Assembly (NCBI RefSeq): GCF_002101375.1
Contig: NZ_CP015207.1
Span: forward strand, 62,001 to 126,000
Direction: 5' to 3'
Source of the DNA: Sporosarcina ureae
GTDB lineage: Bacteria > Bacillota > Bacilli > Bacillales_A > Planococcaceae
DNA: 64,000 bases
Positions 1-64,000 of the stretch are shown here, piece after piece (position 1 is the first letter of the stretch; each line of letters starts with the position of its first letter). A program made the translations under genes and the position numbers. The notes under the pieces are model-generated. The model saw only the letters and a program-made list of their open reading frames with translations. It was not told the origin of the DNA and did no database searches.

Positions 1-2
1 CG

Positions 3-344
3 CCGGCTCCAGTCCAAGCTCCAGTAGCGCCTGTTGCGGTAACACCAGCACCAGCACCAGAAGCACAAGCAGCGCCAGTAGCTGAAGTAGCAACTGACGA
101 AACACTACACAAAATCACTTCCCCTATGGTTGGGACATACTATCAGGCTTCGTCGCCAGACGCAGAAGCGTACGTTAAAACTGGTGATAAAGTAACGGCT
201 GAATCCATCGTTTGTATCGTAGAAGCAATGAAATTATTCAACGAAATTGAATCAGAAGTAAATGGTGAAATCGTTGAAATCTTAGTGCAAGACGGTCAAC
301 TTGTGGAATACGGACAGCCTTTATTCCTTGTTAGAGAAAACTAA
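3..344 (+). CDS. accB: Biotin carboxyl carrier protein of acetyl-CoA carboxylase, 3' part
   Basis: The reading frame is open from the left edge, so the N-terminus lies outside the window. The visible part starts with an Ala/Pro-rich linker (many GCA/CCA/GTA codons, about 3-100) and continues into a biotinyl domain with the EAMKLFNE motif; the Lys at 231-233 is the expected biotin attachment site. About 113 codons are visible, against roughly 150-170 for the family. In the cell the biotin on this carrier is carboxylated by AccC and passed to the carboxyltransferase to make malonyl-CoA for fatty acid synthesis. accC follows after 13 bases, the usual accBC operon. The Pro/Ala linker is typical of this family. 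Confidence 0.95.
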
Positions 345-357
345 GGGGGAGTAACCA

Positions 358-1704
358 ATGAAAAAAGTATTAATTGCAAACCGTGGAGAAATTGCTGTGC
401 GCATTATTCGTGCATGCAAAGAAATGGGTATTAAAACAGTAGCGGTCTATTCTGAAGCAGATGCAGAGGCGTTACATGTGCAACTAGCAGATGAATCAGT
501 TTGCATCGGTCCACGTCTATCGACAGACAGTTATTTGAACTTCTCAAACGTCATCAGTGCCGCGAAAGCAACTGACTGTGACGGGATCCATCCTGGTTAT
601 GGTTTCCTTGCAGAGAACGCGAGCTTCGCTGAACTTTGTGAAGAAGTAAATATCGAATTCATCGGACCCACAGCGGCGGCTATTTCTAAAATGGGTACAA
701 AAGATGTTGCGCGTAATACAATGGCATCTGCAGGAGTTCCAATCGTTCCTGGTTCTGACGGCATTGTGGATGACGCAGATCATGCACTCGAAATTGCAAA
801 AGAACTTGGGTTCCCGGTTATCATCAAAGCAACAGCTGGTGGTGGCGGTAAAGGAATTCGTGTAGCACGTGATGAAGATGAGCTAGTAAAAGGTGTTAAA
901 ATCACACAAAAAGAAGCTGCTGCGGCATTCGGTAACCCGGGCGTGTATATTGAGAAGTATATCGAAGTATTCCGTCACGTAGAAGTTCAAGTGCTAGCGG
1001 ATAAATACGGTAACACGGTTCACTTAGGTGAGCGTGATTGTTCTATTCAACGCCGTATGCAAAAACTGGTTGAGGAAGCTCCATCTCCTGCATTGACTCC
1101 TGAACTTCGCGCAGAAATGGGTGAAGCGGCTGTAAAAGCAGCTCAAGCGTGTAACTATCGCGGTGCAGGTACTGTAGAATTTATTTTTGATCATATCAAT
1201 CAAAAATTCTATTTCATGGAAATGAATACACGAATTCAAGTTGAACACCCTGTAACAGAAATGATCACAGGAATTGACTTGATTCAACAACAGCTAAAAG
1301 TAGCTGCAGGCGAAGAATTAGCGTTTAAACAAGAGGATATTCAGTTCAATGGTTGGTCTATTGAATGTCGGATCAATGCAGAAAATCCTGAAAAGAATTT
1401 CATGCCTTCACCCGGTAAAGTAACTATGTATCTACCACCAGGCGGCTTTGGTGTACGTGTTGACTCAGCAGTGTACCCAGGCTATACGATTCCACCGTTT
1501 TACGATTCGATGGTCGCAAAGCTGATCGTTCATGCGGATACGCGTGAGCAAGCGGTCGCTCGGATGAAACGTGCATTAGACGAGTTCGTAGTCGAAGGTG
1601 TCCATACGACGATTCCTTTCCACGCGAACTTAATGAATGACGAAATATTCCAGTCTGGAGATTTTGATACAAAGTTCTTAGAAAAGTACGACGTCATGAA
1701 ATAA
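358..1704 (+). CDS. accC: Biotin carboxylase subunit of acetyl-CoA carboxylase
   Basis: This 448-residue protein has the full biotin carboxylase layout. The N-terminal domain begins [18 protein letters not shown], the ATP-grasp glycine-rich loop ([15 protein letters not shown]) lies near residues 158-172, and the catalytic/Mg region [14 protein letters not shown] lies at 288-301. It uses ATP and bicarbonate to carboxylate the biotin on AccB. An AAGGGGGAG ribosome binding site precedes the ATG. It could in principle also serve the propionyl-CoA carboxyltransferase at 29.7 kb, because no separate alpha subunit is encoded there; that is only an inference. Family length and all visible motifs are normal. 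Confidence 0.97.
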
Positions 1705-1720
1705 TTGGAGGAGAAGTGTA

Positions 1721-2107
1721 ATGGCTGATAAAACAAATGCATCGTTTGTCGGAATGACACCGTCTGGAGATGTCGCACTCGGACGAGTTCAACTGGCACC
1801 TGAAGTACTCGAAGTCATCATTGGTATCGCCACGTCAGAAGTACACGGAGTGATTGCTACCCAAGGGAACTTCGCATCAGGTGTTGCGGAGAAATTGGGA
1901 AAAGTGATGTACGGAAAAGGTGTAAAAACCGAATGGGCAGACGAAGGATTGAAAATCGATGTGTATTGCATTATCGAGTATGGCCATTCCATTCCTACGA
2001 TTGCAGCGAAAATTCAAAATGAAATTCGCCAAGCGATTTTGAATATGACTTCGCTTCAAACGCATGAAGTGAATGTCCACATAACTGGCATTCATTTCGA
2101 AGACTGA
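1721..2107 (+). CDS. yqhY: Asp23/Gls24 family envelope-associated protein YqhY
   Basis: A 128-residue Asp23/Gls24 (DUF322) protein. The core seen here includes PEVLEVIIGIATSEVHGV, a central GVKTE segment and a C-terminal LQTHEVNVHITGIHF strand that is typical of the family. The ribosome binding site TTGGAGGAG stands before the ATG. It is the third gene of accB-accC-yqhY, the same order as in B. subtilis, where YqhY has been linked to control of acetyl-CoA carboxylase activity. No signal peptide or membrane segment is visible. A strong terminator follows, so this is the last gene of the operon. Confidence 0.92.
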   Translation: MADKTNASFVGMTPSGDVALGRVQLAPEVLEVIIGIATSEVHGVIATQGNFASGVAEKLGKVMYGKGVKTEWADEGLKIDVYCIIEYGHSIPTIAAKIQNEIRQAILNMTSLQTHEVNVHITGIHFED

Positions 2108-2130
2108 GCAGGACTAGTGAATGACATTAT

Positions 2131-2173
2131 AGCCGAAGACCCGCCTACTAGTAGGTGGGTCTTCGGTTTTTTG
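2131..2173 (+). terminator. Rho-independent terminator of the accBC-yqhY operon
   Basis: The arms AGCCGAAGACCCGCCTAC and GTAGGTGGGTCTTCGGTTT form a long, almost perfect stem around a TAGTAG-like loop, followed by a T-run. Confidence 0.9.
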
Positions 2174-2252
2174 TAGTGGAAATGAATTTGAGAGTGGAGT
2201 TGGATTTTATTTTGAGATATAGGTTAAGATGAATTCGGATGCGGTGGGTAAT

Positions 2253-2398
2253 GAGCGGATACAGGTAGTGATAGAGCGCTTGACGTAAAGTTATGAGCGG
2301 GTGCGGGCTTTGATAGAGCGGTTGGAAGAGGTGATAGAGCGGATTCGCATGGACTATGAGCGCTTGGACGGATTTATGAGCGAAACGGACATTGCCTT
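2253..2398 (+). repeat. Array A: seven GAGCG units at about 21-bp spacing
   Basis: GAGCG cores start at 2253, 2274, 2295, 2316, 2337, 2358 and 2378, giving spacings of 21,21,21,21,21,20. Each is preceded by AT or ATA (ATGAGCG or ATAGAGCG) and followed by about 14 variable bases. A degenerate unit may start at 2232. After the last unit comes a tail (ATTGCC..TTCAC..TTATTAACAATTTACAC) that resembles the tail of array C. The array fills the gap between the yqhY terminator and the nusB promoter. I do not recognise it as a named repeat. Confidence 0.85.
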
Positions 2399-2585
2399 CA
2401 CCAGTTATTAACAATTTACACTTCAATAAAAAAGTGATTGACAGTGCAAAAGTCTATAAGAAAGTGTTCTTCTAAAACATGGATAACGATGCTTCCAACT
2501 TTATCAACTACCCCTTGTTTAAATATTTATGAACTTATTGACCGAAAATGCAAACTGATGACATAAAATCGCCGGATTCCACTAG

Positions 2586-2612
2586 TTGTTTTCCTGCGTT
2601 TTGTGCTATCAT
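2586..2612 (+). promoter_or_regulatory. Candidate extended -10 promoter for the nusB operon
   Basis: TTGTTT (2586-2591) and TGCTATCAT (TGn plus TATCAT, -10 at 2607-2612) lie only 15 bp apart, but the TGn extension could compensate. It sits about 40 bp before the nusB start and downstream of array A. Confidence 0.4.
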
Positions 2613-2649
2613 TAGGTTTTGAAGATGAGCGGTAGAGGAGATAACAATT

Positions 2650-3024
2650 ATGAAACGATGAGAAGCACGTGAAAAAGCAATTCAAACACTGTTTCAGCTG
2701 GACAATAGTGAGATGAATGTGGACGAAGCGATCGGTTATATTGTGGAAGCACCACTGGATTCATTCTATGAACAACTAGTTCGAGGCACAGCGGAACACC
2801 TGACAGAAATCGACAGTGAAATCACAAATAAATTGGAAAACTGGACCATCGACAGATTGCCAAAGATCGAAAGAACAGTATTGCGATTGGCTGTCTATGA
2901 ACTACTTCATAACGAAGAAGTTCCGAATCGGGTCATCATGAACGAAGCGATTGAGCTATGTAAGACGTTTGGTGACGAAAAGTCAGGCCGGTTTGTTAAT
3001 GGAGTACTTTCTAAATTCCAATAA
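2650..3024 (+). CDS. nusB: Transcription antitermination factor NusB with an in-frame TGA at codon 4
   Basis: A ribosome binding site (AGAGGAG) stands in front of ATG at 2650, but the frame reads Met-Lys-Arg-stop-Glu-Ala-Arg-Glu-Lys-Ala. NusB proteins usually begin MKRREAREKA, so a CGA Arg codon seems to have become TGA at 2659-2661. From there the frame is open to 3024 and carries normal NusB sequence (IQTLFQLD, IDRLPKIERTVLRLAVYEL, FVNGVLSKF). The next ATG in frame is at 2713 and would give 103 residues lacking most of the first helix; no good ribosome binding site stands before it. NusB with NusE (S10) binds boxA RNA for rRNA antitermination. Possible explanations are sequencing error, readthrough, re-initiation, or a very recent pseudogene. 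The family call is firm; whether it is expressed is open. Confidence 0.8.
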
Positions 3025-3102
3025 CTGAAATCGTCCCTACTAGTAGCAAGTTTGAGCTCGATAAACTTTCATTACAAATAAAAAAAGTTTGGTGGGAAAA
3101 TC

Positions 3103-3972
3103 ATGTCTAGTAAAAAGATTGATGGCAAAGCAATAGGACAGGAAATCCGGAATGAATTAAAAGAAGAAGTCGCTTCTTTAGTCGCACAAGGAGTTCAACC
3201 TGGACTGGCTGTTATTTTAGTTGGAGAAAATCCAGCATCTGAGACGTATGTGAAAAACAAAGAGAAGTCCAGCAAGGAAGCGGGGATGAAATCTGTGCTT
3301 ACCAAATTGCCGGAAACAGTATCGGAAGAAGATCTTCTAGCTGAAGTGGAGAAACTCAATGAAGACGATACGATCGACGGTATTTTGGTGCAATTGCCTT
3401 TGCCAAAACATATTGATGAAAACAAAGTCATCCGCGCGATTAGCCCTGAGAAAGACGTCGATGGATTCCATCCGATGAATGTCGGGAAAATGTTGATCGG
3501 TCAAGAAACTTTCTTGCCATGTACACCATACGGTATCATGCAGTTGCTTGAACGTTCCAACGTAGATATCGCAGGCAAACACGCAGTGATTATCGGTAGA
3601 AGTAATATCGTAGGAAAACCGATGGGGCAACTTCTTTTGCAAAAAGATGCAACGGTAACGTATTGTCATTCCCGTACAAAAGATTTGAAGAAATTCACGC
3701 AACAAGCGGATATCTTAATCGTCGCAATTGGTATAGCTAAATTCATCACAGGGGATTACATCAAAGAAGGCGCAGTAGTCATTGATGTCGGTATGAACCG
3801 TGATGAAAACGGTAAGCTATGTGGAGACGTTGATTATGAATCAGCGGAGAAGCAGGCTAGTGCTATCACCCCGGTGCCAGGTGGAGTAGGTCCCATGACG
3901 ATTACGATGTTATTGAAAAATACCGTCGAAAGTGCGGAGAAAAAATTAAAAGCACGTACGGAAAATAAGTAA
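3103..3972 (+). CDS. folD: Bifunctional methylenetetrahydrofolate dehydrogenase/cyclohydrolase
   Basis: This 289-residue protein interconverts 5,10-methylene-, methenyl- and 10-formyl-tetrahydrofolate in the cytoplasm. The catalytic Tyr49 and Lys53 are visible in [11 protein letters not shown], followed by [11 protein letters not shown] near 93-103, the nucleotide-binding GRSNIVGKP, and the closing [10 protein letters not shown] motif. An AGTTTGGTGGGAA ribosome binding site precedes the ATG. It lies between nusB and xseA as in B. subtilis. Length is normal. Confidence 0.96.
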
Positions 3973-3981
3973 TTCTAAACG

Positions 3982-4008
3982 AGAGACGCTCATCATGAGC
4001 GCCTCTTT
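3982..4008 (+). terminator. Hairpin between folD and xseA
   Basis: AGAGACGCTCAT and ATGAGCGCCTCT form a stem with almost no loop, followed by a weak TTTAT. It may be a partial terminator or an RNA-stability hairpin, because the genes around it look like one operon. Confidence 0.45.
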
Positions 4009-4035
4009 ATACATAAAAGGGCAGGTGATGGAAAC

Positions 4036-5385
4036 ATGTCCAATCCAACTTTTTTAACCGTTCAAGCGCTGACGAAATATGTCAAACGAAAATTTGATGC
4101 AGATCCACATTTACGAAACGTTTATGTAAAAGGGGAATTGTCGAACGTTAAGCTGCATCCGTCGGGACATATTTATTTTACATTGAAAGACGATAAAACG
4201 AGAATTCAGGCGGCCATGTTCCGTTCCCGTTCCAATACACTTCAATTTAAGCCTGAAAATGGTATGAATGTACTGATCACAGGGGATGTGACGGTGTTTG
4301 AAACGGCAGGATCGTACCAGCTTTATGTACAAACAATGGAGCCGGACGGTATCGGGGCGCTGTATCTAGCTTTTGAACAGTTGAAAAAGAAGCTTCAGCA
4401 AGAAGGATTGTTTGAAGAAAGATTCAAGCAATCTATTCCGCAAGTACCTCAACGAATCGGCCTGATTACAGCCGAATCTGGTGCTGCGCTGCGTGATATG
4501 TACTCTACGATCAATAGACGATTTCCAATGGCAGAGATGTATCTTTTCCCGGCTCTCGTACAAGGTCGCACAGCAGTTCCTTCGATTGTCAAAGCGATTG
4601 AACAAGCGAACCATATGGCGAATGTCGATGTATTGATAGTGGGTCGAGGCGGAGGTTCCATTGAAGATCTGTGGGCATTTAATGAAGAAGACGTAGCACG
4701 TGCTATTTTCACAAGTCGGATTCCGATCATCAGTGCAGTCGGACATGAAACCGATACGACAATTGCAGATTTTGTGGCGGATTTACGTGCACCGACTCCG
4801 ACGGCAGCAGCAGAAATGGCTGTGCCGGATCAGCTTCAATTATTCCAACACTTGAAAAATCAGCAACGTTCGATTTATCTGGCGGTCCAGACCGTAATTA
4901 AACAGTTGAACAAGCGTTTAGAAACAGCTCAAGCTGCCTATCCGCTACAATATCCGGAAAGGTTATATCGGCCTTTCATCGAGAAGCTCGACAACCTCGA
5001 AGATCGCCTGCAACGTAGCAGTGAGGCAGTCGTTCAGGGAAAACGGATGAACTACGATCGCTTATTTGCAGGTTTTCAGTACTACACACCGATTCGACGC
5101 ATCCAGCTCGAACAGCAACAGACGAAGCAATTGGAAATGCGTTTAAATCGTGCTGCAGAACACACTATTCAACAGCGGCAGCAACATTTTGTGGCACTGA
5201 TGCGCATGATGCAAGCCTTGAATCCGTTACAAGTAATGGAAAGAGGTTTTTCAATCGGTTATAAAAATCATGAAGTCATTAAATCGATCAAAGATGTAGC
5301 GAACGGAGATCACGTGACGCTTCAACTAGCGGACGGATCTATTTCCACTATAGTAGAAGAAATCATTCCAAAGGAGGTCGAGTAA
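4036..5385 (+). CDS. xseA: Exodeoxyribonuclease VII large subunit
   Basis: A 449-residue protein with an N-terminal OB-fold (FLTVQALTKYVKRKF through about residue 100), the family motif GRGGGSIEDLWAFNEE near 203-218, GHETDTTIADFVADLRAPTP shortly after, and a long coiled-coil C-terminal half rich in Gln and Glu. With XseB it forms exonuclease VII, which degrades single-stranded DNA from both ends. An AGGTGATGG stretch serves as ribosome binding site. xseB starts 2 bases after its stop, so the two are translationally linked. Length agrees with the B. subtilis protein. Confidence 0.96.
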   Translation: MSNPTFLTVQALTKYVKRKFDADPHLRNVYVKGELSNVKLHPSGHIYFTLKDDKTRIQAAMFRSRSNTLQFKPENGMNVLITGDVTVFETAGSYQLYVQTMEPDGIGALYLAFEQLKKKLQQEGLFEERFKQSIPQVPQRIGLITAESGAALRDMYSTINRRFPMAEMYLFPALVQGRTAVPSIVKAIEQANHMANVDVLIVGRGGGSIEDLWAFNEEDVARAIFTSRIPIISAVGHETDTTIADFVADLRAPTPTAAAEMAVPDQLQLFQHLKNQQRSIYLAVQTVIKQLNKRLETAQAAYPLQYPERLYRPFIEKLDNLEDRLQRSSEAVVQGKRMNYDRLFAGFQYYTPIRRIQLEQQQTKQLEMRLNRAAEHTIQQRQQHFVALMRMMQALNPLQVMERGFSIGYKNHEVIKSIKDVANGDHVTLQLADGSISTIVEEIIPKEVE

Positions 5386-5387
5386 GA

Positions 5388-5630
5388 ATGGCAGAAGATA
5401 AAAATATGCAATTCGAGCAAGCAATGCACCAATTAGAAGAAATTGTACAGAAGTTGGAGGCTGGTGAAGCGCCTTTGGATGATACAATCACGTTGTATAA
5501 ACAAGGAATGGAGCTCTCAGCTTATTGCCAGAAGAAATTGCAAAATGCAGAAAAACAATTGATTCGGATGATTGACCAAGAAGGTAACGAATCCCAATTT
5601 GATCCAACGGTAGGTGAGCCGAATGAATGA
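5388..5630 (+). CDS. xseB: Exodeoxyribonuclease VII small subunit
   Basis: An 80-residue helical protein with the family core FEQAMHQLEEIVQKLEAGE and a second helix starting ITLYKQGMELSAYCQKKL. It is the partner of XseA. The upstream AAGGAGG, inside the end of xseA, is its ribosome binding site. Its last codons overlap the start of ispA. Confidence 0.94.
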   Translation: MAEDKNMQFEQAMHQLEEIVQKLEAGEAPLDDTITLYKQGMELSAYCQKKLQNAEKQLIRMIDQEGNESQFDPTVGEPNE

Positions 5631-6507
5631 AAAACTACAAGCATTTGTCGATGAAATGATTCCTGAAATTGAACGCGAATTGACGAACCAACTAGCGAAG
5701 TCTGACATTCCTGACGTTTTACACGAATCCATGATGTATTCCGTAGAAGCAGGGGGCAAACGAATTCGTCCGTTATTGGTTATGGCTGTTTTATTTGATA
5801 TGAAAAAGGATTCGGTCGATGCAGTAAAAGTGGCGTCATCTGTTGAATTGATACATACATATTCATTGATCCATGACGATTTACCGTGCATGGATAATGA
5901 TGATTTTAGACGAGGAAAACCTACTAATCATAAAGTGTACGGTGAGGATGTAGCGACGCTTTCGGGAGATGCGATGCAGGCGATGGCATTTCAAGCGCTT
6001 GCAGATCTTCGGGAGACACCACCCGCGGCAGCTATTGAACTTGTCGGATTATTGGCGAAGGCTTCTGGCGCACAAGGGATGGTCAAGGGACAAGTACTCG
6101 ATATGAAAGGCGAACAGCAATTATTGCCTTTAGCAGAATTGAAAGAAGTCCATATTCATAAAACGGGGGCATTACTCTCATACTGTATTGAAGCAGGTGC
6201 TGTGTTAGCACAGGCTACTGATGAGCAGCGAGAGCAACTCCGCCGATTCTCCCACAATATTGGCTTGGCGTTCCAAATCCAAGATGATATTTTGGATGTG
6301 ACAGCAACTACTGAACAGCTAGGCAAGACCGCGAACAGTGATACTTCAAGCGAAAAGTCGACGTATCCTTCATTGCTAGGGTTAGATGGGGCTCGTGAGC
6401 AATTAAAAGCACGACATGAAGAAGCTTTACATGCGTTGCAGTCCATCGGCTTAGGGGAGTCTATGTTGCAATTGTTAGCAGATTACATTATTGAGCGAAA
6501 TATGTAA
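5623..6507 (+). CDS. ispA: Farnesyl diphosphate synthase (polyprenyl synthetase family)
   Basis: This 294-residue enzyme joins IPP with DMAPP and GPP to form farnesyl diphosphate. The first Asp-rich motif DDLPCMD is at 85-91, followed by DDFRRGKPTNH; the second (QIQDDILD) lies near residue 220. I chose the ATG at 5623, which overlaps the end of xseB, because AGGTGAG lies just before it; an upstream GTG at 5614 is in frame but overlaps that site. It sits directly before dxs, so the pathway steps are neighbours. Confidence 0.95.
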   Translation: MNEKLQAFVDEMIPEIERELTNQLAKSDIPDVLHESMMYSVEAGGKRIRPLLVMAVLFDMKKDSVDAVKVASSVELIHTYSLIHDDLPCMDNDDFRRGKPTNHKVYGEDVATLSGDAMQAMAFQALADLRETPPAAAIELVGLLAKASGAQGMVKGQVLDMKGEQQLLPLAELKEVHIHKTGALLSYCIEAGAVLAQATDEQREQLRRFSHNIGLAFQIQDDILDVTATTEQLGKTANSDTSSEKSTYPSLLGLDGAREQLKARHEEALHALQSIGLGESMLQLLADYIIERNM

Positions 6508-6523
6508 TTTGGAACCGTTATAT

Positions 6524-6551
6524 TTGTGTCGCACGTTGTTACTGTTATAAT
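6524..6551 (+). promoter_or_regulatory. Candidate sigma-A promoter for dxs
   Basis: TTGTGT (6524-6529) and TATAAT (6546-6551) are 16 bp apart in the 139-bp gap between ispA and dxs. Confidence 0.5.
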
Positions 6552-6646
6552 GTAGAAAACAAACAGCAACTACTTGGGCTAATGAACAAGAAATAGTGCG
6601 AACGTGCAAATAGAAAGACCTACTTACTTGATGAAGGTGTGTGATC

Positions 6647-8548
6647 ATGATGGATCTAACAAAGATTACCAATCCATCTTTTATAAAAGAGCTCGATAAA
6701 GAACAGTTAGAATCACTGGCGGCAGATATTCGTCATTTTCTAATTGAAAATTTATCGGTTACTGGCGGGCATATCGGACCGAATCTGGGTGTTGTCGAAT
6801 TGACGATTGCGTTGCATAAAATTTTCGACAGTCCAACCGACAAATTTTTATGGGATGTAGGACATCAGTCATATGTCCATAAAATTCTTACAGGCCGAGC
6901 TGGCGAGTTTGATACTCTTAGAAAATATAAAGGATTGAGCGGATTTCCGAAGATGGCGGAGAGCATACACGATGTATGGGAAACCGGCCATAGTTCGACA
7001 TCTTTGTCAGCGGCTATGGGAATGGCTGTTGCGCGAGATATTAAAAAAGAAAAAAGTTTTGTCATCCCGATTATTGGCGATGGTGCGTTGACGGGCGGTA
7101 TGGCACTAGAGGCATTGAACCATATCGGACATGAGAAGACGAATCTGACAGTCATTCTAAATGATAATGAAATGTCTATTGCACCAAATGTTGGGGCATT
7201 GCACTCGATTCTCGGGAAATTACGTACAGCCGGCAAGTACAATAACGTAAAAGATGAACTAGAATTCATTTTGCGTAAAATTCCAGCTGTAGGCGGTAGA
7301 GTCGCAACAGCTGCCGAACGTGTCAAAGACAGTTTGAAATATTTAGTAGTAAACGGGGTCTTCTTTGAGGAACTTGGATTTACGTATTTAGGACCGGTTG
7401 ACGGCCATGACTTTGTGGAATTGGAGCGTTCTCTTCAATATGCGAAGAAAATGGAAGGGCCGGTACTACTTCATGTGATTACGAAAAAAGGAAAAGGCTA
7501 TAGCCCTGCGGAGTTAGATAAAATCGGTACATGGCATGGTACAGGACCTTATAAGATTGAAACTGGAGATTTTGTGAAATCCCCTGTAGATGGCCCTGCT
7601 TGGAGTGCTTTGGTTTCTGAAACGGTACGCAAGCTTGCGCGAGAGGATCGACGTATTGTCGCGATCACACCTGCTATGCCTGTAGGGTCGAAACTTGAAT
7701 CGTTCGCAGCAGAATTCCCAGATCGTTTCTTCGATGTAGGAATTGCGGAACAACATGCGACGACTATGGCTGCGGGACTTGCAGCAACTGGAATGAAACC
7801 ATTCCTTGCAATTTATTCGACATTCTTGCAACGTGCATACGATCAGATGTTGCATGATATTACGCGCCAGAAGCTCAATGTCTTTATCGGCATTGACCGT
7901 TCAGGACTTGTAGGAGCAGATGGAGAAACACATCATGGTGTATTTGATATCGCATTCCTGCGTCATTTGCCGAACTTAGTCATTATGATGCCGAAAGATG
8001 AGAATGAAGGCCAACATATGGTGAAGACAGCCATCGATTATGATGAAGGTCCGATTGCACTTCGTTTCCCACGTGGCAATGGCTATGGCGTTCCAATGGA
8101 CGAAGCGCTTCATACGATTCCGATCGGTACATGGGAAGTATTGCAAGAAGGTGAAGATGCAACGATTTTGACGTTCGGGACGACGATTCCCATGGCATTT
8201 TCGGCTGCTGAACAATTGAAATCACAAGGCAAAAATGTCGCGATTGTCAATGCGCGTTTCATTAAACCGATGGATACGAATTTATTGGATGAGCTATTTG
8301 CTAAAGGTAAACCGATTATTACGATCGAAGAAGCTGTACTTGCAGGAGGCTTCGGCAGTGGAGTATTGGAGTATGCAGAACAAGTAGGTCATACGGGCAC
8401 GATTTTCGAAAGAATCGGTATTCCGGATGAATTCATTGAACACGGTAGTGTCGATAAACTACTTGTCGAAATCCATATGACACCTGATCACGTGGCGGAA
8501 GTGACAGCAGCGGCTATTCAGCAAGCGGCAGAAAGAGCGAAAGTATGA
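6647..8548 (+). CDS. dxs: 1-deoxy-D-xylulose-5-phosphate synthase
   Basis: A thiamine-diphosphate enzyme of about 633 residues that condenses pyruvate and glyceraldehyde 3-phosphate, the first step of the MEP isoprenoid pathway. Visible motifs are [14 protein letters not shown] near the N-terminus, the ThDP/Mg motif [15 protein letters not shown] ending at LNDNEMSIA, and the catalytic Glu in [19 protein letters not shown] in the second half. Three starts are close together (GTG 6641, ATG 6647, ATG 6650); AAGGTG at 6634-6639 best fits 6647, while alignment to other Dxs proteins would also allow 6650. Its stop overlaps the next start (ATGA). Confidence 0.96.
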
Positions 8549-9366
8549 GTACATCTGTGAAAAAAGAAAGAGTGGATTTGTTGCTGGTAGAGCGTGGATT
8601 GACTGAATCCCGTGAACAAGCAAAACGATCCATCATGGCGGGGCTTGTTTACTCCGATACTGCAAGAATTGAAAAGGCAGGAGAAAAAATTGCAGTAGAT
8701 GCCCCATTGACTGTAAAAGGCCCTGCGATTAAATATGTAAGTCGTGGTGGCTTGAAACTGGAAAAGGCGTTAGGGTCTTTTCCTATTTCTGTGAAAGAAA
8801 AGATTGTTCTAGATATTGGCGCTTCGACGGGTGGCTTTACGGATTGTGCATTGCAAAACGGCGCGAAACATTGCTACGCATTGGATGTTGGCTATAATCA
8901 ACTCGCTTGGAAAATTCGTCAGCATGAACAAGTGACCGTGATGGAGCGACAGAATTTCCGTCATGCGACTGTCGATTTGTTTACTGAAGGATTACCGGAA
9001 GTCGCTACGATCGACGTTTCATTCATCTCGTTAGCGTTGATTTTACCCGCATTAAAAAACATCATCGTACCGGGTGGTCAAGTGGTGGCGCTAGTGAAGC
9101 CTCAATTTGAAGCGGGAAAAGATAAAGTCGGTAAAAAAGGTATTGTTCGAGATCCAGCAATACATCTAGAAGTGTTGGAAAAAATCGCTGCGATGGCAGT
9201 GGCGGAAGGATTTTCCGTTAAAGGTGCTACGTACTCGCCTGTTACAGGTGGAGAAGGCAATATTGAGTTCTTGTATTACTTAGTAGCTGAAGACGGAGCG
9301 ATCACTGATTTTACAACGGAAGATTTCAAGCAATTAGTCAAACAGGCACATACTGATTTAACATAA
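8545..9366 (+). CDS. yqxC: TlyA family rRNA (cytidine-2'-O)-methyltransferase, YqxC
   Basis: A 273-residue protein with an N-terminal S4 RNA-binding domain ([20 protein letters not shown]) and a C-terminal FtsJ-like methyltransferase domain. The SAM-binding motif [16 protein letters not shown] begins near residue 90 and the [15 protein letters not shown] segment is near 187-201. Members of the family methylate rRNA; the hemolysin label often used for them is misleading. It overlaps dxs by 4 bases and ends in a terminator. Confidence 0.92.
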
Positions 9367-9391
9367 CGCGCAATGAGTTGCGCGTTTTTTA
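9367..9391 (+). terminator. Terminator after yqxC
   Basis: CGCGCAA and TTGCGCG form a short GC-rich stem with a TGAG-like loop, followed by six T. The stem begins right after the yqxC stop. Confidence 0.85.
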
Positions 9392-9443
9392 GATGATTAG
9401 TATAATTTTGTTTATGGACTCAACAGAATCGGAGTGAATAAAA

Positions 9444-9893
9444 TTGAATAAAGGACAACGACATCTACGAATTAGAGAGATCATTACGAATAGTGAAATA
9501 GAAACACAAGATCAGCTGGTCGAAAGTTTGAAAGCTGCTGGGGCCGATGTCACGCAAGCAACGGTTTCGCGTGATATTAAAGAAATGCACTTGATTAAAG
9601 TACCTTCACCTTCAGGTAATTATAAATACAGTCTCCCTCCTATTCATCGCTATAATACGGAAGAAAAATTGAAGCGGATGTTAGAAGATGCGTTCGTTGG
9701 CATCGATAGTGCCAGTCATTTTATTATGTTGAAAACGCTTCCCGGTAATGCGCAAGCGGTTGGATCACTAGTTGACAACTTGGACTGGGATGAAATGCTT
9801 GGAACGATTTGTGGTGACGATACATGTTTGATCATTTGTCGTGAAGAATCCCAAACAGAATACGTAAAAGATAAATTATTATCAATGCTATAA
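9444..9893 (+). CDS. argR: Arginine repressor ArgR/AhrC
   Basis: A 149-residue repressor starting with TTG; GGAGTGA lies upstream at a good distance. The N-terminal winged helix-turn-helix includes [15 protein letters not shown], and the C-terminal domain has the arginine-binding and hexamer part [14 protein letters not shown]. It senses arginine and controls arginine synthesis and breakdown. Position between yqxC and recN is conserved in Bacillus. Confidence 0.95.
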
Positions 9894-9910
9894 GCGAGGT
9901 GAGGATTTCT

Positions 9911-11611
9911 TTGTTAAGCGAACTTTCTATTAAAAACTTTGCTATTATTGAACAACTTGAAATCGCGTTTGACGATGGTCTAACGGTGCTGACTGGCGAA
10001 ACGGGTGCTGGGAAGTCCATTATTATTGATGCTGTCCAGCTACTCGCTGGCGGCCGTGGTTCACAGGAATTCATTCGCCACGGTGCGAAAAAAGCTGAGC
10101 TTCAGGGACTTTTCACGATCGATAAAAATATTGAAAATGTGATGGGGAAGTTGACTGAATTTGGCATTGATACAGAAGAAGGTATTGTGATTTTACGCCG
10201 GGATATTAGTGCCAGCGGGAAATCCGTTTGTCGCGTCAATGGGAAACTCGTAACAATTGCTATATTGCGTGAGATCGGCGCATTGCTGATCGATATCCAT
10301 GGACAACACGAAAACCAAGAATTAATGAATGAAAAGCGTCATATTCATTTGCTCGATTTCTTTATTGGTGAGCCGATTGAACGTGCGATGGCAACATATA
10401 CCGAGTTATATGATAAATATAAAAAACTCACACAACTCATTGCGGCTAAAACGCAAGATGAACAGCAAATTGCGCAGAAAATCGATTTGTACAAATTCCA
10501 ATTAGAAGAAATCGATGCAGCGAATTTACGGATCGGTGAAGAAGAGGAATTGGAGTCTGAACTTGTAAAGCTGCAGCATTTTAATCGGTTATTTGATCGC
10601 TTGAATACTTCATATGAAGCATTGTCTTTAGAGTCGCATGGACTCGATTGGGTTGGTAATTCGATGAGTGATCTCGAAGAAGCAGCTTCGATCGATGAAG
10701 ATCTTAAAACGATGTCTGAAACAGTTAATTCTTCGTTTTACGCGCTTCAAGACGTTTCACATGATTTAAAAAGGATGATTGATGGTATGGAATTCCAGCC
10801 AGATCGTTTGGAATTTGTCGAGGATCGATTAGCCTTGTTTTTAACATTGAAGCGAAAGTATGGGAAATCACTAGAAGATATTTTGATTTATCGCGATAAA
10901 ATTGCTGACGCACTTGATCAATTGGTCAATCGTGACGAAAGATTGCATCAAAACCAAGAATTATTGGCACAATACGTAGAAGACCTTGAAATAGAAGCAA
11001 ATGAATTATCAATTATCCGAAAAAAAGCGGCTCTTTCTCTTGAAAAAGGAATTGAAGAGCAGTTGAAGCAGTTGTACATGGAAAAGGCCACCTTCAAAGT
11101 GCAAATTCACCAAAAGCAACCTCGTCAATTCGATGCCAACGGATTTGATGAAGTGGTATTTATGATTTCCACAAACTTGGGTGAACCGCTTAAACCTTTA
11201 GTACGAGTGGCGTCTGGTGGCGAATTATCTCGAATGATGCTGGCACTAAAAACGATTTTTTCTCAACATCAAGGTGTCACATCGATTATTTTCGATGAAG
11301 TCGATACCGGAGTTAGTGGGCGCGTAGCACAGTCTATTGCGGAAAAAATTTCTATGATCTCCAGCCACTCTCAAGTACTATGTATTTCGCATTTACCTCA
11401 AGTGGCCGCAATGGCAGATCATCATTACCTCATCAAAAAAGAAGTGCATGATGGCCGTACAACTACGGCGATTCATGATGTGATGAAAACAGAACGTACG
11501 GAAGAATTATCACGCATGCTTTCGGGTGCAGAAATTACGACGTTGACTCTTCAGCATGCTGAAGAACTTTTGGTTTTAGCCGATCAACGCAAAAAGGAAT
11601 TCCGTAAATAA
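9911..11611 (+). CDS. recN: DNA repair protein RecN
   Basis: A 566-residue SMC-like ATPase. Walker A is GETGAGKS at 29-36, long coiled coils fill the middle, and the C-terminal part carries the ABC signature VASGGELSRMMLALK and Walker B IIFDEVDTGVSG. RecN acts early at double-strand breaks. I chose TTG at 9911 (MLSELSIKNFAII) because it matches the family N-terminus and AGGTGAGG lies just upstream; GTG at 9899 lies inside that ribosome binding site. Confidence 0.95.
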   Translation: MLSELSIKNFAIIEQLEIAFDDGLTVLTGETGAGKSIIIDAVQLLAGGRGSQEFIRHGAKKAELQGLFTIDKNIENVMGKLTEFGIDTEEGIVILRRDISASGKSVCRVNGKLVTIAILREIGALLIDIHGQHENQELMNEKRHIHLLDFFIGEPIERAMATYTELYDKYKKLTQLIAAKTQDEQQIAQKIDLYKFQLEEIDAANLRIGEEEELESELVKLQHFNRLFDRLNTSYEALSLESHGLDWVGNSMSDLEEAASIDEDLKTMSETVNSSFYALQDVSHDLKRMIDGMEFQPDRLEFVEDRLALFLTLKRKYGKSLEDILIYRDKIADALDQLVNRDERLHQNQELLAQYVEDLEIEANELSIIRKKAALSLEKGIEEQLKQLYMEKATFKVQIHQKQPRQFDANGFDEVVFMISTNLGEPLKPLVRVASGGELSRMMLALKTIFSQHQGVTSIIFDEVDTGVSGRVAQSIAEKISMISSHSQVLCISHLPQVAAMADHHYLIKKEVHDGRTTTAIHDVMKTERTEELSRMLSGAEITTLTLQHAEELLVLADQRKKEFRK

Positions 11612-11638
11612 AGTATGAATTCACAACGTTTTCCATGG

Positions 11639-11666
11639 GAAAGGGTACTGTTTATTTTACCCTTTC
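11639..11666 (+). terminator. Possible terminator after recN
   Basis: GAAAGGGTA and TACCCTTTC form a 9-bp stem with about a 10-base loop, but only a short T-rich stretch follows. Confidence 0.5.
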
Positions 11667-11721
11667 ATACTTTCTCTTCGAAAGGACATACCAAAGGTAT
11701 CTTTCGTTGAGGAGGTGAAAC

Positions 11722-12675
11722 ATGGGATGGAATAAATCTTTCAAGACGCTTTTAGCACTCGTCCTGATGCTCTGCCTTGTGCCTGGAATATCATTAGCAA
11801 ATGAAGAAACGCTCATTCCGATGGGTGACTCCATTGGAATACAAATGGATTTAAGTGGTATTTATGTAACGAGTGACGTCAAGGTAGGTCAGCAGGAATG
11901 GTTAAAAAAAGGTGATATAATTCGCCAGTTGAACGGTACGGATACGAAGCAACTCGTTCAATTCGAACGGGCTTTGCAAAAAGACAGCGCTACGATGATA
12001 CTTGACGTTTTGCGTAATGGGAAGCAAGAAACCATTGAAGCAGATAAGTCGCTCATTAAGCGCGTCACGCCCTTTCTGAAGGATCGAACGGAAGGTACTG
12101 GGACTTTGACATATGTCGACCCGGAAAGTGGCACGTATGGTGCGTTAGGGCATCAAATTATTGATAGTACGTTACAATCTGCTCCATCTTTTGAAAAAGG
12201 CGCGATTTATTTATCTGAAATCAGCCAGATCAAGAAGAGTTCTCCAGGGATTCCGGGTTATAAAATCTCCTCTATTATTGATCAGAATAAATTTCTTGGA
12301 AATATTCAAATCAATAATGTGTATGGAATATTTGGTCATTGGAAAAACGCTTATAATAAAGTGTTGGCCGAACCGCTCGAAATTATGCAGCCGTTTGAGT
12401 TGATGATCGGACCTGCAGAAATTTATACTACAGTGGAAGGGTCCACTGTAGAGAAATTCACCATCCAAATTACGAAGATAGAAGAAGAACAATTCCACAT
12501 CCTATTGACTGACCAGAAACTGCTGAGTAAGACGGGCGGGATCCTGCAAGGTATGAGTGGTAGTCCTGTGATCCAGAATGGCAAGTTCGTCGGTGCTATC
12601 ACGCATATGTTCGTGGATGAGCCGGAAAAAGGGGCCGCGCTTTTCCTAAAGACGATGAGAACGAATGAGAAGTGA
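11722..12675 (+). CDS. spoIVB: SpoIVB sporulation serine peptidase (S55)
   Basis: This 317-residue protein has a hydrophobic signal/anchor (about residues 8-26), a PDZ domain (about 35-105) and an S55 peptidase domain. The likely catalytic His144 is in YGALGH and the likely Ser279 is in GMSGSPVIQNG. SpoIVB is made in the forespore and cleaves SpoIVFA, which starts the signal that activates sigma-K in the mother cell. It is clearly shorter than the 425-residue B. subtilis protein, mostly at the N-terminal side; both catalytic motifs are kept. GAGGAGGTGAAAC precedes the ATG. It sits between recN and spo0A as expected. Confidence 0.93.
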   Translation: MGWNKSFKTLLALVLMLCLVPGISLANEETLIPMGDSIGIQMDLSGIYVTSDVKVGQQEWLKKGDIIRQLNGTDTKQLVQFERALQKDSATMILDVLRNGKQETIEADKSLIKRVTPFLKDRTEGTGTLTYVDPESGTYGALGHQIIDSTLQSAPSFEKGAIYLSEISQIKKSSPGIPGYKISSIIDQNKFLGNIQINNVYGIFGHWKNAYNKVLAEPLEIMQPFELMIGPAEIYTTVEGSTVEKFTIQITKIEEEQFHILLTDQKLLSKTGGILQGMSGSPVIQNGKFVGAITHMFVDEPEKGAALFLKTMRTNEK

Positions 12676-12711
12676 AAAAGCAGCCTGTGTAAAGTGCACA
12701 GGCTGCTTTTT
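12674..12711 (+). terminator. Terminator after spoIVB
   Basis: GAAAAAGCAGCCTGTG and CACAGGCTGCTTTTTC form a strong, symmetric stem that starts at the spoIVB stop. Confidence 0.92.
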
Positions 12712-12719
12712 CGTATAGG

Positions 12720-12798
12720 TGTTCGATACAAAGAAAAGGGAATAAAGTCGAAATAGGTAGAAAGCATCGTTCAGAAGTATCATTTTGCGTGAATCTTT
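12720..12798 (+). promoter_or_regulatory. Candidate spo0A control region (0A-box-like sites and a possible sigma-H promoter)
   Basis: Two sites one base off the 0A box TGTCGAA are seen: TTCGATA (reverse TATCGAA, 12721-12727) and AGTCGAA near 12747. Further down, AGAAGTAT and GTGAATC have the rough spacing of a sigma-H promoter. B. subtilis spo0A is controlled by Spo0A and sigma-H, so this is plausible, but each site alone is weak. Confidence 0.3.
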
Positions 12799-12899
12799 AA
12801 GTAAATGTAGAAATCACCAAATATATGACTTACGATAATAGGAGAGAAACAGCGGGAGAAAGAAATCGATGTCCGATCTTAAATCAGGGGGAATGTGTA

Positions 12900-13694
12900 A
12901 TGGAAAATGTAAAAGTAGCAATAGTTGACGATAATAAAGAACTAGTGAAAACGATGGTGTCATATTTTGAGAAGCACGATGAAATAGAAGTGATTTGGAC
13001 AGCGAATAATGGGCAAGTGTGCTTGACGATGTTAGAAGAAGAGCGTCCAGATATTTTATTGTTGGATATTATTATGCCGCATCTTGATGGTATTGGAGTA
13101 TTAGAGACGCTGAATGAAACGAATAATATGGGGAATATGCAAATCATGATGTTGACGGCTTTTGGACAGGAAAACGTTATGTCGCAAGCCGCAAACCTTG
13201 GCGCTTCGTACTTCATGTTGAAGCCATTTGAATTTGACCGCTTGATCGGGCAAATCTTTAAAGCAGCCGGAAAACCAAAAAATACGGCGCCTTCTTTTGT
13301 CGTGCAGGAGTCAGCCCAACAGACAGGCGTTGTTACTCAAAAAGTACTTGATACGGCAATTACATCGATGATCAAAGAAATCGGCGTGCCTGCTCATATT
13401 AAAGGCTATGCGTTTTTACGCGAAGGAATTCAGATGGTCTATAGTGATGTAGAGTTGCTTGGATCGGTTACGAAGATTCTGTATCCGGATATTGCGAAAA
13501 AGTATAATACCACTCCATCCCGTGTGGAACGTGCAATTCGCCATGCGATCGAGGTTGCGTGGAATCGTGGGAATTACGATTTGATTTCGAAGACGTTCGG
13601 CTATACAGTCCATCATCTAAAAAGCAAGCCGACGAATAGCGAGTTCATCGCCATGATCGCGGACAAGATCCGTTTAGAGCATATGGTGAGCTGA
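12900..13694 (+). CDS. spo0A: Sporulation master regulator Spo0A
   Basis: This 264-residue response regulator has a receiver domain (acidic pair D10/D11, phosphorylation site D56 in LLLDIIMP, Lys in LKPFEFD) and a C-terminal Spo0A DNA-binding domain with the recognition region [20 protein letters not shown]. The phosphorelay phosphorylates it and it then switches the cell from growth to sporulation. The ATG at 12900 is chosen because AGGGGGA precedes it and the protein then starts like other Spo0A proteins; the frame is open 25 codons further up but without family similarity. Confidence 0.97.
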
Positions 13695-13725
13695 TTGACG
13701 TGATAAAAGGATAAAGAGTGTATGC

Positions 13726-13762
13726 AAACCAACTAATCGGGTGTATTAGTTGGTTTTCGTTT
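13726..13762 (+). terminator. Terminator after spo0A
   Basis: AACCAACTAAT and ATTAGTTGGTT pair around CGGGTGT, followed by TTCGTTTG. Confidence 0.85.
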
Positions 13763-13815
13763 GTACATAGGTAAAGTAGGATACGTTAAGGAGCACGGTC
13801 TTGGCGGACGCGTTC

Positions 13816-14012
13816 TGGTTGTTTCGTTTATTAGTTGGAAAAGTGAATAATGTGAATGCTAATTCATTTGCGCTCATTAATTCGTGTAAGTGATCATACT
13901 TTTTCTGCCACCGCTCTTAACTTCCCGTAAGCGCTCATACTTCATTGGCGTCCGCTCTATATTCAACTCCAAGCGCTCATACAGGTAGTATAACCGCTCA
14001 TTCCATCACTTT
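13816..14012 (-). repeat. Array B: seven GAGCG-type units, inverted copy of array C
   Basis: Written on the + strand, the GCTC cores start at 13872, 13892 (changed to GATC), 13913, 13933, 13954, 13975 and 13996. Read on the minus strand the spacings are 21,21,21,20,21,20, exactly those of array C at 23.1 kb, and the changed sixth unit is shared. Both copies also share the 3' tail (GAATTAGCATTCAC.., CATTATTCAC, TTTCCAA) and a CATGAGG/CGTGAGG start. It occupies the gap between the spo0A terminator and the FapA-like gene. Confidence 0.88.
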
Positions 14013-14227
14013 ACCTCATGTGTTGTTGGACATACATTGCACTAACGATGTATGTATAAACGATGCAATAGACATACCATAGGGATAAAGTCAGTTTTTA
14101 CTTTGCACGATATGAAAATCGGAGAATGCTGTGAGAAAATGCTTATTTACGCGTTGTAATCACAAAAAGAGCTACCTTTAGTGCTTTGCAATCTTCTATA
14201 CTAGTAATTAAAGAGGGAGGGATTTCG

Positions 14228-15781
14228 TTGTTAGTTGAAAATGAATATTTTGAACTTCGAGAAGAAAATAATAAAATTATCATGAACACGAAAAAAGTAG
14301 GATATCCGCTAAAGTCATTTGACGCGCTGGCTTCTGATATACCTAGATTGAAACTGAATTCATTCAAGGAGCTGATGAAAGCTCTTCAAACGGAAGGCCA
14401 GCATGATATTGGGTCGTACTCCGCTCCTTGTGAAGTATATATATCACCTAGTAAAATGAAGGTAGAATTGTATATTCATGCAACAAACGAAGAGTTTCTT
14501 GCTAATAAAGAGCAGTTTCTGAAACAGGCGGAAGAAATGCTCGATCAGCGAGAAATTCGCTACGACAAAGAAAGTCTATTGAATTTGGCCTATCTTCCAA
14601 GTAATCCAATTATTATTGCGGTAGGTAAAGAACCTATTCAAGGGGAAAGTGCACGGGTCGAGTATATTGCGATGCCAGATCGTAAACCTATTCTTCGAGA
14701 TGACGGCTCTGTCGACCATTATGAGTTGAATTTTGTGACGCCGATTGTGAAAGATGAATGGTTGGGTGAAAAGACGCCTGCTCAAGAGGGGCTCGAAGGC
14801 TATAATGTCTTTGGTGAACCGATAGCGGCTAAAAAAGGTGAGGACATTAAACTGGTCTATGATCGAAAATCGGTCGGGGAGTTTGAGGAAGATGGCAAAA
14901 TGGTCTTACGCGCTTTGCATGGCGGTGCACTTGAAGAACTGAACGGCGCCATCAGTGTCGGCAAGCAATTGATCATTCCGGACGACGTAGGTACGAAAAC
15001 GGGATCGATTACGTTTGATGGTTCAGTGCGTGTGATGGGAACAGTTTCTGCCGGCTTTTCTGTCAATGCGACAGGGGATATTTCTATCGAAGGAAAAGAA
15101 GGTATAACAAATGCTAAAGAAATCTACTCTGAAGAAGGCGATGTCTATATTAAAGGCGGCGTGTTTGGTGGAGGAGAAACCATTATTAAAGCTAAGAAAA
15201 ACGTTTTCGTAAAACATGCGAATAACTGTAAAATCTACGGGGAACGAGTCAATATCGGTCTCTATTCACTTGGATCTGAATTATACGGTGATCATATTTG
15301 TATCGATAAACATAAAGGTCGAATCATCGGTGGCGTGGCGGAAGCGATGTTTTCCATCGAATGTGCAACAGTTGGCAATAGCCACGAACGTTTGACGAAA
15401 CTGATCGTCAAAGGAGTAAATAAAGAACTGGAGCTCGAGGAAATTCAACGCCTTGCGGAAAAACTTAAAGCGGAGCATGCGGAACTGAAGAAAATTGAGC
15501 AGACGCTAGATAAATTGAAGAGCGTCAATGCAAGTCTTCCCGCTGGACAGTTGAATATGCTAGAAAAGACATTGCTTGCTAAACAGCAAGGAATTGTATC
15601 GCTTGATCAGACGATCAAAAAAAAATTGCAACTTGTGCAAGTGGCTAGCGCACCTACAATTGAAATCACGCGCGAAGCCCATCCGGGTGTCCATCTTGTA
15701 ATAGGCAATAAAACTAGTATGTTGAGTCGTGTGACAAAAGGCGTTTTCGAACTAACGAGCGAAGGAGTATTAAATGTCTGA
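14228..15781 (+). CDS. FapA-like (DUF342) protein with polymer-forming beta-helix
   Basis: This 517-residue protein begins with TTG after GAGGGAGGG. The N-terminal part is followed by the DUF342 core, with repeated short strands such as GSITFDGSVRVMGTVSAG, GDISIEGKEGI, GDVYIKGGVFGGGETIIKAKK and IYGERVNIGL. These suggest a right-handed beta-helix between about 280 and 400. The C-terminal third is a charged coiled coil. Related proteins are named FapA (flagellar assembly protein A), but no flagellar gene is near. It overlaps the next gene by 8 bases. It stands where B. subtilis has unrelated genes after spo0A. Function unknown; family call is good. Confidence 0.82.
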   Translation: MLVENEYFELREENNKIIMNTKKVGYPLKSFDALASDIPRLKLNSFKELMKALQTEGQHDIGSYSAPCEVYISPSKMKVELYIHATNEEFLANKEQFLKQAEEMLDQREIRYDKESLLNLAYLPSNPIIIAVGKEPIQGESARVEYIAMPDRKPILRDDGSVDHYELNFVTPIVKDEWLGEKTPAQEGLEGYNVFGEPIAAKKGEDIKLVYDRKSVGEFEEDGKMVLRALHGGALEELNGAISVGKQLIIPDDVGTKTGSITFDGSVRVMGTVSAGFSVNATGDISIEGKEGITNAKEIYSEEGDVYIKGGVFGGGETIIKAKKNVFVKHANNCKIYGERVNIGLYSLGSELYGDHICIDKHKGRIIGGVAEAMFSIECATVGNSHERLTKLIVKGVNKELELEEIQRLAEKLKAEHAELKKIEQTLDKLKSVNASLPAGQLNMLEKTLLAKQQGIVSLDQTIKKKLQLVQVASAPTIEITREAHPGVHLVIGNKTSMLSRVTKGVFELTSEGVLNV

Positions 15782-16493
15782 GAGTAAAATATTTGCCCAC
15801 CGTGGTGCGTCTGGACATTATTTTGAAAATACGATGCGTGCTTTTTTAGGGGCTGTGCAAAAAGGTGCGGATGGAATCGAATTAGACGTGCAACAAACGA
15901 GCGACGGACAGTTAGTTGTTATTCACGACAATGAATTAGCACGTCTCGCCGGAATTGATCAGCATATTGATCAATTGACGTCAAAGGAACTGCAGCACAT
16001 CAAAATTGGTAAGAACAGTTACAGGCGAATGTTTGGTCATACCATACCTGTTTTATTTGATGTGGTTTCTTTCTGTTCTGAACATAATTTGGCGCTTAAT
16101 GTCGAATTAAAAGAAACGGTGTATGGGCAAGTTGCTGCGCTTGAGCAAATTTTACATTACGTTGAACCACTATCTACCGTACATCTTTCTTCGTTTGATT
16201 ATGAGACGATGCGGATGGTAAGAGAGCTGGACTCGGATATGGAAACCGCATTATTGCTTAGAAAAAAAACGATTGATTGGCAAAATCTTGATGTATATGA
16301 CGTCGATGCCTTTCATTTTCATAAGCGATTGTGGAAAGATCCGTTTAAACGTCAATTGCTCGAAAGTGGTAAGATATTACGAATGTACGGAGTAACTGGG
16401 GCGGAATCTTTTTTATCTGATACCCCCGAAGTGACAGGTTGGATTACGGATTATCCGAAGCGTGTACGCAAAAAAATAAAAGGATCAAGGTAG
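15774..16493 (+). CDS. yqiK: Glycerophosphodiester phosphodiesterase, YqiK-like
   Basis: A 239-residue GDPD domain protein. The N-terminal active-site motif AHRGASGHYFENT is followed by GIELDVQQTSDGQLVVIHD, which contains the catalytic acids and His; ALNVELKE is a third conserved strand. It hydrolyses glycerophosphodiesters to glycerol 3-phosphate and an alcohol. No signal peptide is seen, so it should act in the cytoplasm. Its start lies inside the end of the FapA-like gene. Confidence 0.9.
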   Translation: MSESKIFAHRGASGHYFENTMRAFLGAVQKGADGIELDVQQTSDGQLVVIHDNELARLAGIDQHIDQLTSKELQHIKIGKNSYRRMFGHTIPVLFDVVSFCSEHNLALNVELKETVYGQVAALEQILHYVEPLSTVHLSSFDYETMRMVRELDSDMETALLLRKKTIDWQNLDVYDVDAFHFHKRLWKDPFKRQLLESGKILRMYGVTGAESFLSDTPEVTGWITDYPKRVRKKIKGSR

Positions 16494-16514
16494 TGTACCT
16501 TGGCCCTTTTATTT
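16476..16514. terminator. Bidirectional terminator between convergent yqiK and yqzF
   Basis: AATAAAAGGATCAAGGTA and TACCTTGGCCCTTTTATT pair around GTG. The stem overlaps the ends of both convergent genes and has A/T runs on both sides. Confidence 0.8.
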
Positions 16515-16760
16515 CAAGTCTTTTTTAAATCTGTCAGCTGCCCGTCCAGATCTGCGGTCTCGGCGTAATAAAAAGCCTGCAAAGAATCCCAGACCTCCGG
16601 CGAAAAGTATGAAACCGCCTAAAAATTGCATCCAAATGAATGGGAATGGCGAAAAAAGATGCCCAAACAATGAATCTCGCATTAATTTTATTCCTAGGGC
16701 CGCTGCAATCCCTGGAATCAACAGTACAATAAACGCAGCAAGACGTACCATATCCTTCAA
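16509..16760 (-). CDS. yqzF: DUF2627 small membrane protein (YqzF-like)
   Basis: An 83-residue protein with two hydrophobic segments (about residues 5-26 and 42-65) separated by DSLFGHLFSPFPFIWMQ, and a basic tail RRDRRSGRAADRFKK that probably stays in the cytoplasm. It fits the DUF2627 family, found in Bacillales near the bkd region. It is transcribed against yqiK. Function unknown. Confidence 0.8.
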   Translation of the reverse strand: MKDMVRLAAFIVLLIPGIAAALGIKLMRDSLFGHLFSPFPFIWMQFLGGFILFAGGLGFFAGFLLRRDRRSGRAADRFKKDLK

Positions 16761-16881
16761 CCCCTTACCAATTTAATTTTACCGTGTGGTCATGGATTGT
16801 CAAGGACTCTGCCATCATGTACGATATAGGTAGATTGTTTACAAAACTCGCAGCGAAAGCAATAGCCAAAATGTGTCAAAT

Positions 16882-16910
16882 TTGCATTTTCGTCGTGAGA
16901 AATTTAGAAT
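16882..16910 (+). promoter_or_regulatory. Candidate sigma-A promoter of the bcd-bkd operon
   Basis: TTGCAT (16882-16887) and TAGAAT (16905-16910) are separated by 17 bp, about 55 bases before bcd. I looked for a sigma-54 (SigL) type GG-N10-GC promoter, as used in B. subtilis, and did not find one. Confidence 0.55.
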
Positions 16911-16963
16911 CAGTACCATACGCATGAATCTTTATAATCTTTTACTAGCCTGGAGGGATACTT

Positions 16964-18058
16964 ATGGAATTGTTTACGTACATGGAAGATCACGACTATG
17001 AGCAACTGGTGCTTTGTTATGACAAGACATCTGGATTGAAAGCGGTTATCGCAATTCACGACACGACACTAGGACCGGCACTTGGTGGCGCCCGCATGTG
17101 GACGTATGCTAGCGAAGAAAATGCGATTGAAGATGCATTGAGACTAGCTAAAGGAATGACGTACAAGAACGCTGCAGCAGGTTTGAATCTCGGTGGCGGC
17201 AAGACGGTTATAATCGGAGATCCGAAAACGGATAAGAACGATGAACTGTTCCGCGCCTTGGGTCGTTACATAGAAGGGCTAAACGGACGTTATATTACAG
17301 CGGAAGATGTTGGGACTACTGAATATGATATGGACTTAATCCATTTGGAAACAAATTTTGTTACAGGTATCTCTTCAGGAGAAGGTACGTCAGGAAACCC
17401 TTCCCCGGTTACTGCACTCGGTATTTATAAAGGAATGAAAGCGGCTGCGAAAGAAGCATTCGGTGATGATTCACTTGACGGTAAAACCGTTGCGGTTCAA
17501 GGTGTTGGAAATGTTGCCTATACACTTTGCGAATACTTGCATGAAGAAGGCGCAAAATTGATTGTTACGGATATCAATGAAGCAGCAGTAGAACGTGCAG
17601 TAGAAGCGTTCGGGGCAACGGCTGTTGCGACGGATGCAATTTACTCACAAGAAGCAGACATCTTTGCTCCATGTGCTCTAGGTGCAGTGATCAACGATGA
17701 AACGATTCCACAATTGAAAGTAAAAGTCGTTGCGGGTTCTGCTAATAACCAATTGAAGGAACCAGAACATGGCGATCGCTTGCATGAAATGGGTATCGTC
17801 TACGCTCCAGACTACGTGATCAACTCAGGCGGAGTCATCAATGTGGCGGACGAATTGATTGGTTACAATAAAGAGCGTGCACTGAAGCGAGTAGAAGGCA
17901 TTTACGATACGATCCTAAAGATTTTCGCTATCTCAAAACGAGACGGCATTCCATCCTACCAAGCTGCAGACCGTTTGGCAGAAGAGCGAATTGCAAGAGT
18001 TGGTGCAACGAGAAGTACATTCTTGCGTAATGAAAAAAGTATTATATCAAATAAATAA
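16964..18058 (+). CDS. bcd: Leucine dehydrogenase
   Basis: A 364-residue amino-acid dehydrogenase that converts Leu, Val and Ile to 2-oxoacids with NAD+. The catalytic Lys region is seen in [17 protein letters not shown], substrate-binding residues in [10 protein letters not shown], and the NAD Rossmann loop in [29 protein letters not shown] ribosome binding site precedes the ATG. It feeds its products to the dehydrogenase complex encoded just downstream. Unlike B. subtilis there is no ptb before it and no buk after it. Confidence 0.96.
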
Positions 18059-18159
18059 TTTAGTAGATGAGTCATAGCGGTAGGCAGGGTCATCTGTCCA
18101 CCGCTACACTCGCCTGTCTAAAATTATTTGAATACTGTAAGCGAAGGGAGTCCTTTACG

Positions 18160-19587
18160 TTGAGTAAAGAATATGACGTAGTGATATTAGGTGGCGGAAC
18201 TGGTGGATATGTAGCAGCCATTCGCGCGGCTCAATTAGGTTTGACAACAGCAATTGTAGAAAAATCCAAACTTGGCGGTACATGTTTGCATAGCGGGTGT
18301 ATCCCGAGTAAAGCGATGCTAAAAAGTGCGGAAGTCTATCGTGTAACACGTCAAGAAGCGAATGAGTTCGGCGTGAATACGGGAGATGTCACATTGGATT
18401 TCTCACAAGTACAAAAACGTAAAGGGAAAATCGTCGATCAATTACATGCAGGTATTGAAGGGTTGATGAAAAAAGGTGAAATCGATGTCTATCAGGGGAC
18501 AGGTAGAATACTAGGAGCTTCTATTTTCTCTCCAATGCCTGGAACTATTTCCGTGGAAATGGATAATGGTAATGAAAATGAAATATTGATTCTAAAAAAT
18601 CTCGTGATTGCTACTGGATCAAAACCGAGATCATTACCTGGACTCGAAGTAGATGAGTCGTCTGTAATGACATCCGACGGAGCTTTATTAATGAATGCGC
18701 TTCCATCTTCGATTACGATTATTGGTGGCGGTGTAATTGGTATCGAGTGGGCTTCTATGCTAGTAGATTTCGGTGTGGATGTAACAGTCATGGATCGTCT
18801 AGAGCAGATATTGGCAACAGAAGATCATGAAGTTGCTGTTGCCATGCATAAAGCACTCAAAAAACGCGGTGTAAAGTTCATATTAGGTGCAGAAATTTTG
18901 ACGCAGTCGTTGCAGAAAAATGACAATGAGGTCACGATTTCTTATAAGTTAGGTGATGATGAACAGTCGATCACGAGCGAGAAGATGTTGGTGTCTGTTG
19001 GACGCGCTCCAGTTATCAATGACATCGGTTTACAAAACACCGATATTCAAGTCGAAAAGGGGTCGATTCAAACGAATGCGCATTATCAAACAAAAGACGA
19101 TCATATTTATGCAATCGGTGATGTAATTGGCGGCCTTCAATTGGCGCATGTAGCGGAACATGAAGGATTGCATGCGATCGAACATATAGCAGGAAAACAG
19201 CTAGATCCGATTGATTACGATCTAGTACCACGTTGTGTCTACTCTTACCCGGAAACTGCGGCAGTTGGCTTGACCGAGCAACAAGCGAAAGATCGAGGGT
19301 TTGAGGTGAAGATCGGAAAATTCCCGTTCAAAGCAAACGGCAAAGCGTTGGTTAACGGTCATGCGGATGGTTTTGTGAAACTCATCGTAGATCAGCAGAC
19401 GGATGATATTATCGGTGTTCATATGATGGGCTCGCATGTAACGGATTTAATTTCTGAAGCAGGCTTAGCGATGGTGATGAATGCAATTCCTTGGGAAATA
19501 TCCTCGGCAATTCATCCTCACCCGACATTATCTGAAGCGTTCAGTGAAGCGGCATTAGCAGTTGAAGGGCTAGCCATTCACATGTAA
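18160..19587 (+). CDS. lpdV: Dihydrolipoyl dehydrogenase (E3) of the branched-chain complex
   Basis: This 475-residue flavoprotein has the FAD-binding motif VVILGGGTGGYVAAIRAAQ, the redox disulfide C42/C47 in GGTCLHSGCIPSK, a second nucleotide motif ITIIGGGVIGIEWASML and the C-terminal HPHPTLSEAF with the catalytic His. It reoxidises dihydrolipoamide on BkdB. TTG at 18160 is chosen because GAAGGGAG stands 9 bases before it; the 31 codons upstream in frame have no family similarity. Confidence 0.94.
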   Translation: MSKEYDVVILGGGTGGYVAAIRAAQLGLTTAIVEKSKLGGTCLHSGCIPSKAMLKSAEVYRVTRQEANEFGVNTGDVTLDFSQVQKRKGKIVDQLHAGIEGLMKKGEIDVYQGTGRILGASIFSPMPGTISVEMDNGNENEILILKNLVIATGSKPRSLPGLEVDESSVMTSDGALLMNALPSSITIIGGGVIGIEWASMLVDFGVDVTVMDRLEQILATEDHEVAVAMHKALKKRGVKFILGAEILTQSLQKNDNEVTISYKLGDDEQSITSEKMLVSVGRAPVINDIGLQNTDIQVEKGSIQTNAHYQTKDDHIYAIGDVIGGLQLAHVAEHEGLHAIEHIAGKQLDPIDYDLVPRCVYSYPETAAVGLTEQQAKDRGFEVKIGKFPFKANGKALVNGHADGFVKLIVDQQTDDIIGVHMMGSHVTDLISEAGLAMVMNAIPWEISSAIHPHPTLSEAFSEAALAVEGLAIHM

Positions 19588-19600
19588 AGGAGGAAATGGA

Positions 19601-20605
19601 ATGAGTAATCGGCATATTGAATTGGGTTTGACAGATGAAGACGTGTTGCACATGTATGAGACGATGCTGATGGCACGTCGTTTAGATGAGAGAATGTGGT
19701 TGCTAAACCGTGCGGGGAAGATTCCGTTCGTCATCTCTTGTCAAGGACAAGAGGCGGCACAGGTAGGGGCTTCATTCGCTTTGAATAATGAAAAGGACTG
19801 GATTGCACCGTACTACCGTGATATGGGAGTTGTCTTACATTTTGGTATGACGCCGAAAGATTTGATGTTATCGGCTTTCGCCAAGGCGGAAGACCCGAAC
19901 TCCGGTGGACGGCAGATGCCAGGTCACTTTGGCCAACGCAAGAATCGTATTTTGACAGGATCTTCACCTGTTACAACACAATTACCACATGCTGTCGGTG
20001 TAGCACTCGCCGCAAAGATGAATAAAGAAGACTTCATTACGTTCGTGACTCTTGGTGAAGGTTCTTCCAATCAGGGAGACTTCCATGAAGGTATGAACTT
20101 TGCTGGTGTGCATAAGTTACCTACAGTGATTATGGTGGAAAATAATAAATATGCAATCTCCGTACCTATAAGTAAACAAATAGCTTGTGAGAATGTCTCC
20201 GATCGTGCAATTGGTTACGGTATGCCAGGCTACACTGTAGATGGAAGAGATCCGCTGACAGTGTATGAAGTAGTAAAAAAAGCGGCAGACCGAGCTAGAA
20301 ACGGAGAAGGTCCGACATTAGTCGAAGCGGTATGTTATCGATTGACTGCACACTCTTCAGATGATGATCAACGTCAATACCGAGATGCAGAAGAGTTGGA
20401 AGACGAAAGAAAACAAGATCCGTTATTGTCATTCATTCAGTATCTGAAAGAAGTTAACGTCTTGACGGATGAAAAGTATGATGAGATTGAAGAACGAGTG
20501 AAACTGCAGGTCGATGAAGCGACAGAGTATGCGGAACTGGCGGAATACGCGAAGCCAGAACATGCACTGCGCTATGTCTATGAAGAAAAGGGAGGCGAAG
20601 CATAA
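19601..20605 (+). CDS. bkdAA: 2-oxoisovalerate dehydrogenase E1 alpha
   Basis: A 334-residue thiamine-diphosphate enzyme subunit with GGRQMPGHFG, the ThDP motif GEGSSNQGDFHEGMNFA ending in ENNKYAIS, and the regulatory-loop region YRLTAHSSDDDQRQYR. With BkdAB it decarboxylates branched 2-oxoacids and passes the acyl group to lipoyl-BkdB. AAAGGAGG precedes the start and its stop overlaps the next start by one base. The resulting branched acyl-CoAs are primers for iso/anteiso fatty acids. Confidence 0.95.
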   Translation: MSNRHIELGLTDEDVLHMYETMLMARRLDERMWLLNRAGKIPFVISCQGQEAAQVGASFALNNEKDWIAPYYRDMGVVLHFGMTPKDLMLSAFAKAEDPNSGGRQMPGHFGQRKNRILTGSSPVTTQLPHAVGVALAAKMNKEDFITFVTLGEGSSNQGDFHEGMNFAGVHKLPTVIMVENNKYAISVPISKQIACENVSDRAIGYGMPGYTVDGRDPLTVYEVVKKAADRARNGEGPTLVEAVCYRLTAHSSDDDQRQYRDAEELEDERKQDPLLSFIQYLKEVNVLTDEKYDEIEERVKLQVDEATEYAELAEYAKPEHALRYVYEEKGGEA

Positions 20606-21588
20606 TGGCCGTTCGTTCATTTATAGATGCGATCAACCTGGCGATGAAAGAAGAAATGGAACGCGACGACCAAGTATTCGTACTTGGAGAAGATGTTGGC
20701 CGTAAAGGCGGTGTGTTTAAAGCAACAACTGGTCTATACGATCAATTCGGTGAATACCGTTCGCTTGATACACCTCTCGCTGAGTCAGCAATCGCAGGAG
20801 TTGCGATTGGTGCTGCAATGTATGGTATGCGTCCGATTGCCGAAATGCAGTTTGCTGATTTTATTATGCCGGCGGTCAATCAGATCGTCTCTGAAGCAGC
20901 GAAAATCCGTTATCGCTCGAATAATGATTTTACTTGTCCTATCGTCATTCGCGCTCCTTTTGGTGGTGGCGTTCACGGAGCTTTATATCATTCACAGTCC
21001 GTTGAATCAATGTTTGCTTCAACACCTGGCTTGAAAATTGTCATTCCATCCACTCCTTACGATGCGAAAGGTTTGCTAAAAGCGGCAGTGCGCGATGAAG
21101 ATCCCGTGCTATTCTTCGAGCATAAGCGCGCGTATCGGTTGATCAAAGGCGAAGTTCCGGATGATGATTATGTATTGCCGATCGGGAAAGCAGATGTGAA
21201 GCGTGAAGGAGAAGATGTAACGATTATCACGTATGGACTATGTGTTCATTTCGCACTGCAGGCTGCAGAACGTTTAGCTGAAGATGATATTTCTGTTCAT
21301 ATTTTGGATCTACGTACAGTCTATCCATTAGATAAAGAAGCGATCATTGAGGCCGCTTCGAAAACAGGCAAAGTTCTATTGGTGACAGAAGATAACCTAG
21401 AAGGCAGCATCATGAGTGAAGTTTCTGCGATTATTGCAGAAAATTGTTTATTTGAATTGGATGCGCCAATCAAGCGATTAGCAGGACCTGACGTACCTGC
21501 CATGCCATATGCCCCTTCTATGGAAAAGTTCTTTATGATGAATCCTGAAAAGGTCGAAAAAGCAGCAAGGGATTTAGCGGAATTTTAA
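20605..21588 (+). CDS. bkdAB: 2-oxoisovalerate dehydrogenase E1 beta
   Basis: A 327-residue transketolase-like beta subunit. Typical parts are FVLGEDVGRKGGVFKATTGL, DTPLAESAIAGVAIGAAMYG, MQFADFIMPAVNQI and FGGGVHGALYHSQS with the conserved His. The C-terminal transketolase domain carries VLLVTEDNLEGS. It pairs with BkdAA in an alpha2beta2 tetramer. The start codon overlaps the bkdAA stop, which suggests coupled translation. Confidence 0.95.
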   Translation: MAVRSFIDAINLAMKEEMERDDQVFVLGEDVGRKGGVFKATTGLYDQFGEYRSLDTPLAESAIAGVAIGAAMYGMRPIAEMQFADFIMPAVNQIVSEAAKIRYRSNNDFTCPIVIRAPFGGGVHGALYHSQSVESMFASTPGLKIVIPSTPYDAKGLLKAAVRDEDPVLFFEHKRAYRLIKGEVPDDDYVLPIGKADVKREGEDVTIITYGLCVHFALQAAERLAEDDISVHILDLRTVYPLDKEAIIEAASKTGKVLLVTEDNLEGSIMSEVSAIIAENCLFELDAPIKRLAGPDVPAMPYAPSMEKFFMMNPEKVEKAARDLAEF

Positions 21589-21606
21589 TTAAGGAGGCGT
21601 AAGGAT

Positions 21607-22920
21607 ATGGGCATTGAAGAGATTACTATGCCGAAACTGGGTGAGAGTGTTACAGAAGGAACTATCGAAAAATGGCTTGTCGCTCCCGGTGATACGGTAT
21701 CAAAATATGATTCGCTTGCGGAAGTGACAACCGATAAAGTCACAGCTGAAGTCCCTTCTTCATTCTCGGGGACGATTAAAGAAATTATCGCAAATGAAGG
21801 CGATACGATTGAAGTGGGCGAGACGGTTTGTTTGATTGAAATTGAAGGCGACGTAGATGAGCCTGTACAAGTTTCAGCACCTAAAGCAGAAGCACCAGCT
21901 GAAAAACCTGCACTGCAACAAACACCGAAAACGAAATCACAACCCGCAGCGGGAGGCAAGGCAGCAGGCCGATTTTCTCCTGCTGTGCTGAAGATGTCTC
22001 AAGAAAATGGCATTGACTTGTCTCAAGTAAGTGGCACGGGACGCGAAGGACGTATTACGCGAAAAGATATTCAAGCGTTCATTGAAAGTGGCGGAGTACA
22101 ATCGCGACCAACCATACAAGAAGTTGCTGTTCAAGAAGAGTCGCCACAACAAGTGGCACCTACGGAGAAACAGTCAGCTCCTGAACAATCTATCTCGTCA
22201 AATATGAAACTTGAAAATGGTGATATTGAAATTCCGGTAACGAGTGTACGACGCGCAATTGCAAACAATATGGTGCGTTCTGTTACCGAAGCGCCACATG
22301 CTTGGATGATGATAGAAGTGGACGTAACGGAACTTGTCTTGCTGCGTGATAGCGTCAAAAAGGAATTCAAAGAAAAAGAAGGATTCAATTTGACGTACTT
22401 CGCCTTCTTCATCAAAGCCATTTCGCAAGCATTGAAGGAATATCCGGAAATGAACTCGATGTGGGCAGGCGATACGATCGTCATGAAAAAAGACATTAAC
22501 ATTTCGATTGCGGTAGCAACGGACGATGCATTATACGTTCCTGTCATCAAAGGGACGGATGAAAAGACCATTAAAGGTATTGGTCGCGAAATACATGAGT
22601 TGGCTGGAAAAGTACGTAATGGCAAGCTGAAATCAACAGAGATGCAAGGCGGTACGTTCACGGTCAACAATACTGGCTCATTTGGATCTGTTCAGTCGAT
22701 GGGGATTATCAATTATCCGCAGGCTGCTATTTTGCAAGTGGAGTCGATCGTCAAGCGTCCAGTTATTATGGACAATGGCATGATGGCTGCACGCGATATG
22801 GTCAACCTTTGTTTATCGCTTGATCACCGCGTGCTTGACGGGCTCGTCTGTGGACGTTTCCTTGCACGTGTGAAAGAGTTGTTAGAAGGTATGGCTAAAG
22901 ATAAGACTTCTTTATATTAA
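21607..22920 (+). CDS. bkdB: Branched-chain 2-oxoacid dehydrogenase E2 (lipoyl acyltransferase)
   Basis: A 437-residue protein with three parts: a lipoyl domain (Lys44 in TTDKVTAEV is the lipoylation site), a Pro/Ala/Gln linker with an E3-binding domain (FSPAVLKMSQENGIDLSQV), and the catalytic acyltransferase domain ending in LSLDHRVLDG, where the His is catalytic. AAGGAGGCGTAAGG precedes the ATG. It is the last gene of bcd-lpdV-bkdAA-bkdAB-bkdB and is followed by a terminator. Confidence 0.95.
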   Translation: MGIEEITMPKLGESVTEGTIEKWLVAPGDTVSKYDSLAEVTTDKVTAEVPSSFSGTIKEIIANEGDTIEVGETVCLIEIEGDVDEPVQVSAPKAEAPAEKPALQQTPKTKSQPAAGGKAAGRFSPAVLKMSQENGIDLSQVSGTGREGRITRKDIQAFIESGGVQSRPTIQEVAVQEESPQQVAPTEKQSAPEQSISSNMKLENGDIEIPVTSVRRAIANNMVRSVTEAPHAWMMIEVDVTELVLLRDSVKKEFKEKEGFNLTYFAFFIKAISQALKEYPEMNSMWAGDTIVMKKDINISIAVATDDALYVPVIKGTDEKTIKGIGREIHELAGKVRNGKLKSTEMQGGTFTVNNTGSFGSVQSMGIINYPQAAILQVESIVKRPVIMDNGMMAARDMVNLCLSLDHRVLDGLVCGRFLARVKELLEGMAKDKTSLY

Positions 22921-22925
22921 AATTC

Positions 22926-22961
22926 GACAACCTCCAAAATTGGTTTTGGAGGTTGTTTTTG
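22926..22961 (+). terminator. Terminator of the bcd-bkd operon
   Basis: ACAACCTCCAAAA and TTTTGGAGGTTGT form a perfect stem followed by TTTTGG. Confidence 0.92.
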
Positions 22962-23077
22962 GATGGTAAAGGGAAATTAGTGGTTGGATGCAGATCAATT
23001 ACTTGTGGAAGTGTGTGAATGATTGCTGTGTTTTTTGCTAATGTAAGTTCAAGTGCAGAGTATGTCCAAGATGACGT

Positions 23078-23275
23078 GAGGAATTATTGTGGTATGAGCG
23101 GTTGGAGAAGCTTTATGAGCGCTTAGAGATGAATATAGAGCGGGTTTGGATGAGGTATGAGCGCTTGTTGGAAGTTAAGAGCGGTTACGGAGAAAGAATG
23201 ATCGCTTACACGAATTAATGAGCGCTAACGAATTGGCATTCATTCATTATTCACCTTTCCAATTTAAAAACGATA
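23078..23275 (+). repeat. Array C: seven GAGCG-type units, inverted copy of array B
   Basis: Cores start at 23096, 23117, 23138, 23159, 23179, 23200 (changed to GATCG) and 23220; spacings are 21,21,21,20,21,20. The variable parts also agree with array B in many places (AGTTAAGAGCGG, CTTACACGAATTAATGAGCG). The shared tail runs to about 23275. It lies between the bkdB terminator and mutA. Confidence 0.88.
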
Positions 23276-23466
23276 CACTGTTGATCAGCGTCGCGTTTCC
23301 TTTAACCACTTGCTAAGCGAAAGTCTATAGCCGCGCATAAAAAGTCATCAATTCGTATGAGTATAATAAAATTAGACGGAAACTTCTGATTTCCCTCTTC
23401 CTTCATAACGTACTCTGCGATACACTAGAACTATTAATGGTTTTTAAGAGGGGAAGGAGCACCAGT

Positions 23467-25140
23467 ATGCCTATACATGATATGAAAACATTTACTTTTA
23501 CAGCCCCCAACTTTACTGAATGGAAAGAAGCGGCTGTTTTATCTCTAAAAGGAAAGCCTTTTGAATCGTTATACACGAAAACGATTGAAGGCATTGAACT
23601 TAAGCCACTTTACACTAAAGAGGATCTGGACCAATTGGAACTTTCACGCGTCACGAAGCCTGCATTCGGCTGGACTGTCGCACAACCTGTCAGTGCAACA
23701 AATGGGGAACAATTCGTAGAGCAGATGAAAGAATCTTTGGCCCGGGGCAATGAAGCAATCGCTTACAATGGACTGAAGCCTTTAGTCTGGGCGGAACAAG
23801 ACATTAAGCAAGTAGCTGAACTGATTACACACTATCCGATTTTATTCACTGAAATGCAAAGCGATGATCCGATATTGCAAGCTTTCAATTATATAGAAGA
23901 AACAAAGCGTAAAGACGTTACAGGAATTTGTATTAGCGCAGTTCCGTTAGTGCTAGAAGGATTCCCGGGAGTCCGTACAAAGGGCGCCGATTTATGGAGT
24001 GTGCATCATGAAGGAGCGGACGCGGTAACAGAACTCGCGTTATCACTTTCAATTGCTGCTGAACTGGCAGAGGAAGCTGCTTCATTTGAAGAATTTACAA
24101 ACGACTTCTATGCACGATTTGCTGCTGACACACACTTCTTCATGGAAATCGCGAAGTTCCGTGCGTTTCGCGTGTTATGGAAATTATTCAACGAAGCATA
24201 TGGTGTGGAAAACGCGAAGCAAGTGCCTTTGCTCGGGATTACTTCACTGCGCTCATACTCGAAACTCGATCCGTATGTAAACTTATTACGTGGTGGAAAT
24301 TCAGCATTCGCGGCTGTTTTAGGTGGAGCGGATTGGCTGACCGTATTACCGCATGATGTATTGACTGGAACGTCTCCAAGCTCGAATCGTTACGCCCGAA
24401 ATATTCAATTGATTTTGAAGGAAGAAACGCATATCGATCAAGTACTTGATCCGGCGGGCGGTTCCTATTTCATTGAATCGTTAACGACTGAATTAATTCG
24501 CAAATCATGGGCAAAGTTCCTAGAGATTGAAGAGAATGGTGGGTATCAAGCCTTCTTGCAGTCTGGTGAATTAAGCAAACTTTATGCGCAACGCCAGAAA
24601 GAAATGGCTACGGGTAAGAAGACATTGATTGGTACGAATGTCTACGCGGAATTGACAGACGTGAATTATGCGAATGAATCGACTGTGACTGTAGCAAAAC
24701 GATTGGCAGAGCCATTTGAACATATTCGTTCCAAGCAAAAAGACGAGTTGCCGAAAACTGTTTTGCTCAACTTCGGTGCGTTGAAAGATTATAAACCTCG
24801 TGCAGATTTCGTCAGTGGATTCTTGGCAGTTGGCGGTATCGAAGCGACATGGAGTCCTTCTTTCGAGTCAAACGATCAAGCGCTCAGTTGGATCGACCAG
24901 CAACAGCCAGATTATGCAGTAATTTGTGCATCGGCTGCCGATACAGAAGAAGTCGTAACCAACTTCTTAGCTTCCTATAAAGGAAACTGTTCAATCGATA
25001 CAGCAGGTAAATATCCATCAGAAACAGCTGATCAGTGGATTGCCAATGGACTGAATGGTTTCATTTTCGCAGGACAGGATAAGATCGAAAAGCTAAATAC
25101 TATTATTATGCAAACTAAAGGAGGTCTTTCCGTTGAGTAA
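23467..25140 (+). CDS. mutA: Methylmalonyl-CoA mutase small (beta) subunit
   Basis: A 557-residue protein related along most of its length to the catalytic subunit MutB (compare [20 protein letters not shown] and [17 protein letters not shown]). Its C-terminal cobalamin-like domain lacks the DxHxxG motif, so it should not bind B12, as is normal for the small subunit. Start at ATG 23467 behind GGGGAAGGAG; the frame is open 10 codons further up. It overlaps mutB by 8 bases. With MutB it forms the heterodimer that converts methylmalonyl-CoA and succinyl-CoA. Confidence 0.92.
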
Positions 25141-27289
25141 ACCTGATTTTCATAAAGTGAATATAGAGCAATCACTCAATGAACTCTCACAGCAAGCATT
25201 GTCAAAAGAGAATTTTTTAACGAATGAAGGAATCAATGTAGCGCCTGTCTATACAGCAACAGACATTGAAAACACGGAGCATTTGAAAGACTTCCCAGGC
25301 ATTGCACCGAACACGCGTGGACCGTATCCGACGATGTATGTTGCGCGTCCTTGGACAGTTCGTCAATACGCTGGGTTTTCTACCGCGGAAGAAAGTAACG
25401 CGTTTTACCGTAGAAACTTGGCGATGGGGCAAAAAGGACTTTCTGTAGCGTTCGACCTTGCGACTCACCGCGGCTATGACTCCGATCATCCGCGTGTAAC
25501 GGGAGACGTAGGTAAAGCGGGTGTTGCGATCGACTCCATTGAAGATATGAAGATTTTATTCGCGGGTATTCCTCTTGATCAAATGTCGGTATCGATGACA
25601 ATGAACGGTGCGGTATTGCCGATTATGGCATTTTATATCGTAGCGGCTGAAGAGTCCGGTGTAAGTTCTGAGAAACTTTCTGGTACGATACAGAATGATA
25701 TTTTGAAAGAGTATATGGTACGGAACACGTATATCTTCCCGCCGGCCATGTCGATGCGAATCATTGCGGATATTTTCTCGTATACATCTGAAAATATGCC
25801 GAAATTCAACTCGATTTCAATCTCGGGCTACCATATGCAAGAAGCGGGCGCGACTGCGGATATCGAGCTTGCGTATACACTTGCAGACGGCTTGGAATAT
25901 GTTCGTACAGGTTTGAAGGCGGGTATCGATATCGATTCATTCGCACCTCGTTTGTCATTCTTCTGGGCGATCGGCATGAACTACTATATGGAAATAGCGA
26001 AAATGAGAGCGGCACGGAAAATTTGGGCGCAGATGATGCAGTCGTTTGAACCGAAGAACCCAAAGACACTGGCATTGCGTACACACTCCCAAACTTCAGG
26101 CTGGAGTTTGACGGAGCAAGATCCATTCAATAACGTAACCCGTACGTTAGTTGAAGCAAATGCCTCATCTATGGGTCACACGCAGTCACTGCACACCAAC
26201 GCATTGGATGAAGCCATCGCGTTACCGACAGACTTCTCGGCTCGTATTGCTCGTAACACGCAGTTATTTTTACAAGAAGAGACGATGATGACAAAAGTCA
26301 TCGATCCTTGGGGCGGTTCATACTATGTGGAGAAATTAACGGAAGAGTTAATGGACAAAGCATGGGAATTAATCGGTGAAATTGAGTCACTCGGTGGCAT
26401 GGCAGAAGCGATTGAAACAGGCTTGCCGAAAATGAAAATTGAAGAAGCAGCGGCAAAGCGCCAGGCGAAAATCGATTCGAAAGCGGAAACGATTGTCGGC
26501 GTCAATAAGTATCGTTTGGATACGGAAGATGCGATTGATATTTTGGATATCGACAATACGATGGTACGTCAGAAGCAAATTGACCGCATCAACGATATGA
26601 AGGACAAGCGCGATGAGAAAGTAGTTCAAGCTACTCTTACGGCGATCACGGAGGCAGCTAAGAGCGGTGAAGGAAACCTCCTTGCACTGGCTGTAGACGC
26701 AGCAAGAGCGCGCGCAACAATCGGTGAAATTTCGGATGCGATTGAATCGGTATCCGGCAGACATAAGGCGGTGATCCGATCAGTGAGCGGTGTATATAGC
26801 GCAAACTTCTCAAATGAAGAAGAAATCCAAGAAGTGAAAGATATGACAGATGAGTTCCTGGAAAATGAAGGACGTCGTCCACGTATTTTGGTTGCGAAAA
26901 TGGGTCAGGACGGACATGACCGTGGAGCGAAAGTTATCGCGTCTTCATTCGCCGATTTAGGCTTCGACGTGGATATCGGTCCTTTATTCCAGACACCAGA
27001 AGAGACAGCTTTGCAGGCGGCGGAAAATGATGTGCATGTCATCGGTGTCAGTTCACTGGCAGCAGGTCATAAAACATTGGTGCCAACATTGCGTGAAGAA
27101 CTAAAGAAAATCAACCGTGAAGATATTTTAGTCGTAGTAGGTGGCGTGATTCCGGCACAGGATTACGATTTCTTGCGCAAGAATGGCGCAGCGGCAATCT
27201 TTGGCCCGGGTACAGTCATTCCGGTGGCGGCTCAAAAAGTCATCGAGGAAATTTACCGACAGCTTGGCTATGAGGAAGTGACGGATTGA
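25133..27289 (+). CDS. mutB: Methylmalonyl-CoA mutase large (alpha) subunit, B12-dependent
   Basis: A 718-residue catalytic subunit. The substrate barrel carries [20 protein letters not shown], and the C-terminal B12-binding domain starts with [18 protein letters not shown], where His595 is the axial ligand, followed by [12 protein letters not shown] and VVVGGVIP. It starts with TTG after AAAGGAGG and overlaps mutA. It rearranges (R)-methylmalonyl-CoA to succinyl-CoA. meaB overlaps its stop, so chaperone and enzyme are made together. Confidence 0.96.
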
Positions 27290-28371
27290 CAGAAAAACAA
27301 AACGGACGAGATGAATCAGCAATGCATGTGATGCGCGGAATAGAATCCACACATGATGGATTTGTTGCCTCTTCACGTAAACGCTTTGTTAAGAAAGATC
27401 CATCTCATAAAAACTTGGATGTATTGCAACAGGAAATAGAAAATGGCTCTCGTTTGTATTTAGCACGGGGTATTACGTTGCTTGAAAGTACGAAGCCTAG
27501 CGATAAGAAGGTCGGTCAGGAAGTGTTGACTAGCCTTCTACCAAAAACGGGCAATTGTATACGTATTGGGATTACAGGTGTGCCGGGTGCAGGGAAAAGT
27601 ACATTCATCGAAGCGTTCGGTTTAATGCTTGCAGATATGGGCCATAAAGTGGCGGTGCTTGCGATTGATCCGAGTTCTACACTGACTGGCGGAAGTATCT
27701 TGGGTGACAAGACGCGTATGGAAGAGTTGGCACGGCATAAGAATGCTTTTATCCGACCTTCTCCATCAGCCGGTACACTGGGTGGTGTACATAAGAAATC
27801 TCGCGAAACGATGCTGCTTTGTGAAGCGGCGGGATATGACGTCATTTTGATTGAAACTGTAGGGGTTGGTCAAGGTGAAACGATTGTCCGCGGAATGGTC
27901 GATTATTTCTTATTGCTTGTGCTGACTGGTGCTGGTGACGAACTACAAGGAATGAAAAAGGGGATCATGGAGCTGACGGATGGTATTGTCGTGCATAAGA
28001 ATGATGGTGCCAATAAGCCGTTAGTCAAAAAAACGGTGCGTGAATATACACGAATCATGCATATGCTGCAACCTGCTTCTCCTGAATGGACGTCGAAAGT
28101 ACAACCGGTTTCGTCTATAGAAAAGACCGGCTTGGAAGCGGTATGGGAAACGGTTTTGGAATTTGAAAAGGAAATGAAAGAAAAGAATCATTGGGACACA
28201 AGACGTCAGCATCAAACACGCGATTGGTTCCATGCGATGATCCGAGATCACTTGATTGATTCATTTTTCTCAGAGCAAGGACGAAAAACGCAGGTGAAGG
28301 CACTTGAGGAAGAATTGCTCGACGGTCATTTAACGGTAACTGGAGCAATTGACCGATTGTTTTCTTCTTAA
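27286..28371 (+). CDS. meaB: Methylmalonyl-CoA mutase-associated G3E GTPase MeaB
   Basis: A 361-residue ArgK/MeaB GTPase with Walker [16 protein letters not shown], the G3E region [20 protein letters not shown], and [14 protein letters not shown] as Walker B. It gates loading and protects the B12 cofactor of the mutase. The start is TTG overlapping the mutB stop by 4 bases, with GAGGAAGTGA upstream. The N-terminal 60 residues are less conserved, so a later start is possible. Confidence 0.92.
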
Positions 28372-28488
28372 TTTCTGCAAGGATATGCTATGATTGAAGA
28401 GGATAGTCTATTTATTATCAGCGATGTGTTAAAGCGAAACTGAAGAGGCTGTCACAATTATAGAGTACAAGAGAGGAGATACTGTAAA

Positions 28489-28929
28489 ATGACTATGAAC
28501 TTTGATTTTTACATGAACGATATGACAAACCAAGCGAGATCCGAAATGGAAGCGAGCGGCTACAAGCAATTGAAAACACCTGAGGACGTAGAGGAAGCAT
28601 TCAAGCAACCTGGTACGACATTAGTCATGGTGAACTCCGTTTGTGGATGCGCCGGCGGAATCGCTCGTCCAGCAGCTGCACACGCAGTACATTACGACAA
28701 GCGCCCTGACCACTTGGTAACAGTATTTGCTGGACAAGACAAAGAAGCAACTGCACAGGCACGTATGCACTTCGGTGAAGATCACATTCCATCTTCTCCA
28801 TCATTCGCTTTGCTAAAAGACGGCAAATTGATCGGTGAAGTAGGACGTTTTGAAATCGAAGGACATGATCCGATGTCAGTCGTTGTCAATCTTCAAGACC
28901 AATTTGAAGAACACTGCGAAGAACTGTAA
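28489..28929 (+). CDS. brxB: Bacilliredoxin BrxA/BrxB family (YqiW-like)
   Basis: This 146-residue thioredoxin-fold protein has the CGC redox motif at C52-C54 (NSVCGCAGG), typical of bacilliredoxins, which remove bacillithiol from oxidised proteins. GAGGAGATACTGTAAA leads to the ATG. B. subtilis YqiW lies in a similar region. Standing inside the propionyl/methylmalonyl-CoA block, it is probably a separate transcription unit (117-bp gap before it). BrxA and BrxB cannot be told apart safely without alignment; position favours BrxB. Confidence 0.9.
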
Positions 28930-28933
28930 TAAA

Positions 28934-29050
28934 CGAAAGCGGAATGCGCCGTTTAGTCTCGACAGACGCTGGAAGGCCTGAAGCAAAAGGGCGAACTTGC
29001 CTTTTGAATCAGGACTGAAGCGATCCGAGAGACTGGCGCATGTAGCTGGA
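28934..29050. repeat. Structured intergenic hairpin element
   Basis: ATGCGCC..AGTCTC (28944-) pairs with GAGACTGGCGCAT (to 29041) across about 95 bases, and inside it CCTGAAGCAAAAG pairs with CTTTTGAATCAGG. The nested palindrome and GC-rich composition look like a dispersed non-autonomous repeat of Bacillaceae. It is different from the one at 41.06 kb. Confidence 0.65.
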
Positions 29051-29054
29051 AGGT

Positions 29055-29092
29055 AATAAAAAACAGTTCGCATATGCAAATATGCGAACTGT
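29055..29092 (-). terminator. Terminator of the prli42 miniprotein gene
   Basis: ACAGTTCGCATA and TATGCGAACTGT pair perfectly; on the minus strand the stem is followed by TTTTTTATT. Confidence 0.85.
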
Positions 29093-29100
29093 CATTAAGA

Positions 29101-29196
29101 TTATAAGAACATGCTGAGACCCATGACCATGGTAGATGCAATCATGGCGATAATCATCAAGTAGACAACTGTTTTTTGGATTTTTTTATTACTCAT
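29101..29196 (-). CDS. prli42: Prli42-like membrane miniprotein (31 residues)
   Basis: This 31-codon minus-strand gene has an AAGGAG ribosome binding site 9 bases before its ATG and its own terminator after the stop. The product begins MSNKKIQK, then a hydrophobic segment (about residues 9-31) ending GLSMFL. That layout and the Asn-Lys-Lys start and SMFL end match Prli42, the membrane anchor of the stressosome described in Listeria. It is too short for most gene finders. Family assignment is from memory of the sequence pattern. Confidence 0.82.
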   Translation of the reverse strand: MSNKKIQKTVVYLMIIAMIASTMVMGLSMFL

Positions 29197-29319
29197 GCAG
29201 TCAAACTCCTTACGCGTTGGAATTGGTTTCTTTCTATTTTAACAGAAATAAGGATTTTCACAACTAGAATGGCTGTTATATGTTCAGGTAGTAGAATCGT
29301 AGTAAAAGGGGAATGTGCT

Positions 29320-29727
29320 ATGAACAAAGTAGATCATATAGGGATTGCTGTAAAAAGTATAGATGAATCAGTTAACTATTACATAGATACACTCGGATTG
29401 ACAGTCATTGCTATTGAAGAAGTTGCTAGCCAAGGGGTTAAAGTAGCGTTCATTGATGCACATAACGTCAAGATTGAGTTACTTGAACCGATGACGGAGA
29501 CTAGTCCCATTGCGAAGTTTATTGAAAAACGCGGTGAAGGGGTTCACCATATCGCATTTGGTGTAACGGATATTCGTTCAAGAATGAGGGAATTGGAAGA
29601 AAAGGGCGTTCAACTACTTTCAGATGAACCCAAACCAGGTGCTGGCGGAGCAGAAGTAGCATTTTTGCATCCTAAATCATCGTATGGCGTGCTCTATGAA
29701 TTATGTGAAAAGACTAAGGGGGAATAA
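29320..29727 (+). CDS. mce: Methylmalonyl-CoA epimerase
   Basis: A 135-residue VOC-fold protein with metal-ligand positions in VDHIGIAVKS, GEGVHHIAFGV and the C-terminal GVLYELCEK. It turns (S)- into (R)-methylmalonyl-CoA, the form MutAB uses. ATG at 29320 follows AAAGGGGAATGTG; the frame is open far upstream but without similarity. pccB follows after 3 bases, so the two form one unit. Confidence 0.93.
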   Translation: MNKVDHIGIAVKSIDESVNYYIDTLGLTVIAIEEVASQGVKVAFIDAHNVKIELLEPMTETSPIAKFIEKRGEGVHHIAFGVTDIRSRMRELEEKGVQLLSDEPKPGAGGAEVAFLHPKSSYGVLYELCEKTKGE

Positions 29728-29730
29728 TAG

Positions 29731-31278
29731 ATGAACATTTACGACAAAATTAATGAACTTTACGACAAAAAACGCGAAATCGAGTTGGGTGGCGGCGATG
29801 AGCGAATTATGAAGCAGCACGAAAAAGGTAAACTTACTGCGCGTGAACGTATCGAAATACTACTTGATGAAGGTACTTTCGTAGAGTTGAATCCATTTGT
29901 TGTTCATCGTACACGTGATTTTGGCATGGACAAGCTGGAAGGACCTGGCGACGGTGTCGTAACAGGTTACGGTAAAATCCACGGACGTCCTGTCTATTTA
30001 TTCTCCCAAGACTTCACAGTATTTGGTGGAGCACTCGGTGAAATGCACGCAATGAAAATTGCCAATGTTATGGATTTGGCTGCAAAAAATGGTGCACCAT
30101 TCATCGGTCTTAACGATTCTGGTGGCGCACGTATTCAAGAAGGCGTATTGTCTCTTGATGGATACGGTGAAATTTTCTACCGTAACGCGATCTATTCCGG
30201 AGTGATTCCACAGATTTCTGTTATCCTCGGGCCTTGTGCGGGTGGCGCGGTGTATTCACCTGCGATTACAGATTTCGTTATTATGACGGATAAAACAAGC
30301 CAGATGTTCATCACAGGACCAAAAGTTATTGAAACGGTTACAGGCGAGAAAATTACTTCTGAAGATCTGGGTGGAGCGAAAGTTCACAACACGATCAGCG
30401 GTAACGCGCATCTTCGTGGGGCAAGTGAAGAAGAAGTATTGGAAAAAACACGCGAATTATTGACCTATTTGCCACAGAACAACACGGAAAAGACACCCAT
30501 TCAGCCAGTTGAAGAACAAGATGATTATCGTGAAGATTTGGCGGATACGGTACCTTACGAAACGATTCGTCCATATGACGTACGAAAAGTGTTGGAACAA
30601 GTAGTGGATGAAGGATCATTCTTCGAAATTCAGCCTGAATTTGCAAAGAACGCAGTAGTAGGCTATGCACGCATGAAAGGTGAGACAGTTGGATTTGTCT
30701 GTAACCAGCCGAAAGTGATGGCGGGCGGACTTGATATTGACTCATCTGATAAAATTGCACGTTTCATTCGTACATGTGACTCATTCAATATTCCATTGAT
30801 CACATTTGAAGATGTGACAGGCTTCTTCCCAGGCATTAAGCAAGAGCACGGCGGAATCATTCGTCACGGAGCGAAGATTCTGTATGCATACTCGGAAGCA
30901 ACTGTGCCAAAAATTACTTTGATCTTGCGTAAAGCTTTCGGTGGCGCATATGTCGCCTTGAACTCTAAATCAATCGGTGCAGACTTAGTCTTCGCTTGGC
31001 CAAATGCAGAAGTAGCCGTAATGGGTGCTGAAGGGGCAGCGAACATTATCTTCGCACGCGATATCGCAAGCAGTGACGATCCGGAAGCAACTCGTGCTGC
31101 GAAAATCGAAGAATACCGTGAAAAGTTTGCGAATCCATATGTTGCAGCTTCACATGGCATGATCGACGATGTAATCGATCCACGCGAAACACGAATTAAA
31201 TTGCTTCAAGGACTTGAAATGATGCGCAATAAGCACGAAGACCGTCCGAAGAAAAAGCACGGCAACATACCTCTATAA
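29731..31278 (+). CDS. Propionyl-CoA carboxylase beta / methylmalonyl-CoA carboxyltransferase
   Basis: A 515-residue carboxyltransferase with crotonase-like halves: FGGALGEMHAMKI, GLNDSGGARIQEGV, ILGPCAGGAVYSPA in the first and EDVTGFFPGIKQEHGGIIRHG, AFGGAYVALNSKSIGADL, VMGAEGAANIIF in the second. It carboxylates propionyl-CoA using biotin from a carrier subunit. B. subtilis YqjD is the homologue. No dedicated biotin carboxylase/carrier is encoded next to it, so it must borrow one, or act as a decarboxylase. AAGGGGGAATA precedes the ATG. Confidence 0.92.
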   Translation: MNIYDKINELYDKKREIELGGGDERIMKQHEKGKLTARERIEILLDEGTFVELNPFVVHRTRDFGMDKLEGPGDGVVTGYGKIHGRPVYLFSQDFTVFGGALGEMHAMKIANVMDLAAKNGAPFIGLNDSGGARIQEGVLSLDGYGEIFYRNAIYSGVIPQISVILGPCAGGAVYSPAITDFVIMTDKTSQMFITGPKVIETVTGEKITSEDLGGAKVHNTISGNAHLRGASEEEVLEKTRELLTYLPQNNTEKTPIQPVEEQDDYREDLADTVPYETIRPYDVRKVLEQVVDEGSFFEIQPEFAKNAVVGYARMKGETVGFVCNQPKVMAGGLDIDSSDKIARFIRTCDSFNIPLITFEDVTGFFPGIKQEHGGIIRHGAKILYAYSEATVPKITLILRKAFGGAYVALNSKSIGADLVFAWPNAEVAVMGAEGAANIIFARDIASSDDPEATRAAKIEEYREKFANPYVAASHGMIDDVIDPRETRIKLLQGLEMMRNKHEDRPKKKHGNIPL

Positions 31279-31296
31279 TCAAAGGAGTCTTTCATC

Positions 31297-32421
31297 TTGA
31301 ATAAACAACGATTACTTCAAGAATTTTTGGAGTTAGTAAAAATTGATTCTGAAACTAAAAACGAACGAAATATTGCAGATATTCTTACAAAAAAATTGCA
31401 AGAACTGGGCTTTGACGTAACGGAAGATGATACAGCGGAAAAGACAGGTCATGGTGCGGGTAATTTAATTGCCAACTTGCCAAGTACAGTTGCTGATGCG
31501 GATCCGATTTTCTTCACATGCCATATGGATACGGTAGTTCCAGGACAATCCATTCAGCCAATCGTCAAAGAAGATGGCTATATTTACAGTGACGGAACGA
31601 CGATTTTAGGTGCCGACGACAAAGCTGGAATTGCCGCTTTACTCGAGATGGCGAAAGTAATCCAAGAGTCAAACAAGCCGCATGGTCCGATCCAGTTCAT
31701 TATTACAGCGGGTGAAGAAAGCGGATTAGTAGGCGCAAAAGCGATGAATCCGGACTACTTACAAGCGAAATATGGCTTCGCGATCGATAGTGACGGAGAA
31801 GTAGGCGGTATTGTTACAGCGGCCCCTTACCAGTCAAAATTATGGACGACCATCTATGGGAAAACAGCTCACGCTGGTGTAGCCCCTGAAAAAGGAATTT
31901 CTGCGATTTCACTCGCTGCTAAATCGATTGCGGGCATGAAACTTGGCCGGATAGATGAAGAGACGACTGCCAATATAGGTCGTTTTGAAGGTGGAAAAGC
32001 AACGAATATCGTTTGTGAAGAGGCTTTCATTTTATCGGAAGTTCGGTCAATCAATCCCGATAAAATGAAGAAACAAATCGACTTCATGGTCGAGAAATTT
32101 GCCACGACTTCTGAAACGCTCGGCGGCAAAGCTGAAACGACAACAGAACTCATGTATCCTGGTTTCTCAATCGGAGATGACGAAGAAGTCGTGCAAGTCG
32201 CGATGAAGTCCATCCGCAACGTAGGACGTGAACCGAAGATTATGACGAGTGGCGGCGGAAGTGACGGTAATGTCTTCAACGGGATGGGTGTTCCTACTGT
32301 GACATTATCTGTTGGGTATGAAGAGATTCATACGAAAAACGAACGCATGCCGGTGAAAGAGTTGGAAAAGCTGACGGAATTAGTACTTGAGATTGTCGGT
32401 CAAGCAATCCACACAGTGTAA
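31297..32421 (+). CDS. yqjE: M20 family metallopeptidase (PepT/YqjE-like)
   Basis: A 374-residue zinc peptidase. First metal His is in FTCHMDTVVPG, the bridging Asp in ILGADDKAGIAA, the catalytic Glu pair in ITAGEESGLVGAK, and a late ligand in EEIHTKNERM. The dimerisation domain lies around 180-290. It probably cleaves short peptides; substrate is unknown. TTG start with AAAGGAG upstream. It directly follows pccB, the same neighbours as yqjD-yqjE in B. subtilis. Confidence 0.92.
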   Translation: MNKQRLLQEFLELVKIDSETKNERNIADILTKKLQELGFDVTEDDTAEKTGHGAGNLIANLPSTVADADPIFFTCHMDTVVPGQSIQPIVKEDGYIYSDGTTILGADDKAGIAALLEMAKVIQESNKPHGPIQFIITAGEESGLVGAKAMNPDYLQAKYGFAIDSDGEVGGIVTAAPYQSKLWTTIYGKTAHAGVAPEKGISAISLAAKSIAGMKLGRIDEETTANIGRFEGGKATNIVCEEAFILSEVRSINPDKMKKQIDFMVEKFATTSETLGGKAETTTELMYPGFSIGDDEEVVQVAMKSIRNVGREPKIMTSGGGSDGNVFNGMGVPTVTLSVGYEEIHTKNERMPVKELEKLTELVLEIVGQAIHTV

Positions 32422-32457
32422 CAGTCTCAACAAAGAGCCTTGAAAGAAGGTATAATT

Positions 32458-32922
32458 ATGCAAACTGTGATTGTGCGGACAGGCAATGAAGAATACGCAC
32501 TTCCAGTAGAATCGGTGATATCTATCGAGAAATTGGAGTACGTCACGCCGATCCCTCATCTTCCATCGTATTTACTCGGATTGATGAAATCGCGTGGCGA
32601 ACTGGTGCCAATTCTTGATTTAAGTGAGATTCTCTATCATCAGGCAACACCGCGGGATATTGAATCTCACGTAGTCGTCGTGAAAACGGATCAGTTGGAA
32701 GTTGGTTTATTAGTGCTAGATGCAAAAGAAATCCTTGACTTGCCAGAAGATCGGTTAACATCTACTGCACTAAAAGCGTATTCCAAGACACCTTACTTCG
32801 TAACAGTAGCAAATCTAGAAGACCGTGTAGTGACGGTTATCGATCCAAATAGTATGGCAGATTCACTCCATGGTATGGATGAAATATCCAGTTACATGAA
32901 AGAACAGCAGCAATCAAATTAG
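32458..32922 (+). CDS. Stand-alone CheW-like protein
   Basis: A 154-residue single CheW domain: VIVRTGNEEYALPVESVISIE at the N-terminus, PSYLLGLMKSRGELVPILDL in the middle and VTVIDPNSMADSL near the end. CheW couples chemoreceptors to the CheA kinase. No chemotaxis or flagellar gene is nearby, so it may serve a distant system or a separate signal route. ATG at 32458 behind AGAAGG is preferred over the TTG at 32440. A terminator follows. Confidence 0.88.
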   Translation: MQTVIVRTGNEEYALPVESVISIEKLEYVTPIPHLPSYLLGLMKSRGELVPILDLSEILYHQATPRDIESHVVVVKTDQLEVGLLVLDAKEILDLPEDRLTSTALKAYSKTPYFVTVANLEDRVVTVIDPNSMADSLHGMDEISSYMKEQQQSN

Positions 32923-32958
32923 TAGGCAAAAAGAACATACATTTGATAAAATGGAAAG

Positions 32959-32993
32959 AGTGGCAGACTGAAGTCAGTTTGCCGCTTTTTCCT
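32959..32993 (+). terminator. Terminator after the CheW-like gene
   Basis: AGTGGCAGACTGA and TCAGTTTGCCGCT pair, followed by TTTTCC. Confidence 0.85.
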
Positions 32994-33030
32994 ATTACAT
33001 AATTAATTCCGAGGAAAGATAGGTGTTGAC

Positions 33031-34221
33031 ATGGCGGGTCCGATCATCTCTAATCCACGAGTCATTATGCACCTTGACATGAACAGCTTCTTTGCCTCAG
33101 TTGAACAAGCTGCGAATCCTAAATTAAAAGGTATTCCTCTAGCAGTCGCGGGCAACCCGAAAGAACGCAGAGGGATTCTCGTCACCTGTTCATATGAGGC
33201 AAGGGCATTTGGTGTGTACACGACGATGACGGTAGGAGAAGCTAAACGACTCTGTCCGAATTTAACGATCGTTCCGCCACGGCATGATCTGTATCGACAA
33301 ATGTCCGAGTCGGTTTTTGATATTTTGCGAAGCTATACCGAATGGGTTGAACCTGTTTCCATTGATGAAGCTTATATCGATACGACCGATATTGGCGGAT
33401 TGACGCGTGCATACGACTTGGCGCGGGAAATCCAAATGCGTATTTTAGCAGAACTGGATCTACCTTGTTCGATTGGAATTGCGCCGAATAAATTCCTTGC
33501 GAAAACAGCATCTGATTTTAAAAAACCGATGGGTATTACCATTTTACGTAAACGAGAAGTGTCGAAAATGCTGTGGCCGCTACCAGTCATTGAAATGCAC
33601 GGAATCGGTAAACGGACGGAAGAAAAATTGCATAGTGCAGCTATTAAAACGATAGGCGACTTGGCCACTGCTGAAAAAATTACGTTGGAAGCGTTGCTTG
33701 GTAAAAATGGTTTGCGCCTTAAACAACGGGCAAACGGAATTGACACACGACCTATCGACCCCGAAAGTGCAGAAGAACGTAAAAGTATTGGCAGTTCCAC
33801 TACGTTGCCTGTTGATCTTACGGAACTAGGAGATTGTATTCCGATTTTTGAACGGCTTGCGAAAAAAGTAGCGGCACGACTGGAAACCAAACGTCTAGCC
33901 GGAATAACAATTAGCATTCAAATGCGCTATGCCGACTGGCAAAATACCACAAGAAGTAGAACGCTCCAACACGCTATCTATCTGGAGGAAGACATTACAG
34001 AAGTAGCCATTCAATTATTCCGGCAACATTGGAACTATGAGCCCATCCGCTTGCTAGGCATTACGGTGGCGAATGTCATCGAACGATCTGAAATGGTCAA
34101 GCAACTGACATTCGAAAACTTTGAGCAACAACAAAAGGAATACGAAGTGGATCAGTTGATGTCAAGTCTGACGCAGCGTTTCGGAAATGGTATTATTAAA
34201 AAAGGATATACGAAGAAATAG
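33031..34221 (+). CDS. dinB: DNA polymerase IV (Y family)
   Basis: A 396-residue translesion polymerase. The catalytic acids lie in MHLDMNSFFASVEQA and VEPVSIDEAYIDTTD; the HhH region is VIEMHGIGKRTEEKL, and the C-terminal little-finger domain starts near 240. It corresponds to YqjH/DinB in B. subtilis. GAGGAAAGATAGGTG before ATG 33031 can serve as the ribosome binding site. The C-terminal end lacks an obvious QxxLF clamp-binding motif by eye. It ends 16 bases before rnz. Confidence 0.94.
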   Translation: MAGPIISNPRVIMHLDMNSFFASVEQAANPKLKGIPLAVAGNPKERRGILVTCSYEARAFGVYTTMTVGEAKRLCPNLTIVPPRHDLYRQMSESVFDILRSYTEWVEPVSIDEAYIDTTDIGGLTRAYDLAREIQMRILAELDLPCSIGIAPNKFLAKTASDFKKPMGITILRKREVSKMLWPLPVIEMHGIGKRTEEKLHSAAIKTIGDLATAEKITLEALLGKNGLRLKQRANGIDTRPIDPESAEERKSIGSSTTLPVDLTELGDCIPIFERLAKKVAARLETKRLAGITISIQMRYADWQNTTRSRTLQHAIYLEEDITEVAIQLFRQHWNYEPIRLLGITVANVIERSEMVKQLTFENFEQQQKEYEVDQLMSSLTQRFGNGIIKKGYTKK

Positions 34222-34237
34222 CAAGGAGGCCATGTAT

Positions 34238-35185
34238 GTGGATATAGAATTTCTAGGGACAGGTGCAGGGATGCCATCAAAACAGCGTAATACGTCAGCA
34301 CTCGTTCTAGATTTGACAGATGAGAATAAGGAAAACTGGTTATTCGATTGTGGCGAAGCGACGCAGCATCAATTGCTACATAGCGCGATCAAGCCGAAGA
34401 AGATTACGAAAATCTTCATCACGCATTTGCACGGCGACCATATTTTTGGATTACCAGGATTTCTTAGCTCACGCGCATTTTTAGGTGGAGATGATCCGGT
34501 TGATATTTACGGTCCTGCGGGCTTGAAAGAGTGGCTACAACATACGTATCAATTAACGGGAACGTACTTGCCATACAAGTTGAATGTCCATGAAATACAA
34601 GACGGCATGATTCTCGAGACGGATGAATTCAAAGTCTATGCCAAAGAAGTTCAACATGTCATTCAGAGTTTTGGCTTCCGTATTGAACAAAAAGAGTTAC
34701 CCGGTACATTATTGATCGACAAAGCGATCGAGCAAGGCGTTCCGAAAGGACCTTTGTTGCAGCGATTGAAAGATGGTTTTGATGTGGCACTTGAGAATGG
34801 ACAGACCGTATACAGTCAAGACGTTACGACAGATAAGAAAAAAGGCTTCGTCATTACCGTTATTGGGGATACGTCGTACTGCCAAGCGTCAGTTGAACTG
34901 GCACGAGACGCCGATATTTTGATCCATGAAGCGACGTTCACCGATGAGTATGCAGCAGGTGCCAAGGAATTCGGTCATTCAACGATTGTCGAAGCAGCAA
35001 CCATCGCGAAGGAAGCGAATGCGAAAAACCTTATTGCCAACCATATTAGCGCACGGTTCATGCCAAGTGAAATGCCAGCTTTCATAGCAGAAGGAACCGC
35101 TGTATTCGAGGCTATTTCGATTGCAGATGATTTTACGCGTTATCAGTGGAAACACGGAGAATTAATAAAGCTTGCAAAAAATTAA
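34238..35185 (+). CDS. rnz: Ribonuclease Z
   Basis: A 315-residue metallo-beta-lactamase fold tRNA 3'-processing endonuclease. Metal motif THLHGDHIFGLPG, further ligands in VIGDTSYC and NLIANHISARF, and the flexible-arm region about 150-180 are visible. I chose GTG at 34238 (VDIEFLGTGAGMPSK) because AAGGAGG lies 8 bases before it; an ATG at 34232 is in frame but only 2 bases from that site. Confidence 0.95.
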   Translation: MDIEFLGTGAGMPSKQRNTSALVLDLTDENKENWLFDCGEATQHQLLHSAIKPKKITKIFITHLHGDHIFGLPGFLSSRAFLGGDDPVDIYGPAGLKEWLQHTYQLTGTYLPYKLNVHEIQDGMILETDEFKVYAKEVQHVIQSFGFRIEQKELPGTLLIDKAIEQGVPKGPLLQRLKDGFDVALENGQTVYSQDVTTDKKKGFVITVIGDTSYCQASVELARDADILIHEATFTDEYAAGAKEFGHSTIVEAATIAKEANAKNLIANHISARFMPSEMPAFIAEGTAVFEAISIADDFTRYQWKHGELIKLAKN

Positions 35186-35198
35186 AGAGCTATCCAAG

Positions 35199-35223
35199 AA
35201 GTCGTCATGCCAATGACTTTTTG
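35199..35223 (+). terminator. Terminator after rnz
   Basis: AAGTCGTCAT and ATGACTT pair around GCCA, with one bulged base, followed by TTTTTG. Confidence 0.65.
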
Positions 35224-35270
35224 TGATCAGCTTTTTTTTATTGTTGTGATTGTGTTAAAGGGGATGAAGT

Positions 35271-35592
35271 GCTCTATGGTGCCGCGTATTCGCTCTATGA
35301 AGTCGGTGGAGCGCTCTATTGGGCAGGGTGAGTGCTCTATCGGGATGCGTATGCGCTCTATCGGGCAGTGTGAGCGCTCTATGGGGATGCGTATGCGCTC
35401 TATCCGGAAGTCTGAGTGCTCTATCAGAAAGCCTTGGCGCTCTATCAGGCAGCCTATGCGCTCTATCAAGCAGCTTGAGCGCTCTATCGGGCAGCCTATG
35501 CGCTCTATCAAGCAGCTTGAGTGCTCTACCGGGCAACCTATACGCTCTATACAGCCCCGCAACCGCTCATAACGGCCCGTGCCCCGCTCATT
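35271..35592 (-). repeat. Array D: sixteen units at exactly 21-bp spacing
   Basis: GCTCTAT or GCTCAT cores (GAGC on the minus strand) start at 35271 and then at every 21st base through 35586: 16 units, 15 intervals, with no indel. The rest of the unit follows a loose CNGGCAGNNTNNGC consensus. Units at 35439-35522 alternate between CCTATGC and CTTGAGC endings, so a 42-bp double unit has also been copied. Because 21 is a multiple of 3, long frames stay open on both strands; I treat them as by-products. It lies between the terminators of rnz and proI. Confidence 0.93.
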
Positions 35593-35630
35593 AAAAAAGA
35601 CACTCAGAGAAATCATTTTCCTCGAGTGTC
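35592..35630 (-). terminator. Terminator after proI
   Basis: On the minus strand GACACTCGAG and CTCTGAGTGTC pair and are followed by TTTTTTAA. The terminator ends where array D begins. Confidence 0.85.
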
Positions 35631-35641
35631 GTATTCCTATA

Positions 35642-36451
35642 TTATTTCACAGCGCCCAATTGACGTGAACGGTTTTCTGCACTGATCAAGCAGTCCGAAA
35701 TAATGGTCTTAAAGTTGTGATCTTCTAGCGATCGTAAACCTGCTGCTGTTGTACCGCCAGGGCTCGTTACATTTTCCCGCAGTATACTAGGCTCTTCGCC
35801 AGTTTTCTTCAACATGGAGGCAGCACCGTAGATCGTTTGAACGATCAATTCACGTGCATCCTCCGCCTTTAGGCCTTGCGCTACCGCTGCTTCTTCCATC
35901 GCTTCTACTAAATAGTAGATATACGCTGGCCCGCTACCTGAAAGGGCTGTGACTGCGTGCAGATGATCTTCTTCGACGACTTTGACGACACCGATTGCAT
36001 TCAACAAGCTCAAAATAGATTGTTGCATTCTTTCTGAAACCGCGTCATTAAACGCAATTCCGCTTGCTGATTTTCCAATTGTTGCGGACGTATTCGGCAT
36101 CGAGCGTGCAATCGGACGTTTGCCGAGGCCTTTTTCAAATGTATCGATGGAAATACCTGCGATGACAGAGAGGACTGTCGTATCTTCTCCAAGGTAGGGT
36201 GCAATATCCTCCATCACTTTCTCTACATCTTTCGGCTTCGTTGCGAGCACTACTAAGTCGACTTTTTTAATGAAATCTCGGTCTTCGCACACTTTCGTAA
36301 TACCATAACGCGACTCCAGTTCATCTAAACGTTCTGCATCTGAACGATTCATGACATAGACATTATCTTCATATATGACACGTTTCTTAATAATCCCCGC
36401 AATAATAGCTTCTGCCATTTGACCGGCGCCTACAAATAAAATCTTTTCCAT
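35642..36451 (-). CDS. proI: Pyrroline-5-carboxylate reductase
   Basis: A 269-residue enzyme for the last step of proline synthesis. The NAD(P)-binding start KILFVGAGQMAEAIIAG, ATKPKDVEKVM, SMPNTSATIGKSASG and the active-site region HLHAVTALSGSGPAYIYYL with TSPGGTTAAGL are all present. ATG at 36451 is chosen because GGGAGG lies 9 bases before it; the in-frame ATG at 36460 is too close to that site. A T-box leader precedes it, so its expression should depend on uncharged tRNA, most likely tRNA-Pro. It corresponds to yqjO/proI at this place in B. subtilis. Confidence 0.95.
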   Translation of the reverse strand: MEKILFVGAGQMAEAIIAGIIKKRVIYEDNVYVMNRSDAERLDELESRYGITKVCEDRDFIKKVDLVVLATKPKDVEKVMEDIAPYLGEDTTVLSVIAGISIDTFEKGLGKRPIARSMPNTSATIGKSASGIAFNDAVSERMQQSILSLLNAIGVVKVVEEDHLHAVTALSGSGPAYIYYLVEAMEEAAVAQGLKAEDARELIVQTIYGAASMLKKTGEEPSILRENVTSPGGTTAAGLRSLEDHNFKTIISDCLISAENRSRQLGAVK

Positions 36452-36471
36452 GTCTAACATCCTCCCAAAAT

Positions 36472-36715
36472 AAAAAACGCTCCCGTCCTGTGTTTCAGGA
36501 CGAAAACGCTCGGTTTCCGCGGTGCCACCTAAATTTGCTGTTTACGACAGCACAACTTCAAGTCTTCTTTATCGCAGAAGGTACGGTCGTGTTTCCACGA
36601 CAGCTCGGAAGGAGGTTCAAAGGGGAGTGGGATACATGACTTGCAGCCTCGGCCATGCTCTCTTCTATCCATCACCCGTCTACTGATCTTCCTCAATGCC
36701 CGTTTCATACTATTT
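36472..36715 (-). ncRNA. T-box leader of proI (probably tRNA-Pro)
   Basis: On the minus strand the T-box sequence TAGGTGGCACCGCGG (about 36517-36531) is followed by a terminator (AGCGTTTTCGTCCTG and CAGGACGGGAGCG, then TTTTTT). The stem I region contains AGTAGACGGGTGATGG, AGAGAG and the distal-loop GGCTGCAAG. The codon CCC in TATCCCACTC, 3' of that loop, is a reasonable proline specifier, but I cannot fold it to be sure. Confidence 0.9.
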
Positions 36716-36720
36716 CCATG

Positions 36721-36749
36721 ATTATGTCATGTACTAATTGAAATGTCAA
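36721..36749 (-). promoter_or_regulatory. Sigma-A promoter of the proI T-box transcript
   Basis: On the minus strand TTGACA (36744-36749) and CATAAT (36721-36726) are 17 bp apart, just upstream of the T-box 5' end. Confidence 0.75.
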
Positions 36750-36756
36750 ACTGCCA

Positions 36757-37863
36757 TTAGCTACTGGCGAACAAGTAGATGATGAATAAAACGATCAGAA
36801 TCGAGATGACCAACGAAACGATCTTCATCGTGCTTAGCGGATAATTTCCGGACACTTTCCCCGTTTGTCCATTGACGATAAATTGATAGACTTTTTCTTT
36901 GAAATGAAAAGAGGAAATCCAAATCGGCAATAAAATATGTTTGTATGTAATAGCGGTATAATCTGTCGAGACATTGACCACTTGTACGATATCCCCGGCA
37001 ACGCTGTGCTCGATCCCGTTGACGATTCCTTTAGTCATCACGTCCTTTGCTTGCGAAAATCCTTGTTGTAATGAAACGGAATAGCGCTCAGCAAGGAAAC
37101 CAGACATATATTCCACTTTATAATCGGTAAGATTCGTTAATTGGAAAGGCTGTACTTTCTGCAATAATTTCGGGTCGACAGTGTTAGACGCTTTGATTAG
37201 AATATCATCAAAGAATTCACGGTAATTGCCGCTTTCCTGATGCCAACGGATTTTTTGTACTTGCTCGGTTACTTGTCTCGCCTTACCATCCTCATAGACG
37301 GTCCGTGTTTCGGTGACATAATAGTAATTTCCGACACGTACGACATAGTGTGACTGTGTTTGACTATCATACGTCCAGTAAGGCAAATAGGCACCAGATA
37401 TTTTATTCATTCGATACGTTTTTTTTAATGCGTTCGGTGCGAAGAAGTGCCCTTTGATCCAGTCCTTGAACTTCGCCTGTGCTTGTTCCTCGGAAACTTG
37501 AAACGGAATCAATAATCCCGGTTGTATGCCGGCGTCGTGATTCGTGACGGATATGTGAGAAGATCCGCAAAATGAGCAGAAATCCGCAACGATATGTGCG
37601 TCCAGTACGGATTCCGCTCCGCAGTTATCACAGGAAAAAACACGTTTCTCTTCATTCCATAGATGTTGAAGATTATTTCCCGCTTCCTTGAAATCCAGTT
37701 CCACATGATGGTCGAACGTTGCTTCAATCGGCATTTCATGACTACAGAAAGGACATTTCAAGCCCCGTGTTTCCGGATTATATTCTGTGTTGCCGCCACA
37801 AGAAGGGCATTTGATATTTTCAGTATCTTCTACTACTGTGTGTTGTTCATCAAATGAAGTCAA
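36757..37863 (-). CDS. Zinc-ribbon membrane protein, YdjG-like
   Basis: This 368-residue protein has two zinc ribbons at the N-terminus (CPSCGG/CPFC and CDNCG/CSFCG), a long soluble middle part and one C-terminal membrane segment (about residues 345-366) that ends just before the stop. The layout resembles B. subtilis YdjG, which works with YdjH, YdjI and PspA at the membrane. Some databases name such proteins primosomal protein N'-like because of the ribbons, but no helicase is present. It lies 10 bases after the SPFH gene, in one operon. A YdjH (TPM domain) gene is not present here. Confidence 0.78.
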   Translation of the reverse strand: MTSFDEQHTVVEDTENIKCPSCGGNTEYNPETRGLKCPFCSHEMPIEATFDHHVELDFKEAGNNLQHLWNEEKRVFSCDNCGAESVLDAHIVADFCSFCGSSHISVTNHDAGIQPGLLIPFQVSEEQAQAKFKDWIKGHFFAPNALKKTYRMNKISGAYLPYWTYDSQTQSHYVVRVGNYYYVTETRTVYEDGKARQVTEQVQKIRWHQESGNYREFFDDILIKASNTVDPKLLQKVQPFQLTNLTDYKVEYMSGFLAERYSVSLQQGFSQAKDVMTKGIVNGIEHSVAGDIVQVVNVSTDYTAITYKHILLPIWISSFHFKEKVYQFIVNGQTGKVSGNYPLSTMKIVSLVISILIVLFIIYLFASS

Positions 37864-37873
37864 CGTCCATCCC

Positions 37874-39010
37874 TCACTTTTCGTCTAACGTCTCACCACA
37901 TTCTGCGCAGAATTTCGCACCCGGCAGATTGGCATGTGAGCATGCAGGACAAATTTTCTCTGTGGCTTGAGATGTACCGCAAACGCTACAGAACTTCGCG
38001 TCTTTTGGAATCATGGTCTCACACTTCACGCAAGGTACTTTATCGGTTTCAACAGATTTTCCGCACTGACCACAGAACTTGGCATCGGCGTTGATCGTAG
38101 CCTGACAATGCGGACAGGATTTTGTCGCGGCTTGTGCTTGAGGTTGCTGTTGGTTCTGATTCATTGCATTTGCCATGACTTGACCCATGCCCATACCAGC
38201 ACCCATGCCGACACCAGCGCCCGCCATGCCACCTTCATTCTGAGCTGCATCCCGCATCGCTTCAGCCGCCTGATATTGCTGGTATTGCTGCATATTGCCG
38301 AGTACACCCATAGAGGTACGCTTGTCCATCGCTTGTTCTACTTCTTTTGGTAACGATAGGTTTTCGATATAGAGTGATGTGATCTCGAAACCGAATGCAG
38401 CGAAACGAGACATCATCTTTTCTTTGCCTTTTTCACTTAATTCGTCGTAATGCATGGATAGATCGAGCGCAGGTAGTTGAGATTCTGCGAATAAATCGGA
38501 TAATCCAGAAATGATCATTTTCTTTAGATGACCTTCAATAGAATTCGTATCATACGAACTGTTCGTTCCAAACAACTCACGCAAGAAAACGGTCGGCTCC
38601 GATACCCGATACGAATAAATCCCATAACCCCGAAGCCGTATCATGCCGAAATCCGGATCACGCATCATAATGGGATTCGATGTGCCCCATTTTTGATTGA
38701 TGAATTGTTTCGTATTAATGAAATATACTTCCGCTTTAAACGGCGAATCAAAGCCGTATTTCCAAGATTTCAACTTCGTCAGGATGGGCATGTTTTGTGT
38801 ATACAAAATATGACGTCCTGGTCCAAATACGTCCGCAATTTCGCCTTCATTGACGAAGACCGCGACTTGCGATTCCCTGACCGTCAGCTCTGCACCCATT
38901 TTAATTTCATTATTATGCACGGGGAACTGATAAACTAACGTATTGGCATCCTGTGCTTGCCACTCGATTACTTCGATAAATTGGTTTTTGAACATATTAA
39001 AAAATCCCAC
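37874..39010 (-). CDS. SPFH-domain protein with C-terminal zinc ribbons, YdjI-like
   Basis: A 378-residue protein: an SPFH/band-7-like part (about 20-240, with VFGPGRHILYTQNMPIL and LFAESQLPALDLSMHYDELS), a Gly/Met/Gln-rich linker (GMAGAGVGMGAGMGMGQ), then three short Cys-x2-Cys zinc ribbons (CPHCQ/CGQCG, CVKCE/CSVCG, CPACS/CAECG). It starts with GTG behind GGAGGG. This is the virion core protein-like family; B. subtilis YdjI is recruited to the membrane with PspA. The promoter upstream looks like an extracytoplasmic-stress sigma factor site, in keeping with that role. Confidence 0.82.
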   Translation of the reverse strand: MGFFNMFKNQFIEVIEWQAQDANTLVYQFPVHNNEIKMGAELTVRESQVAVFVNEGEIADVFGPGRHILYTQNMPILTKLKSWKYGFDSPFKAEVYFINTKQFINQKWGTSNPIMMRDPDFGMIRLRGYGIYSYRVSEPTVFLRELFGTNSSYDTNSIEGHLKKMIISGLSDLFAESQLPALDLSMHYDELSEKGKEKMMSRFAAFGFEITSLYIENLSLPKEVEQAMDKRTSMGVLGNMQQYQQYQAAEAMRDAAQNEGGMAGAGVGMGAGMGMGQVMANAMNQNQQQPQAQAATKSCPHCQATINADAKFCGQCGKSVETDKVPCVKCETMIPKDAKFCSVCGTSQATEKICPACSHANLPGAKFCAECGETLDEK

Positions 39011-39068
39011 TGTAATCCCTCCAACTCGACGTCATTATGTAAATCATGCGATTTCATGTAGTATACCA

Positions 39069-39094
39069 TACGAAGAATAGGCAAAATGGTTTCA
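39069..39094 (-). promoter_or_regulatory. ECF (sigma-W-type) promoter of the ydjI-like operon
   Basis: On the minus strand TGAAAC (39089-39094), 16 bp, CGTA (39069-39072) matches the B. subtilis sigma-W consensus TGAAAC-N16-CGTA. Start of transcription would be about 50 bases before the gene. Confidence 0.72.
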
Positions 39095-39134
39095 TTTTGC
39101 GCGAAATATCTTTCGGTAAATGAACAATCAAAAC

Positions 39135-39163
39135 GTGACGTACATCGAAAGAAAGAGTACAAT
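39135..39163 (+). promoter_or_regulatory. Candidate promoter of yqjP-yqjQ
   Basis: GTGACG (39135-39140) and TACAAT (39158-39163) are 17 bp apart, 38 bases before yqjP. The -35 is weak. Confidence 0.4.
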
Positions 39164-39201
39164 AGACTGAACAGTCATTCATTTAATAGGGGGAACAGTA
39201 T

Positions 39202-40143
39202 ATGATCACAAAAATTATTACACCTACACCATTTGCGGTAGGTGACGTGAACTGCTTTTTACTAAAAGGCGACACACTGACGTTAGTAGATGCGGCGACG
39301 AAAACGCCGGAAGCACGTGAAGTGTTGCAGATGAAATTAAAAGAAATGGGCTATACATTCCAAGATATAGAGCAAGTATTTGTCACGCATCACCATCCCG
39401 ATCACTGTGGATTGGTCGAGATGTTTGATCGTGCAGAAATTCTCGGTCATCCGTATTTAAACTATTGGCTAACACGCGATAAAGAGTTTTTGGATCGTCA
39501 TGACCGTTTCTATGAACAATCATTAGTAGAAGAAGGTGTGCCGGAACAATATTTGAAATGGGTGAAACGATTCCGTCGATCCGTCGACTTGATGGGAGGG
39601 CGTCCCGTCGATCGCATGATGAATGAAGGTGACGAGCTGCCAGGACATCCAGGGTGGAAAGTCCAAGAGTCTTTAGGTCACGCACAAAGTCATTTATCAT
39701 TATTCAATGAAAAAGAAGGTATTCTGATCGGTGGCGATTTATTGTTAGAGAAAGTGTCATCCAATCCATTAATTGAGCCACCCTTTAAGAAAGAACAAGG
39801 ACGTCCGAAGTCGTTGCTTCAATACAATGCGTCACTAAAACGTTTGTTGGATTTACCGGTGTCACTCGTTTACGGAGGTCATGGCAGTGAGATTACCCAA
39901 GCCCATGAGCTGATAACCGAACGCTTGGGGAAGCAGCACGACCGCGCCATGAAAGTTCTCGCTATGTTAGACGAATCTAAAACAGTCTTTGACGTGACGA
40001 AGCTCCTATTCCCAGCAGTATATGAGAAAGAGTTGGGGCTGACGCTGTCTGAAACCATCGGGCAGCTGGATTACCTAGTGGCAGCAGAATTAATCTCAGA
40101 AACGGCCGATTCAGCGGGAGTTCATCACTATGTCCGCATCTAA
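39202..40143 (+). CDS. yqjP: Metallo-beta-lactamase fold hydrolase YqjP
   Basis: A 313-residue MBL-fold protein with the metal motif VTHHHPDHCGLVEMF near residues 61-75, more ligands in GHAQSHLSLF and LIGGDLLL, and YGGHGSEI. The C-terminal third is a helical domain as in the GLX2-like/YqjP group. Substrate unknown. AGGGGGAACAGTAT precedes ATG. It overlaps yqjQ by 14 bases, the same pair as in B. subtilis. Confidence 0.9.
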   Translation: MITKIITPTPFAVGDVNCFLLKGDTLTLVDAATKTPEAREVLQMKLKEMGYTFQDIEQVFVTHHHPDHCGLVEMFDRAEILGHPYLNYWLTRDKEFLDRHDRFYEQSLVEEGVPEQYLKWVKRFRRSVDLMGGRPVDRMMNEGDELPGHPGWKVQESLGHAQSHLSLFNEKEGILIGGDLLLEKVSSNPLIEPPFKKEQGRPKSLLQYNASLKRLLDLPVSLVYGGHGSEITQAHELITERLGKQHDRAMKVLAMLDESKTVFDVTKLLFPAVYEKELGLTLSETIGQLDYLVAAELISETADSAGVHHYVRI

Positions 40144-40885
40144 AACCGTGCTGATCACGGGAGCGACGAGCGGAATTGGGTTTGAACTGGCGAAGCGCAT
40201 GACAGTGTTGAACAATTACCGCGTCATCGCGACAGGTCGCAATGCGAAGGCGTTAGAAGAGTTACGCGTACTCGGTGCAGAAGGATATTGTGCCGATCTA
40301 CGAGATACGAAGCAACTCGATTGGCTTGTATCTTGCGTAGGAACACCTGACCTCATCGTATTTTCAGCTGGGGTCGGGAAGTTTCACTTGGCGCATGAAA
40401 CGACCGATGAAGACACGTATGCGATGCTTGAAACGAATGTACTCGTACCCATGCAACTGACCGCTCGTGTGGTACCTTCTATGATCGAGCGCAAGCACGG
40501 TCATCTCGTCTATATCGGTTCACAAGCAGGGAAGGTTGCGACACCCAAAACATCGGTCTATGCCGCAACAAAACACGCGCTAATTGGCTATACGAATGCT
40601 GTGCGTATGGAAGTGGCGCCTTATGACGTCAATGTATCCGTCATCCATCCAGGACCGATCGATACACCGTTTATCCAACTAGCAGACGTCACGGGCGGCT
40701 ACAAGCAAGCGATGGGCAGCCAGTTGCTGTCGGTTGATACAGTTGTGCGTGCCGTTATGGAAACAATCGAGCGACCTAGACGTGAAGTGAACTTGCCAAA
40801 AATCACCGGTCTGACAAGTAGGCTCTACGCATTGGCACCTAGCGTAGTCGAAACCATCGGGAAACCGTTTTTCTATAAAAAGTAA
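40130..40885 (+). CDS. yqjQ: Short-chain dehydrogenase/reductase YqjQ
   Basis: A 251-residue SDR. The NAD(P) loop is VLITGATSGIGFELAKR, the active site is Ser in LVYIGSQAG and Tyr/Lys in YAATKHALIGY, and HPGPIDTPF follows. It starts inside yqjP, so the two are translated together. Substrate unknown. A strong terminator follows. Confidence 0.92.
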   Translation: MSASKTVLITGATSGIGFELAKRMTVLNNYRVIATGRNAKALEELRVLGAEGYCADLRDTKQLDWLVSCVGTPDLIVFSAGVGKFHLAHETTDEDTYAMLETNVLVPMQLTARVVPSMIERKHGHLVYIGSQAGKVATPKTSVYAATKHALIGYTNAVRMEVAPYDVNVSVIHPGPIDTPFIQLADVTGGYKQAMGSQLLSVDTVVRAVMETIERPRREVNLPKITGLTSRLYALAPSVVETIGKPFFYKK

Positions 40886-40898
40886 AAAGTATGTAGAG

Positions 40899-40948
40899 CG
40901 CTGTTGCTACAAGTCGTTATGATACGACTTGTGGCGGCAGTGTTTTTT
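40899..40948 (+). terminator. Terminator after yqjQ
   Basis: CGCTGTTGCTACAAGTCGT and ACGACTTGTGGCGGCAGTG form a long stem around TATG, followed by TTTTTT. Confidence 0.9.
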
Positions 40949-41062
40949 GAAATGGGAAATAAAAATACGTTACGTAATAGGACTCACTATGATGCTGGAA
41001 AATGGCCGACGTTTGATTCTGGCAACATTCTTTACATGTATTTATCGATAGAATAATAAAGT

Positions 41063-41194
41063 AGTTGATCGTAAGTGGAAGGCGGCGACTCCCAGAGGAT
41101 CAGCGTGCGCCTTGAGACCCTGGACGTAGCGAAGCGAAGGAAGCGGCTCAAGCCACGCCCTCGGGAAAGCGTCCGCCTGGAACGTCGATCAACG
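41063..41194. repeat. Structured dispersed repeat element with long terminal pairing
   Basis: GTTGATCG..GGAAGGCGG(CG)AC at the left pairs with GTCCGCCTGGAACGTCGATCAAC at the right; inside, GCGCCTTGAG pairs with CTCAAGCCACGC. This GC-rich type (GGCGGCGACTCC ... GGCTCAAGCC ... GAAAGCGTCCGCC) is, as I remember it, common between genes in Bacillaceae and Planococcaceae. No ORF is inside; function unknown. Confidence 0.75.
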
Positions 41195-41448
41195 GTGCCA
41201 ACCCACTTACTTTTCACCTAGATCCACAAATAATAATATTATGTAAAATAGAATAAACTACTTTATAAAGAAGTTGGAATATTCTATCAGAAATGCTATA
41301 GTGTGAATGATAGAGTTCACACATTAGACATAAATGAAAGGCCTCAGAAATGTTACCAAACCTACTACGATTTAACACCCTGACATCACTCTGAGCAAAT
41401 ACCATTACTAGAAAATTTATAATGAACGCTAAAAAGGGTGGGATTTGT
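41195..41448. other. AT-rich gap before the MFS gene
   Basis: AT-rich leader without a convincing ORF or terminator. TATAGTGTG near 41297 could be a -10 for the MFS gene, but no matching -35 is clear. Confidence 0.4.
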
Positions 41449-42711
41449 ATGCTAGCTAAAGAACATAATCAAAACATTTGGAAATACGCATTTGCAAGCG
41501 TCGCCGTCACGGTCAGTTCTCTCGGCTTTGGACGGATGTCATATGGAATCATTATGCCTTTCATGAAAGAGAACCTCGCGATGTCTTATAAACAAGCAGG
41601 ACTACTCGCCACAACGGTGTCAATTGGCTATTTGCTAATGGTGATTTTTGTAGGATTGCTCGTGACCAAATACGGAGCGAAAAAGCTTGTGATTTTTGGA
41701 ACGGGACTCGTTTCATTTGGACTATTTATGTTATCGTTCGTCGCAGGCTATAACTGGACACTTTTCGCCATGCTTCTGCTCGGAATAGGAACTGCATTCA
41801 CCTATACGCCGCTCATTACGATACTCGTCGGCTGGTTTCCGAGGAAACGCGGCATGCTGATCGGCTTTCTCGTTAGCGGCATGGGGCTAGGAACGCTGAT
41901 TTCCAGCGCGTTAATTCCGTTCTTCACCACATGGTTTGGCGATATGGGCTGGCGCTATTTATGGTTCTTCTATGGTGTTGTGTCGATCGTATCTATCATA
42001 ATCGCGCTGATTATTTTACGTGATCCACCGATACCGTTACTAGCTAAGGAAACGCAGGAACATTCATTTTGGAAGAAAGTCTACTTCAATACACGTGTAC
42101 TTCGAGTCGCAATCATCTATGGATTGGTTGGATTTGCGTATTTGGTACCACAAAGTTTCTTGTTTAGCTATATTCTCGAAGTCGGGCTTTCTACATTCCA
42201 AGCAGGGCAGATCATGGCGATCAGCGGAATCATGGCGATTTTCAGTGGTCCGTTATGGGGCGAAGTTTCTGATCGTATCGGACGAAAATCTGCGTTGCTC
42301 GCGACACTTGGAATTGGTGCAGTTTCACTTATCATTCCGGTTATTTTCCCCGTATATAGTGGGCTCATCGTCAGTCAATTCCTTTGGGGTGCGACAATTG
42401 TCGGGATGCTGTCGCTCTGCCAAGCGTTATCTACAGAACAAGTACATCCGATGTATGCACCCGTTGCTCTCGGCTATGTGACGTTCTTCTTCGCGGCAGG
42501 ACAGTTGCTTGGACCGGGTATCGGTGGTTGGATCATCGACCGCTTCGAGCAAATTCCTCTCGCGCTAATTATGTGCAGTGTATTACTCGCTTTGGCGTTC
42601 TTGCTGACAATTCGAATGAACGCGCATGCAGTGGATGATGAGACGGAGTTGGAAGTGAAGCCTGTGTTGGCTACTTTTTGCAAGAAAGAAACTCCTACTA
42701 AGGAAGTATAA
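41449..42711 (+). CDS. MFS transporter
   Basis: A 420-residue permease with about 12 hydrophobic segments. An MFS motif A-like loop (LLVTKYGAKKL and GEVSDRIGRKSALLA) appears in both halves. The opening VSSLGFGRMSYGIIMPFMKE resembles the YbfB/YjiJ type. ATG at 41449 is chosen behind AAGGGTGGG; a start 9 codons upstream has no such site. Substrate unknown. It stands alone and ends in a terminator. Confidence 0.85.
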   Translation: MLAKEHNQNIWKYAFASVAVTVSSLGFGRMSYGIIMPFMKENLAMSYKQAGLLATTVSIGYLLMVIFVGLLVTKYGAKKLVIFGTGLVSFGLFMLSFVAGYNWTLFAMLLLGIGTAFTYTPLITILVGWFPRKRGMLIGFLVSGMGLGTLISSALIPFFTTWFGDMGWRYLWFFYGVVSIVSIIIALIILRDPPIPLLAKETQEHSFWKKVYFNTRVLRVAIIYGLVGFAYLVPQSFLFSYILEVGLSTFQAGQIMAISGIMAIFSGPLWGEVSDRIGRKSALLATLGIGAVSLIIPVIFPVYSGLIVSQFLWGATIVGMLSLCQALSTEQVHPMYAPVALGYVTFFFAAGQLLGPGIGGWIIDRFEQIPLALIMCSVLLALAFLLTIRMNAHAVDDETELEVKPVLATFCKKETPTKEV

Positions 42712-42783
42712 AAGAGCATGGCTTTAGTAATGTGTATTTTTTAATAAAGTACGTGAGCCTGGCAACAGCAAATATGTAAAAAT

Positions 42784-42830
42784 AAAAGGTATCAGCATCC
42801 CGCAAATGAAGGGATCTGGTACCTTTTCAT
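42784..42830 (+). terminator. Terminator after the MFS gene
   Basis: AAAAGGTATCAGCATCCC and GGGATCTGGTACCTTTT form a long stem around GCAAATGA. Confidence 0.85.
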
Positions 42831-42839
42831 CTCGTTTAA

Positions 42840-42848
42840 TGGTATAAT
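42840..42848 (+). promoter_or_regulatory. Extended -10 element before the PAS histidine kinase
   Basis: TGGTATAAT is a TGn-TATAAT extended -10, about 75 bases before the kinase start. No good -35 is seen, which is usual for this type. Confidence 0.5.
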
Positions 42849-42921
42849 AAGTAAACTTAATTTGAATACTTCAAAATATTACCAAATAGCAGTAAAATAT
42901 AAAACATGGAGGTGAGAGGTT

Positions 42922-45117
42922 ATGAAAAATGACGTAGAGAGAGTAGTTAAAAACCCACATCTATATACTAAAGACCATATAATTCATTACGTGAGCAATG
43001 GATTCCTCGAGTTAACTGGATATGAAGAGTGTGATGTAGTAGGAAAATCCCTTACTGATATAGACGCATTATTACGATCTGAACACCAAATATCTATTCA
43101 GGAGATTAAAGCGACAGATTATTTATATATTTTCACTAGTAATAATTTGCCAATGGAAGTTGAAATAAGTATTGAAATCATCTATGAAGAAGACGTTAAA
43201 ATCTATTACTTTAAAGAGATAAAAGATTCGGCATTAAAATTCACATTAGATAACTTTATTTGTACTGATACTTATAAAAATGGATCTGTAGCAATATTTA
43301 GCTATCCGGATGGTATTCTTCTACAACATGATGAGAACTATATTCATACATTATCCTTAATGAACATGATTTCGGAAAATCCACTAGGTAAACATCCTTC
43401 GTTTTCGAATAATATTATAGATTTATTAAAACAAGGCACTTCTCTGCATGAATTTGGTGTAGAATCAATAAGTTCAAATGGAGTACCGACGTATTGGGAT
43501 ATAAATGTGAAAATGATATGTGGAGATCACAACAAGTATGTACTATTCTCTATTTACGATGTGACAGACAGGACCCGTGAAAGAAAACTTACTACTAAAC
43601 AAAGAGGCGAAATGGAACTATTAGTTAGCCATACACCAAATATTGCACGTACTGTAGATAGAGTAGATAATATGTCAACTATTATAAATGGCATAGATAT
43701 AGACGGACGAGCTACCGATATAAATAAAGTCGGCAGGCAAAACCTATCCCAACCTATCCCAGAGCAGGTTCCGGATATACACTCAGTAACTAGTGAAATG
43801 GCATATGTGAAAAGTGAATTTTTCACTACTTATTTTGGATGTGATGGAACGCCTAACTATACTGGGCAAGGAAATGTAGACAGTGATATTCCCATCTATA
43901 AAAATATAGAAAATATTTATAAGACGAAAGAATATAAAGCCTTGCAGGAAAATGTAGAAGATATTTCACTTTACTATGCGTCATTCTCTAACAAAGGCTT
44001 CAAAATAACTTATATTAATGATTATGCATTTGAAATCTTTAAAAGGGAAATACCGGAAGTCCATACAGAATTAGATGTATACGGGAAAAGTTTTTTTGAT
44101 TTTTATAAGACTGATGATGTGGATGAATTGATAAAAGAAATCTATAAATCTATTGAAAACAAATCCTCGTATACACATAAACTTAGTTTTTGTGTAGATG
44201 GGACTCCTCACTATACAAAAACCATTTTTCAACCTATGTTCAATCAAAATAATGAAGTAGAAAAGATTATTGCCTTGGGGTTAGATATTTCCGATGAAGA
44301 ATTAGCTAACAAAAGAATGGAAAAACTTCTTACAGCCCAAGAAGAATTATTCATCAACACATCTCATGAACTAAAGACACCATTAAGTGTAATATTTAGT
44401 GGAGCTCAATTATTGAATTTATATTTGGAAAACGATTCCCTGGAAGAATGTAGAGACGATATTTTGAATATTAATAAGACAACAATAGGGAATTGTTTTA
44501 GACTAATCAAACTCATAAATAATATATTAGATATTTCAAAAATAGAATCGGGACTAAATGAATTACACTTATGCAATTACAATATTGTGGAGATCATAGA
44601 TAGCATTGTACAATCAGTTTCAGAGTACACCAAGTCTAAAGATATTCAAATTATATTTGACCCAGATGTGGAAGAACTCTTTATCGCATTGGATGTGTAT
44701 AAATTTGATAGAATTTTACTCAATCTTATTTCAAATGCAATAAAATTCTCTATTACGGGTAAAGTTATATTTATAAAGCTAGAGGTAACAGATTATCAAA
44801 CAGTAAGAATTTCTGTAACAGACGAAGGCATTGGTATAGCTCAGGAGAGTATGGGTGCTATATTCGGAAAGTTTATACAATTAAACAGAAATTTAAATCG
44901 TATATCTGAAGGCACTGGGCTTGGTTTGCCTCTAGCTAAGTCTATGGCTGAACTTCATGGAGGGAGTCTAACCGTAGAAAGCATTCTCGATAAAGGGAGT
45001 ACATTTACTATTGAACTTCCTATTAAGACAATAGATACTACAACTAGTAACCAAGAAGATACGACTGATATTGATCGAGTTGAGATAATAAAATATGAAT
45101 TCTCAGATATATATTAA
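42922..45117 (+). CDS. Orphan PAS-domain sensor histidine kinase
   Basis: A 731-residue soluble kinase without membrane segments. An N-terminal PAS domain (about 15-100, IHYVSNGFLELTGYEE), a second PAS-like region (about 110-225), a linker, a third PAS domain (about 345-470) and a kinase core follow. The phospho-acceptor is His482 in INTSHELKTPLS; the ATPase boxes are LLNLISNAIKFS, VTDEGIGIA and EGTGLGLPLAKSMAELHGG. No response regulator is encoded beside it, and no receiver domain is fused. The codons are clearly more AT-rich than in neighbours, which suggests a different history. It may feed the sporulation phosphorelay, but that is a guess. Confidence 0.88.
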   Translation: MKNDVERVVKNPHLYTKDHIIHYVSNGFLELTGYEECDVVGKSLTDIDALLRSEHQISIQEIKATDYLYIFTSNNLPMEVEISIEIIYEEDVKIYYFKEIKDSALKFTLDNFICTDTYKNGSVAIFSYPDGILLQHDENYIHTLSLMNMISENPLGKHPSFSNNIIDLLKQGTSLHEFGVESISSNGVPTYWDINVKMICGDHNKYVLFSIYDVTDRTRERKLTTKQRGEMELLVSHTPNIARTVDRVDNMSTIINGIDIDGRATDINKVGRQNLSQPIPEQVPDIHSVTSEMAYVKSEFFTTYFGCDGTPNYTGQGNVDSDIPIYKNIENIYKTKEYKALQENVEDISLYYASFSNKGFKITYINDYAFEIFKREIPEVHTELDVYGKSFFDFYKTDDVDELIKEIYKSIENKSSYTHKLSFCVDGTPHYTKTIFQPMFNQNNEVEKIIALGLDISDEELANKRMEKLLTAQEELFINTSHELKTPLSVIFSGAQLLNLYLENDSLEECRDDILNINKTTIGNCFRLIKLINNILDISKIESGLNELHLCNYNIVEIIDSIVQSVSEYTKSKDIQIIFDPDVEELFIALDVYKFDRILLNLISNAIKFSITGKVIFIKLEVTDYQTVRISVTDEGIGIAQESMGAIFGKFIQLNRNLNRISEGTGLGLPLAKSMAELHGGSLTVESILDKGSTFTIELPIKTIDTTTSNQEDTTDIDRVEIIKYEFSDIY

Positions 45118-45280
45118 AAATGAGTGCCTATGTGAGAAACTTACGTGAATGTATAAACATCCATGAAGGTTTCGTGCAAAGGTACTTTTTTTACAATTTC
45201 AATAAATATGAAACGATTTCCTACCCTATCCGTATACATAGTATGTAACAAAATCTAGTAACTGGAAAAGAGTGTTGGGT

Positions 45281-46960
45281 ATGTTGGGTTTACTACTATT
45301 TTCATTAGTTGTAGGAGTTATCACGAGTGCTATGATCGTGCCGTTCCTCTCTGTAAATAACAAAAAAGAACCATTATCTTTTAACCGCTGGGTCGCTTTT
45401 GGGACGCTTACAGTGATCAGTACGATTGGCGTATTTATATTTTATTACGTGACGAATTTAGATCGTAATTGGACATCGCTGTGGGCATTATTCCTTGTCG
45501 TCGCTATTTTAGGGGCAGTTTTTTCGCAAGGTATGGAGCGTAAAGTCAAAATGGTCGTATCGTTGGCAGCTTTGCTCATTGGTGTGTATGTCTTAAGTGC
45601 ACCTCTTTTCAACGCAAATAAAAAATATGAAACGGTTGCGATGAAGCAAAAAGTGGAAATTACAGCGTTTGATGAAACGAAAACGCCGGCTAGTGTGCCG
45701 CCAAAGTTTGCGCGTAATAAGATGAAAAAAGCATTTGGTCAAGTACCAGATACGAGTTATTACGAACTCGGACATTTACAAATTCAAAAAGTGAATGACG
45801 AATTTGTCTATATTGCGCCTGTTGAGTTTTCAGGATTTTTCAAATGGTTTAACGGTAAAACGACACCGGGTTATTTCACGATGAGTGCAACGGATTCATC
45901 GGATAACCCGAAATTCATTCAAACGGAAATGGCGTATACGACGTCTTCTTATTTCCATGAAAAAGTGTACCGAAAAATGCGTATGGAAATGCCGGATTTA
46001 ATCTTTTACGGAGATGTTCAATTGGAAATTGACGATGAAGGCAAGCCGCATTATATTCGCACGTATGGAGAATTCATTTCGGCACGTAACGGATTTAACG
46101 CCAAAGGAATTGTCATATTGGATCCTGAAACAGGTGCTACGAAGAAATATGCGTTATCAGATGTTCCTGAATTTATTAATGGGGCCATTTCACCTGAAGC
46201 GGTAAGTCTTCAAAATAGTTATTTCGGTAAGTATATTCATGGTTTTTGGAATTCATTGGTTGGCAAAAAAGATGTGAAGATTCCTTCAGACGAAGGTACA
46301 GAAGCCAATGTTAGCCCGATCTTTGATGCGGATGGACATATGTATTACTTTACAGATTTTGCCAGTCCAAAAGAAGGCGTAGACTCGATGCTTGGCTATG
46401 CATTAACAGATGGTCGAACAGGGAAAGCGACGTATTATACGGGGGATTTGGAAGAGTCCTACATGGATTCGCAAGGTGCGCTCCAGATCATTGAAAAGAA
46501 GTTTATCGAAAAGAAATGGAATGGCGAAATGCCTGTTTTGTATAACTTCTACGGTGAAGCTAGCTGGTTGACACCAGTACTTGATTCAAATGGATTCTTG
46601 CAAAATTACTTCATTGTTTCCGCTGCGAATCCTGAAATCTCTGTATTTGCGAATTCACCAAATGAAGCGTTGAAATTGTATAAAACCGCACTTCAACGTG
46701 GTGGCAGTACGGTAGATGGAAGTTCTGATGCAGAGGAAGCGAAAGCAACTATTACAGCCATGCGCGTATTTAAAGAACGCGTCGGTGAGTTTACAGTCGT
46801 TTCAATTCTAGCAAAAGACGGTCGAAACTTCCTTGTGTCATCGGAAGTCGAACCTCTTTCAATTTATGTGGAAGAAGGCGATCAGTTAACGGTAACGTAT
46901 TTGGAGACGGGTGAATTATTCTTACCTGTGAAAGAATTAGTTAATAACAGTGTGAAATAA
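45281..46960 (+). CDS. Conserved membrane protein with large extracellular domain
   Basis: I do not recognise this 559-residue protein. The first 120 residues hold four hydrophobic segments (about 1-22, 36-55, 65-82, 89-107); the rest is a soluble, Tyr/Phe-rich domain, probably outside the cell. It contains repeated strand-like pieces ending in ILDPETGATKKY and YALTDGRTGKATYY, which recall PepSY-like units. ATG at 45281 is preferred to the GTG at 45272 because of AAAAGAG spacing. It stands alone and ends in a terminator. Confidence 0.75.
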   Translation: MLGLLLFSLVVGVITSAMIVPFLSVNNKKEPLSFNRWVAFGTLTVISTIGVFIFYYVTNLDRNWTSLWALFLVVAILGAVFSQGMERKVKMVVSLAALLIGVYVLSAPLFNANKKYETVAMKQKVEITAFDETKTPASVPPKFARNKMKKAFGQVPDTSYYELGHLQIQKVNDEFVYIAPVEFSGFFKWFNGKTTPGYFTMSATDSSDNPKFIQTEMAYTTSSYFHEKVYRKMRMEMPDLIFYGDVQLEIDDEGKPHYIRTYGEFISARNGFNAKGIVILDPETGATKKYALSDVPEFINGAISPEAVSLQNSYFGKYIHGFWNSLVGKKDVKIPSDEGTEANVSPIFDADGHMYYFTDFASPKEGVDSMLGYALTDGRTGKATYYTGDLEESYMDSQGALQIIEKKFIEKKWNGEMPVLYNFYGEASWLTPVLDSNGFLQNYFIVSAANPEISVFANSPNEALKLYKTALQRGGSTVDGSSDAEEAKATITAMRVFKERVGEFTVVSILAKDGRNFLVSSEVEPLSIYVEEGDQLTVTYLETGELFLPVKELVNNSVK

Positions 46961-46968
46961 ATAATTGT

Positions 46969-47011
46969 GAAATAGCCTAATAGCGCAATCGCGTAGTTAG
47001 GCTATTTCTTT
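46969..47011 (+). terminator. Terminator after the membrane protein gene
   Basis: GAAATAGCCTAA and TTAGGCTATTTC pair around a region that itself contains GCGCAATCGCG. Confidence 0.85.
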
Positions 47012-47247
47012 GCGTATATTTATCGCATGATTTCTATCTAATTAGCGAAAAATTTCGACATATTATAATAGTTCATATTGAATAGCAAAATGAACTGTGT
47101 TAAAGTCGGGTTACTATGGTGAAATTGATAATATTTTGTCAATATAGGTATTCCATAATTAAATAGGTAGTAATTAACAATTTACTCGCGTTACATTCAC
47201 GCAATGGATTCTAGTAGTTACGAACTTTCATGTATAGGAGTGATAAA
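47012..47247. other. AT-rich leader of the GMC oxidoreductase operon
   Basis: Very AT-rich. The imperfect inverted repeat ATTGATAATATTTTGTCAAT (about 47125-47144) could be an operator; no clear -35/-10 pair is assigned. Confidence 0.35.
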
Positions 47248-48039
47248 ATGGCTAATAACAACAACCCAAAAACAGAAAGTCATGATCCAGGACGTAGAAA
47301 CTTTCTGAAGAACACCGGTCTAGTTGTAGGTGGCGTGGCAGGTGGATCTTTACTTGGTGGTTTATTCACGAATCAAATGAAATCGGATGAGGGGAAAAAA
47401 GGGAAAAGTGAAGACGCTGTCAAAGTAGATCCGGCCCATGCACGGGTGTTTTTCGGTCGTTTCGAAGACTTCATCGTACTGGCAACGGCTACGGAACTGA
47501 TTTTCCCTGAAGACGACAACGGCCCGGGAGCTATCGGGCTGGATGTACCGTATTTTATCGATAAACAACTGGCAGGGACTTGGGGCATAAATGGTGACGA
47601 CTATCGTCAAGCACCTTTTACCAATTTGGAAGGTTTGAAGAAAATCGAGAAGGCTGATGAAAAAGTCAATCATTCACGGGCGAACCGAGGGAAAATTTTC
47701 TTGGAAGGTTTACGCTTGATGAATGCAGAAAGTATGAAACGGTTTGACGCTTCTTTTGACCAAGCTACTGAAGAGCAACAACATGAAATTATGAGTGATC
47801 TTGAAGCAGGTAAGCTCGACATGAAATCTATTCCTTCAGACGCGTTCTTTGCGCTACTTAAGCAGGCTACATTAGAAGGTGCGTTTTCGGATCCTTTGTA
47901 CGGTGGGAATAAAAACATGGACGGTTGGCGTATGAAAGAATTTGCTGGAGCTCGTCCATCTTACGCAGACGTCATTGAAAGTGAAGAATTTGTTAAACTG
48001 GATCCAATTAGTTTGACGGACTATCAAAGAAAGAAATAA
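47248..48039 (+). CDS. Gluconate 2-dehydrogenase subunit 3 family protein with Tat signal
   Basis: A 263-residue partner subunit of a GMC oxidoreductase. Residues 17-50 form a twin-arginine signal (GRRNFLKNTGLVVGG), then a Gly-rich hydrophobic stretch; the rest matches the gluconate_2-dh3 family (ELIFPEDDNGPGA, NLEGLKK, GAFSDPLYGGNKNMDGW). The ATG at 47248 follows TAGGAGTGA. The large subunit is encoded 27 bases downstream and has no own signal, so it is probably carried out together with this one. A cytochrome c subunit, present in classical gluconate dehydrogenase, is missing here. Confidence 0.85.
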   Translation: MANNNNPKTESHDPGRRNFLKNTGLVVGGVAGGSLLGGLFTNQMKSDEGKKGKSEDAVKVDPAHARVFFGRFEDFIVLATATELIFPEDDNGPGAIGLDVPYFIDKQLAGTWGINGDDYRQAPFTNLEGLKKIEKADEKVNHSRANRGKIFLEGLRLMNAESMKRFDASFDQATEEQQHEIMSDLEAGKLDMKSIPSDAFFALLKQATLEGAFSDPLYGGNKNMDGWRMKEFAGARPSYADVIESEEFVKLDPISLTDYQRKK

Positions 48040-48066
48040 ATTCAACATTTTCAGGAGGTAGAAGGT

Positions 48067-49824
48067 ATGGCAGAAGAACTAAAGAAAGTGGACGTTGTAA
48101 TTGTGGGGACTGGCTGGGCTGGTGGAATTACTGCTGCTGAACTCACAAAAAAAGGATACAAAGTGGTGGCGCTTGAAAGAGGTAAGGAACAATCACGGGA
48201 TGATTTCATCGGGGCGAAAGATGAATTAAAATATTCCATTCGTTACGATATGATGCAAGATCTATCCAAAGATACAGTAACAGCAAGAGGTAGTATGAAA
48301 GAAACCGCGAAGCCAGTACGAAATAATAACTATGCGCGCTTTGGAAATGATACAGGCGGGGCAAGTGTCCACTGGAATGGCGTAAGTTTGCGCTGGTTGC
48401 CGTATGATTTTGAGATTCATAGTCAAACGGTGGAAAAGTATGGTGCGAAAAAGATTCCAGAAAATTGTACAATTCAAGACTGGGGTATTACATACGACGA
48501 ACTAGAACCGTATTATGATAAATTCGAAAAAACAGCTGGCGTTTCTGGCGAGGAAAACCCTGTCGGACCTCCACGTTCGGATAAGTATCCGAATCCACCT
48601 TTGAAAACGACGCCATCGATTGAATTGTTTAAAAAAGCTTCGACAAATCTTGGGTATCACCCATATCGTTTACCAGCTGCCAATATGTCGGAGTCGTATA
48701 CAAATCCAGACGGCGAGACGATCAATGCGTGTATGTACTGTGCGTTCTGTGAAGAGTATGGCTGTGATTTCGGTGCCAAAGGCGATCCAATCGTTACAGT
48801 ATTGGAGACTGCTAGAAAGACAGGGAACTTTGAAATTCGGAATGAATCCACAGTGACTGAAGTCATTCATGATGGAACGAAAGCGATCGGGTTAAAATAT
48901 ATTGATAATATTACAGGTACTGAATATATCCAACCTGCGGATATTGTCGTGTTAGCCGGATTTGTCTTTACAAATAATAAATTATTATTAAAGTCTAAAA
49001 TAGGCAAGCCGTATAATCCCGAAACGCAAGAAGGTGTAATCGGGAAAAACTTTACAGGTCACTTTAGTAATATTAGTACCTACATAGGTGCACGGGGCTT
49101 CTTTGATAATGAAAAGTGGAATTTATCTATGGGTACAGGTGCACTAGGGGCAAAAGTGGATGATTTTGCAGGAGATAACGTGGATCATACAGATCTTGAC
49201 TTCCTTCACGGCTATGAAATTCGCTATTACCATTTAGGTCAGCGTCCGATTGATAATAACCATGTGCCAGTGGGGACACCTGCTTGGGGTAAAGAATACA
49301 AAGAGAAAAATTTGTTTTATCATAACCGCAGCTTGATTATTCGAGCGAAGACTGCTTTCTTGCCTAACCGTTATACGTACCTGGATTTGGATCCTACGTA
49401 CAAAGACGAGCTAGGAGATCCACTAATACGTGCAACTGTGCATTATGAAGAGCAAGACATAAAGCGCGCACAACATGGCGTGGAAACGTGTAAAGAAATT
49501 ATGACAGAAATGGGTGCGGATATCATTGACTTGGTCGACGTACCGGATGATGTGAAGTTTGATAGCAAGTTCTACACAAACCACTTCCTTGGCGGTGCGA
49601 TAATGGGTGAAGATCCTAAAACATCCGCTGTCAACACGTACTCGCAAATGTGGGATATGGAAAACTTGTTCGTGCTGGGTGGATCTTCCTTCCCTCATAA
49701 CAGTAACCATGATCCTACCGAAACGATCGGTGCATTCGCTTACCGTGCTTCAGAAGGTATGATCGACTATCTTGGTGGCGAGGGTGGTTTGTTAGTGGAA
49801 GCTAAACAAACGAGCAAAGCTTAA
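48067..49824 (+). CDS. GMC family FAD oxidoreductase (gluconate 2-dehydrogenase-like large subunit)
   Basis: A 585-residue flavoprotein. The FAD motif is VVIVGTGWAGGITAAEL ending in VALERG; GGASVHWNGVSLRW and the C-terminal GGSSFPHNSNHDPTETIGAFA with its catalytic His are typical of the gluconate/sorbitol dehydrogenase branch. CXXC-like clusters in NACMYCAFCEEYGCDFG are also seen in that branch. It would oxidise a sugar, sugar acid or alcohol outside the membrane; the exact substrate is unknown. A terminator follows. Confidence 0.88.
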   Translation: MAEELKKVDVVIVGTGWAGGITAAELTKKGYKVVALERGKEQSRDDFIGAKDELKYSIRYDMMQDLSKDTVTARGSMKETAKPVRNNNYARFGNDTGGASVHWNGVSLRWLPYDFEIHSQTVEKYGAKKIPENCTIQDWGITYDELEPYYDKFEKTAGVSGEENPVGPPRSDKYPNPPLKTTPSIELFKKASTNLGYHPYRLPAANMSESYTNPDGETINACMYCAFCEEYGCDFGAKGDPIVTVLETARKTGNFEIRNESTVTEVIHDGTKAIGLKYIDNITGTEYIQPADIVVLAGFVFTNNKLLLKSKIGKPYNPETQEGVIGKNFTGHFSNISTYIGARGFFDNEKWNLSMGTGALGAKVDDFAGDNVDHTDLDFLHGYEIRYYHLGQRPIDNNHVPVGTPAWGKEYKEKNLFYHNRSLIIRAKTAFLPNRYTYLDLDPTYKDELGDPLIRATVHYEEQDIKRAQHGVETCKEIMTEMGADIIDLVDVPDDVKFDSKFYTNHFLGGAIMGEDPKTSAVNTYSQMWDMENLFVLGGSSFPHNSNHDPTETIGAFAYRASEGMIDYLGGEGGLLVEAKQTSKA

Positions 49825-49855
49825 TTTCACACTAGCATGTATGAATGCCTATTAT

Positions 49856-49894
49856 AATAGCCTAGCGTCGCAAATGCGATGCTAGGCTATTTTT
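49856..49894. terminator. Terminator after the GMC gene
   Basis: AATAGCCTAGC and GCTAGGCTATT pair around GTCGCAAATGCGAT, then TTTT. It also lies just after the end of convergent rluF. Confidence 0.88.
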
Positions 49895-49900
49895 AAAATA

Positions 49901-50599
49901 TCATGATTTTAACTTCGCTATCTCTTCTTCAGTCAAGTAACGCCACTGACCGCGTTCCAATGATCCAAGCTCAATATGCTTGATGCGAACTCTTTGCAAG
50001 TGCGTCACGGTATATTGAAACCGTCTGCACATTCTGCGGATTTGTCGATTCAATCCTTGCGTTAACGTAATACGAAACGTGAAGTCGTCTAACGGAGTTA
50101 CAGGGCAAGAGTTAGTAGTCGTATAGCTTTTCGTTCTGGGATTATAAATATTTACCCCGTTTGATAAGTCTTCTATAAAAGTATGCGTCAGTTTTTTATC
50201 GACTGTCACCACATACTCTTTTTCCTGATGGTTTTCGTCTTTCATTAACTCATTTACAATACTTCCATCATTGGTTAATAAAATTAGACCTTCTGTTTCT
50301 TTATCCAAACGTCCCACAGGAAATATACGTTCAGGATACGATATAAAATCGATAATATTATCCGCAATAGTAGGCGAAGCGGTACAAGTAATCCCACTTG
50401 GTTTATTAAGTAGTATATATAGGTCTTGTGCGTTGTGCGTGATGGAGTGCCCGTCTACTTCAACCTGATCATGCTCTTCAACAAAATAGACATGCGATGC
50501 AATGTTGCCGTTAACAAGCACTTTTTCAGCCGTAATATAGCGCTCTGCTTGTCTTCTGGAACAGAATCCCGAAGAACTAATATATTGATTCAATCTCAA
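49901..50599 (-). CDS. rluF: RluF-like rRNA pseudouridine synthase
   Basis: A 232-residue protein with an N-terminal S4 domain (MRLNQYISSSGFCSRRQAERYI) and a pseudouridine synthase domain whose catalytic Asp is in FPVGRLDKETEGLILLTND; LTQGLNRQIRRMC is the second family motif. It resembles RluF, which modifies 23S rRNA, more than RsuA or RluB, judged by IVDFISYP-like spacing and the C-terminal LGQW segment. It begins with TTG behind GAGGAG. The exact target base is not certain. Confidence 0.85.
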   Translation of the reverse strand: MRLNQYISSSGFCSRRQAERYITAEKVLVNGNIASHVYFVEEHDQVEVDGHSITHNAQDLYILLNKPSGITCTASPTIADNIIDFISYPERIFPVGRLDKETEGLILLTNDGSIVNELMKDENHQEKEYVVTVDKKLTHTFIEDLSNGVNIYNPRTKSYTTTNSCPVTPLDDFTFRITLTQGLNRQIRRMCRRFQYTVTHLQRVRIKHIELGSLERGQWRYLTEEEIAKLKS

Positions 50600-50751
50600 C
50601 GTGTCCGCTCCTCGTCTATCTACGTGTTTCTTCTATTATAACACGTTTGCTCTTTCGTAGAATGCCTTCGTATTGTTATATTATACTAGTAGTGTGCGAA
50701 GTTAAACCTGTTCATTAAATTACAAAACGTAGAAATTAGGAGGGGCTGCCA

Positions 50752-51273
50752 ATGAATATTGAAATCATGCCAGTAACCGAACCAACATCCATGCTAGTGA
50801 ATACGCTCAATCGATGGGGGAACGACGTGAATTTAAAGTCATTGTCTCAACCTAATCCAAGTAAAGAAGAATTGGAACGAGAAAAGGTTTTGACTATTGA
50901 AGATGTACACCGTCGTTTGAAATACCAACATCTATTCCTGATCTATTTGGAAAATCAGCTGATCGGGGAAATGAGCTACACGGTGGACCCTGAGCATTTA
51001 TTTAGAAAAGAAACTGGGACGGCGTGGATCAGCATTTCCATTGGCGAGCCTGAATGCCGTGGGAAAGGAATTGGTTTTATCGCTTTAGCGTACTTAGAAG
51101 AGCAAGTTAGAAAGCGTGGTCTTCAACGAATCGAGCTAGGCGTGTTTGAATTTAATACACCCGCTTTGAAGCTTTATAAGAAGTTAGGATATCAAGAAAT
51201 TGGACGCATAGAAAACTTCACGTATTATGATGGAAAAATGCGGGCTGATATTCGTATGGAAAAGCGTATGTAA
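50752..51273 (+). CDS. GNAT family N-acetyltransferase
   Basis: A 173-residue acetyltransferase. The acetyl-CoA loop is PECRGKGIGFIALAYLEE and the C-terminal motif GVFEFNTPALKLYKKLGYQEIG is typical. TAGGAGGGGC precedes ATG. Substrate unknown; similar proteins act on ribosomal protein N-termini or on small molecules. Confidence 0.85.
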   Translation: MNIEIMPVTEPTSMLVNTLNRWGNDVNLKSLSQPNPSKEELEREKVLTIEDVHRRLKYQHLFLIYLENQLIGEMSYTVDPEHLFRKETGTAWISISIGEPECRGKGIGFIALAYLEEQVRKRGLQRIELGVFEFNTPALKLYKKLGYQEIGRIENFTYYDGKMRADIRMEKRM

Positions 51274-51390
51274 TTTGATAAGTAAGTACACGCGTTACAT
51301 GAGAATTACATCACTTGTTAATGAATTCCAAGTTGGATATTTTAATTGTTATTCAAACGATTCGTTCCAGTACCTGGTACTTTTCATCAG

Positions 51391-51424
51391 CATTTCCCGT
51401 ATTGTATAAGGTATGGGAAATTTT
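51391..51424 (+). terminator. Weak terminator after the GNAT gene
   Basis: ATTTCCC and GGGAAAT pair (with an inner GTAT/GTAT), followed by TTTTA. Confidence 0.45.
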
Positions 51425-51546
51425 AAAGGTGTCATGGAGTGCAGTAAGAAATAGTGAATAGACCGCAAATGCGCCAGATTGCGAAATCACTATTTCAAGT
51501 TTGAGTAGTTTTTAATGGCATCGTTGGATCATAGGGAGGGAAAGCG

Positions 51547-51858
51547 ATGGAAGGTTTACTATTAACTGTATTCATCTTAATAATCATATCGCTTAACGTT
51601 GCTTCTTTTATGTTTTTCAAAAAGGGGAAATTAAATCTTATGATTGCAGGAATTATGATGATGATTCTTGCTCCTGTTCTTGGTTTTTCAAGTGGCGCAT
51701 TATTTCTCCATTTCTATGATTGGAGTTCAGGGGGAACAGGAGAGGGTGCAGGCTATGGTGGCGCTTTTTTAGGTTTGATAACCTTGGTTAATGGGATTCT
51801 ACTAGTATTGATTGGAATAGTTATGTTTATTATAAAAGTCATCACAAAACGACGTTGA
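51547..51858 (+). CDS. Hypothetical small membrane protein
   Basis: A 103-residue protein with three hydrophobic segments (about 3-22, 30-54, 72-98) and a Gly/Ser-rich loop DWSSGGTGEGAGYGGAF between the second and third; it ends in a basic VITKRR. AGGGAGGGAAAGCG precedes ATG. Not recognised. It probably forms a unit with the next gene, which starts 116 bases later. Confidence 0.6.
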   Translation: MEGLLLTVFILIIISLNVASFMFFKKGKLNLMIAGIMMMILAPVLGFSSGALFLHFYDWSSGGTGEGAGYGGAFLGLITLVNGILLVLIGIVMFIIKVITKRR

Positions 51859-51974
51859 TCTTTCCTTATGACAGAAATGCGCGCAATTGCTTTATAAGTG
51901 ATTGCGTCTATATCGCAATCGAGCCAAATGGATATACTAAACAGCACATTAGTCAGAAGATAAAGGAGATTTAT

Positions 51975-52568
51975 ATGAATACAAAACGTAAAAGGAAGAT
52001 CTTAGGAATAGGCTCGGGAATATTTATTATACTTGTCATAGCTTTCATATCTTGGTATTATCCATTGTCGCTTCTTAGCATCGATCAAAGCTTTGCCTAT
52101 AGTCCCGACACGGAAACCCATAATGGCAAAACCTATGAAGAAGAGATTGGCGAGTTTAAAGCTGCCTACGAGAAGGATCTGAAAATGGATTTAGAAAGTA
52201 ATAATTACAATCCTACGGTAAATCGAACTCAATTTATTCTTCCGATTTTTGAACAACAATGGTTGATCGGTATGGACTCCAAAACAATTGACAAAGATAA
52301 ACTCGATAGAATGCTTTTCGACGTACAACAGGCAAGAAATACCCTGTTAGACCTTGTCTCTGAAGGAGATTATTCAAGAGAAGAAAGAGTATACCTAGTT
52401 GATAGCATAAATAATTTCCTAAAGTTAGAAGATAGTATTAGATTTATAAGAACCGGAACATATTTTTCAAGAAGTGATTTGCATAGGTTGTTAGGTAATT
52501 TACAAGCAGAGTTCTGGGCGGGGTTTGATTACTATACCACCGTTTTTTATGATGCATCTCATACATAA
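51975..52568 (+). CDS. Hypothetical membrane-anchored protein
   Basis: A 197-residue protein with a basic start (MNTKRKRKIL), one membrane segment (about 11-32) and an extracellular helical domain with many charged residues. AAAGGAG lies 6 bases before the ATG at 51975. Not recognised; similar layouts are seen in secreted or anchored proteins of unknown role. Confidence 0.6.
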   Translation: MNTKRKRKILGIGSGIFIILVIAFISWYYPLSLLSIDQSFAYSPDTETHNGKTYEEEIGEFKAAYEKDLKMDLESNNYNPTVNRTQFILPIFEQQWLIGMDSKTIDKDKLDRMLFDVQQARNTLLDLVSEGDYSREERVYLVDSINNFLKLEDSIRFIRTGTYFSRSDLHRLLGNLQAEFWAGFDYYTTVFYDASHT

Positions 52569-52738
52569 AAGCTTGAAGTAATTGGGTGCTTTTATCATAA
52601 AACGAATTTGCGCATATCTAAAACAATCGGGCCGTTATGTTGACACCATCTTATAACTATACTGTGAAAATGCAGTCTGAATGGTAAAGTAGAATGATTT
52701 CACTAATTAAAGGTAATGGGCTTATTTTTATAAGAAGC

Positions 52739-52776
52739 AAAAAAACGATTGAACAAGTGTCCAATCGTTTTTTATG
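52739..52776. terminator. Bidirectional terminator between two convergent units
   Basis: AAAAAACGATTG and CAATCGTTTTTT pair around AACAAGTGTC; T-runs on both strands. Confidence 0.88.
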
Positions 52777-52780
52777 CATA

Positions 52781-53986
52781 TTATTCAGTTGGAACGATAA
52801 AATCACGTCGGCGAATTAATGCAAATAGTGCACCAAGTCCTAACAAAGTTGCTGCCAAGATAAATGTTATTCTGACATCCCAAAGCTCAGCAATGGCTCC
52901 GAAAGTTAATGATGAAATACCGAACAAGAGTGATAGTATAGTGCTTTGCACGGCATGAATTTTAGGAAGCTGGTCAGTAGTTGCAGATTTTTGAAGCAAT
53001 GTCTCACTTACAATACTTTTTAATTGTTGAACAACACCGTTCAGAATAACAAGTAGAATGGAAATCCACGGAATGGCGGTTACTCCGAAAAGAAGAGTGA
53101 CGCCGCTAATGCCAAATGATAACACAATAAGCAAGCGTTTCAGGTTGTTTTCAATCCCAATTACAAATCTTGAGCAGATGACTCCTCCAATTATCATACC
53201 TAAGAAGAAAGCTGTATTAATGTAACCCCACCAAGCTTCTGTCTGACCTAGAACTTCTGCCACGAAGATGTAAAGGATCGAAGCAATCCATACAACATTG
53301 GCAATTGCTTCAAAAATGATGACCACATGAAGACTCCTAAAAAGCGGGTTTCTCCATACAATCTTCCAGCCTTCGGTTAGCTCACTCCTCCATTTACCTG
53401 TACACTCTTTTTTATGGAATGGTGTGGGATCGTAAATACAGAACATCATCATCGTTGCAATTATATACAAACTACCTGTACCGAAAATAATAAATTGTCC
53501 ACTCATTAATGCGACAGCTATTCCTCCCAGTGCCCAGCCTCCTAAATTCATTGTTTCAGAGACGATCGAGAAGAAACTGTTCGCTTTCACAAGTCGTTCT
53601 TTTGGCACTAAGCGTGGTAGCATAGCACGGCTTGCCGGCGATGCCCAGCCATCCAAAAACGCAATACACCCAACAAACGTTAGAATGATGAATAGATCGG
53701 TTATTGTTTCAGAAATTAATAAAAGCGATAGAGCAACCAATAGAATGGTCTTACTGACTTGTGAATAAACGAGCAATGTCTTTAAAGGAAAACGATTGAT
53801 CAACCACGGAGAGATCATCCCACTAATAAAACGACCGAACATATTGATGAAAGGTACCAATGCTAATGCAAAAGGTGACTCCGTGAGTGTATACAAAAAA
53901 GAGATGATACCGACAATATAAAAAACATCACCTAGACTAGCCAGTGATTGGCCCATCCATAGAAAACGAAACGATTGATTTTTCAT
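52781..53986 (-). CDS. MFS transporter (MFS_3/EntS-like)
   Basis: A 401-residue permease with about 11-12 hydrophobic segments. The N-terminal FRFLWMGQSLASLGDVFYIVG and the SPASRAMLPRLVPKERLVKANSF stretch are typical of the MFS_3 (EntS/DHA3) group, often drug or siderophore exporters. Starts at 53986 with ATG behind AAGGGGTAGTAAGA. Substrate unknown. Confidence 0.85.
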   Translation of the reverse strand: MKNQSFRFLWMGQSLASLGDVFYIVGIISFLYTLTESPFALALVPFINMFGRFISGMISPWLINRFPLKTLLVYSQVSKTILLVALSLLLISETITDLFIILTFVGCIAFLDGWASPASRAMLPRLVPKERLVKANSFFSIVSETMNLGGWALGGIAVALMSGQFIIFGTGSLYIIATMMMFCIYDPTPFHKKECTGKWRSELTEGWKIVWRNPLFRSLHVVIIFEAIANVVWIASILYIFVAEVLGQTEAWWGYINTAFFLGMIIGGVICSRFVIGIENNLKRLLIVLSFGISGVTLLFGVTAIPWISILLVILNGVVQQLKSIVSETLLQKSATTDQLPKIHAVQSTILSLLFGISSLTFGAIAELWDVRITFILAATLLGLGALFALIRRRDFIVPTE

Positions 53987-54634
53987 TCTTACTACCCCTT
54001 TACTATCAAATTAAAATCTGATTTCTTAGGGTAGTTTTACACTCGTATTATTCCTCCTTTACATTAAGAACCACTTCATACATAGAATTCAAAAAAGATT
54101 AACAAAGGGATTGCTATCGAAAAGAAGAGTAGTAAGAATGAAAGAAATTTCATATTAGTCAAATTATATCAATTGCTAGAATGTAATGCCATACGATTAA
54201 AAATTATTGTATGCAAAAACCAATTACTACATTATTTTTAATGCATTAGGGGAGATAAAAAACATGACCGTTTCTCCATCGAGTATGATTGATTCACAAG
54301 TATTCGAGCTTATATCGCAATGAGGCCAAATCGTGGGATAAGAGAGAAACACCCCTATGGTGCATCTTGATGCGCTTAATACTACCTTTACTTTAATATC
54401 TTTCTCCAATAATACGGAGAGAGGAGTTATTATTGGTGCATTTGACGAACCGTTCAGAAGTCATTCGATGGCCAGTAAACGGTTGTGCGCGCGCTGGTTG
54501 GGTTGGTTGCAGCCGTGATTTGGCTATTACTATGGGTATATTCTTTGCCACACCTTTCTTTTGAGATACCAACAGCTCAATAGTATATTACCTACATAAG
54601 GTACATGAAAATAAGAGAGTACTATATGTAGTAA
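53987..54634. other. Long gap with possible gene remnants
   Basis: The gap holds no convincing intact gene. Around 54493-54590 a frame lacking a start reads VVRALVGLVAAVIWLLLWVY, a membrane-helix-like stretch, while the neighbouring frame at about 54469 has MASKRL followed by a break; this may be a frameshifted small membrane protein. A stretch near 54309-54331 (ATATCGCAATGAGGCCAAAT) resembles one at about 51912-51931. Confidence 0.35.
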
Positions 54635-54683
54635 TTGACAATTATTTAAATAGTTTATATTATATGAGTATATGTTCATATAT
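54635..54683 (+). promoter_or_regulatory. Promoter and ArsR/CzrA-type operator of czrA-czcD
   Basis: TTGACA (54635-54640), 17 bp, TATTAT (54658-54663). Overlapping the -10 is the imperfect palindrome ATATGA..TATATG..TTCATAT (54662-54681), which resembles known CzrA/SmtB operators. Binding of apo-repressor here should block transcription until Zn2+ binds. Confidence 0.7.
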
Positions 54684-54719
54684 GATAACCAGAAACACAT
54701 GATTGGAGAGGAATTGAAA

Positions 54720-55055
54720 ATGAGCGAAGAAACAAATAGTGACCAGTCTTTGGAAGAAAACACGCAACATTTGGATGAAGAAACACTTTTCGTTGTCTCC
54801 CAAACGTTTAAGGCATTAAGCGATCCGACGAGAATCCGGATCTTAAATTTATTGTGCAAGGAAGAACACTCAGTGAATGATATCGCTGAAACATTAAATT
54901 TAAGTCAGTCATCGGTCTCACATCAATTGCGTTTTTTAAAAAACTTGCGGCTGGTGAAATTTAGAAGAGCAGGGACGACCTTTTATTATTCAGAAGATGA
55001 CCATCACGTAATGAATTTATTGAAACAGGCAATTGAGCACGCGACTCATAATTAA
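54720..55055 (+). CDS. czrA: Zinc/cobalt-sensing ArsR family repressor, CzrA-like
   Basis: A 111-residue winged-helix repressor with ADPTR-like [13 protein letters not shown], recognition helix [21 protein letters not shown] and a C-terminal helix with [18 protein letters not shown]. The Asp/His and His/His pattern there is the alpha-5 zinc/cobalt site of CzrA-type sensors. The ATG at 54720 follows GAGAGGA. It lies 20 bases before czcD and a matching operator precedes it. Confidence 0.9.
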
Positions 55056-55075
55056 CAACACGGAGGGATTATTCA

Positions 55076-56029
55076 GTGGGACTTGACCAAGGACACGACC
55101 ATGCGCATGGTGCGAATAAAAAAGTATTATTGATTTCCTTCCTCATCATTACTTTATATATGATTGTGGAAGCGATCGGCGGATTTTTGACGAACAGTCT
55201 TGCCTTATTGGCAGATGCCGGTCATATGTTAAGCGATTCTATTTCATTAGCGATTGCATTGATTGCATTTAAGTTCGGGGAAAAAGTTGCAAGTAAAAGC
55301 AAGACATTCGGCTATAAGAGGTTCGAGATCTTAGCCGCTGTGTTAAATGGAATCATATTGATTGTTATCGCTTTGTTCATTTTCTTTGAAGCAGTAAAAC
55401 GCTTTGCAAATCCTCCTGAAGTTGCGACAATAGGCATGCTGATTGTTAGCAGCATCGGGTTGGCCGTAAATATTTTAGTTGCATGGATTATGATGCGCGG
55501 CAGCGATGTGGAAGAGAACTTGAATATGAAAGGCGCTTACCTGCATGTCATGAGCGATATGTTAGGTTCAATCGGAGCGATTGCTGCAGCGCTGCTTATG
55601 ATGTTCTTTGGATGGGGCTGGGCCGATCCGTTAGCGAGTGTTATTGTAGCGGCATTGGTTTTACGCAGCGGTTACTTTGTATCGAAGTCAGGGCTGCATG
55701 TGTTAATGGAAGGCGTGCCTCAAAATGTGAAGATGAATGAACTTATTCATACGCTCCGCAATGCGCAGGGCATCATCAGTGTTCATGATTTACACGTTTG
55801 GTCCATAACGAGCGGTTTAAATGCACTTTCTTGCCACGCCGTAGTGAACGATCAAATGACGATTGCGGAAAGTGAGCAATTGCTTCGCAAAATCGAACAT
55901 GATTTATTGCACCAAAACATTCATCACGTTACTATTCAATTGGAAACATCGGCCCATCAGCATGACGATTCAATCTTATGCCAAGTGAAACCTGAATCGT
56001 CGGGAGGCCACCATCATCACCATCATTAA
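55076..56029 (+). CDS. czcD: Cation diffusion facilitator CzcD with His-rich ends
   Basis: A 317-residue CDF exporter with six membrane segments. The metal-binding HxxxD motifs appear in LADAGHMLSDSISLA (TM2) and HVMSDMLGSIGA (TM5). The N-terminus (GHDHAHG) and the last residues (GGHHHHHH) are His-rich; the C-terminus ends with six consecutive histidines. It exports Zn2+/Co2+/Cd2+ in exchange for protons. GTG start behind CGGAGGGATT. Forms an operon with czrA. Confidence 0.92.
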   Translation: MGLDQGHDHAHGANKKVLLISFLIITLYMIVEAIGGFLTNSLALLADAGHMLSDSISLAIALIAFKFGEKVASKSKTFGYKRFEILAAVLNGIILIVIALFIFFEAVKRFANPPEVATIGMLIVSSIGLAVNILVAWIMMRGSDVEENLNMKGAYLHVMSDMLGSIGAIAAALLMMFFGWGWADPLASVIVAALVLRSGYFVSKSGLHVLMEGVPQNVKMNELIHTLRNAQGIISVHDLHVWSITSGLNALSCHAVVNDQMTIAESEQLLRKIEHDLLHQNIHHVTIQLETSAHQHDDSILCQVKPESSGGHHHHHH

Positions 56030-56034
56030 GACAG

Positions 56035-56076
56035 TTAGTGACCGGCAGCTGTGTTGCGTAGGTCACTATTTTTTTA
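56035..56076 (+). terminator. Terminator after czcD
   Basis: TAGTGACC and GGTCACTA pair, followed by TTTTTTT. Confidence 0.85.
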
Positions 56077-56197
56077 AGAATGAAACAACATTCGTTGTAT
56101 ACTGTGTAGGGGTATATAATAATGAGTGTAAATAAGCCTGTTTATTGAAATCACATAGAGATATCGCGAACTTTATTTTATGTACTAAATATTAGGG

Positions 56198-56226
56198 TTG
56201 CTTTTTTATTTAATGTCTGTTATATT
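56198..56226 (+). promoter_or_regulatory. Candidate promoter of the cold shock gene
   Basis: TTGCTT (56198-56203), 17 bp, TATATT (56221-56226). The transcript would carry a leader of about 125 bases before the cold shock gene, and such long leaders are typical of csp genes. Confidence 0.5.
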
Positions 56227-56359
56227 TAAAGAGTATTATCTTTGTTCTTTTTCAGATCGAGAATATATTTCATGGAAATATATTTTGTTTTTCGTCTAAA
56301 GTTTTGAGCAAGTATAGTAACATCATTGTGTGGATATCCGCACTAGGAGGCAATTAATT

Positions 56360-56560
56360 ATGGAACAAGGTACAGTGAAATGGTTTAACGCAGAAAAAGG
56401 TTTTGGCTTCATCGAACGCGAAGCAGGGGAAGACGTATTCGTACATTTCTCAGCAATCCAAGGCGACGGTTTCAAATCTTTAGACGAAGGTCAAAGTGTA
56501 ACATTTGAAATCGAACAAGGACAACGTGGCCTACAAGCTACAAACGTTCAAAAAGCTTAA
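56360..56560 (+). CDS. Cold shock protein (CspA/CspB family)
   Basis: A 66-residue single cold-shock domain with [18 protein letters not shown] (RNP1 KGFGFI) and DVFVHFSAI (RNP2). It binds single-stranded RNA and DNA. AGGAGG lies 9 bases before the ATG; the frame is open 10 codons up without similarity. Which csp paralogue it is cannot be said. A terminator follows. Confidence 0.95.
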
Positions 56561-56574
56561 TAACAGCTTGAAGG

Positions 56575-56600
56575 AGACCCTACTTGTAGGGTCTTTTTTT
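56575..56600 (+). terminator. Terminator after the cold shock gene
   Basis: AGACCCTAC and GTAGGGTCT pair around TT, followed by seven T. Confidence 0.9.
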
Positions 56601-56774
56601 ATTTTCTAAAATTTATCTAGTGTATTATGAAAAAGCTGCTCGGTAGGCTATCGGGATGAATATACACATTCAGAATCGCTTCACGTAGGCGATTAACTCG
56701 GTTACTTTACATAAAAGCTTGTGTCTGAACAAGCGTATAATGGATAATTAGATACTTATGAGAGGAGTGTCCAC

Positions 56775-57248
56775 ATGGAAGTAGTATACATTGCGGGTGG
56801 CTGTTTGTGGGGAGTACAGGCTTTTATAAAAACCTTACCTGGCGTGACGTTTACGGAAGCAGGGAGGGCGAATGGAACGCTTCATTCATTGGAAGGCGAT
56901 TATGATGGGTATGCTGAATGTGTAAAGACAGGATTTGATCCTTCCGTCGTGACCATTTCGGAATTAATGGCGTATTTATTTGAAATCATTGATCCGTATA
57001 GTGTGAATCAACAAGGAGCAGACGTTGGCGAGAAATATAGAACGGGCGTCTATAGTGAAAACCTTGCACACTTAAAAGAAGCGAAGGCGTTTATTATGGA
57101 GAGAAGTGATGTTGACCGTATAGTTGTGGAAGTATTGCCACTTACAAATTATGTGAGAAGTGCAGACGAACATCAAAACAGATTAGCTAAATGCCCAACG
57201 GATTATTGTCATATACCAGCTGAATTATTAACTAAATATGGAACATGA
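56775..57248 (+). CDS. msrA: Peptide methionine sulfoxide reductase MsrA, variant active site
   Basis: A 157-residue protein whose N-terminus reads AGGCLWGVQAFIKTLPGV where most MsrA have GGCFWG; the catalytic Cys is kept, but the Phe is Leu. EGDYDGYAECVKTGFDP and PYSVNQQGADVGEKYRTG are typical MsrA stretches. It would repair methionine-S-sulfoxide. AGAGGAGTGTCCAC precedes the ATG. The variant and the short length suggest a side branch of the family; no MsrB gene is beside it. Confidence 0.88.
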   Translation: MEVVYIAGGCLWGVQAFIKTLPGVTFTEAGRANGTLHSLEGDYDGYAECVKTGFDPSVVTISELMAYLFEIIDPYSVNQQGADVGEKYRTGVYSENLAHLKEAKAFIMERSDVDRIVVEVLPLTNYVRSADEHQNRLAKCPTDYCHIPAELLTKYGT

Positions 57249-57368
57249 AGAATGTGCAGTCGGAATCAATAAAAATGACCACACGGTATGATGAATTGGT
57301 ATATAATGGACTCAGCTACTACTAGAAACAACGTTTACAGTAGGGATATATAAGGGGAGTGACATACA

Positions 57369-59177
57369 GTGAAATATCAAAACACGTGGGATCTAGAGAG
57401 TATTTTTGCAGGTGGCACGCAGTCTAACGAGGTACAGACGAAACTTTCGGCTGTCAAAGAAGATATTGCTCTTTATGCAGATCAGTTACACGCTTGGAAT
57501 AGTGATCCGGCTAATGATGCCTCTACTTTACAAGAATTATTAAAAAAGCAAGAAGTCATCGGTAAAGGCTTAGGCCAAGTGGGGACATTTATCAATATGT
57601 GGCGTGACGCCTTCATGGATGATCCCTATGCAAGCGTTGTCAAAGGGCAAGTGATGGAACTTAGCAGTGAAATCCAGCAACTCTCCACGATCTTCACTAA
57701 AAAATTGGTAGCTATTTCGGATGAAAACTGGAATCAACTTCTTGAAGACGATACTTTACACGTCATCCATTTTTCATTAAATGAAATACGCGAAGAAGGT
57801 AAACGGTTATTATCTGAAGCGGAAGAAAAGCTGATTGCTAAATTAAATAAAGACGGTCTCGCCGCGTGGAGCGATTTATACAATACAGTGGGCTCCACTA
57901 TGACCGTTCCGTTTACAGATAAAGACGGGAAAACAACGGACTTATCTATCGGGCAAGCTATGAACAAAATGTACGCAGATCCTGATGCAGAAGTGCGCGC
58001 GGAACTTTTTGATAATTGGGAACAGACTTGGTCTGCTAATGGACCGATCTTTGCGGACATCTTGAATCATTTAGCAGGCTATCGCTTAACGTTACAAGAC
58101 GTTCACGGAAGAACAAGTCATTTAGAAGAACCGCTTGAATATAACCGGATGTCTGAAGATACGCTTACTGCGATGTGGTCAGCAGTGGATGCGCAGAAAC
58201 AAACGTTTATTGATTACTTAGGACAAAAAGCCAATTTATTTGGCATGGATCAGCTTGGCTGGCAAGATGTGGCGGCTCCTGTCGCGGTAGGTGAAACGAA
58301 GCCGACACGCTTCACATATGATGAAGCATGTGACTTTATTATAGAAAATTTTGCTTCATTTGGTCCGAAATTAACCGCTTTTACAAAACATGCATTGGAA
58401 AATCGTTGGGTAGAAGCGGAAGATCGTTCAAACAAACGCCCAGGTGGCTATTGTACAAGCTTGCCTGAATTGGAAGAGTCACGTATTTTCATGACGTTCA
58501 CGGGTTCACCGAGTGATACGAGTACATTGGCACATGAATTAGGGCATGCTTTTCATAGTCACGTAATGAAAGATTTACCGACACTGAACCAAAATTATGC
58601 TATGAATGTCGCGGAAACAGCAAGTACGTTCGCGGAAACGATTATCGCCGATGCCACGGTGAAAAATGCTGCATCGGATGAAGAAAAGATCTCACTATTA
58701 GCCAATAAATTAGAAGGCGCCACTGCGATGTTTTTAAATATTCGTGCTCGCTTCTTATTTGAAGATCATTTTTACACGGAACGCGCAAAAGGCATAGTAT
58801 CAGAAAATCGCTTGAATGAATTAATGGTAGAAGCACAAAAAGAAGCGTTTGGAAATAGTTTATCTTCTTATCATCCGCATTTCTGGGCAGCTAAGTTGCA
58901 TTTCTTTATCGATAGCGTGCCGTTCTATAACTTCCCGTACACATTTGGATACTTGTTCAGCTTAGGGATCTACGCGGAATACTTGAAACAACCGGAAGGG
59001 TTTGAAGAGAAGTATATTGCGTTATTACGAGATACCGGATCGATGAAAGTAGAAGACCTAGCGAAAAAACATCTGAATGTGGATGTGACGAAAGAAGATT
59101 TCTGGGCAGCCGGCATTGCGCTAGTAGCAAAAGACGTAGAAGAGTTTGTAGAATTGACGAATACATTACAGAAGTAA
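57369..59177 (+). CDS. pepF: Oligoendopeptidase F (M3 family)
   Basis: A 602-residue zinc peptidase. The metal motif HELGH is at 389-393 (TLAHELGHAFHSH), with a downstream Glu in NVAETASTFAE as third ligand. The helical N-terminal half (WDLESIFAGG) matches PepF/YjbG. It cleaves short peptides in the cytoplasm; no signal peptide is present. GTG start with AAGGGGAGTG upstream. Confidence 0.94.
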   Translation: MKYQNTWDLESIFAGGTQSNEVQTKLSAVKEDIALYADQLHAWNSDPANDASTLQELLKKQEVIGKGLGQVGTFINMWRDAFMDDPYASVVKGQVMELSSEIQQLSTIFTKKLVAISDENWNQLLEDDTLHVIHFSLNEIREEGKRLLSEAEEKLIAKLNKDGLAAWSDLYNTVGSTMTVPFTDKDGKTTDLSIGQAMNKMYADPDAEVRAELFDNWEQTWSANGPIFADILNHLAGYRLTLQDVHGRTSHLEEPLEYNRMSEDTLTAMWSAVDAQKQTFIDYLGQKANLFGMDQLGWQDVAAPVAVGETKPTRFTYDEACDFIIENFASFGPKLTAFTKHALENRWVEAEDRSNKRPGGYCTSLPELEESRIFMTFTGSPSDTSTLAHELGHAFHSHVMKDLPTLNQNYAMNVAETASTFAETIIADATVKNAASDEEKISLLANKLEGATAMFLNIRARFLFEDHFYTERAKGIVSENRLNELMVEAQKEAFGNSLSSYHPHFWAAKLHFFIDSVPFYNFPYTFGYLFSLGIYAEYLKQPEGFEEKYIALLRDTGSMKVEDLAKKHLNVDVTKEDFWAAGIALVAKDVEEFVELTNTLQK

Positions 59178-59186
59178 AATGGAAAG

Positions 59187-59228
59187 TAAAAGCCCGCTCC
59201 TTTTTAAAAAAGAAGCGGGCTTTTTATT
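59187..59228. terminator. Bidirectional terminator between pepF and brnQ
   Basis: AAAAGCCCGCT and AGCGGGCTTTTT pair around an AT-rich loop. Confidence 0.9.
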
Positions 59229-59233
59229 GAGAT

Positions 59234-60535
59234 TTATTTATTTTCTTGCTGGCTGAACTTATCCAGTATGTAACCAGTTGTGGCAGCTACAAATGCTGGT
59301 AAAACCCAGCCAAGTCCGTATTCAAAAAACGGGATAATATTTAGCGACTCAGTAACGCGATCAAGGCTGTACCCGATGCTAGTGAATACTTCGTATAAAG
59401 CAAAAATGAATGTGATAAATATAGCAAGCCGATACATCATCTTTCCGCCACCTGCCACATGTTGGAATAAGGAGAGAATAACTAACACAATGGCGATTGG
59501 ATAAATAAACACTAATAAAGGGGTTGCCAAAGCTAATATGGCGTTCAATCCTAAGTTCGATACTAACAAGCCGACTAGTACAAAAATAGCGACATACGCC
59601 TGGTAACTTAACTTCGGATATATTTCATTGAAGAACCTTGAACAAGCATTAATTAAACCGACACACGTCGTTAAACACGCTAGTATGACAATGATCCCAA
59701 AAAGAAGTCCTCCGCCGTTTGGAAATAACATGCTGGCTGCTTCGGTTAATACTTCTGCGCCATTTTCAAATGTTTTTTCTTTTGGAATCACTTTGCCGAT
59801 CCAACCGAGTGAGAAATAGACAATGGCCAATCCGATACTAGCAATGAAGCCAGCACCCAAAGTTCCTTTGATAAGCTCCGATTTTGACCTCGACCCTTTA
59901 TCTTTCAGCGCGTTGACCACGACAATCCCAAACGCTAGCGCAGCGACAGCATCCATCGTGAAATAGCCTTCTAAAAATCCATTTACAAATGGAGCAGTCG
60001 CATACTCTTCTACTGGAGCTGAAGATATGTTATCAAATTTGATAAACGCTTGAACAACGAGCATTCCTAAAACCAACAGTAGAATGGGTGTTAAAAATTG
60101 GCCGATGCGATCGACGATTTTTTTAGGATTTAAGCTGATATAGTATGTAATACCAAAGAATAGTAGAGAGAATATAAGTAATGGGAAGTTGCCATTCACT
60201 TCAACTATCTGTTTGAATCCTAATTCATACGCAACATTGGAAGCTCTTGGAATACCATAAAAAGCTCCGATCGACATATAGATGATGATCGCAAAAATCA
60301 TTCCAAACACTTTATGTACGCGGCTACCCATAGACAATAGCCCGTTATCAGACAAGGCGATCGCCATAATTGCCATGAACGGCAGTAGAACGCCCGTGAT
60401 GAGAAAACCGACAATTGCGGGTGCAAAGTTCGTTCCTGATTCTAACCCAAGAAATGGGGGGAAGATGAGATTTCCAGCTCCAAAGAATAAAGAGAAGAGC
60501 ATGAATCCTATGAATAGTATGTTTTTTTTACTCAC
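59234..60535 (-). CDS. brnQ: Branched-chain amino acid transporter BrnQ (LIVCS family)
   Basis: A 433-residue permease with about 12 membrane segments, family pieces GFMLFSLFFGAGNLIFPP at the start and GFLEGYFTMDAVAALAFG later. It imports Leu, Ile and Val with Na+. GTG at 60535 is chosen because AGGAGG lies 7 bases before it. A T-box leader about 200 bases upstream ties it to amino-acid shortage. This fits the Leu/Val/Ile breakdown genes at 17-23 kb. Confidence 0.93.
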   Translation of the reverse strand: MSKKNILFIGFMLFSLFFGAGNLIFPPFLGLESGTNFAPAIVGFLITGVLLPFMAIMAIALSDNGLLSMGSRVHKVFGMIFAIIIYMSIGAFYGIPRASNVAYELGFKQIVEVNGNFPLLIFSLLFFGITYYISLNPKKIVDRIGQFLTPILLLVLGMLVVQAFIKFDNISSAPVEEYATAPFVNGFLEGYFTMDAVAALAFGIVVVNALKDKGSRSKSELIKGTLGAGFIASIGLAIVYFSLGWIGKVIPKEKTFENGAEVLTEAASMLFPNGGGLLFGIIVILACLTTCVGLINACSRFFNEIYPKLSYQAYVAIFVLVGLLVSNLGLNAILALATPLLVFIYPIAIVLVILSLFQHVAGGGKMMYRLAIFITFIFALYEVFTSIGYSLDRVTESLNIIPFFEYGLGWVLPAFVAATTGYILDKFSQQENK

Positions 60536-60671
60536 AATAATACCTCCTGATGTTTTTGTGTGTAGAGTAAAATGAAAGTACATAATATATATATAATTGT
60601 AATCTAGAATAGTAAGACTTTGCAAAATATAGCGTGAATTTTGTCGAATACTTTTCCAGCCTGGTTGATGT

Positions 60672-60722
60672 CATCTTATACAACTCATAAGATGGTTTGT
60701 ATTAATCTAGTGCTTTGTTCAT
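60672..60722 (-). promoter_or_regulatory. Second leader part of brnQ: six-codon ORF and hairpin
   Basis: Between the T-box terminator and brnQ, the minus strand carries AAAGGAGAG, then ATG AAC AAA GCA CTA GAT TAA (60702-60722). The perfect stem CATCTTAT/ATAAGATG (60672-60694) follows. A leader peptide or stability element is possible; coincidence is too. Confidence 0.4.
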
Positions 60723-60747
60723 CTGAAATTTCTCTCCTTTATTTTTG

Positions 60748-61022
60748 CGCATAAAAAACTCGCCCCCAAAATAGGGACGAGTTTTTACTCGCGGTACCAC
60801 CCATGTTCTAAAAGCTTCGTAAAACGATAAGAAAGCTCCATTCTAATTCATCTTACGATTATATGTTTTCCATTTAACGTTGGAAATCCGGCAAAATTTA
60901 CTATTTTCAACTTTGCATCTTAGAGATGATTTTCGGATAGGATCTGTCCATCGACTTTCACCAAACGTCGACTCTCTTGAGGACAAATTTCATATCGTAC
61001 TCTTTCTCGTCACTGAATATTA
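60748..61022 (-). ncRNA. T-box leader of brnQ (possibly tRNA-Ile)
   Basis: On the minus strand GGGTGGTACCGCGAG (about 60788-60802) is the T-box, followed by a terminator (AAAACTCGTCCCTA and TGGGGGCGAGTTTT, then TTAT). Upstream are AGAGAGTCGAC..GGTGAAAGTCGATGG as stem I distal part, and GATCCTATCC, where ATC (Ile) is a candidate specifier. A TATAAT -10 lies at 61019-61024 on the minus strand. Confidence 0.9.
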
Positions 61023-61024
61023 TA

Positions 61025-61370
61025 TACTACAATACAATTTAACAGACAACTATTAGAAAGGTCAATACCTTTTACTATATTCGGAATATTACAACTACCC
61101 GTTCTCTTAGAATGAACGGGAAAGATGGAAATGTCTTGTCTGTTATCGCATCCATCAAAGTTTTTTATGGATCATCACCCCAGTCACTCTTCATGTTATT
61201 TTGCTTTGTGAATAGTAGATAAAGCTATAATAAAGTTGTGAAGTACTTTTTAGATTACTCAGCAAACAGGCCGTATTGTTGAAGAGGTTTACCCAATTAC
61301 TTCTTCAGGGAAAAGTTAGTTTAGGATTAATAACGAAGAACCGTACCATAAATAAGTGAGGTTTAAAAAA
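61025..61370. other. Gap without a clear gene
   Basis: AT-rich. ACCCGTTCTCTTAGAATGAACGGG (about 61097-61120) is an imperfect inverted repeat. CAAACAGGCCGTATTGTTGAAGAGG near 61264 resembles ends of other gaps (52.6 kb). No ORF with a ribosome binding site is seen. Confidence 0.35.
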
Positions 61371-61411
61371 TAGACCACCTAGAACGTTGGTATGACAACG
61401 ATTTAGGTGGT
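61371..61411 (-). terminator. Terminator of the hypothetical gene at 61.4-62.1 kb
   Basis: On the minus strand ACCACCTAAATCGTTGTC and ACGTTCTAGGTGGT pair, followed by CTATTTTTT. Confidence 0.8.
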
Positions 61412-61422
61412 TAGTATTTAAT

Positions 61423-62061
61423 TTAGTCATGAAATTTGTACTGTTTAAATGCTTGAACAGGAGGCTTGCGATTTTCAAAGATATCAGGGTCATGGTAGGG
61501 AAGATCCAATTGGCTTAGATCAAAGGAATCGTCTGTACATGATATATATAAACTATAACCTTCTTCATCTTCAGGGAAAAACACTTCTTTTTTTTCGCCA
61601 AATTGAAGTGCTTGATTAATTGTATCCCTTAACCTTTGTAATGCTGCACGATTGCCAACAATAAAGGCATCCCCATGCCAACTTGGCTGTCCATAAATGT
61701 GTAAGTATTCATCTTCCTCACTATATTTCATGGCCTTTTCAATTTCCGCAATTATTTTCAAGGGCTCCTTCTCTGTAATAAAAATATCAGAATGGAAACC
61801 TTGGAATGCTTTTGATTTGAGATTTTGTATAAATACTTCTTTTACATCGCATTCTTGAACGAATAAATACATCTCTTCTTGAATTTCACTTACATACAAA
61901 TAGACACGAATTTGTTGATAGTCCTTTTGGAAAAGGAACTGTTTAAAAAGTGGAGTTGAACAAATTTCTTCTACTAGTATAAAGCCCTTAGAGATGACTT
62001 TTTGGTTAGAAAAGGTTAAATAACTTTTTAGACTATGGCTATACCAATATAAATTACTCAT
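61423..62061 (-). CDS. Hypothetical protein, 212 residues
   Basis: I do not recognise it. It is soluble, acidic in places (YSEEDEYLHIYG, EDEEGYSLY) and contains IVGNRAALQRLRDTINQAL, a helix that recalls small immunity-like proteins, where an index-type call is common in Bacillus. AGGAGGTAAAGT precedes the ATG and a terminator follows, so it is a real single gene. More AT-rich than the core genes. Confidence 0.6.
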   Translation of the reverse strand: MSNLYWYSHSLKSYLTFSNQKVISKGFILVEEICSTPLFKQFLFQKDYQQIRVYLYVSEIQEEMYLFVQECDVKEVFIQNLKSKAFQGFHSDIFITEKEPLKIIAEIEKAMKYSEEDEYLHIYGQPSWHGDAFIVGNRAALQRLRDTINQALQFGEKKEVFFPEDEEGYSLYISCTDDSFDLSQLDLPYHDPDIFENRKPPVQAFKQYKFHD

Positions 62062-62497
62062 ACTTTACCTCCTAAAGTTTATAGTATTTTGGATTTTTAT
62101 TGGTGTGCCTTCTATAATACCAATATTAATTTGCTTATACTATAAGCCTTTATAGAAATAACCGCACTTAGATATTTAATGGTGAATGGCATCATAAATA
62201 GGAAGAGTGATTTATTCAACAAAAGCGGGCGGTACTGGAATGAAAATTTGCACCCGTTCAACAAACGCGCCATTTTGTCGAATAGCGCAGGAGGTTTTTG
62301 AGAAAACTAAAGAATAACATTATTATTTAGTAACTGATCAGTTTTTAGCTTTGAGCGTTATTCATTTATGTCTGAGTGGATACGTTCTTTGGGTTTTTAG
62401 AAAAAATCTCTATTTATGGTCTGAAGTGAAATGGGATGATGTTCACACCGAAAAATTTAAAACAATACGAGAAGTATAGCGCATCTCTAAAACAGAA
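62062..62497. other. Gap with degenerate repeat motifs
   Basis: Two stretches resemble each other: ATTCAACAAAAGCGGGC (about 62215-62231) and GTTCAACAAACGCGCC (about 62257-62272), followed by TTTTGTCGAATAGCG. Such TTCAACAA..GCG pieces occur as short intergenic repeats in Bacillales as far as I remember. No ORF is seen. Confidence 0.4.
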
Positions 62498-62565
62498 TTG
62501 ACAACTTTATGTATTACCCATATAATACACTTAACGTGTATGAACCACTTGATACACACACTAAG
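62498..62565 (+). promoter_or_regulatory. Consensus promoter plus palindromic operator of the GntR/ABC operon
   Basis: TTGACA (62498-62503), 17 bp, TATAAT (62521-62526) is a perfect sigma-A promoter. Right behind it lies CTTAACGTGTAT-N12-ATACACACTAAG-like symmetry (62530-62565; inner arms GTGTAT and ATACAC 10 bases apart), a likely site for the encoded GntR repressor. Confidence 0.8.
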
Positions 62566-62608
62566 AAAATGATGTGCATACACCCAAGAACGTATAGGAG
62601 TTGTTTCG

Positions 62609-62992
62609 ATGAATGTAAATTTTAACAATCGCGACCCAGTCTATTTGCAGGTAGTTCGGTATTTTAAAGAAAGAATTGCAATAGGCGAATTAGTACCTGG
62701 AGAAGAAATACCATCGAGACGGGAGTTGGCAAACAGGGTGAAGATAAACCCTAATACCGTACAACGAGCGTATAAGGAAATGGAGGAACAGGGTTTGATC
62801 CATACCGAACGTAATCATCCGAGCAAAATAACAACCGATGAAAAGATACTAGGCAAAGTACGAGAAGAGTTGCTACTTGAGGCGGTGGAAACATTTGTAA
62901 CATCCGTTCGGTCTATTAAAGTTCCAGTTGATGAATTATTGAACTTGGTAAGAACAAAGTACACAGATCATGACGATGATAAGGGGGTATAA
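62609..62992 (+). CDS. GntR family repressor, YtrA subfamily
   Basis: A 127-residue regulator with a winged helix (PVYLQVVRYFKERIAIGELVPGEEIPSRRELA, then INPNTVQRAYKEMEEQGLI) and only a short C-terminal helical tail, as in YtrA. AGGAG precedes the ATG. It is encoded 2 bases before an ABC ATPase, and a palindrome covers the start of transcription, so it probably represses its own operon. In B. subtilis ytrA responds to cell-wall antibiotics, but the signal here is unknown. Confidence 0.9.
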   Translation: MNVNFNNRDPVYLQVVRYFKERIAIGELVPGEEIPSRRELANRVKINPNTVQRAYKEMEEQGLIHTERNHPSKITTDEKILGKVREELLLEAVETFVTSVRSIKVPVDELLNLVRTKYTDHDDDKGV

Positions 62993-62994
62993 AA

Positions 62995-63684
62995 ATGATT
63001 GAAGTAAAAGAGGTTACAAAGAATTATGGTCGGAAAAAAATATTGAAAGGTGTATCTTTTACAGCCAACAAAGGTGAAATAACTTGTTTACTAGGAATTA
63101 ACGGAGTTGGTAAAACAACCATTTTAAATGCCATCATGGCACTTACCCCGATTAACAAAGGACAAATATTAATCAACGGAGAAACCATTAATAAAAACAT
63201 GTTCGAAAAAATCACCTTTATACCTGATGCCATCACAATGCTACCACAGATGAAAATCTCTGAGGCAATGGAGTTCATGAATGACTTTTATACATGTTGG
63301 AACCAGAAACGTGCAACAGAACTGCTTGGTTTTTTACGATTGAACGAACAGGATAGAATCTCTTCCTTATCAAAAGGAAATACAGCAAAGGTCAATTTAT
63401 TGCTGGGTTTAGCAATGGATGTTGACTTTGTATTAATGGATGAACCGTTTTCGGGAATTGACATGTTTAGTCGTGAAGAAATTGCCAAAGTGTTTACAAG
63501 TCATTTAATTGAAAATAGGGGCGTTATTATAACAACACATGAAATAGGCGATATCGAACATTTAATCGATAAAGTGGTGCTGTTAGACGAAGGGATTGTA
63601 ATTAGGGAGTTCAGCGCGGAAGAAGCCCGTGAAAACGAAGGGAAATCTGTGGTGGATGTTATGAGAGAGGTGTATCAGAAATGA
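62995..63684 (+). CDS. ABC transporter ATP-binding protein, YtrB-like
   Basis: A 229-residue ATPase: Walker A GINGVGKTT, signature LSKGNTAKVNLLLGLA (a deviation from LSGGQ that is usual in this subfamily), Walker B VDFVLMDEPFSGID, and the H-loop in ITTHE. It is the partner of the permease that starts in its last codons. AAGGGGGTATAAAA precedes the ATG. Confidence 0.92.
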   Translation: MIEVKEVTKNYGRKKILKGVSFTANKGEITCLLGINGVGKTTILNAIMALTPINKGQILINGETINKNMFEKITFIPDAITMLPQMKISEAMEFMNDFYTCWNQKRATELLGFLRLNEQDRISSLSKGNTAKVNLLLGLAMDVDFVLMDEPFSGIDMFSREEIAKVFTSHLIENRGVIITTHEIGDIEHLIDKVVLLDEGIVIREFSAEEARENEGKSVVDVMREVYQK

Positions 63685-64000
63685 AAAACTACTTGAAGTT
63701 AGTCAATTTTGAATTCAATCGTATTGCAAAAATATTTGCAGTTCTACTAGGCATTACGCTAGTTGTACAAATTACTGGAGTCATAGTGTTGTCGAAAAAC
63801 TACTTAAACATGGCCAATGAAAAAATTTATGAAGAGTTTATGCCAAAAGCAGAATTCTTAGTAGACTATGGCCAAATGAGTTTTCTCGCTGTTACTAGAA
63901 GTATGTGGTTTTTTGGTCCAATTGCTTTATGTATCGCCGGTGTTGGGTTCTATATTTTCCTGATCTGGTATCGTGATTGGTTCGGAAAAAACACATTTAT
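63681..64000 (+). CDS. ABC transporter permease, 5' part
   Basis: The start ATG overlaps the ATPase stop (ATGA). About 106 codons are visible before the window ends. Two hydrophobic segments (about 15-40 and 75-95) are seen, with an outer stretch NYLNMANEKIYEEFMPKAE between them. Probably the membrane part of the GntR-controlled exporter. Confidence 0.8.
   Translation, partial: MKNYLKLVNFEFNRIAKIFAVLLGITLVVQITGVIVLSKNYLNMANEKIYEEFMPKAEFLVDYGQMSFLAVTRSMWFFGPIALCIAGVGFYIFLIWYRDWFGKNTF

Follow-up and report, generated by a model that had tools for sequence, protein, structure and literature searches.

A premature UGA at codon 4 of nusB in Sporosarcina sp. P8, probably a recent and strain-specific nonsense mutation

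We analysed a stretch of 64,000 nucleotides (the window; positions 62,001 to 126,000 of the contig) from the genome of Sporosarcina sp. P8 (CP015207), which is assembled as one contig of 3,353,765 bp. In this window the nusB gene, which lies between an Asp23-family gene and an intact folD (Table 1), opens ATG AAA CGA TGA and thus carries an in-frame stop at its fourth codon. The stop was confirmed in the assembly, together with the other elements described in the first-pass annotation of this DNA, namely an intact ribosome binding site, the ATG and the rest of the reading frame, which runs through 120 intact NusB codons to a TAA at 3022-3024. The translation reads MKR*EAREKAIQTLFQLDNSEMNV... 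and ends in FVNGVLSKFQ. The TIGR01951 nusB profile matches codons 5-124 with 133.8 bits (cut-off 88.35) and PF01029 gives 122.9 bits (cut-off 23.1), so the gene passes the cut-offs of both NusB profiles but lacks an uninterrupted start-to-stop frame with the basic N-terminal helix 1. No second nusB was found in P8; the only other match in this genome is weak and falls in a 446-aa frame that, judged by size and profile, is probably RsmB.

Table 1. Features of the nusB locus of Sporosarcina sp. P8, in window coordinates.
Feature	Position	Strand	Basis or remark
Asp23-family gene upstream of nusB	1721-2107		open frame
TGCTATCAT, candidate extended -10	2604..2612	+	kept in most close relatives; one base off in P32b
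AGGAG Shine-Dalgarno	2636..2640	+	9 nt 5' of the ATG; kept in close relatives
nusB reading frame with in-frame TGA at codon 4	2650..3024	+	TIGR01951, PF01029
ATG start of nusB	2650-2652	+	frame reading
Overlapping stop/start chain (ATGA 2658, GTGA 2669, ATGA 2713) back to frame	2658..2716	+	
TGA at codon 4	2659..2661	+	sense codon in 80/80 named relatives read
Frame from next in-frame ATG (Met22), 103 aa, without helix 1	2713..3024	+	
folD, intact downstream neighbour of nusB	3103..3972	+	open frame

Among relatives, conservation is high across the nusB leader (about 2570 up to the ATG), which includes TGCTATCAT, a candidate extended -10 element matched by eye. Within the 100 nt upstream, at columns invariant in eight relatives, P8 has two private changes and the others have 0-4, giving no signal of promoter decay by this measure. 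A boxA-like TGTTCTTCTAAAACA at 2465 was considered and dropped, as the aligned relatives do not conserve it. The window also contains intergenic arrays at 2251-2376, 13938-14001, 23094-23157 and 35298-35591, the cores of which are ATGAGCG/ATAGAGCG, spaced by 20-22 nt (about two DNA turns) or double that. Clusters with at least four cores number nine in 264 kb of P8. The spaced core pair has 82 copies in P8 and is present in 10 of the 68 genus genomes, nine of them from the S. ureae group with at least 27 copies and one other with a single match; the reversed control pattern had no match in any of the 68.

Our search of the genus covered 68 genomes; 67 gave a match at threshold, and in 66 of them nusB was matched. 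The remaining two are incomplete (88% and 75%); G058 has a weak RsmB-like match only and G050 has none. P8 is the only one of the 66 genomes whose nusB frame is cut at codon 4: its match sits in an open frame of 120 aa, against 125 aa or more in each of the other 65. A second set consisted of 80 loci from named relatives (the best 80 of 112 found), with P8 as the single isolate of its species compared, and none of these 80 loci has a stop at codon 4. The residue at this codon was read by script as R in 39 loci, H in 39 and T in two; both T readings come from rows shifted by one residue, in which inspection by eye gives H (L076) and R (L079). The arginine described as conserved in the first-pass annotation is therefore a feature of the closest relatives and does not hold for the family as a whole.

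In a tree built from 15 rows and 1.8 kb, P8 groups beside strains P2 and P34 with support of 99/98. Both sisters have AGA at codon 4 and the S. ureae-group outgroups have CGA, and hence CGA and AGA are equally parsimonious as the ancestral codon. Of the change from CGA to TGA that had been proposed, the TGA stands, and CGA is the likely, though not the only parsimonious, origin; as far as these codons indicate, a C to T transition (CGA>TGA) would be the likelier route to the stop.

Several lines of evidence support the proposal that the change is recent. The disabling change is absent from the close relatives, as is expected of a young nonsense allele. Besides the stop, P8 has three synonymous and no missense changes in codons 5-124 that set it apart from all eight close relatives. 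At nine more sites P8 differs from both P2 and P34 and shares its state with other relatives; the only missense among these nine, at codon 49, is most simply explained as a change in P2/P34. Possible missense and synonymous changes stand in a ratio of 2.5 to 3.3 (site counts of 792:239, or of 1240:495 if transitions are given a weight of 3), and 7.5-9.9 missense changes would thus be expected had nusB been unconstrained for the whole branch. It follows that nusB has been constrained for most of the P8 branch, and relaxed selection was not seen in the rest of the P8 frame. The missing missense changes would fit a young stop and, equally, a protein that is still made and selected.

One alternative is that the stop is a consensus or assembly error and that the true base gives a sense codon at 2659. 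We consider this unlikely, although only one base in one assembly is concerned. Errors in PacBio consensus sequences are mainly indels, which counts against an error here, and the break in P8 nusB is a substitution and not an indel-type error. When gene calls of strain P17a were compared with P8 over 264 kb, 187 of the 248 calls had matches, of which 173 were intact and 14 were flagged, with nusB as the only clear break. By eye, 13 of the flagged cases comprised nusB, seven ORFs with a stop ahead of the likely true start (accC and ispA in the window among them) and five short or doubtful ORFs. The fourteenth, at 41038-41510, is the only frame-change match in P8 and also argues against an error, since it sits mostly between window ORFs of at least 130 aa. 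In the reverse comparison 184 of 241 P8 calls had matches in P17a, 174 of them intact and 10 flagged; the latter, flagged automatically, are eight stops and two frame changes, including an M3 peptidase. This M3-family peptidase is intact in P8 (57369-59177), and its P17a counterpart is split over two frames.

The published account of the P8 genome bears on the same question. P8, a soil isolate from Los Angeles, was PacBio-sequenced into a single contig, but the coverage figures given are inconsistent, with 707x in Table 1 of that paper and more than 150x per strain, with a six-strain mean of 166x, in its text (PMC5930826). Sequencing of P8 is deep under either figure. The main text of the paper contains no mention of nusB, nonsense, premature stop, pseudogene or antitermination (PMC5930826). 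Strains of the collection to which P8 belongs are described as tracing to isolations made by Pregerson in the 1970s, so it is possible that the mutation arose in storage.

It is likewise improbable that P8 makes functional NusB by UGA readthrough, such that an R4W protein made through tRNA-Trp suffices for normal antitermination and the gene remains under selection. The absence of missense changes on the P8 branch would agree with this, as would the tolerance of codon 4 for either R or H. In addition, readthrough of catA86-TGA in B. subtilis is reported at 6% with normal RF2 (prfB+) and at 19-54% in prfB mutants (PMC7918605). However, 12 other genus genomes, in which nusB has no codon-4 stop, carry a tRNA-Trp with the same 73 nt as that of P8. 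In P8 and its close relatives the anticodon stem of this tRNA (L132:1333-1405 in P8), parsed by eye, is topped by a G-U pair, which might favour readthrough; the pair is a trait of the clade and not of P8, and may hint at clade-wide UGA leakiness. RF2 of P8 is normal and keeps the GGQ and SPF motifs, with A54 as its sole private residue among the 33 loci compared (of 66 genomes over the cut-off). S329G, considered as a weakening change in RF2, was private among eight genomes but not among the 33 loci, and was rejected.

Nor was there any sign of a dedicated decoder of UGA among the tRNAs scanned. No UCA-anticodon tRNA was present among the 49 Rfam tRNA matches in P8 that we scanned with ARAGORN; 69 tRNAs are given for P8 (PMC5930826), so 20 lie outside the 49. 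A pattern for UCA-anticodon tRNAs had 20 matches in P8 against six in the reversed control, and none of the 20 was such a tRNA. Three fell within ordinary tRNAs in a shifted register. Of the remaining 17, scanning of 16 revealed no tRNA at the match, and the seventeenth is the place of one of those scanned. The tRNA-Sec model (RF01852) gave 17 matches in P8, none over the cut-off, with 5/14 over it in the control genomes. No structured recoding element was found in the leader RNA, where the fold is not unusual (z 0.37; 126 out of 200 shuffled sequences fold equally well). The suggestion in the first-pass annotation that the stop is tolerated by readthrough thus finds no sign in tRNA-Trp, the 49 tRNAs or RF2 beyond ordinary leakage. 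A related idea, that NusB is made only through UGA readthrough as low-level R4W protein, tying rRNA antitermination to translational accuracy, we regard as very doubtful; if it were true, the amount of R4W NusB would follow the status of release factor and tRNA-Trp.

Rescue by re-initiation had also been suggested. The next in-frame ATG is indeed at 2713, but the sole Shine-Dalgarno match before it is GTGA, at a distance of 1 nt, a poor arrangement that does not amount to translational coupling. The overlapping stop/start chain in Table 1 regains the frame; such chains are common by chance (46 of 335 control codons from 28 hand-picked window ORFs, and 8 of 39 within the first 30 codons), and the chain was rejected as a rescue. 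The Met22 product lacks seven of the 34 residues invariant in a 29-row alignment, including the basic N-terminus. Helix 1 would be wholly lost, since it occupies residues 3-18 in a structure modelled for P32b, a relative with an intact gene (mean pLDDT 87.7). In E. coli the N-terminus of NusB binds boxA RNA. Re-initiation, whether direct or through the chain, with a working Met22 product is accordingly hard to credit, and as a functional rescue the start at 2713 is unlikely.

Our preferred explanation, which we hold to be probable, is that P8 carries a real, recent and strain-specific nonsense mutation in its only nusB, leaving a null or strong hypomorph with ordinary UGA leakage. Ribosomes would start at 2650 and nearly all would halt after MKR. 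A small leak, probably of Trp from tRNA-Trp, would yield trace full-length R4W NusB, and the Met22 start would give little functional protein. P8 would then approximate a natural nusB knock-down, tolerated because NusB-S10 rRNA antitermination is non-essential in such bacteria. A weak point against nusB loss comes from what we take to be a boxA-like motif after the 16S gene: the site is the same at the one rRNA locus recovered from P8 as at six loci in P33 and one in P17a, which may suggest an antitermination system without visible decay. Genome-wide the motif occurs at three places in P8 and at two in the reversed control.

Known systems offer partial parallels. The E. coli allele nusB5 is reportedly a nusB mutant, and E. 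coli nusB mutants would resemble P8 in that the same factor is lost or reduced in living cells, although theirs are laboratory-made. Strain-specific in-frame stops and young pseudogenes, as described in PMC7918605, likewise involve one stop in an intact, constrained gene of one lineage; the P8 stop differs in affecting codon 4 of a gene for a transcription factor, one found in 66 of the 68 genus genomes searched, and is otherwise unremarkable. The leakiness of TGA in B. subtilis (catA86-TGA, spoIIR-TGA and the prfB suppressors; PMC7918605) also concerns UGA in a Bacillales mRNA and indicates that reading at a few per cent is possible. In contrast to the prfB suppressors, no suppressing change was recognised in the sequences of P8 RF2 or tRNA-Trp.

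A review describes NusB as dispensable in B. subtilis (PMC12448304), in agreement with the first-pass annotation. According to the same review, B. subtilis lacks a mechanism by which a premature stop in an mRNA would lead to removal of RNA polymerase (PMC12448304), and therefore folD and later genes should still be transcribed. For P8 we would expect nothing worse than a reduced rate of rRNA synthesis or a degree of cold sensitivity. Overall, the stop most likely makes an ordinary, recent nonsense allele in a dispensable gene, and some UGA leakage would remain. If this is confirmed, P8 would offer a natural nusB near-null among Gram-positive spore-formers, useful for probing the role of NusB there; beyond this, the nusB of P8 is a single nonsense allele, possibly acquired over decades of storage.
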